Shown: positions 1-35,228 of the stretch, in pieces
How the letters are laid out: the number at the start of each line of letters is the position of its first letter
Position numbering within the stretch: the first letter of the stretch is position 1
Assembly: GCA_012519905.1 (NCBI GenBank)
Contig: JAAYPG010000031.1
Coordinates: forward strand, 1-35,228
Direction of reading: 5' to 3'
Length of the DNA: 35,228 nucleotides
Source of the DNA: Clostridiales bacterium
GTDB lineage: Bacteria > Bacillota > Clostridia > Lachnospirales > Lachnospiraceae
Translations under genes and position numbers: made by a program
Notes under the pieces: generated by a model
What the model was told of the DNA's origin: nothing
What the model saw: the letters and a program-made list of their open reading frames with translations, nothing else
Databases searched by the model: none

Positions 1-127
1 ACAATTCCCATTTATTATAAACCAATTTCATATATTTTACCATAGTATTCTACCATTGTTTAGTCAATTATGTTTTCCTCCACCATTCCACATTTTCATT
101 CAATCTAACAGCTTAATTCTCTGCCAT

Positions 128-820
128 CTACAGCAATCCTTCTTTTATTTTTCGCCAATTGGGTAAAAAACTATCCATATATCCTTTAAATACAGAATTA
201 TGGCTAGGCTCTAGAATATGTACGAGCTCATGTACAACAACATATTCTAGGCATATTTGGGGCTTCTTGGACAACTGAAGGTTAATGCTAATTCTATTGT
301 CCCTTGTATTACATGAACCCCATCTGCTTTTCATATTTCTTATAGTCACTTTACTAGCCTTAACACCAATGATAGCCTCCCACTTTTCAAACAGCTTAGG
401 AAGCCTTTCCTCTAGTTGCTGTCGATACCAGTTCATAAGAAGCCTTTCTCGCTGCTCTTTGCTACTATGAATGTCTGTAGCTATGATTAATTTATTATCT
501 ACAAGGTCTATTCTCCCTCTAGAATCATAATTTATTTTCAAGATATATGGTTTTCCCCATACATAGTGGGTTTCACCATCAACATAATTAAGTTGATTTT
601 GCATACAGGTTTTTTCATATTTAATCTTTTTCTTCTCAATCCAATCAATCTTGCTTCTGACAAAATTAATAATAACCTCATCCTTAGTTCTTAGAGGGGC
701 CGATACACTCACTTTACCGTCATGAGCTGAAACCTTCAGATACATGTTTTTTATTTTCTTTCTGACAACTTCTATCTCTATGCCAGAGATAATTAATCTA
801 TTAGATACACCATTTTTCAT
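128..820 (-). CDS. YgjP-like / DUF45 metal-dependent hydrolase (M48-like metallopeptidase)
   Basis: ORF with zinc-protease motif VVHELVHILEPSHNSVF and typical YgjP region 'MKSRWGSCN'. Confidence 0.88.
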   Translation of the reverse strand: MKNGVSNRLIISGIEIEVVRKKIKNMYLKVSAHDGKVSVSAPLRTKDEVIINFVRSKIDWIEKKKIKYEKTCMQNQLNYVDGETHYVWGKPYILKINYDSRGRIDLVDNKLIIATDIHSSKEQRERLLMNWYRQQLEERLPKLFEKWEAIIGVKASKVTIRNMKSRWGSCNTRDNRISINLQLSKKPQICLEYVVVHELVHILEPSHNSVFKGYMDSFLPNWRKIKEGLL

Positions 821-932
821 ATACTTTTTACTCCCTAATCTATGTTACTAGAAGCTCAGCTTCCTTAATCTATATTTTAAATTCTAGAATAAATTATATT
901 GATGATATTTGATTTATTATGTCATATATTGT

Positions 933-961
933 CACAATGTATTTCTACTATTCATATTATA
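933..961 (+). promoter_or_regulatory. candidate SigK-type sporulation promoter upstream of the 124-aa ORF
   Basis: CACA (933-936), 17-nt spacer after AC, then CATATTATA (953-961), matching the SigK consensus mAC-N16/17-CATANNNTA; 55 nt upstream of the ATG. Confidence 0.4.
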
Positions 962-1015
962 TAATATCACATCTGTAATCTTGTAGATATGAAAAATATT
1001 ATTAGGAGGTAATAT

Positions 1016-1390
1016 ATGGCATTCTTAAATAGTGGATTTAATAACGGAAGCTGTAATATCAGCTTAGCTAGACACATTTGTGAATTCGTCGGTAAATCCG
1101 TAACCATCTTTACTACCAGCGGCGGAGTATCAGGATGTGGCTTTACAGGCGTTGTATTATCCGTAAATGCATGCTTTGTTCGCTTAATAACAGATCAGGG
1201 TTCTCCTCCATCAAATCCTATTGCAGATAACATCTGCAGAGACTGTGATGGTAAGAGCAGGAGTCTAGGCTTTGATAGCGTTGGTGGTGTAGGTGCGAGC
1301 GGACCTAGACGAGAAGATCACCGCAAATTTGGCTCAATATGTGATATACCAATTGAAAATATTGCTGCATTCTGCCACAATACAATTTAG
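1016..1390 (+). CDS. Small Cys-rich putative spore-associated protein with an Sm-like/KOW-like core
   Basis: Strong RBS (AGGAGGTAATATATG); GKSVTIFTTSGGVSGCGFTGVVLSVNACFVRLIT small beta-barrel-like core; 8 Cys; candidate SigK promoter upstream. Confidence 0.6.
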   Translation: MAFLNSGFNNGSCNISLARHICEFVGKSVTIFTTSGGVSGCGFTGVVLSVNACFVRLITDQGSPPSNPIADNICRDCDGKSRSLGFDSVGGVGASGPRREDHRKFGSICDIPIENIAAFCHNTI

Positions 1391-1417
1391 ATAAATGAGT
1401 TCAGGTACTAGTAAAAC

Positions 1418-1466
1418 GGGGACACTTCACCTATCTTGTTGTTTACAAGATAGGTGAAGTGTCCCC
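1418..1466. repeat. 21-bp perfect inverted repeat with 7-nt loop (REP-like palindrome and/or terminator)
   Basis: GGGGACACTTCACCTATCTTG-ttgttta-CAAGATAGGTGAAGTGTCCCC. Confidence 0.85.
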
Positions 1467-1485
1467 CTGCCATTCTATCATAATA

Positions 1486-2325
1486 TTAATAAGAAATACC
1501 CTTTTTTAAAAAAGTTCCCTGTCTTACTTCATTAAAGGCCTGTTGAAGTTCCTCCTTTGTATTCATCACAATAGGTCCTCCCCATACTATAGGCTCATCT
1601 AATCTTTCAGAACTAATAAATAATATCTGAGCATTTTTATCCTTAGTCTTTAACTGGACATTATCTCCTTCTGTAAGCTTTACTGCTGTCTTTTCTTTAA
1701 TAAGTTCATCATCAATGTAGACCTCTCCTACGAGTGTAAACACCATTATAGACCGTTCATTCTCTACGCTGATACTAAATGTGGAGTTAGGATCAAGATG
1801 AATGTCATAATAATCTAGAGGTAAATATTTACTTTGATATCCCTTATAATCCTTATAATTACCTGCAAGTAATCTTAGCTTGCCATTATCAAGTATTATT
1901 TCTTCAATAGCGTCATTTTTGATGCTAAAATATTCGGGATCAACCATTTTGCTTTTTGCAGGTAAATTCAGCCATAGCTGAACTCCCAGCATCCTCTCTG
2001 ATGCTGGTAATTGCTCTTCATGTAAAATGCCAGAACCAGCGGTCATCCATTGAACTTCGCCATCAGAGATTGCATCTTCATTACCCAGACTATCCTTATG
2101 CACCATCTGGCCACGATATATATAGCTTATGGTTTCGATGCCTCTATGAGGATGCAAAGGAAACCCTGCTGTATACTCATCTGGATTTATGCTGTCAAAG
2201 GAATCTAACATTAATATCGGATCATACTCTTCTACGGTTTGATTTCCCAGCACTCTTACCAAGTTCACACCAGCACCGTCCTGCGTTCTAAAGCCATTAA
2301 TCTGGTTCTTGACTTTTCTTTCCAT
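1486..2325 (-). CDS. Pirin family protein (cupin)
   Basis: DSFDSINPDEYTAGFPLHPHRGIETISYIYRGQMVHKDSLGNE is a classic pirin motif. Confidence 0.95.
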   Translation of the reverse strand: MERKVKNQINGFRTQDGAGVNLVRVLGNQTVEEYDPILMLDSFDSINPDEYTAGFPLHPHRGIETISYIYRGQMVHKDSLGNEDAISDGEVQWMTAGSGILHEEQLPASERMLGVQLWLNLPAKSKMVDPEYFSIKNDAIEEIILDNGKLRLLAGNYKDYKGYQSKYLPLDYYDIHLDPNSTFSISVENERSIMVFTLVGEVYIDDELIKEKTAVKLTEGDNVQLKTKDKNAQILFISSERLDEPIVWGGPIVMNTKEELQQAFNEVRQGTFLKKGISY

Positions 2326-2448
2326 GATTTTACCTCCATTTGTAATTTATAAGCTTGTATCATTATGACTTAATAGTTCTAGTAAATTTATTAATTAATC
2401 CATCTTAATAATAACAGTTTTACATATGCCTGTCTATAATTTACTTAC

Positions 2449-3327
2449 TCAATCAGGGTTTACATGAACCATGCAATGCTTAACATTTTCAAAGGCTTCT
2501 TCTATCTTATCATGAACCTTATGAGCTATTTCATGGGTTGATGATAGTGTATCCTCACCATTGGCTATTATTTCAACATCTACGTATATTTTGTTGCCAA
2601 ATAATCTGGTCCTTATTTGCTCTACACCTATCACGCCCTCTTGCTCTAAGATAATACTCTTCATTTTCTCCTCCAGGGAACTATCACATGATTTGTCAGT
2701 CATTTTACCGATTGAATCAATGAAAATCGATATTGCTGATATAAGAATCATAATGCATATAACCATACTGGCTATAGGATCCATTAGCGGAAATTTTATT
2801 CTTGCCCCTATGATACCAACAAGGCTTCCGACAGATGATAGAGCATCAGAACGATGGTGCCATGCATCTGCCATAAGGGCACCAGAATTAATTTTTATAG
2901 ATGCTGCCCTTGTATACCAATACATCCATTCCTTTACAATAATAGATATTGCAGCGGCAATTAAGGCTAAAACACCAGGTATGGCGATACTGCTATTATC
3001 TTCTATGAATATCTTCTTTATACCAGCATAACCAATTCCAAAACCTATTGTAAAGAGCATAACTGACAGTATTATGGCTGCTACACATTCAAATCGTTCA
3101 TGGCCATATTGATGCCTTTTATCCGCCTCCTTAGCAGACATTCTGACACCGATTATTACAACAAAAGTACTTAATACATCTGAAATCGAATGAACTGCAT
3201 CAGATACCATAGCAGCTGAATGTGCAAGTATTCCGGCAGTCAGCTTAAATACACTTAGTACTACATTTACGACTATAGTGACCCATGAAACCCTCATGGC
3301 AATTTGCTTATTAGTATACTCCTTCAT
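2449..3327 (-). CDS. Cation diffusion facilitator (CDF) family transporter
   Basis: HSISDVLSTFVVIIGVRMSAKEADKRHQYGHERFE and HHRSDALSSVGSLVG CDF motifs, C-terminal cytoplasmic domain. Confidence 0.95.
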   Translation of the reverse strand: MKEYTNKQIAMRVSWVTIVVNVVLSVFKLTAGILAHSAAMVSDAVHSISDVLSTFVVIIGVRMSAKEADKRHQYGHERFECVAAIILSVMLFTIGFGIGYAGIKKIFIEDNSSIAIPGVLALIAAAISIIVKEWMYWYTRAASIKINSGALMADAWHHRSDALSSVGSLVGIIGARIKFPLMDPIASMVICIMILISAISIFIDSIGKMTDKSCDSSLEEKMKSIILEQEGVIGVEQIRTRLFGNKIYVDVEIIANGEDTLSSTHEIAHKVHDKIEEAFENVKHCMVHVNPD

Positions 3328-3363
3328 AAATTCAGCTTCCCCCTAATTCAATTTAATAAAAAT

Positions 3364-3399
3364 GCACACCCATGGAACAAAACTGTCCCACAGATGTGC
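3364..3399 (-). terminator. Intrinsic terminator of the NiCo riboswitch expression platform
   Basis: Minus strand GCACATCTGTG...CATGGGTGTGC stem (with wobbles) followed by ATTTTTATT; 5' arm is shared with the aptamer 3' half. Confidence 0.7.
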
Positions 3400-3510
3400 A
3401 ATCACCTATATGCAAAAATCATCCTACATATTAATGTCATATACACTTTCTGTTGCCACCTAAATGCGGCCCGGCTCCAAGACAGATAACTGTCTTTGGC
3501 CTGTTCAGAT
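3375..3510 (-). ncRNA. NiCo (czcD) riboswitch aptamer, nickel/cobalt sensing
   Basis: Minus strand: CTGAACAGGCC-[hairpin]-GGAGCCGGGCCGC....GGTGGCAACAGA....GCACATCTGTGGGACAG; closely matches the recalled NiCo core (AGCAGGC..GCCGGGC..GGCAACAG..CAUCUGUGGGACAG); directly upstream of a CDF exporter. Confidence 0.85.
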
Positions 3511-3657
3511 TAATCCTTATATTATTTGCCCAAAGAACTGACCAATAATATAGAGCATAATTTAGTTATATTAACATCATATGCATATAAACTTGTCAAG
3601 GGTATTGGCAATATAAGGAGCATACTACTCACTTATTTTTAGTCTTAGCCTTACTTT

Positions 3658-4965
3658 TTAGGCTTCTCTGACACCTTTATATTTTTCTAGATCTAACTCA
3701 CCTTCACTTTTGGCTACAATTAAAGCATTAGTTGCTGATGTTGTAACATTAGTCGCTGTACGGGCCATGTCAACTATAGAACTTATTGGTGTTAATATAA
3801 CAATTATTTCTATAGGTAGCCCTGCGGCAGCAAACACTGCTGTAGCAGTTATGGTTGCGGTTCCAGGAACACCAGCTGTTCCTAAACTTACCAAGGTGGT
3901 AATCAGAATTAATATTATATACTGACCTAAGGAATATTCAATATTTAAGCTCTGTATTGCATAAATTGCAAGAAGAGTTGGCCAAATCCCTGCACAACCA
4001 GGCATACCAATGTTGGCTCCTAAAGGTGCTGCAAAGGAGGATATATTATCAGATACGCCTGCCTTCTTTAAGCACTTTTGGTTCGCAGGAATCGTACCTA
4101 TACTGCTTTGGGTAGTGAAAGCGATAACCATAGCAGGCCATACATGTTTGAAAAACTTCAAAGGATTTAGTCTTGCTATAGCTCCTATAAGAATACTATT
4201 GACTCCAAATGTTTGAATTGCACACAGTAAATATGCTACTAACAACACAGACAACAGAGGCAGTAGCTTCTCCGGTCCATTCTTTGATACTGCATTGGCA
4301 ATCAGGGCCATAACTGCATATGGTGTAAATTCAATTATAAAAGAAACAGCTGTATTCATTACCTTTGTAGCCGAATCTATAAAATCTCTAAAGGGCTTTA
4401 TGCTATTAGGCTCTTTTGTAGATATTGCCACAACTGCAACACCTATAAACAAAGAAAATATAATAATTGGTACCACTGTGTTACTAGCAGCCTGGGCAAA
4501 GAAGTTTTTCGGAAATAAATCTATTATTACCTGAGTAAATTCAGGGACTTGCCTAGCTTCATAATCTGTAGGAAGTGATACAGTGACTCCCTTCCCAACA
4601 CCCAGAGCTAATGAAATAATTATTGTAAGTATCGAAGCTATAAAAGTTGTAGAAGTAAGTAAAATTATGCTTTTAGCTCCTATAGTTTTTAATCTTTTCA
4701 AGCTTTCAAGGTTAGACACACTTGATATTACACTAAAGAACAACAGGGGAACTACAAATGCCGATATCGTGTTGGCATATAAAGAACCTATAGGTTGAAT
4801 ATATTTGGTATGACCTTTAAAAGTAATACCTATTATTAAACCAAATATTAATGCTACAATAGTTCTAATTCCAAAATCAACCTTCTTTTTATATAAGAAT
4901 ATAAGGGCAGCTATAAATATAATCCCTAATACGAGAGCTCCTAATGATAAAAAATCGATATTCAT
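3658..4965 (-). CDS. DAACS (dicarboxylate/amino acid:cation) symporter, TcyP-like L-cystine transporter
   Basis: Multi-TM protein with DAACS motifs (SSIGTIPANQKCLKKAGV, GTAGVPGTATITATAVFAAAGLP, DMARTATNVT); RBS AGAGGAGAT. Substrate assignment to cystine is family-level. Confidence 0.85.
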   Translation of the reverse strand: MNIDFLSLGALVLGIIFIAALIFLYKKKVDFGIRTIVALIFGLIIGITFKGHTKYIQPIGSLYANTISAFVVPLLFFSVISSVSNLESLKRLKTIGAKSIILLTSTTFIASILTIIISLALGVGKGVTVSLPTDYEARQVPEFTQVIIDLFPKNFFAQAASNTVVPIIIFSLFIGVAVVAISTKEPNSIKPFRDFIDSATKVMNTAVSFIIEFTPYAVMALIANAVSKNGPEKLLPLLSVLLVAYLLCAIQTFGVNSILIGAIARLNPLKFFKHVWPAMVIAFTTQSSIGTIPANQKCLKKAGVSDNISSFAAPLGANIGMPGCAGIWPTLLAIYAIQSLNIEYSLGQYIILILITTLVSLGTAGVPGTATITATAVFAAAGLPIEIIVILTPISSIVDMARTATNVTTSATNALIVAKSEGELDLEKYKGVREA

Positions 4966-4968
4966 ATC

Positions 4969-4979
4969 TTATCTCCTCT
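4969..4979 (-). promoter_or_regulatory. Shine-Dalgarno of the TcyP-like gene, complementary to the uORF anti-SD
   Basis: AGAGGAGATAA pairs with TTATCTTGTCT (5043-5053, minus) at 10 of 11 positions including one G-U. Confidence 0.55.
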
Positions 4980-5025
4980 TATTTTATTGTTATATTTGTC
5001 TTTTAAATAATCTTCACTCTATATT

Positions 5026-5097
5026 TTAACAGGAACAACAACAGACAAGATAATCCCCACAAATATTATTTAACTTAATCTTGGCACATTTAATCAT
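5026..5097 (-). CDS. 23-aa Cys-rich leader peptide MIKCAKIKLNNICGDYLVCCCSC (uORF)
   Basis: ATG at 5097-5095 preceded by GGAAGGAAC SD; lies between a perfect promoter and the transporter gene; 6 Cys codons, four of the last five codons Cys. The 79-aa ORF on the supplied track begins upstream of the promoter. Confidence 0.65.
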   Translation of the reverse strand: MIKCAKIKLNNICGDYLVCCCSC

Positions 5098-5151
5098 ATA
5101 TGTTCCTTCCTTCCATTTCATACTATTCACATATGTTTTATATGTATTAGT

Positions 5152-5180
5152 ATTATATGTTGCTAAGACTTTTTTGTCAA
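5152..5180 (-). promoter_or_regulatory. SigA promoter for the leader peptide-transporter transcript
   Basis: Minus strand TTGACA (5180-5175), 17 nt, TATAAT (5157-5152): perfect consensus. Confidence 0.85.
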
Positions 5181-5214
5181 ACATATTTTGAGTACATTTC
5201 TCTTTTTTCAGCAA

Positions 5215-5355
5215 GAGGTTGTCAAAGATAGCAAAAGGGAGTGTATGTGTTCTAATCATGCACATTTAGGAGAACGGTTTGCTATAAGAGTAGTACTACT
5301 AATCAGTGTGTGATGGAACATATAACTCCCTTTATTACTTTTCTGCGACAACCTC
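5215..5355. mobile_element. MITE-like element, ~141 bp with imperfect terminal inverted repeats (copy 1)
   Basis: GAGGTTGTC...GACAACCTC ends; inner TIR similarity (AAAGGGAGT..TAT.TGTTC); palindromic centre AGTAGTACTACT; right half repeated at 34412-34470. Confidence 0.55.
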
Positions 5356-5375
5356 ACGTTATTAATTATTTCGAT

Positions 5376-5414
5376 TAAAAAAACACACTTAGATAATAGC
5401 AAATCTAAGTGTGT
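5376..5414 (-). terminator. Intrinsic terminator of ferritin gene
   Basis: Minus strand ACACACTTAGAT-loop-ATCTAAGTGTGT followed by TTTTTTT. Confidence 0.88.
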
Positions 5415-5443
5415 ATAATATCTTATATTAATTCGTATACCTG

Positions 5444-5923
5444 TTATCTAGTGGCAAGCTCTTTATCTAGAATATATAAACCACTCCAGTTGCCGTTGAT
5501 TCTTTCGATTCTTTCTACAAGAACACCAAAGGTATCCTCTTCTTCAATCTGCTCGTCTACAAACCAAGCTAGAAGATTTAATACTCTTTGATCAGCTTCT
5601 TCTCTAGCTTCCTTTACTAGGTCATGTATACGTGATGTAACCACCTTTTCATGGGCTAGGGCCTTTTTGAATACATCCTCTATGGATTCAAATTTGCCGT
5701 CACCGGGATCTAAAGGACGATATTTAATACCATATCCTGTTTCCTGGAGAAATGCTTTAATCCTTCCTGCATGCTCCATCTCTTCTTTAACTTGCTCATC
5801 TATAAAATGTGTCATTCCTTTCATATTTAAGTCATCTAAATATGCGGACATTGTTGCATAAATATATGCAGACTCTAGCTCAAAATTCATTTGCTCATTT
5901 AAATTATCATATAATTTACTCAT
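5444..5923 (-). CDS. Ferritin (non-heme)
   Basis: MSKLYDNLNEQMNFELESAYIYATMSAYLDD...FIDEQVKEEMEHAGRIKAF; start placed at 5923 because AGGAGG lies just upstream. Confidence 0.95.
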   Translation of the reverse strand: MSKLYDNLNEQMNFELESAYIYATMSAYLDDLNMKGMTHFIDEQVKEEMEHAGRIKAFLQETGYGIKYRPLDPGDGKFESIEDVFKKALAHEKVVTSRIHDLVKEAREEADQRVLNLLAWFVDEQIEEEDTFGVLVERIERINGNWSGLYILDKELATR

Positions 5924-6031
5924 AAAATACCTCCTAAAATTAGTATAATAGTAACTATTCCTAGTATTACATACTTTTATCAATTTGGCAAGTTATTTAT
6001 ATTATAATCCAGATTAATTTATAAACAAATG

Positions 6032-7243
6032 TTATTTAATAATTTTAATAAACTTTTTCTTACCAATCTTTATAACATCAGCATTAACTAAAACTTGATC
6101 TAGATCATCTTCATTTAGCCTTATACCATTAATTTGTACTCCCTTTTGTTTTATTAAACGGATGAATTCACTACGGCTCTTAACCAGCCCATAAGCTATT
6201 AGCTTAGGAATTATATCATTTAAAGTATCCTTTTCAAGCTCTATAAGCATGGTAGGGATGTCATCAGGGATTTCCTTTTTACTAAAGGCAGCATCGTAGT
6301 ATGAAACTGCTTTCTCCACTTCCAGCTGGGTATGGTATAGGGAGGTAATTATCTTTGCCAGTCTGTATTTTATATCTCTTGGATTAACTCCATCAGCAAG
6401 TTCTTTCTTGATTTTATTTATATCATCAGGATGCTCATCAGTGGTTAACTCATAATACCTTATAATTAACTCATCAGGAAGCTCCATAACCTTTTTAAAC
6501 ATTACCTCTGCCAGTTCACTTACACCGATATAATTGCCTAGGCTCTTGCTCATTTTCTCTATTCCATCAAGTCCTTCTAAAATCGGCATAAAAATTGCAA
6601 TCTGTTGTTCCTGACCTACAGTTTTTTGCAGTGTTCTTCCCATTAGAATATTGAAGGTTTGATCTGTTCCACCTAACTCAATATCAGCTTTCAACTCTAT
6701 TGAATCCTGCGCCTGCATCAAGGGATAAAAGAACTCATGTAGGCCGATTGGAATACCATTATTGTATCTAGTTTGAAAATCATCTCTTTCCAACATCCTT
6801 GCAACTGTAGTTGTAGCAGCAAGCCTTAACACCTCTTCGAAGTTAAGCTTTGATAGCCACTCACTATTGAATCTTACTATGGTTTTATCTTTGTCTATAA
6901 CTTTAAATATTTGCTCACAATAGGTTTGTGCATTTTCTTTAACCTGCTCATCAGTAAGAGCAACCCTTCCCTTCGATTTCCCTGTCGGATCTCCTATTTT
7001 ACCAGTAAAATCACCAATTACTATAATCGCTGTATGTCCTAGATCCTGCATTTGCTTGATTTTTCTTAAAACTACTGTATGCCCAAGATGAATATCTGGG
7101 GCAGAGGGATCTAAGCCCAACTTTATTATAAGTGGTTTTTTCTTCAAATAGGATTTTTCTAGCTTTTGCAATAATTCTTCCTCATTCACACATTGGTGAA
7201 CTCCCTTAAGTATAATCTTTAACTGCTCTTTTGGCGATAACAT
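6032..7243 (-). CDS. tyrS: Tyrosyl-tRNA synthetase
   Basis: Class I motif LGLDPSAPDIHLGHTVVLRK, KMSKS, C-terminal S4 domain. Confidence 0.97.
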   Translation of the reverse strand: MLSPKEQLKIILKGVHQCVNEEELLQKLEKSYLKKKPLIIKLGLDPSAPDIHLGHTVVLRKIKQMQDLGHTAIIVIGDFTGKIGDPTGKSKGRVALTDEQVKENAQTYCEQIFKVIDKDKTIVRFNSEWLSKLNFEEVLRLAATTTVARMLERDDFQTRYNNGIPIGLHEFFYPLMQAQDSIELKADIELGGTDQTFNILMGRTLQKTVGQEQQIAIFMPILEGLDGIEKMSKSLGNYIGVSELAEVMFKKVMELPDELIIRYYELTTDEHPDDINKIKKELADGVNPRDIKYRLAKIITSLYHTQLEVEKAVSYYDAAFSKKEIPDDIPTMLIELEKDTLNDIIPKLIAYGLVKSRSEFIRLIKQKGVQINGIRLNEDDLDQVLVNADVIKIGKKKFIKIIK

Positions 7244-7309
7244 AAATTACCCTCCTAACATATTTGTTTCATAAGTTGTTTATATTTGCATCTTCTATAG
7301 ATCTATAAG

Positions 7310-7560
7310 AAAAAACTCCCATCCTTCTGTTTCCAAAAGGACGAGAGTTATCTCGCGTTACCACCTAAAGTTTATAGGTAATTCACATTACCTACCTCGC
7401 TGAGTACAGCTTTCGCGATACTCCCGCACCTGATAACGGTGTGCTTTCCGTCGTAGCCTACTTAATAGAACATTTCGGTACGCAACTCCAAGAGGTATTC
7501 ACATTTTCTATTCACGAGCCTCTCATCAACCGGCATCTTTCTGTTTGAAATCAAAAATGT
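7310..7560 (-). ncRNA. T-box leader (Tyr) upstream of tyrS
   Basis: T-box sequence GGTGGTAACGCGAG (7352-7365, minus), terminator AACTCTCGTCCTTTTGG..AAGGATGGGAGTTTTTTC (7310-7350); candidate specifier TAC at 7497-7495 (GAATACCTC). Confidence 0.93.
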
Positions 7561-7696
7561 TACTATTTCTTATCACAGTCTTTTCTTATATAACCTATGC
7601 TTTTCATCTAAAGCAAAACAATATGCAAATATTGTCTATTATAGTACCAAGACTCTAAAAATATGTCAAGCAAATATTTACTTCTAAAAGGTCGTT

Positions 7697-8173
7697 TTAT
7701 CTCCAACTTTCAAACATTTGTCTTGCTTCTTCAAAGTATTCTTTAGAAATTGTAATTGTTGAATCTGTTACAGTTTTGTTATCCGCTGTGATTGGAACGG
7801 GATTACAGCCTCCACTTTGTATTTCTACACCATCCAAATTAAAGCGGTTACCACAGTTTTGACAGACTAGAACACTTCCCTCCTGCCTATAATAACCTCT
7901 TCCTGAGTTAAAGCACTCATGACAAGTGTTAAAAGCAGTTCGTATACTACCATCAGATGCTTTAACAGCTAATACCGTCAAATCAGTTCCACCAAATTCA
8001 ACTGGATAGAATTTTGCCTGCTCTGTAATATCACTAACATGAATTATTAAATCATTATCTCTCACTGTATTGTCGTTTATATATGATATAACTATAATCG
8101 CGACAAGCAGTAGTGGAATTACTATTAAAGTAATTTTAGAAAATATGTTTTTTCTTTTATATTTTTTCACCAT
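7697..8173 (-). CDS. DUF2318 domain-containing membrane-anchored protein
   Basis: N-terminal TM; TCHECFNSGRGYYRQEGSVLVCQNCGNRFNLDGVEIQSGGCNP. Confidence 0.8.
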   Translation of the reverse strand: MVKKYKRKNIFSKITLIVIPLLLVAIIVISYINDNTVRDNDLIIHVSDITEQAKFYPVEFGGTDLTVLAVKASDGSIRTAFNTCHECFNSGRGYYRQEGSVLVCQNCGNRFNLDGVEIQSGGCNPVPITADNKTVTDSTITISKEYFEEARQMFESWR

Positions 8174-8292
8174 CTGCCACCTTATTCCTTATGTAAATTT
8201 GTGATTAATTGTCTACCACCTTAATTTATCATACAAATGTGAAAAGAATATGAAGTATACCGATGGATATAATATACATTATAAACATATCT

Positions 8293-10131
8293 TTACTCTA
8301 CTGTTACGGACTTGGCTAGATTTCTTGGCTTATCTACATCCAATCCTCTTGCAACGCTTACATAATAGCCCATTAGCTGTAAAGGTACAACTGCTAAGCT
8401 TGTTGTAAAATGCTTATCTGTCTTTGGTATATAGCTAACAAAATCCGCTGTATCTTCTATATTATAATTGCCATAATTCGTTAGGCCCATCAAATAAGCC
8501 CCACGGCTCTTTACTTCAACCATATTACTAATAGTCTTCTCATAAAGTTCCTGCTGTGTAAGGACACCAATAACTAAAGTTCCATCCTCAATAAGACTGA
8601 TGGTACCATGCTTTAGCTCTCCAGCAGCATATGCTTCAGAATGAATGTAGCTTATTTCCTTCATCTTTAGACTTCCCTCTAGAGAAATGGCGTAATCTAT
8701 ACCACGACCGATAAAGAAAATGTCCTTAGCTGCTGAAAACTTTGTTGCAAACCACTGTATACGCTCCTTATCCTCTAATATCTTTCTTATTTTATCAGGT
8801 AGTGTCATTAGCTCATTTATTAGATTTTTGTAATACTTCTCATCTATTTCTTTCCTTACCATGGCAAGCTGTATAGCTAATACATAGCACGCTATAAGCT
8901 GAGCACTATAGGCCTTAGTGGTAGCTACAGCTATTTCTGGGCCTGCCAGTGTATATAATACCTTATCTGCTTCTCTGGCTATGGAGGAGCCCACCACATT
9001 AACTATTGCTAAGGTTTTTATTCCAATACTTTTTGCTTCTCTAAGGGCGGCTAGACTATCTGCAGTTTCTCCTGATTGACTGATGACAATCACTAGGCCG
9101 TCCTTGTCAAGTAAGGGCCTTCTATATCGGAATTCTGAGGCCAATTCAACTCGAACAGGTATCCTAGCAAGATCCTCAATAACATATTGTGCTGCTATTC
9201 CTACATGATAGGCAGAACCACAGGCAACAATATATATCTGGCTTATAGCAGCTATCTCTTCATCTGTCAAAGAAGAAGCGGATAAGTTTATCCTAGCACC
9301 TGATACGAGACTATTGATTGTATCCTCTACTGCCTTTGGCTGCTCATGGATTTCTTTAATCATAAAATGCTCAAAGCCTGCCTTTTCAGCCGCCTGCGTA
9401 TCCCAGTTAATCTCAGTCAGTTCCTTCTCTATCTCATCTCCATCAATATTGAAAAAAGTTATTTTACCCTTTTGAAGTCTACCTATCTCCAGATTTCCAA
9501 TATAATATACCTTTCTCGTATATTTTAGAATAGCAGGAACATCAGATGCAAAATAAGCATCTCCATTCTCAAGACCTAAAATCATAGGACTGTCTTTTCT
9601 GGCCACAAAAATTTCATCTGGATAATCCTTAAACATAACTGCCAGTGCGTATGAGCCTCTGATACGAACCATTGCACGATTAATAGCATCAATAGGATTA
9701 CCAAAGTATTTCTTATAATAATAATCAATAAGCTTTACTGCAACTTCGGTATCTGTAGCAGAATAAAATGAATAGTCCTTTTTAAGTAATTTCTCTTTTA
9801 GTTCCTGATAATTCTCTATAATTCCATTATGTACAGCAACCACACAGCAGTCATCGCTATTATGAGGATGAGCATTCTCCTCTGAGGGTTCTCCGTGTGT
9901 TGCCCATCTTGTATGACCGATACCACAACTTCCACTCAGGGATTGACCTTGATTTGTTTTATCAAAAAGAGCCTTTAATTTTCCTTTAGCCTTAACAATC
10001 TCTATATCAGATGCACCATCTCTTACGGCTATGCCGGCAGAGTCATAACCTCGGTATTCTAGCTTCGAAAGTCCTTCGAGTATTATCGGTGCTGCTTGAC
10101 CATTGCCAGTAAATCCTACTATTCCGCACAT
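8293..10131 (-). CDS. glmS: Glutamine--fructose-6-phosphate aminotransferase (isomerizing)
   Basis: MCGIVGFTGNGQAAPIILEGLSKLEYRGYDSAGIAV; two SIS domains; C-terminal DKPRNLAKSVTVE. Confidence 0.98.
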   Translation of the reverse strand: MCGIVGFTGNGQAAPIILEGLSKLEYRGYDSAGIAVRDGASDIEIVKAKGKLKALFDKTNQGQSLSGSCGIGHTRWATHGEPSEENAHPHNSDDCCVVAVHNGIIENYQELKEKLLKKDYSFYSATDTEVAVKLIDYYYKKYFGNPIDAINRAMVRIRGSYALAVMFKDYPDEIFVARKDSPMILGLENGDAYFASDVPAILKYTRKVYYIGNLEIGRLQKGKITFFNIDGDEIEKELTEINWDTQAAEKAGFEHFMIKEIHEQPKAVEDTINSLVSGARINLSASSLTDEEIAAISQIYIVACGSAYHVGIAAQYVIEDLARIPVRVELASEFRYRRPLLDKDGLVIVISQSGETADSLAALREAKSIGIKTLAIVNVVGSSIAREADKVLYTLAGPEIAVATTKAYSAQLIACYVLAIQLAMVRKEIDEKYYKNLINELMTLPDKIRKILEDKERIQWFATKFSAAKDIFFIGRGIDYAISLEGSLKMKEISYIHSEAYAAGELKHGTISLIEDGTLVIGVLTQQELYEKTISNMVEVKSRGAYLMGLTNYGNYNIEDTADFVSYIPKTDKHFTTSLAVVPLQLMGYYVSVARGLDVDKPRNLAKSVTVE

Positions 10132-10456
10132 AGATTATTTCCTCCTAACTATCAATTACTAGCAGATTTCGTGGACATTATATCAGAGATGAGTTCTCAA
10201 TACTATATATTTTTCACTTATAGAAAAAAATATTTTTTAATGGATATTTTCCAAGATGTCAATTATAAAACAAGAACATGAGAGATAATATTTTTATTGT
10301 AAATTTCAATATACTAGTGTATAAATTAATCAAGGACATCATAATAGGTATTAAATTTAAACATTAGATTATTTATCTATGCTATACTTGTAATATATCA
10401 TCAATGGTTGAGACTTTTTATACTTATAAAAAACTTATGAAATGGTGGTAAAACAT

Positions 10457-11698
10457 ATGAATAATAATTTAGTAATTATAGGTGGTGGCGTTGCAGCTTT
10501 TAACGCAATTAAAGCTATTAGGGAAATTGATAGTAACATCGATATACATTTAATTGTAAACGAACCTATTAATCCATATTATAGAACACGCTTAACAAAA
10601 AGTTTATTTGATGATCTTGATACCGATAAGATATGCCTACAGAAGAAGGAATGGTATGAGCAAAATAATGTTATAATTTATCGAGCTAAAGAAGCCATAT
10701 TGGTTGATACTGACAACGACACAGTAAAACTTAATGATGGTACAAGCTTACAGTACACTAAGCTCTTATTAGCTAATGGTGCATATAATTTTAAACCATC
10801 TATAGAGGGCATTGATAAAGAAAATGTATATACTATAAGAACCTTAGAAGATATTAAGAAAATAAAATCTAAGATTAACAACTACAATACAATCCTTCAT
10901 ATCGGTGGAGGGATACAGAATCTTGAAGCCGCATGGGCCTTTAGCTCCAATGGCAAGGACGTAATTATAGTTGAGTTTATGGATAGATTAATGCCAAGAC
11001 AATTAGATATCAGAGCTTCAGAAATACTTAAAAAGGCTGTGGAAGCAACTAATACTAAGGTTATACTTAATACTGAAGTAATTAAGCTAACAGGTAATGA
11101 TAAGGTTGATGCTGCCATTGTAAGAAATAGAGAATCTAGCCCAGAGCATGATGGTGATGACCCTATTGCCTGTGATATGATTATTTACTCTGTAGGAGTA
11201 AGACCAAATAAAAAAATATATGAAGATACAGCCATAAAGATTAATATGGGTGTTATGGTCGATGAGCATATGAGAACAAACATTGAGAATATATATGCCG
11301 CAGGAGATATTGCAGAATATAAGGGTAGAGTCGGTGGACTTTGGCCCATAGCTATCGAGCAAGGAAAGATAGCTGGTTATAATATTGCCGGTAAAGCTTC
11401 CACCTATACTGAGATATTACCAGTAACCAATATGAATGCATTCAACCTGAATGTGTTCTCTATCGGTATAATTGATGAAACAAAGGCTAGCCTTACATTA
11501 ACTGATGATCCTTTAGATAATAAATCATATAAGAGGTTATTCATAAAAGATAAGCAGATAATCGGTGCCATAGTCATAGGTGAGACAAAATATAATAATA
11601 TGCTAAGGAAATTAGTTAACGATAAGACAGATATTTCTAGTATCGATTACACTAATAGGTCTCTAGTAGATTTATTAGAAGAGTTAAAAACTTTATAG
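10457..11698 (+). CDS. NAD(P)/FAD-dependent pyridine nucleotide-disulfide oxidoreductase (rubredoxin reductase/NirB-like)
   Basis: Rossmann motif VIIGGGVAAFNAIKAIRE, second HIGGGIQNLEAAW, FAD motif NIYAAGDIAEYKG. Confidence 0.88.
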   Translation: MNNNLVIIGGGVAAFNAIKAIREIDSNIDIHLIVNEPINPYYRTRLTKSLFDDLDTDKICLQKKEWYEQNNVIIYRAKEAILVDTDNDTVKLNDGTSLQYTKLLLANGAYNFKPSIEGIDKENVYTIRTLEDIKKIKSKINNYNTILHIGGGIQNLEAAWAFSSNGKDVIIVEFMDRLMPRQLDIRASEILKKAVEATNTKVILNTEVIKLTGNDKVDAAIVRNRESSPEHDGDDPIACDMIIYSVGVRPNKKIYEDTAIKINMGVMVDEHMRTNIENIYAAGDIAEYKGRVGGLWPIAIEQGKIAGYNIAGKASTYTEILPVTNMNAFNLNVFSIGIIDETKASLTLTDDPLDNKSYKRLFIKDKQIIGAIVIGETKYNNMLRKLVNDKTDISSIDYTNRSLVDLLEELKTL

Positions 11699-11731
11699 TC
11701 CCATACCATATAGAAAGGACGAACCAGTTAT

Positions 11732-14700
11732 ATGAATAGATATGATAGGATACCAAAAGGTGAACTGGTAGAACGGGCAAAAGAATTAGAATGTCTTTAC
11801 TTAACAGAAGAAGCTTTAACCCAAGAATCATTGTCTATCAGCTTAGAGAAAATAGCTTCTATTATTCCTATGGGCTTTAGAAATATAAATGACTGCTCAG
11901 TAGTAATCGAGCTTGATGGACAGACCTATAATCATAAGCCATCTATAATTAATGTGGATGTATTAGGTTCTGCGATTATTGTAAATAATGAGAACCGCGG
12001 ATATATAAGGGTAATGTATCCTAAACACACCTTTCCCGATGATGATATTGTATTTCTAGATCAAGAGATTCGGCTTATAAATACAATTGCTAGAAGAATT
12101 TCCGATAGCATAGACAAAAGAGATTCTAAAAAAAATACTAGCTATGAAAGCCAGTGGAGGGTAATTCTCAATCTTATGCAAAAGGCCGATCACAAGATCC
12201 TTCTATATGTATGCGAGAAGATGCTAGCCCTATTAGCCGTAGTCAATCCAGTTATAGTACAAAATATATCAAAGGAGTTCGATTGGGCCAAATATGATAT
12301 CTACGATGAAGTTAACTCCCCATTAGAAACACTACCTAATGTGGATCTTATCCGCTTAAGTAATTCAATATTTGATAATGCAGTTATCCATATGAATGAT
12401 GAGCAGATCTATAACTATATCAATCTATGGATTTATCAGGGAAAAACCTATGATTTAATTAAAATAGTTGATAAAAAAGATTCAGATATTAATAAAATCA
12501 TCCAGGCCCTCTCTTCATATCTAAAAGCTATTAAGGATAATAATACATCAAGTGATACTACAAAAAGATGGCTTTTGGCTGAATTAACAAGACGTTTTGT
12601 AAGCGAAAATCCTAAAGACATCTCAAAACTCCATGACTATATAGATATAGAAAGTTTTATTGATCTATTAAACTATTTTATCTGTTCACCCAGGAGCACT
12701 GGTCGAATTGGTGGCAAGGGTTCGGGGTTATTTTTGGCATATCAAATCCTTAATGCCCACAAAGACAAGCTGTCAGTTCTTGAAAATGTGTTTATGCCTA
12801 AGACCTGGTATATCTCATCTGATGAGTTCAAAAACCTACTTGAAGAGAATAATTTGGACGAACTAAATGAGTACAAATACTTAAAGATGATCGATATTCG
12901 AATTGGATATCCTAGAATAATTCAAAGGCTAAAAAACGCCAGAATCTCGCCCTATATCTTAAATGAACTTAATAAGATTCTAGATGCCAGTGAAGAAGTT
13001 CCTTTGATTATTCGTTCCTCCAGCTTACTAGAAGATCAAATTGACACCTCCTTCTCTGGGAAATATAAAAGTCTCTTCATTACCAATACAGGTTCTAGGC
13101 CAGCACGTATGAAGCAGCTGGTTGATGGCATCTTAGAGGTATACGCTTCAATATTCAGTCCAGATTCTATTGAATATCGGAAGGAACGTGGTCTCCTAGA
13201 TAGCGATGAGCAGATGGGAATAATGATTCAGGAGGTTGTTGGCTGTAAAGTAGGGACTTACTTCTTTCCTCTCTTTGCAGGCGTAGCCTTTAGCAATAAC
13301 GAGCTTCGATGGTCTTCTCGAATAAGAAGAGAAGACGGATTAGTCCGAATGGTTATGGGCTTAGGTACTAGGGCTGTTGACCGTATTGGCGAGGACTACC
13401 CTGTCCTACTATCCCCTGGCCAACCTAACCTACGCATAAACCAATCTCACCATGACCTTCTAAGGTATTCACCTAGATATATGGATGTCATTGATTTGGA
13501 AAAGAATCAATTTGTAACAATAGCCATTAGTGATTTAATAAAAAAGTATGGAGACCAGATTCCCAACATACATCTAATGGCATCCGTCTTAAGGGATGAC
13601 ATAGTATATGATATAAATCCTCTTATAACTGACTTTAATAATGACAATATAATAATTACATTTGATAATCTGATTAATAAAACCCCATTTGTAAATAAAA
13701 TCAAATCAATCCTATCCCTACTAGAGACTGAGCTTGGCTATCCTGTTGACATTGAGTTTGCTTGCGATAAGGACAATTTTTATCTACTTCAATGCCGACC
13801 TCAAAGTAGGAACCATGATAGTAGTCCTGTACCCATTCCTATAAATATTCCAGTCAGAACTACCGTATTTACCAGTAATAAGTATATAACAAACGGAAAA
13901 GTTACTGGTATAAAGACAATTGTATATGTTGACCCCTATGAATATTCAAGGTTAGGATCCCATGAGGATTTCATGAATATCCGCTCAATAATAAGCAAAA
14001 TAAATCAAATGCTTCCCCGCAGATCTTTCATATTAATGGGCCCTGGTCGTTGGGGTAGCCGGGGCGATATTAAGCTTGGGGTACCTGTCGCATATGCTGA
14101 TATTAACAATAGTGCAATGCTAATAGAAATCGCCCTAAAGAAGTCGAGTTACGAACCAGAACTCTCCTTTGGAACTCACTTTTTTCAGGATCTTGTGGAG
14201 GCAAACATAAAATATCTACCACTATATCCTGAGGATGATGATACTATATTCAATCACTCCTTCTTTAGGGGTTCACGAAATATTCTTGCTGATATATTAC
14301 CTGTCTTCTCATACCTAAGTAATGTTGTAAAAATAATAAAGGTTGAGGAGGTATTAGCAGATAATGAACTCATTATATTGATGAACGGGGACTTACAGAA
14401 GGCAATTGCTTATCTTGACCATCCCTCAAACATAGATACAAAGAATATCACAGATGATATATCTATACAAAAAGACCTGGTTAATGATGATGAAGATGGT
14501 TGGAAGTGGCGCCATTATATGGCTGAGCAAATTGCAAACAGAATGGATATGAATGCTTATGGGGTTAAAGGTATATATCTGTTCGGTAGCACCAATAACT
14601 GCACAGCCAAACTTAATAGTGATATCGATTTAATAATACATTTTGATGGAACTAGTGAGCAGAAAGAAGCTTTGGATTCATGGCTCAAAGGCTGGAGTAT

Positions 14701-14860
14701 GGCCTTATCCGATATAAATTATCTTAATACCGGCTACATATCCAATGGTTTATTGGACGTACACTATGTTACTGACCAAGACATTAAGGATAAAAGCCCA
14801 TTTGCCATCAAAATCAACTCAGTTTTTGATCCTGCATCCCCACTTCGAATTAGAGACTGA
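11732..14860 (+). CDS. PEP/pyruvate-binding (PPDK_N, ATP-grasp-like) protein with N-terminal GAF-like region and C-terminal nucleotidyltransferase domain
   Basis: GRIGGKGSGLFLAYQIL, PLIIRSSSLLEDQ..SFSGKYKSLF and VDIEFACDKDNFYLLQCRPQSR (PPDK_N); GIYLFGSTNNCTAKLNSDIDLIIHF (NTase GS..DxD). Confidence 0.82.
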   Translation: MNRYDRIPKGELVERAKELECLYLTEEALTQESLSISLEKIASIIPMGFRNINDCSVVIELDGQTYNHKPSIINVDVLGSAIIVNNENRGYIRVMYPKHTFPDDDIVFLDQEIRLINTIARRISDSIDKRDSKKNTSYESQWRVILNLMQKADHKILLYVCEKMLALLAVVNPVIVQNISKEFDWAKYDIYDEVNSPLETLPNVDLIRLSNSIFDNAVIHMNDEQIYNYINLWIYQGKTYDLIKIVDKKDSDINKIIQALSSYLKAIKDNNTSSDTTKRWLLAELTRRFVSENPKDISKLHDYIDIESFIDLLNYFICSPRSTGRIGGKGSGLFLAYQILNAHKDKLSVLENVFMPKTWYISSDEFKNLLEENNLDELNEYKYLKMIDIRIGYPRIIQRLKNARISPYILNELNKILDASEEVPLIIRSSSLLEDQIDTSFSGKYKSLFITNTGSRPARMKQLVDGILEVYASIFSPDSIEYRKERGLLDSDEQMGIMIQEVVGCKVGTYFFPLFAGVAFSNNELRWSSRIRREDGLVRMVMGLGTRAVDRIGEDYPVLLSPGQPNLRINQSHHDLLRYSPRYMDVIDLEKNQFVTIAISDLIKKYGDQIPNIHLMASVLRDDIVYDINPLITDFNNDNIIITFDNLINKTPFVNKIKSILSLLETELGYPVDIEFACDKDNFYLLQCRPQSRNHDSSPVPIPINIPVRTTVFTSNKYITNGKVTGIKTIVYVDPYEYSRLGSHEDFMNIRSIISKINQMLPRRSFILMGPGRWGSRGDIKLGVPVAYADINNSAMLIEIALKKSSYEPELSFGTHFFQDLVEANIKYLPLYPEDDDTIFNHSFFRGSRNILADILPVFSYLSNVVKIIKVEEVLADNELIILMNGDLQKAIAYLDHPSNIDTKNITDDISIQKDLVNDDEDGWKWRHYMAEQIANRMDMNAYGVKGIYLFGSTNNCTAKLNSDIDLIIHFDGTSEQKEALDSWLKGWSMALSDINYLNTGYISNGLLDVHYVTDQDIKDKSPFAIKINSVFDPASPLRIRD

Positions 14861-14869
14861 TAATATATG

Positions 14870-14914
14870 AAAGTCAAAAGTCCAAATGGATATTTCCATT
14901 TGACTTTTGACTTT
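14870..14914. terminator. Bidirectional terminator between convergent genes
   Basis: AAAGTCAAAAGTCCAAATGG-loop-CCATTTGACTTTTGACTTT. Confidence 0.75.
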
Positions 14915-14936
14915 ATATTAATTGGAAGTGTGGATA

Positions 14937-16304
<1,368 letters not shown>

Positions 16305-16497
16305 TTACACATAACGAATGAAAGTTGGAATAATCAACGTAATACTTTTTTGTTTAATATACCGCTATTATTAATCCTTTCACACGCTTCTGTTTTTTTA
16401 TGTAGGGATTATATCACAGCGTACATGCGCTTATCAATTTATTTTTCTCTTGTAATAAAAATTTAATATTTACCTTTTTAAGTAATTAATGTTATTG

Positions 16498-17040
16498 CTA
16501 TACATAGATAATTGAAGCATCTCCAAAGCTTATCTTACCGTGTATTACTACATTAGGAGCATCAGGGTTAATATTATTATGGTCTGCGATTCCCATATCA
16601 CCAAAGAAGGCATGCACCTCATTAACAACATTCCAGGACCTAGGAATATACAAATCAACATCACCAAAGGATACATTCACATAGATATCAGCTCTACCTG
16701 ATGGGATTTTAGCATTATCAAAATATACCTTCACGTCACCAAATGAGCAGTCAATATTTGCTCTCTCAAAATCCTCTGTATTGACATACTTAATGCATTC
16801 CCCGAAACTTGTGGAGCAGTTAACCACTTTCCCATCCTGCTCATTAACTACACTACTACCAAAGCTATTTTTCCCGTTAATTGAAAAAACAAATGAACCA
16901 TGCTTACCGAATATCATAGATAGACCAAGGCTTAATAAAAATGCGGTCAAAAGCACAGGCCAAGGAGTGAACTCAGTTATATTTAACTGCTTATCAAATA
17001 AGATTAATATTATTGCCAGCGGAAATAATATTCCCAACAT
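16498..17040 (-). pseudogene. LiaF-like protein lacking the N-terminal TM region
   Basis: Begins MLGILFPLAIILILFDKQLNITEFTPWPVLLTAFLLSLGL, corresponding to mid-TM region of LiaF-type proteins, followed by repeated 'SFGD' cell-wall-active domain. Confidence 0.65.
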
Positions 17041-17191
17041 TCCCCTTATACAATTTCAAATGCTTAGAACCCTCTGTAATGTCATTTACAGCATCAAAAA
17101 CTTTTTGGACTATCTCATCTAATTTGCTACAACGGATAATCACTTCGTCCTCGTCCTTCTTATTTTCAATAATTTCAATTCGTACCTTCAT
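16994..17191 (-). pseudogene. Truncated LytTR-family regulator (N-terminal ~50 aa only)
   Basis: MKVRIEIIENKKDEDEVIIRCSKLDEIVQK...HLKLYKGN resembles the N-terminus of small LytTR regulators, then runs out-of-frame into LiaF-like sequence. Confidence 0.6.
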
Positions 17192-17305
17192 ACCCTCATC
17201 TCCATAACCCTATTATATAGAAAATCTATCCAATGTAAATAGCTGGTAGGTAAGTGGTTCTTTTTTCCGGCTAAGTGGTAAATCTAAGCAACTATCACTA
17301 ATTTT

Positions 17306-17340
17306 AAGGGGCATATAGTTGATCAGACTATATGCCCCTT
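17306..17340. terminator. 14-bp perfect hairpin downstream of BY-kinase gene (terminator-like, weak U-tract)
   Basis: AAGGGGCATATAGT-TGATCAG-ACTATATGCCCCTT. Confidence 0.6.
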
Positions 17341-17366
17341 ATTAATAACAATTCTATCATATTTAA

Positions 17367-18911
17367 TTATCGATAGCCGTATCCATAGCCATAACCTTTT
17401 CCATATCCATAACCATTAAAGCTAGTTGTAGTATCATTCAAAACAAATCCAATTATTTCAGCATTACTGCTCTCTGATAAATATTCAAAGTTCTTAAGAA
17501 TTTGGTCTAACATAGCATAGTCCTGCTTAACTACATAGATTATACCTTCAACCAATTTAGCCAAATCTGATGCATCAGAAAGGATTGCAGCTGGTGGTGA
17601 ATCTAAGATTACATAATCCGCTTGATTCTCTAGCTCCTCTATTAGCCCCCTCATCCTGCTGGTACCAAGTATTTCAGTTGCATTATTTATTGGTTCTAGA
17701 TCCGCAAGAATTGATAGGTTTAAACCTTCATATCTTATAAGAGCATCCTCTAGGCTAATCTCTCCCTTTAGTACATGGGACAATCCAGCGTCTTGTAATA
17801 TATTGGCTTTTTGCTCTAAGGGACACCCTATTGCTTCTATAGTATCTTGTAAGGCCACCGCTGCCTCATTTAATATAGAAGTGCTTTCCATGTTATTTGT
17901 TTTATTTAAGTTTTTCCTTTTATCAGTTTCAAATAAGTCCATTCTTTTTCTAATTGTGGGATTATGAAGATCACAGTCAACCAAGATAACCTTCTTTCCT
18001 ACTTCCGCCAAGGATAAGGCCAGATTGTAGGCTACAGTGCTTTTACCCTCTCCTTGAATAGCACTGGTTACAAGAATAGTTTTTTCCTTATTTTCCATTA
18101 TCTTTTCTACTCTTGTTCGGATTTTATATACACATTCTTGATACCATCTAGGCAACTTCTCATTTTGTAAAGATATAATAAACTCTTTCTTTTTACTTCT
18201 TTTTTTGATTTTTACCCTTGGTAATGAACCTAAATGCTTTATACTGGTTAATTTAGCCAAGTCCTCTACCTTATATATAGTTCTTCTACTTAGTGCATAG
18301 AGAGCAATAAATGCAAGCCCTAAGAGTCCCCCCGGTATTACTCCTTTCTTAATACTAGCACGGTAACTAATACGATTATATGGTTCAGTTGGAATACCTG
18401 ATTCGTTTAACATAGTTAGGTAGGTTCTGCCTACAACGGGCTCTGCAATTCTCGAATAATTATCTATCACTAGATGCAGTACCTCATAAGCCCGCTTTGG
18501 ATCAGCAGAGGTTACACGAATGGTAAAAAGATTGGTATCCTCAATCGTATCCGCGTATATTGATTCAGTAATATAAGGTAAGCCAAGCTCTCTAGCTATA
18601 TCATTTCTCAACACACTACTAGTGATGATATAGGGAAAAGTTTTTGATAACTGCGATGCTCTTAATACTTCTTCATACATACTAGTCCCTCTAGCATCTT
18701 CTCTGGTATTTACAGTAAAGGTGGCAGATGCAGTATAAAAGGGAATATAATTACGCCATGTTCTTTGACAATAAATAGCAGCAGATAATGAAGCCAACAC
18801 TATTATAAGCCAGCCAAACTTTAAGGTTCCCTTCCACAGATTCTTTAGTGTATTATACATATCTAGAGTAATTTCTAGATCATTTTCACTAGTCTTTATA
18901 TATTTACCCAT
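17367..18911 (-). CDS. Wzz/chain-length determinant fused to BY-type tyrosine kinase (capsule/EPS)
   Basis: Wzz domain with TMs; ILVTSAIQGEGKSTVAYNLALSLAEVGKKVILVDCDL Walker A; VILDSPPA Walker B; C-terminal tyrosine cluster GYGYGKGYGYGYGYR. Confidence 0.9.
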   Translation of the reverse strand: MGKYIKTSENDLEITLDMYNTLKNLWKGTLKFGWLIIVLASLSAAIYCQRTWRNYIPFYTASATFTVNTREDARGTSMYEEVLRASQLSKTFPYIITSSVLRNDIARELGLPYITESIYADTIEDTNLFTIRVTSADPKRAYEVLHLVIDNYSRIAEPVVGRTYLTMLNESGIPTEPYNRISYRASIKKGVIPGGLLGLAFIALYALSRRTIYKVEDLAKLTSIKHLGSLPRVKIKKRSKKKEFIISLQNEKLPRWYQECVYKIRTRVEKIMENKEKTILVTSAIQGEGKSTVAYNLALSLAEVGKKVILVDCDLHNPTIRKRMDLFETDKRKNLNKTNNMESTSILNEAAVALQDTIEAIGCPLEQKANILQDAGLSHVLKGEISLEDALIRYEGLNLSILADLEPINNATEILGTSRMRGLIEELENQADYVILDSPPAAILSDASDLAKLVEGIIYVVKQDYAMLDQILKNFEYLSESSNAEIIGFVLNDTTTSFNGYGYGKGYGYGYGYR

Positions 18912-18967
18912 AGTAACCCCCTATTAATACCCTCTATCTGGCAGTACTCTTACCCTATAATTTAGTT

Positions 18968-20476
18968 TTAACTATTTGCTATCTTCTTTTCAAACTCTCT
19001 ATTGTAATGGCCATAAGCCTTATAAAAATCAGCTACTCCTCTATTAATAAATGAGCTTCTATAAACGTTATTATAGACACATCCGATTAGCTTTGCTTTA
19101 CTTTCAGAAAGAAGGTCAATAGTATCATTAATATCCTTAGCTAGGGCCATACTCTGCCTTATCACCAGTAAAGAAGCATCTGCTAGATCTGCTAAAATAG
19201 ACGCATCTGCTGAAACTGATACAGGTGGAGCATCTATGATAATATAATCCATAGCCCCCCTAGCCACCTTTATAAGATCGGCTAATGTATTAGTCTTAGC
19301 AAGATCTACAGAATCTTTTAATAACTTACTTCCGTATAATAAGAAGAGGCCACTATCAATATCAAAGGATAATACTTCCTCAAGCTCTCCCTTTCTTTCT
19401 GGATCACCCTCAGAGCAAAGCTGGGTCTTCTGCTCTGCCATAATGTCCTTCTTCAATATTTTATGTAAGGATGGATTCCCCAGGTCCCCGTCCACCATAA
19501 GTACATTTTCAGATTTCTGTGCTAAAGCCATAGCCAGGTTTATGGCCACTGTTGACTTTCCCTCATTTTCCAAAGTGCTGGTTACCAGTATCACCTTGAT
19601 ATTTTCCCTTTCAGCCTTATATTCAATCTTTGTTCTCATTTTCTTAAAATTCTCAACAAAAGAGAAACTTACCATAGGGCTATTAATCAAGATACTTTTC
19701 TTCCTTCTTCGTAACCAAGACCTTAGGGTCTTATATTTTCTTTCATGATAAATAAGTCCAAATAATTTAGTATCCAGTTTTCTGGCTATTTGCTGTTCGT
19801 TCTTAATGGTATCTCGCCTCACAGAAGCGAAGCCAAGTAATAATGCTGTTATTAGACCACCAACAAATAAAGCAATCTTCATAACCCTATCAGTATCCAT
19901 ATAATTACTAGGGTAAGAAGGAAGGGAAGGGGCTTCCAATACATCTATTATTGCATTATCAAATATATGATTAGTAACCGAAGTATAATTATCCATAATT
20001 GAGATGATTGTCCTATATGCTTGCTCTGGACTAGAAGCTGAGACAGTAACTACAAATATGTTAGTCTCAGGTATAACCTCTGCCATGATGTTAGCAGGTT
20101 CTTGACTTTCCCCAATATCCATAGCTATCTTAGTCTTTAGAATGTCGCTATCAAAGATTCTTGTAAGGTTAGTGGCTACCATGCTGGCTGTGGAAAGGTT
20201 TATATAAGTATTTTGTGAACCCTTTGCACCTCTTATATTTCCAACTATACTATTAGTATTGAACTGAATATAAACCCCCATATTTACAAGCTCTTCGACC
20301 AAACTTATGTCCTGCTCAAGACATATATATCTTTCCACATGAGCAAGTATAGGTAGATAACCGGCAAATAGACATCTCTGGAGATTTGTTCTTATATATT
20401 GATATTCTCTTCTTGGGGAGAATTCCAATAGAATATATTTTGAACCTGCCATGGTAGGAATTTGATTTGACTCCAA
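18968..20476 (-). CDS. Chimeric ORF: C-terminal part of CpsB/YwqE-type PHP phosphatase fused to Wzz (lacking TM1)/BY-kinase
   Basis: Residues ~1-79 (KYILLEFSPRREY...ILAHVERY...GVYIQFNTNSIVG) are CpsB-like; from ~80 onward Wzz-like, then VILVTSTLENEGKSTVAINLA kinase. Confidence 0.75.
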   Translation of the reverse strand: MESNQIPTMAGSKYILLEFSPRREYQYIRTNLQRCLFAGYLPILAHVERYICLEQDISLVEELVNMGVYIQFNTNSIVGNIRGAKGSQNTYINLSTASMVATNLTRIFDSDILKTKIAMDIGESQEPANIMAEVIPETNIFVVTVSASSPEQAYRTIISIMDNYTSVTNHIFDNAIIDVLEAPSLPSYPSNYMDTDRVMKIALFVGGLITALLLGFASVRRDTIKNEQQIARKLDTKLFGLIYHERKYKTLRSWLRRRKKSILINSPMVSFSFVENFKKMRTKIEYKAERENIKVILVTSTLENEGKSTVAINLAMALAQKSENVLMVDGDLGNPSLHKILKKDIMAEQKTQLCSEGDPERKGELEEVLSFDIDSGLFLLYGSKLLKDSVDLAKTNTLADLIKVARGAMDYIIIDAPPVSVSADASILADLADASLLVIRQSMALAKDINDTIDLLSESKAKLIGCVYNNVYRSSFINRGVADFYKAYGHYNREFEKKIANS

Positions 20477-20589
20477 TAGGTCAATACACTCATGGTTGTA
20501 ATATATCTCGCATCCCAGATAAATCCTTACATTTGGGAATATATCCTTTACATAGCTCCTGACAATATTTAAGGCAGCCTCATAATCAG

Positions 20590-20754
20590 CTACCTTTTTT
20601 TATATCTACCCTCGTGATAATGAGGTGTTGCGATAATAATGCTTATACCATCATTTCTTGCAACTTCAATCATATGTATTGTTTCTTCTATGTTATCTGA
20701 ACCATCATCTATACCAGGTAATATATGACTATGTATATCGATATATTCTTCCAT
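20590..20754 (-). pseudogene. N-terminal fragment of CpsB/YwqE-type PHP tyrosine phosphatase, frameshifted
   Basis: MEEYIDIHSHILPGIDDGSDNIEETIHMIEVARNDGISIIIATPHYHEGRYKKR*; the -1 frame after an A7 run continues CpsB (VADYEAALNIVRSYVKDIFPNVRIYLGCEIYYNHE...). Confidence 0.75.
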
Positions 20755-21120
20755 ATAATATCCAATCCTCACTTTGCTGGTGGATAGCCATTTTATTTTT
20801 ATCCTTTGAACTACAAAACAAATTAATATAAATTACATATTTTCCCATTAGCTAGATTATATACTTGAAATTTATTAAAATCAATGGATAAATAAGAAAA
20901 CTTGTTTACAGAATTTTGGCATTTCCAACATCATATGATAATCTTTTTTGCATTATAAATAATATATTGTAATAATATGACATACCTCCTAGAAATATCC
21001 TTTTTTTATTATTAAATGCGAATTAATGTAAATTTGCTTTGCTTTTTAATATTATTGGATGTATAATGAAAAAGTGGGCATAAATACCTAGTTTTTTGTG
21101 TATAATAAGGAAGCGATAAA

Positions 21121-22266
21121 ATGGATCAGTTTGTGAATTTACATGATAAATGGAGAAAACAACTTAATAATGTAGCCTTAATAATTGCATGCTTTACATT
21201 GGTTTTAGAAATAATCGTATCATATTTTATGTATACATTTCTTCCAGGAACGATTACCATATCCTTACCCCAATACTTAGTACTAAAGATTTTTCTGCCT
21301 TCAGCAGGCTATTTTCCACTTGTTCTAATTGGAAAATATATAATGGATAATAATAAGCTATCAGATATAATTAAGAATTATTCTTCCATATTAGTTATTA
21401 TTATTCAGATGTTTATTATTGCTTGTGTTCATAACGTTTTTATATTTACTAGTATTCTATATATCATTCCAATAATATTAACAGTTGTATATAGTAATAA
21501 AACAATGACTAATATAATCACACTGATTTCCATTATTTTTTTGCTAATTAGTTCATGCATTCCTGTTACTAGGGGACAAGCTAATGATCTTTTTCATACA
21601 CTTCAAATTTTTATAGCAATCGTTTTAATTGCTGGCTGCTCACTCATAACTAATCTTTTAACTAATATAGAAAATGACAAGAATAAGATAATAAAAAATG
21701 CAGCCTTTAAACAGCTACAACTTGAAGAGCTTATGAAATGTGATCCCCTGACTGGTTTATACAATATGTCAAGCTTTTATAATACTTTAGATACAGCTAT
21801 TAAAAAAAATGTCATGCCATTAACTTTAGCAGTTATTGATATTGATAACTTTAAGTCTGTTAACGATGCATGGGGACATGAGAAGGCTAATGAGGTTCTT
21901 ATCTATATCGCCGCTCAATTACATTATTGCTGTAGCCCCCATGGCCATGTTTTTAGATACGGCGGAGAAGAATTCACTATTGTTTTCCCAAAGACTTCTC
22001 CCATCCAAGCAAAGAAAATGATAGAGACAGCTCAAAGCAACATATATAACCATAATTTTAATATTTCACCGAACATCAAAATAACATTTAGCTGTGGTAT
22101 ATCTGCTTATCCTTCATCTGATTATAATGCACACGACTTTTTTCAATTAGCTGATAAGATTATGTATCAAGCTAAATTCACAGGTAAGAATAAGATAATA
22201 ATTGGTACACCTAACTCATGTTCTTGTAAATTTAAAACATATATCCATAATAGACATCCTATATAA
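21121..22266 (+). CDS. Membrane-bound GGDEF diguanylate cyclase
   Basis: N-terminal multi-TM; DPLTGLYNMSSF...IDIDNFKSVNDAWGHEKANEVL...FRYGGEEFTIVFP. Confidence 0.93.
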   Translation: MDQFVNLHDKWRKQLNNVALIIACFTLVLEIIVSYFMYTFLPGTITISLPQYLVLKIFLPSAGYFPLVLIGKYIMDNNKLSDIIKNYSSILVIIIQMFIIACVHNVFIFTSILYIIPIILTVVYSNKTMTNIITLISIIFLLISSCIPVTRGQANDLFHTLQIFIAIVLIAGCSLITNLLTNIENDKNKIIKNAAFKQLQLEELMKCDPLTGLYNMSSFYNTLDTAIKKNVMPLTLAVIDIDNFKSVNDAWGHEKANEVLIYIAAQLHYCCSPHGHVFRYGGEEFTIVFPKTSPIQAKKMIETAQSNIYNHNFNISPNIKITFSCGISAYPSSDYNAHDFFQLADKIMYQAKFTGKNKIIIGTPNSCSCKFKTYIHNRHPI

Positions 22267-22308
22267 AAATTATAATAACAATCAAAGAAAAGGAAAGACT
22301 GCTTCATT

Positions 22309-22875
22309 ATGAAAAAGAAGACAAAGTACGAATCATTATACCGGAAGAACCCTGACACTGGCCGTGTTATTATAGATATTGCCCTTGAAGATTATCTTGA
22401 TTTTTTTCATGTGTGGGATAATTCTGTCTTAAGGAAACGTGATATTCATTCAGAACTGGTGCAATTCCTTGATCTATGCTCAGAGGATATCCCTTTGCGT
22501 AAGGATTTGGAAATTGTCTTCACCTTGAATATCGATGAGAGAAGCGAAGAAAAGGAAGAAATGATTCGCGTAAGTTATAAGAATTACTTTAACTCAATCA
22601 AAAGATTAGAGCATCGCAAAACAAAGAGATTTGTAAAAAACTCTATAACTTTATTACTGATCGCACTTATATTACTGACTTTATATGGCCTCTTAAATGA
22701 TATTAATCAAAGCTCCCTTTTATCAAGAGTATTTCTTGAAAGCTTGCTTATAGGTGGCTGGGTTTTTACATGGGAAGCTGTTCATTTGTTATTTATAGAT
22801 ATCATTGAGCCCTTTCGAAGACGCAAAGAAATTGAGCGTTTTCTAGAAGCAGACCTAAGTTTTAGGTACCTATAA
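22309..22875 (+). CDS. Conserved hypothetical membrane protein (2 TM)
   Basis: Continuous ORF with two hydrophobic segments (SITLLLIALILLTLYGLL; VFLESLLIGGWVFTWEAVHLLFI). Confidence 0.6.
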   Translation: MKKKTKYESLYRKNPDTGRVIIDIALEDYLDFFHVWDNSVLRKRDIHSELVQFLDLCSEDIPLRKDLEIVFTLNIDERSEEKEEMIRVSYKNYFNSIKRLEHRKTKRFVKNSITLLLIALILLTLYGLLNDINQSSLLSRVFLESLLIGGWVFTWEAVHLLFIDIIEPFRRRKEIERFLEADLSFRYL

Positions 22876-22922
22876 TAATATCAGAGCCATTTGTAAACCT
22901 TATAAAAAGGAGAATCATATAT

Positions 22923-23828
22923 ATGAGACTTTTTACAATAGGAAGCAATTTCTATGTAGGTACAAAGGTTCCAGTAGTGGTAAGAATTGAAAAGAATTTG
23001 GAAGAAAATATTAGCGACCGGTTTCGTCTTATATTCATACCTAAAGGTGTGGGTACGATTAAGACTGACTTAGGCTTGTCCCCATTTATTGCTCCGACTT
23101 TATGTTGCATCAATGAGACAGAGTCAATAAAAATACAATTATCTCAAGATTATAAAATCTTAGAATTAGTCTTTCACCCTGAGTTTCTTAATCCCTTCTT
23201 TGATTATAAGTCCTTAAGACTCTCACCACAGGCATATATCGAGGGAGATCCACAAGAAGCTGCTTGGTTAAATGCTTTCTCAAAACGTTTAACTAATTAT
23301 AAAGGTATCATTAATATAAGTTCAGTTATTTCCTTACGGGTTGAAAATTTACTATATCAGATCGACAAGGAACTGAGTGATCAGAGAGATTGGTATTGGC
23401 CCTGTCGTACAAGATCATTATTACTAGAGCTATTATTAGTAATTGACCGAGTATATGTGGGGCCTTTAGCAGATGATACCATAACAGTAACTGAAGACTA
23501 TAAGATTATAAACGATATCATCATATATTTATTAAAACATTACCAGGAAAAGATCAGCCTTACCCAATTGACTGAGGAATTTGGTATAAATAGAACTTCT
23601 CTAAATGAGTATTTTAAAAAGGTTACAGGATATACTGTTATGAGCTATCTTATGAACCTTAGACTTCATTTGGCTATGGCTATGCTAAAGGATACCGCCC
23701 TGCAGGTTTCAGAAATTATGTATCGAGTGGGATTTATAAATACATCTCATTTTGTTCGTTCTTTTAAAAAAGCAACTGGGACTACACCTTTGGAATATCG
23801 CAAGATACATACATGGCTCTATAAATAA
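22923..23828 (+). CDS. AraC-family transcriptional regulator
   Basis: C-terminal double HTH: ISLTQLTEEFGINRTSLNEYFKKVTGYTVMSYLMNLRLHLAMAML...VSEIMYRVGFINTSHFVRSFKKATGTTPLEYRK. Confidence 0.93.
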   Translation: MRLFTIGSNFYVGTKVPVVVRIEKNLEENISDRFRLIFIPKGVGTIKTDLGLSPFIAPTLCCINETESIKIQLSQDYKILELVFHPEFLNPFFDYKSLRLSPQAYIEGDPQEAAWLNAFSKRLTNYKGIINISSVISLRVENLLYQIDKELSDQRDWYWPCRTRSLLLELLLVIDRVYVGPLADDTITVTEDYKIINDIIIYLLKHYQEKISLTQLTEEFGINRTSLNEYFKKVTGYTVMSYLMNLRLHLAMAMLKDTALQVSEIMYRVGFINTSHFVRSFKKATGTTPLEYRKIHTWLYK

Positions 23829-23844
23829 ATATATAAGCAAAAAA

Positions 23845-23893
23845 AATAGGAGCTGCTAAAGGAAGATTTTTGATATTACTTTAGCAGCCCCGA
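23845..23893 (-). terminator. Terminator of the lipoprotein gene
   Basis: Minus strand GGGGCTGCTAAAG...CTTTAGCAGCTCC followed by TATTTTTTTT. Confidence 0.78.
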
Positions 23894-23928
23894 TGTTATT
23901 AATACTTTACTTAACTTTAATCAAACTA

Positions 23929-25011
23929 TCATTCATTATCTAATTTGTATAAACAAATCTTTTTTACGGTTGATGAAAGCGTTAAATATTGACCATCCCT
24001 AGACAAATAAGGAGCAAAGCAATATACCTTCGGCATATCTATAATCTCCCATGTATCCCCACCGTCTTCTGTTCTTATACAGTAAACCTTATATGATCCA
24101 GTTGAGTATACAATCATCCCCTGATTTTCATTCTGGAAATTGATAGCTACGGATGGCATTTTGGAACTATTTATCTTCTCTCCCTGCAAATCAATTGCTT
24201 TTGTTGTCCAAGTTTCACAGGAGTCCTTTGTTATATATAGGGTTCCATCCATGCTTAGTAGGTAGCCCATATCTGCTGTAATAAAAAACATACCAGCTAT
24301 GTGATTACATCCTTCGGGAACCTTAAGCTCCTTCCATGTTGTTCCTCCATCATTAGATACCCCTAATGATATTCTTGAAGATATATATATATTATTTTGG
24401 TCTATAATAGACAAGAACTTATTATAATCACCAGTTAGCTTTAGAGGAAAATCAGCTAATTTGGTCCAACTTTTTCCCTTATCATTGGATAGTAGGTTAA
24501 CACCACTATTTCCGCTACTAACAATAAAGAATTCATTATATAGATCCAAACCATAGCGACAGGCTGACACATTATCACTTTTTGACCAACTCTTTCCACC
24601 ATCCTCTGTGTAACTGGTTTCTCCTGCATATCCCACAGCTATACCAATTGCTTCATTTAAAAAACCTGCATATTCTACTTTTGTCTCTACACTTGATTCG
24701 GATATTAATTTCCATGGTGAACTACCTTTCATCTCATTTTCTTCAGGTGTATTATCTATCATCTCCTTTTCTTCAATCAAATTACCTTCCATCTCTTTTT
24801 CATCAGATAAATTATCTTCTTCAGATGTCTTATCTATGTCTTCAAGTACATCTTCTGTTTTGTATTTGGACTCATCCAGTAAAGAGCTTCCTTCAGTAAG
24901 TTGATCATTATTATCAACCAGTTCACCATCTCTAGAACAGCCACTAGATATCATACTAATAAGCAAGACTGTTAATAGGAAATAAATAACCCTATTCTTT
25001 ACATTCACCAT
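23929..25011 (-). CDS. Lipoprotein with BNR/Ycf48-like beta-propeller repeats
   Basis: Lipobox SSGC; repeats of SxDGGxTW type (YTEDGGKSWSKS, LSNDKGKSWTKL, VSNDGGTTWKEL, RTEDGGDTWEII). Confidence 0.82.
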   Translation of the reverse strand: MVNVKNRVIYFLLTVLLISMISSGCSRDGELVDNNDQLTEGSSLLDESKYKTEDVLEDIDKTSEEDNLSDEKEMEGNLIEEKEMIDNTPEENEMKGSSPWKLISESSVETKVEYAGFLNEAIGIAVGYAGETSYTEDGGKSWSKSDNVSACRYGLDLYNEFFIVSSGNSGVNLLSNDKGKSWTKLADFPLKLTGDYNKFLSIIDQNNIYISSRISLGVSNDGGTTWKELKVPEGCNHIAGMFFITADMGYLLSMDGTLYITKDSCETWTTKAIDLQGEKINSSKMPSVAINFQNENQGMIVYSTGSYKVYCIRTEDGGDTWEIIDMPKVYCFAPYLSRDGQYLTLSSTVKKICLYKLDNE

Positions 25012-25108
25012 AAACTCCTCCTTCCCTTATAACAAGGAGTTTATCATGATTAAAAAGGAAATTGGTTGCTAATATACAGAAATCTATATACTATTTACAG
25101 GTTTTGCT

Positions 25109-26122
25109 TTATTTTCTCTTCCGTGAGCAAATGATGCTTTGAAGAACTATAAAGAAGCAGAGCATAGCTGCTCTCGTTATCTGTGGCCACCAGGGATCCT
25201 GACTACCTATGGCTGTAACAATAAGCAAAACGATTCCACTTGTTAAGACACCAAATAAGGTACCAAAGATATTACCTACACCACCGGTTAGAAGTGTACC
25301 ACCGATAATGGAGGCAGATATGGCATCCATTTCAAGACCTGTTGCTTGTTGAACTGAACCTGAACGTGTATGGAATAAGTATAGGAAGCCACCGATGCCT
25401 GCCAGCAGACCACAGAGTAAATGAGCATTAAATCTTGTTTTCTTTACGTTTATACCAAGCATTAATGCGCTTTGTGAATTTCCACCAACTGCATAAAAGC
25501 TTCGGCCTAGATTGGTTTTTCTGAGCAACCAGAACATTACACAGACAACAATTATAGCAATTACAACTCCGTATTCAAGCTTTGACTGTATAAACACACC
25601 CCTTTTATTAATATCTCCTAAAAAGGGAATTTGGATTCGTGCTCCTGACAGAAGCTCAAAGCTTGGATTATCGACCTGTATCTGATTAACTTCAATAAGA
25701 GCCACTAACCCCCTTCCTAAGAACATACCGGCTAGGGTAACTATAAAGGGTTGCATCTCCAGGTAGGCGATCATAAAACCTTGAACCGCACCAAAGGTTA
25801 GCCCAATCACCAAGGCAAGTATAAGTGCTGTAAAGAAGTTGAAGCCGTAGTTATTTAGACATACTATACAGGATGTGCATATAAGGGCTGTGGAACCTCC
25901 TACGGATATATCAATACTACCGGTTATCATAACAATGGATAGACCACAAGCAATAACGATTAGAGCCGCATTTTCATTGAAAAGATTAAAGAACATCTGT
26001 ATCTTGCTAAACCCTTTATCTCCCAAGAATATTATTGAAAGTATGTAGATTACTATAAATAATGAAATCGTAATTGTCAGCAAGAAGGCTGTATCGGTAG
26101 GAGATTCTTTTCTTTTAAGCAT
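25109..26122 (-). CDS. Sugar ABC transporter permease (YjfF-like)
   Basis: BPD_transp_2-type permease, ITGSIDISVGGSTALICTSCIVCL; start set at MLKRKESPTDTA to avoid overlap with preceding gene. Confidence 0.88.
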   Translation of the reverse strand: MLKRKESPTDTAFLLTITISLFIVIYILSIIFLGDKGFSKIQMFFNLFNENAALIVIACGLSIVMITGSIDISVGGSTALICTSCIVCLNNYGFNFFTALILALVIGLTFGAVQGFMIAYLEMQPFIVTLAGMFLGRGLVALIEVNQIQVDNPSFELLSGARIQIPFLGDINKRGVFIQSKLEYGVVIAIIVVCVMFWLLRKTNLGRSFYAVGGNSQSALMLGINVKKTRFNAHLLCGLLAGIGGFLYLFHTRSGSVQQATGLEMDAISASIIGGTLLTGGVGNIFGTLFGVLTSGIVLLIVTAIGSQDPWWPQITRAAMLCFFIVLQSIICSRKRK

Positions 26123-26123
26123 A

Positions 26124-27230
26124 TTAAGCACTCTCCTTTCCTTGGTTTGAAATGATTTTAGATACTTTAGCTTTATTACTAAAGAAATTCTTGACAGCCG
26201 GCGTTTGGATGGCAACAAGTAATATGATTATTACTGCCTTGAATACTGGTACAGCATTAGTATTAACATTAAGGGTGGTCAACATAGAGGTAAGTGTTTG
26301 GAGGGTATAGGCCCCTATTATTGATCCAGCCATATTAACTGTACCACCTCCAAGTGAATTGCCTCCAAGCGCAACTGCCAAAATAACATCCATTTCAATG
26401 CCTGGTACAATTGTGTAAGGATTTACTGTTTGTACCCTACTTGATTGTACAAAGCCGGCTATACCAACACAAAAACCCATTATTACATAGGCCATAAATT
26501 TGATTTTTGCAGGATTCAGACCATTAAGCCTTGAAGATCTATCATTGATACCAACAGCCCTCGTATATAGACCCAAGTTGGTTTTTTTCAGTGCAATATA
26601 TGTTATGGCTACAACTAGAATTGTAATTAGGATAGGTGTCGGTATAGGGAATCCCGGAATAAAATTGCCATAATAGCCAAAGCTAGATACAGCCTTGGGT
26701 TTAAGTCCTCCCATGGCCATAGAGCCTATCGAACGACCAGCTGTAAAAAGAATTAGGGTGGCGACCATGGGCTGTATTTTAAATTTTGCAACAAGAATAC
26801 CGTTAAAGGCTCCACAAACCATACCTGCTAGACATCCTAATAAAAAAGCAAGAATTATTGGTGCCTTTAACTCAGTAGGCTGAGTTTCATTTCCACATAA
26901 AACCCTCATTATTACTCCGCCAACTATAGCAATTGTAGAGCCCACACTGATGTCCTGACCTTTAGAGGAGGCTGTCACTAGAGTCATTCCTATAGCTAGA
27001 ATAACAAGCTCTGTTGCATTATTAAGGATATTGACTAAATTACCTATCAAAACAGGATTACCACTACTGTCTCTACCTAAGCTTATTCTTAAAAAGCCTG
27101 GCTTTATAAATATATTTAATAATAATAAGAACATAAGAAAGGCTATAGGAATAAATAATCTATGTTTACTAATTGTCTTAAAAACCGATACCCCTCGCTG
27201 GGTAGACGGTTTGATATTATTCTTAGTCAT
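26124..27230 (-). CDS. Sugar ABC transporter permease (YtfT-like)
   Basis: TLVTASSKGQDISVGSTIAIVGGVIMR; VPGIEMDVILAVALGGNSLGGGTVNMAGSIIGA. Confidence 0.88.
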   Translation of the reverse strand: MTKNNIKPSTQRGVSVFKTISKHRLFIPIAFLMFLLLLNIFIKPGFLRISLGRDSSGNPVLIGNLVNILNNATELVILAIGMTLVTASSKGQDISVGSTIAIVGGVIMRVLCGNETQPTELKAPIILAFLLGCLAGMVCGAFNGILVAKFKIQPMVATLILFTAGRSIGSMAMGGLKPKAVSSFGYYGNFIPGFPIPTPILITILVVAITYIALKKTNLGLYTRAVGINDRSSRLNGLNPAKIKFMAYVIMGFCVGIAGFVQSSRVQTVNPYTIVPGIEMDVILAVALGGNSLGGGTVNMAGSIIGAYTLQTLTSMLTTLNVNTNAVPVFKAVIIILLVAIQTPAVKNFFSNKAKVSKIISNQGKESA

Positions 27231-28771
27231 TCTGACTTATTCACCCCCGCTATAGTATACATAATCTTATCCTGTGTCATATCATCACCCTCTAACTCTC
27301 CTACTACAAAAAGGTCACGCATAACAATTAATCTTGAGCAGGTACGTAACATCTCTTCAATTTCTGCTGAAATAAATGTAACACTCATGCCTTCAGACGC
27401 AAGCCTTAGGACAAGTTTTTGTATTTCCACCTTAGTGCCAATATCAATTCCCCTTGTCGGCTCATCAAGTATAAGATAATCAGGATGTGTAAGTAGCCAA
27501 CGGGCTAGTATAACCTTCTGTTGATTTCCACCTGACAAGGATTTTACAGGAGTATCTGCAGAAGCTGTTTTTATATTAAGCAGACTGATATATTCATCTG
27601 CAAATGCTTGTGCTTGAGCCTTTGTAAAGGGTCTAAAAAATCCTCGCATAGCCTGTAGCGCCAGTACTATATTCTCTCTAACCGATAAATCCCCGATTAT
27701 CCCATCCCGGCCTCGATCCTCAGGAAGGTAACCAATTCCTTTCTTCATGGCCTTTAATGGTGATGTAATGTTTACTTCGTTACCTTTTATTTTTATCTTT
27801 CCTTTTGTGACCTTATCTGCACCAAAGATAGCACGGACACATTCACTTCTGCCAGAACCTAGCAGTCCTGCAAAGCCTGTGACCTCACCCTTATATGCCT
27901 TAAAATCGAATGGCTTTACACCTGAATTACTAGCTAGTCCTACGGTTTCTATTATTACTTCCTTTGTATTTTCATTATCCGTCTGGGCCTTATTATGTAT
28001 ATCAGCCAAATCTCCTAGCTCTTTTCCCATCATCTTAGCTACAAGCTCTACCCGGGGTAAATCCATAACCTTATATTCACCTACAAGCTCCCCACCGCGC
28101 AAAACTGTAATTTTATCACAGATTGCATACATTTGCTCAAGGAAATGAGTAACAAATATAATACCTACTCCTCTGCTCTTTAACTCTCGCATCAGTAAAA
28201 AAAGCTTAGTGACCTCTTGATCATCCAAGGATGAGGTGGGCTCGTCAAGTATCAAAACCTTGCAGTCCATATCAACTGCACGAGCAATTGCCACCATCTG
28301 TTGGACAGCTATGGAACAGTTTGATAATTGCTGGGTTGGCTTCGCTGGAATACCAAGTTCCTCTAAAATACCTTCTGCCCTACTGTTATTCTTCTTCCAA
28401 TCAACAAGCAACTCATCATTTCTGCCAATAAAAAGATTTTCAGCAACTGTCAGATTTGGGCATAAAGTTATTTCCTGGTAAACAGTACTAATTCCGTGCT
28501 TATGGGCATCTTGTGGTGACTTTATATGAACCGGCCTATTTTCTCCCTTAATATAAATTTCTCCGCCATCCATTGGATACACTCCGGTCAAGACCTTAAT
28601 TAAGGTGGACTTTCCTGCACCATTTTCACCCATCAAGGCATGGATTTCACCCTCATACAAAGTAAAGTTTACATTTTGCAAGGCCCGCACACCAGGAAAA
28701 CTCTTATATATATTTTTCATTGTAAGTAATGGTTCCTGCATAGTTATAATATTTAACCTCCCTTCTGACAC
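27227..28771 (-). CDS. Sugar ABC transporter ATP-binding protein (YtfR-like, two ATPase domains)
   Basis: ALMGENGAGKSTLIKVLTGVY; LSNCSIAVQQMVAIARAV; second domain GLLGSGRSECVRAIFG, LSGGNQQKVILARWLL. Confidence 0.95.
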   Translation of the reverse strand: MSEGRLNIITMQEPLLTMKNIYKSFPGVRALQNVNFTLYEGEIHALMGENGAGKSTLIKVLTGVYPMDGGEIYIKGENRPVHIKSPQDAHKHGISTVYQEITLCPNLTVAENLFIGRNDELLVDWKKNNSRAEGILEELGIPAKPTQQLSNCSIAVQQMVAIARAVDMDCKVLILDEPTSSLDDQEVTKLFLLMRELKSRGVGIIFVTHFLEQMYAICDKITVLRGGELVGEYKVMDLPRVELVAKMMGKELGDLADIHNKAQTDNENTKEVIIETVGLASNSGVKPFDFKAYKGEVTGFAGLLGSGRSECVRAIFGADKVTKGKIKIKGNEVNITSPLKAMKKGIGYLPEDRGRDGIIGDLSVRENIVLALQAMRGFFRPFTKAQAQAFADEYISLLNIKTASADTPVKSLSGGNQQKVILARWLLTHPDYLILDEPTRGIDIGTKVEIQKLVLRLASEGMSVTFISAEIEEMLRTCSRLIVMRDLFVVGELEGDDMTQDKIMYTIAGVNKSE

Positions 28772-28917
28772 TACAGCTAAAGCAAGTAACTTATCTTAAT
28801 AAATGCGCGGTGCCAAATTCTGCGAACTATATCCACATAAATGACGCCGCGCCTTATAATCAACATCTTACCTTGTTAACTTACAAAATCATCTGATTTT
28901 ATCAGATTAGCATTATA

Positions 28918-29889
28918 TTAATAACTACGTGCATCAACAATGGCTTGTGTGATAGTATCACAGTCAAACATTTCTTCATCAACATAGGCGTTCTTAGGTA
29001 CAGTCTCACCAGCCTCAAGTTGATTTATAAGCTTAACGATACGTGGTCCATGAAGAGGATTACATTCAACGTCTAGATTAAATTCTCCTGCAAGAACCTT
29101 CTCAAGAGCCCATTTATTGGCATCAAAAGCTATAACCTTAACATCGCCATTCTTACCATATGTAATACCTGCAGCATCCATAGCATCACAGGCACCACGG
29201 GCCATATTGTCATTCTGTGCATATACAACATTAAATTCTGTACCACCAGCTATAAGATCAGCAACTGCCTGCTTTGCTAGAGTTTCATCCCAACCCTTCA
29301 TGTTCTGATTGAATACGATTTCCCAGCCGTTTGCTGCTGCCCCATCTTCAATTGCTTTGGATCGGCCTAATTGAGCGGAGGAACCTGTGTCTCCACCAAG
29401 CACTACTATTTTATAGCTATCAAGTGCCTGTTCCTTCAACCATTTTACAGCCTTATTACCTTCTTCTTCGAAATCAGAGCAAACCATTGCAGTATAAAGA
29501 TCCTCTGATAAATCAAGCTTACGATCAGCCATAATAAATGGGATTTCTGCTTCCTTAGCTGCCTTTGCTACATCTTCCCAGCCTGCGGATTGAAGTCCTA
29601 ATACAACAAGATAATCAACTTCCTCTTGAATTAGCTGCTGTGCCTGTGAAATCTGCTTTGCATGGTCTCCCTCACCAAATACCATCTTAATAGTAAAGCC
29701 AGCTTCATCAAAGGCCTTATTAAATGAATTTGTATTTGCCGTACGCCAGTCTGATTCATTTGCATTTGTTTGAACAACGCCAACTGTTAATTTCTTGTTC
29801 TTTTTATCTGTTGTTTTGCTGTCTTTGCCACAAGCTGCAAGTGATAACATAAGCATCACTACCAGAATTAAAGATATCATTTTCTTCAT
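28918..29889 (-). CDS. Sugar ABC transporter substrate-binding lipoprotein (YtfQ-like)
   Basis: Signal MKKMISLILVVMLMLSLAACGKDS; periplasmic-binding domain VGVVQTNANESDWRTANTNSF...; start set downstream of SD GGGAGG. Confidence 0.92.
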   Translation of the reverse strand: MKKMISLILVVMLMLSLAACGKDSKTTDKKNKKLTVGVVQTNANESDWRTANTNSFNKAFDEAGFTIKMVFGEGDHAKQISQAQQLIQEEVDYLVVLGLQSAGWEDVAKAAKEAEIPFIMADRKLDLSEDLYTAMVCSDFEEEGNKAVKWLKEQALDSYKIVVLGGDTGSSAQLGRSKAIEDGAAANGWEIVFNQNMKGWDETLAKQAVADLIAGGTEFNVVYAQNDNMARGACDAMDAAGITYGKNGDVKVIAFDANKWALEKVLAGEFNLDVECNPLHGPRIVKLINQLEAGETVPKNAYVDEEMFDCDTITQAIVDARSY

Positions 29890-29921
29890 AAATAATTCCT
29901 CCCATTTTTTATTTTCTACAT

Positions 29922-29964
29922 AAAAAGTTGAATACACTTATATGTATGTACAAGTATATTCAAC
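29922..29964 (-). terminator. Intergenic hairpin with T5 (terminator/attenuator) upstream of the YtfQ-like gene
   Basis: Minus strand GTTGAATATACTT-12 nt-AAGTGTATTCAAC then TTTTTA. Confidence 0.6.
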
Positions 29965-30077
29965 CTAATATAAAAAAAATACAGAAATTATTCTTATCTT
30001 TGTTTTAATTCTTACTCTTAATATTACTAGGGCTAGTATAGGTTAAGATTCTTAAGTTTTTTGTTTGATTTCTTACG

Positions 30078-31142
30078 CTAATAGCTTCTACCTATCCTAT
30101 CAATACTGGCATTTTCAGCTTCAAAGACCTTACCATCCACATAGGATATCTTGGGTACCTCCTCCCCATTTTCCAAGCGCTCTATTATCTCTGAAATCAA
30201 ATCCCCCTGTAATGGATTACATTCGATAACTACATTTATCAACCCTTCCTCCATCATATCAAAGGCCCTTGATACAGCGTCAAAAGATATGATTGTTATA
30301 TCTCCATTCACACCACAGGTTAATCCGGCCTCTTGTATAGCCTCTATAGCACCAAAGGTCATATCATCATTTTGCGAAACCAGTACATCAATATCATCAA
30401 ACTCCCGTAGATATTTTGCCATAACCTCTTTACCCTTGGCCTTGGTAAAATCACCACTTTCGCGGGCTATAATATTCCAATTCTCATGATTTTTAGCTAT
30501 ATCATCAAATCCTTGTGAACGGCCTATCTGTGCCGTCGAATTTATTGTACCCTCAAGGATAACGATGTTAACGTCTTCCTCCACATACTCTGTTCCGCTT
30601 CCATCCGGTGAAGCATCAGAAGCTTGTTTTACTTTCTCAAGATGCTTTTCAAGCCAAATTCCTGCCTTCATTCCTTCTGCATGCTTATCAGTACCTACTA
30701 CGGCAGCATAAAGGCTTTCGTCCTCAGTATCAATCATACGATCAACTATTACAACTGGTATACCTGCATCCCTGGCTTCAGTCAGCACTGTATCCCATCC
30801 TGTTTCAGTTACCGGTGCTATTACTATATAATCTACCTCTTGGAATATAAAGCTTCTTACATCCTTGATTTGATTCTCCTGTTTCTGCCTACCATTAGCA
30901 AAAATCAAGGAAAACCCGTTCTCACTAATTAGTGCATTCTGTATGGATTTAGTATTAGCCGTGCGCCAATCTGATTCTGATCCTAATTGAGAAAAGCCTA
31001 CTATAATCAAATCAGAATCAATATCCTCCATATTCTCAAACTCTTTGTATTGAATATTTTTTAGGGGCTTAAGACTACAGCTTGAAAGTGCAATCAACCC
31101 AACAAATAAAAGTAATAATAGTATTTTGTTTTTTTTATTCAT
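30078..31142 (-). CDS. YtfQ-like sugar-binding lipoprotein, probable sensory SBP of the adjacent two-component system
   Basis: Lipobox LSSCS; SESDWRTANTKSIQNALISENGFSLIFANG parallels the YtfQ-like protein; start overlaps the kinase stop. Confidence 0.88.
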   Translation of the reverse strand: MNKKNKILLLLLFVGLIALSSCSLKPLKNIQYKEFENMEDIDSDLIIVGFSQLGSESDWRTANTKSIQNALISENGFSLIFANGRQKQENQIKDVRSFIFQEVDYIVIAPVTETGWDTVLTEARDAGIPVVIVDRMIDTEDESLYAAVVGTDKHAEGMKAGIWLEKHLEKVKQASDASPDGSGTEYVEEDVNIVILEGTINSTAQIGRSQGFDDIAKNHENWNIIARESGDFTKAKGKEVMAKYLREFDDIDVLVSQNDDMTFGAIEAIQEAGLTCGVNGDITIISFDAVSRAFDMMEEGLINVVIECNPLQGDLISEIIERLENGEEVPKISYVDGKVFEAENASIDRIGRSY

Positions 31143-32631
31143 AGCCTACCTCTATATGATTATTCTCCATCTTTCTTGCTGGAATCTTAATAATGATATC
31201 GGTGCCTACTCCTTTTTTGCTTTGTATATCTAGACCATACATACTACCATAATACAATTTTATTCGTTTATTAACATTTGCAAGCCCAAAACCAGCACTT
31301 TGCTTACTACCTGGATTTTCTACCTCTCTTCTTAGGGCATTTAATTCCTCTTCATCCATCCCTACCCCGTTATCCATAACATGAAAGCAGATAATATCAT
31401 ATATTAATTCACCAGTTACAGTTATTTTACCTTTAGCTCTTAACATCTTAATACCATGATATAGGGAATTTTCGATTAGGGGCTGTAGAGTTAACTTAAG
31501 TATTTGATAGTCGTATAGCTCTTCCGGTATATTAATCTCATAGTTCAATATATCCTTATATCGTGATTGCTGTATCTGGAGATAACTCTTTATATGCATC
31601 TCCTCTTCACGGATTGTAATAAGATCTCTTCCCTTACTAACAACTGTCCTAAAAAACTCAGAAAGGGCTACAACTATATCAATGGCTTCCTTGTATTTCT
31701 CCCCCTCTATTAGCCAGATGATTGTATCTAAAGTATTATATAGAAAATGAGGATTAATCTGTGTCTGCAGAAGCTTTGATTCCATATATCTTAAGTTCTC
31801 TTGCTCTAACTTAATGCTTTTAACCTGCTGCTCTAGTTGAACAGCCATATCATTAAACCTATCTGTCAAGATGGCCAACTCATCATGATTATCGCAGCTA
31901 GCTCTGGTTGTGAAATCACCCTTGGCTACCATAGCAGTCTTATCACAAAGGTCTCTTATTGGCTTTGTTATGCTATCAGTTACAAGTATATTTACCAAAA
32001 CAGATGCTATAATTATAGCGGACAAGGCTACAATCATTGTTACGATTACATTGGTTACCTGTTCATCCAGGCTCTGTCTTATGGCTTCAAAATTCTGTGT
32101 TTCATAATAAATATAATACTGAATTTCCTCCTGAAAAAGCTCTGTTAGAATATAGATATCTGATTCTAGCATCTCAATATTCTCTTCATAATGGCCTGTT
32201 TCATTTAGATTATCACGTATTTCATTGACTCTATCCTCTAGAGTATCAAGATTAAGTAGAATACGATTTATCCAATCAAGGCTTTCTCTACTTGATGTTA
32301 TTTCTCTTAGATATGTAAAGTTTTCTTTCGCATCCTCTATTAGCTTATACGGATTTATTAGGTCACTGTTCTCATCTATGGCTTCGAAGGTCTCTGCTTC
32401 TACTACTAGCTTATACATGCTTTCGTCCATTTCATCCTTAAAGTTGAGGTTATAGTTGTTGGCAGAGGTGATTCTTCTGACTATGGCATCATAGGCAGTG
32501 CTATAATTATGTAGGGCTGCAATCTGATATACAGAGAAAATTATCATTGGAACTATGATAACAGCAGCTACCATAGAAAGCTTTAACCTCAAGGGATACT
32601 TTATTGGTTTTCCATTGCTATAATCTAACAT
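31135..32631 (-). CDS. YesM-type sensor histidine kinase
   Basis: TM-sensor-TM-HAMP; LLQTQINPHFLYNTLDTIIWLIEGEK; HATPase NGVGMDEEELNAL...GFGLANVNKRIKLYYG. Confidence 0.94.
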   Translation of the reverse strand: MLDYSNGKPIKYPLRLKLSMVAAVIIVPMIIFSVYQIAALHNYSTAYDAIVRRITSANNYNLNFKDEMDESMYKLVVEAETFEAIDENSDLINPYKLIEDAKENFTYLREITSSRESLDWINRILLNLDTLEDRVNEIRDNLNETGHYEENIEMLESDIYILTELFQEEIQYYIYYETQNFEAIRQSLDEQVTNVIVTMIVALSAIIIASVLVNILVTDSITKPIRDLCDKTAMVAKGDFTTRASCDNHDELAILTDRFNDMAVQLEQQVKSIKLEQENLRYMESKLLQTQINPHFLYNTLDTIIWLIEGEKYKEAIDIVVALSEFFRTVVSKGRDLITIREEEMHIKSYLQIQQSRYKDILNYEINIPEELYDYQILKLTLQPLIENSLYHGIKMLRAKGKITVTGELIYDIICFHVMDNGVGMDEEELNALRREVENPGSKQSAGFGLANVNKRIKLYYGSMYGLDIQSKKGVGTDIIIKIPARKMENNHIEVGYE

Positions 32632-34250
32632 TCTTCACCCTTACCCTTTTGTCTATATTCAGAGGGAGTGCAATTCTGGGTCTTCTTAAATATGTAAGAA
32701 AAATAATGGGAATCCTGATAACCCACCAAAAAGCCTATCTCTGTTATTCTTCTACCAGAGCATCTTAAATAATCCTTTGCCTTTTCCATACGGATATCTG
32801 TGAGATATTCTATAAAGGTCGTCCCAGTTTCCTGATTAAATAGAGAGCTAAAATAGTTGGGACTAACATTCACTGTAGATGCAACCTTATCCAAGGTCAA
32901 ATCACTCATGGCAAAATTAAGATGCATATATTCCTTAGCCTTTTCAATCAGTCCAGCATATCTCTTCTGACTTTTCTTGTTGCGAAGATCGATGACCTTC
33001 CTTAATATTAATCTATAAATTTCACGACAGTCTTCTAGGTTAGATGGCTTATTTGCCACATTATTCATACTCTTAAGACTATTGTCGATCTCCTCTCTTT
33101 TACAGTTTAGGGATTTAAGAAATTTTAAGGCTGCTGAATATCCATCCATTATTATATATTGTCGAAATAGAGTTGACTCCATAGCGCTTGATCCAAATCC
33201 ATCAAAGTAGCTGCTTACAAAATCATCAATATCATGTATAGTACCCCTCTTTAAGAAATCCTCTAATAGCTTTCTATCAAGCTTTTCAAGATTCATTTCA
33301 CTGACATTTATACGGCTTCCTATCTGTTCCTTTATATGGCGAACATCATTATAGGATAAGAACTGATCCCTGCTTTCAAAGTACCTTAAAGAAAATGCAC
33401 TATTAGCATCTCTATAAGACTGATGTAGGTCACGGACGCGATGAACATATCTACCGATTCCACCAAAATAATGTACCTTATTATCACAGATTTGAATTAG
33501 TAGCTGGCACAATTCCTGAATTTGCTCATTAATCTGCCTTTCATTTTCTCCAAGAATAATAAAGGCCCAGCCATCCATATCCCGTTCAAATACCTTAATA
33601 TCTGGAAATCTTCTTAAGCTTTCCGTCATTTTTACTTCACATTGTACAATTTCATTAGAGTATTCATACAAATCCTCTTGTGGTTTGAACTGAAAAAGCA
33701 TAACACAATAAACACTTGCAACCATATTGATTCCAAGTTCCTCTTCTTGTTCTATAATCTGTGAAAGAGTCATTTTTTTGCTTACTAGGGCATTAAAAAA
33801 ATCCTTTCTTTTCTCCCCTTGTTTTTGATATACCAATTGCTGGTATTGCTCTAGTATCTGTTTTTCATTACGTTCCTTTTCTATAGCAGCTGCTGCATTT
33901 TTTACTGCTGCCATCAGCTTTGTAGATGTTACAGGCTTAAGCAGATATTCACTAACACCTATATCAATAGCCTCTTGAGCATAACCAAAATCACTATAGC
34001 CACTAACAATAATAATCTTAAGCTGTGGCATATCTTTTTTTAATAGCTTGCTTAGCTCTAAGCCATCCATAAAAGGCATTCTAATATCTGTAATAAGAAT
34101 GTCAGGCTGCTCCCTTAATATCATTGGATAGGCTAATTCTCCATCGCTTTCATCACCAACAATTTCGAAGCCCTCTTCCTCCCAGTGTATTTTATTTTTA
34201 ATACCCTCTCTTATTACGATCTCATCTTCCACTAAAAACACCTTATACAT
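32625..34250 (-). CDS. YesN/AraC-type response regulator
   Basis: Receiver domain MYKVFLVEDEIVIREGI...DILITDIRMPFMDGLELS...KP; C-terminal AraC HTH. Confidence 0.94.
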   Translation of the reverse strand: MYKVFLVEDEIVIREGIKNKIHWEEEGFEIVGDESDGELAYPMILREQPDILITDIRMPFMDGLELSKLLKKDMPQLKIIIVSGYSDFGYAQEAIDIGVSEYLLKPVTSTKLMAAVKNAAAAIEKERNEKQILEQYQQLVYQKQGEKRKDFFNALVSKKMTLSQIIEQEEELGINMVASVYCVMLFQFKPQEDLYEYSNEIVQCEVKMTESLRRFPDIKVFERDMDGWAFIILGENERQINEQIQELCQLLIQICDNKVHYFGGIGRYVHRVRDLHQSYRDANSAFSLRYFESRDQFLSYNDVRHIKEQIGSRINVSEMNLEKLDRKLLEDFLKRGTIHDIDDFVSSYFDGFGSSAMESTLFRQYIIMDGYSAALKFLKSLNCKREEIDNSLKSMNNVANKPSNLEDCREIYRLILRKVIDLRNKKSQKRYAGLIEKAKEYMHLNFAMSDLTLDKVASTVNVSPNYFSSLFNQETGTTFIEYLTDIRMEKAKDYLRCSGRRITEIGFLVGYQDSHYFSYIFKKTQNCTPSEYRQKGKGEEC

Positions 34251-34411
34251 AAACTCCCCCAAAAAATCTATATAAGATACTTACTTCTTCTATATAATCG
34301 TATGCCTATTAACAATGAGGTCAATTTCATCATACCACCTATTCTATAATATGGCAAAATATTTCTTAAAATACAAATCCTTGGCAGTCCTATCTAGTAA
34401 TAGGGCAAACT

Positions 34412-34470
34412 GTACTACTAATCAGTGTGTGATGTAATATATACACTCCCTTATAACTTCTGCGACAACC
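34412..34470. repeat. Second, partial copy (right half) of the MITE-like element
   Basis: GTACTACTAATCAGTGTGTGATG...ACTCCCTTATAACTTCTGCGACAACC, near-identical to 5293-5353. Confidence 0.75.
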
Positions 34471-34494
34471 TTTTATATCATCTCAGTTTGGAGT

Positions 34495-35184
34495 TTATTC
34501 CCACTTGAAAAATTTGATTGCAACAAAAGAACATATAATTGTAATTACTAACATTATGACGATAGGTATAAGCATACTATCGATAGGTAAATCTAATGTT
34601 GCAGATTTTAATATTTTAATACCCTGCGTTAAGGGTAGGACATCAACAATCCTTTGCATTGATCTAGGCATTACCTCATATGGAAGTGTTGCCCCTGAGA
34701 AAATAAGCATAGGAAAATACAAGATGCTGGCTATAATACCTGCCACCTTTGTATTTTTAGCAATACCACCTACCATCATCCCTATAGAGAACATTGAAAC
34801 CATAACTAATAACCATCCTATTATAAACTCTACTATACTGCCCTCCATTTTGAAGTCAAAGAATAGCACTGTCACGGCAAATAGACTAATCAAAGATATT
34901 AAGGCATATATAAAATATACAGTAACTTCAGCCAGTAATATAATTATAGGAGTTATGGGAGTAACTTTAAATCTTTTTAGAACCTGCTTACTTCTGTAGT
35001 CAGACACTACTAAGGGCAAGCCCATAACCCCACCTGCACAGATAGCTATACTCGTTAAGGCACCAAAAGATTGTTGAATAAACGTATAATCAGCTCCTTC
35101 ATATGCAGGCTTTCCTCCATAGATAATTCCAAGCACTATAAGAACAACAATAGGCATAATAACCGCAAAAATTAGCATATCCAT
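34495..35184 (-). CDS. ABC-2 type transporter permease, 5' end at/near the window edge and apparently truncated
   Basis: Multi-TM; FGALTSIAICAGGVMGLPLVVSDYRSKQVLKRFKVTPITPIIILLAE; GATLPYEVMPRSMQRIVDVLPLTQGIK. Confidence 0.85.
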   Translation of the reverse strand: MDMLIFAVIMPIVVLIVLGIIYGGKPAYEGADYTFIQQSFGALTSIAICAGGVMGLPLVVSDYRSKQVLKRFKVTPITPIIILLAEVTVYFIYALISLISLFAVTVLFFDFKMEGSIVEFIIGWLLVMVSMFSIGMMVGGIAKNTKVAGIIASILYFPMLIFSGATLPYEVMPRSMQRIVDVLPLTQGIKILKSATLDLPIDSMLIPIVIMLVITIICSFVAIKFFKWE

Positions 35185-35228
35185 TCCACGTAATCCTGGT
35201 ATAGGGAACGCATCATTCGCTTAATTGA

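Follow-up and report, generated by a model that had tools for sequence, protein, structure and literature searches.

Low-GC Gram-positive bacteria mostly sense amino-acid starvation by T-boxes. The question raised by the locus described here is how a gene for a cystine-type transporter may be controlled when no T-box precedes it. The gene lies on the minus strand of the window, that is, the whole stretch of 35,228 nucleotides from a member of the Lachnospiraceae that was analysed, and is preceded by a short upstream open reading frame (uORF) with a run of cysteine codons. The identification of this uORF as a candidate cysteine-sensing leader peptide is strongly supported, since it is conserved in nine orthologues, the leader-bearing transporters form a clade of single origin, and an independent case was found before a gene of another family. 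Judging from these sequences, cysteine-responsive attenuation is likely.

The candidate promoter consists of TTGACA (5180-5175) and TATAAT (5157-5152) separated by 17 nt, and is the only site within positions 3600-5500 that matches the consensus at 12 of 12 positions. The AUG of the leader lies 54 nt 3' of the -10 box and has a good Shine-Dalgarno (SD) sequence. The leader ORF comprises 23 codons, ends with CCCSC, and its stop codon is separated from the ATG of the transporter gene (4965) by 60 nt. The promoter, the SD-led cysteine-rich uORF and this spacing had all been described in an earlier, sequence-only reading of the same DNA, and their coordinates were confirmed (Table 1).

Table 1. 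Features of the leader region and of the transporter gene in the window
Feature	Positions	Strand	Remarks
Promoter TTGACA-17-TATAAT	5152..5180	-	perfect consensus
Dyad CATATAAAACATATGTGAATAGTATG, 3' of the -10 box	5119..5144		probable operator; kept with and without the leader
SD of the leader ORF, GGAAGGAA	5103..5110	-	identified by sequence; SD-like sequence before every orthologous uORF
Poly-cysteine leader peptide ORF, MIKCAKIKLNNICGDYLVCCCSC-stop	5026..5097	-	conserved in 9/9 orthologues; model R1, 52.9 bits
Sensor codons UGU UGU UGU UCC UGU	5029..5043	-	UUCCU is in addition an SD complement
Predicted anti-SD UUAUCUUGUCU, codons 16-19	5043..5053	-	pairing probability about 0.95 with the transporter SD
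Transporter SD AGAGGAGAUAA	4969..4979	-	identified by sequence; opening cost 6.8 kcal/mol
TcyP-like transporter, 435 aa	3658..4965	-	PF00375, 361 bits

The leader contains no intrinsic terminator, in agreement with the earlier remark that no U-tract terminator is visible in the 60-nt gap; a single terminator occurs nearby, at 5414-5383, and it is situated upstream of the promoter. No Rfam family matches the leader. The T-box covariance model (RF00230) finds nothing in positions 4800-5450, even at E-values up to 5, and the only T-box of the window (7334-7585) is situated before tyrS.

The transporter belongs to the SDF/DAACS (dicarboxylate/amino acid:cation) symporter family, its PF00375 score standing against a cut-off of 27.9 bits. 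Its identity to the E. coli paralogues is 29.9% for TcyP, 26.5% for GltP, 23.5% for DctA and 20.8% for SstT, and the substrate-site motif GCAG(I/L)(W/Y)P is common to it and TcyP alone among these four. Thus the substrate is probably cystine or cysteine. No NCBIfam equivalog reached its cut-off for this protein, aspartate transporters are its closest relatives by sequence among solved proteins, and in the transporter tree the branches of the E. coli reference proteins are long.

SD-led uORFs with a run of cysteine codons are present upstream of all nine distinct orthologues with at least 73% identity (73-80%, window included); conservation in close relatives, which the sequence-only reading had named as a check, was therefore observed in 9 of 9 cases. 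The run starts at codon 18-20 in every leader and typically has the form MCCSCC. It is always preceded by a lead-in of 17-19 codons, and insertions and deletions between the AUG and the run occur only in multiples of three. The number of cysteine codons per leader varies from 4 to 9, the N-terminal sequences have diverged, and the spacer between the stop codon and the gene varies from 34 to 167 nt, being long in L003 (163 nt), L008 (167 nt) and L005 (101 nt). The peptides outside the window are MKSKFKSKQKNHNKDSFMCCSCCCCCNS (L013), MKIIFKLKQKNYKKDSYMCCSCCSCCCCCIPLTI (L014), MKQEMTERNYIREGKVMCCSCCCCMC (L004), MKSDYRNNKKRREAYSMCCSCCCCCCC (L005), MRELTEFKNQNKREASIMCCSCSCCSCCCSN (L003), MSKHTKVKLNNYREGLVMSCCSCCCMQNTFK (L008), MKELNGFWKEYLRKINTVCCSCCSPLN (L073) and MVRVIDINLNNLRKTLKMRCCCC... 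(L012); Lachnoclostridium phytofermentans (L013) and Anaerocolumna aminovalerica (L014) are among the bearers. A promoter of the same kind occupies the same place in all of them, with TATAAA in L073. In L008, the transporter SD AAAGGAUA and the ATG (2501) are separated by a GUAUUG...CAAUAC hairpin, and the folded spacer may bring the SD and the start codon together.

Seven of the nine leaders have a methionine codon before the cysteine run with an SD-like purine stretch, which could serve as an internal start. This was rejected as a general feature, because the window and L073 have valine at this position, and because the upstream SD and the length of the lead-in are kept in all nine leaders.

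A tree of 28 transporters places the leader-bearing proteins in one clade (support 90/86), and the presence of the leader is explained by one change, a value as low as this being found in 0 of 500 shuffles. The leader in these transporters thus has a single origin. The sister sequence L048 (69-70% identity) has no leader, and its promoter and dyad are kept; the same is true of the more distant L079, where no cysteine-rich uORF is seen. No cysteine-rich uORF was found upstream of homologues with at most 57% identity. The 5' region of one such transporter (L049, 54% identity) contains a long inverted repeat, ATCAAGACCATAAGATGG ... CCATCCTTATAGTCTTGAT, which may represent another kind of control.

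Further leaders were sought in genomes of the family and order, about 1,000 distinct genomes at most being reached. The pattern TGYTGYTCCTGYTGYTGY matched in 41 of 397 family genomes; three of the 30 loci read were true leaders, and the other matches among these 30 lie in different frames or strands of longer genes. The pattern ATGMGNTGYTGYTGYTGY, applied to 290 genomes, yielded a single true leader, at the L085 locus. The same locus was the one further real leader retrieved from the 397 family genomes by R1, a model of the nine leaders that uses sequence only (27.6 bits, compared to 52-69 bits for the leaders of the TcyP-like transporters). In AT-rich sequence R1 gives E-values that are too favourable (92 of the 397 genomes have matches at E not above 0.01), and therefore the weight given to L085 rests on its anatomy and on the gene that follows.

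The L085 leader, MAKILIDFDRHNFRNGRMRCCCCCR-stop, is encoded on the minus strand of a 3086-base sequence, with its ATG at base 1571, in another Lachnospiraceae genus. It has the same layout, its own TTGACA promoter and, at the matching place, the dyad CCTATATAGATAGTAGG. About 75 nt separate its stop codon from the ATG of a gene of the O-acetylhomoserine/O-acetylserine (OAH/OAS) sulfhydrylase family (TIGR01326, 628 bits, cut-off 495). The occurrence of a poly-cysteine leader before such a gene ties the cysteine codons to the supply of cysteine. No homologue was found in the sole other genome of that genus.

It is reasonably probable that the leader ORF acts as a sensor of charged tRNA-Cys and that a stalled ribosome unmasks the transporter SD. 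The mRNA would start at the promoter described above, and a ribosome would translate the leader. When Cys-tRNA is plentiful, the ribosome would pass the cysteine run and leave the leader, and the transporter SD would be masked by leader codons 16-19, with little synthesis of the transporter as the result. Under a shortage of Cys-tRNA, the ribosome would stall on UGU UGU UGU (5043-5035) and cover the anti-SD, so that the transporter SD would open and synthesis of the transporter would rise. The pairing between UUAUCUUGUCU and AGAGGAGAUAA, first noticed in the sequence-only reading, is also predicted by folding, with a probability of about 0.95 for most pairs.

Folding calculations for the window agree with this scheme. 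They concern free RNA and ignore co-transcriptional folding; the controls were 36 dinucleotide shuffles of the region between the leader AUG and the transporter SD. The cost of opening this SD exceeds the shuffle mean of 2.7 kcal/mol, and none of the 36 shuffles reaches it. When the A site of a ribosome is placed on the cysteine codons, 4.9 kcal/mol is recovered, again matched by 0 of 36 shuffles. The fold energy of the whole leader is no better than that of shuffles (z +0.8), and thus, of the folding named earlier as a check, it is the sequestration of the SD itself that stands out, not the overall fold. In the window, the SD is likewise freed by a terminating ribosome at the stop codon, and therefore the contrast between the two states rests on the longer dwell time of stalled ribosomes.

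The relatives are less uniform. Release by a stalled ribosome amounts to 5.5 kcal/mol in both L013 and L073 (0 of 36 shuffles each), is weak in L014 (2.3 kcal/mol, with 5 of 36 shuffles as good), and in L004 varies with the folding window (2.9 versus 0.4 kcal/mol). In L003, L005, L008 and L012, folding shows no masked SD that stalling would free. For the nine leaders together, release adds up to 18.5 kcal/mol, compared to a shuffle maximum of 11.5. The masking sequence is formed by codons 16-19 in the window, by the cysteine run itself in L004, and by the tail of the uORF 3' of the run in L013, L014 and L073; the position of the anti-SD differs among relatives, and no covariation for SD unmasking was found. 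The suggestion that stalling on UGU codons frees the SD from the anti-SD at 5053-5043 thus agrees with folding in the window, while that particular pairing is not conserved; what recurs is masking from other positions, which is clear in L013 as well as L073, and which L014 shows weakly. Such variable placement fits a fast-evolving translational attenuator. Support for the modelled unmasking step is partial, being confined to the window and some of its relatives.

The leaders with no predicted release suggest another use of the same sensor: stalled ribosomes could protect the mRNA from decay, or alter Rho-dependent or pause-dependent transcription of the leader. The long spacers of L003, L008 and L005, where stalling frees no sequestered SD, are in favour of this; the actinobacterial poly-cysteine leaders also have no terminators, and Rho-dependent control was suggested there (PMC1262725). 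However, masking and release surpass the shuffles in three leaders (window, L013, L073), which argues against it, and the calculations gave no evidence for a decay or Rho element; this explanation seems improbable but not negligible. Still further from the preferred reading is the possibility that the nascent peptide, and not the codons, is the sensor, by metal binding or modification. Metal sensing by the nascent peptide has been proposed for cysteine-containing nascent copper sensors, and the peptides considered here are rich in cysteine, with a conserved layout and a basic N-terminal part. However, the peptides of the window, L004 and L005 have the cysteines at their C-terminal end, and that of L013 has them within a few residues of it, so that these residues would not yet have left the peptidyl-transferase centre and tunnel. 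The downstream genes are those of cystine uptake and cysteine/homocysteine synthesis, not of metal handling. Sensing by the peptide is therefore very unlikely.

The uORF could also be blind to cysteine and only aid or hinder re-initiation, with control residing at the promoter and acting through the dyad. The dyad is indeed more widespread than the leader, being present in L048 and L079. However, this gives no reason for the cysteine run to be kept in nine orthologues, and the same design precedes an OAH/OAS sulfhydrylase gene in another genus; such a role is highly doubtful. That the uORF is a chance ORF without function is practically impossible, being refuted by conservation in 9 of 9 orthologues; nothing was found in its favour. 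It is also the only one with at least four cysteines in five codons among the 143 SD-preceded short ORFs (10-45 aa) of the window, and none of 11,293 such ORFs in Markov-simulated sequence is as cysteine-dense. Codon sensing with unmasking of the transporter SD remains the preferred reading.

The serine codon within the cysteine run is UCC in all eight leaders that have serine there. This codon makes up 11.8% of serine codons in the genes of the window; the remaining serine codons of these runs are AGU or AGC (L003) and AGU (L073). The UCC codon creates CUCCU or UUCCU, the complement of an SD, and for six of the nine leaders folding predicts that this complement pairs with the SD of the same leader, with a probability of about 0.8-1.0. 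In seven of nine leaders, the fraction of synonymous recodings with complementarity to the own SD as strong as the observed one is 0.019-0.085, these fractions not being independent, as the leaders are related. One tentative explanation is that the switch locks itself, the obligatory UCC giving the cysteine run a second role as an anti-SD that acts on the SD of the leader itself. With ample cysteine, the first ribosome might pass and the run might fold onto the leader SD; it is conceivable that further translation of the leader would then stop and the transporter SD stay masked. With scarce cysteine, a ribosome stalled on the run could perhaps keep both SDs open.

The dyad, with the family consensus CATAnTAAACnnnTATG, lies directly 3' of the -10 box in all nine leader regions (window, L003-L005, L008, L012-L014, L073). 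As it is kept whether or not a leader is present, it is probably the operator of a transcription factor; a cysteine repressor of the CymR/Rrf2 type is a natural candidate and possibly the factor involved. A search for the dyad in the genome itself gave 157 matches versus 128 in a reversed control and was uninformative.

For Actinobacteria, poly-cysteine leaders that lack terminators have been predicted (Seliverstov et al. 2005, PMC1262725), and cysteine-responsive leaderless poly-cysteine short ORFs have been reported from mycobacteria (Canestrari et al. 2020, cited in PMC9094748 and PMC13236596). As far as the cited accounts describe them, the actinobacterial attenuators resemble the leader found here: a short ORF has a cysteine run near its stop codon, genes of cysteine supply follow, no terminator is conserved, and translational control has been proposed. 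Compared to the same accounts, the differences are the phylum and the transporter as target, and no detectable homology is claimed. Unlike the mycobacterial ORFs as cited there, every uORF considered here is SD-led, has a fixed lead-in of 17-19 codons and usually has UCC in the run.

The uORFC-8-2 motif of cysS in Rhodobacterales likewise has tandem cysteine codons, at uORF positions 14-15, before a cysteine-related gene; however, it is a transcriptional attenuator with a terminator and a U-tract (PMC8632094), whereas the leader here has no terminator and precedes a different gene. In Clostridium perfringens, a Cys T-box controls the CysP1/CysP2 symporters; the symporter there has limited similarity to TcyP, and some clostridial cysP2 genes have no T-box (PMC2940859). 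The task is the same, namely derepression of uptake when tRNA-Cys is uncharged, but T-box RNA binds the tRNA directly, whereas the leader here has no T-box and the ribosome would be the sensor. Finally, in erm-type translational attenuators, following the scheme outlined in PMC13236596, a ribosome stalled on the leader ORF also makes the SD of the gene that follows accessible. Those attenuators are triggered by a ribosome with bound antibiotic, and here the trigger would be a hungry cysteine codon. A literature search, with most subscription journals outside its range, found no report of this Lachnospiraceae leader.

A tRNA-Cys sensor with transporter synthesis as its output could explain the control of a T-box-free cystine transporter. 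It would mean that a ribosome-based solution was reached in Lachnospiraceae too, for both cysteine uptake and synthesis. The proposed switch is compact and natural, and can be tested in the genetically tractable L. phytofermentans. For finding further members, the leaders suggest a search rule: SD-led uORFs with a cysteine run at codon 18-20.

The other regulatory RNAs observed in the window are ordinary. The T-box leader before tyrS (RF00230, 117.7 bits, minus strand) precedes a tyrosyl-tRNA synthetase-like gene at 6032-7243, and a NiCo riboswitch (RF02683, 54.7 bits) at 3381-3518 of the minus strand lies upstream of a cation diffusion facilitator-like gene (2449-3327).
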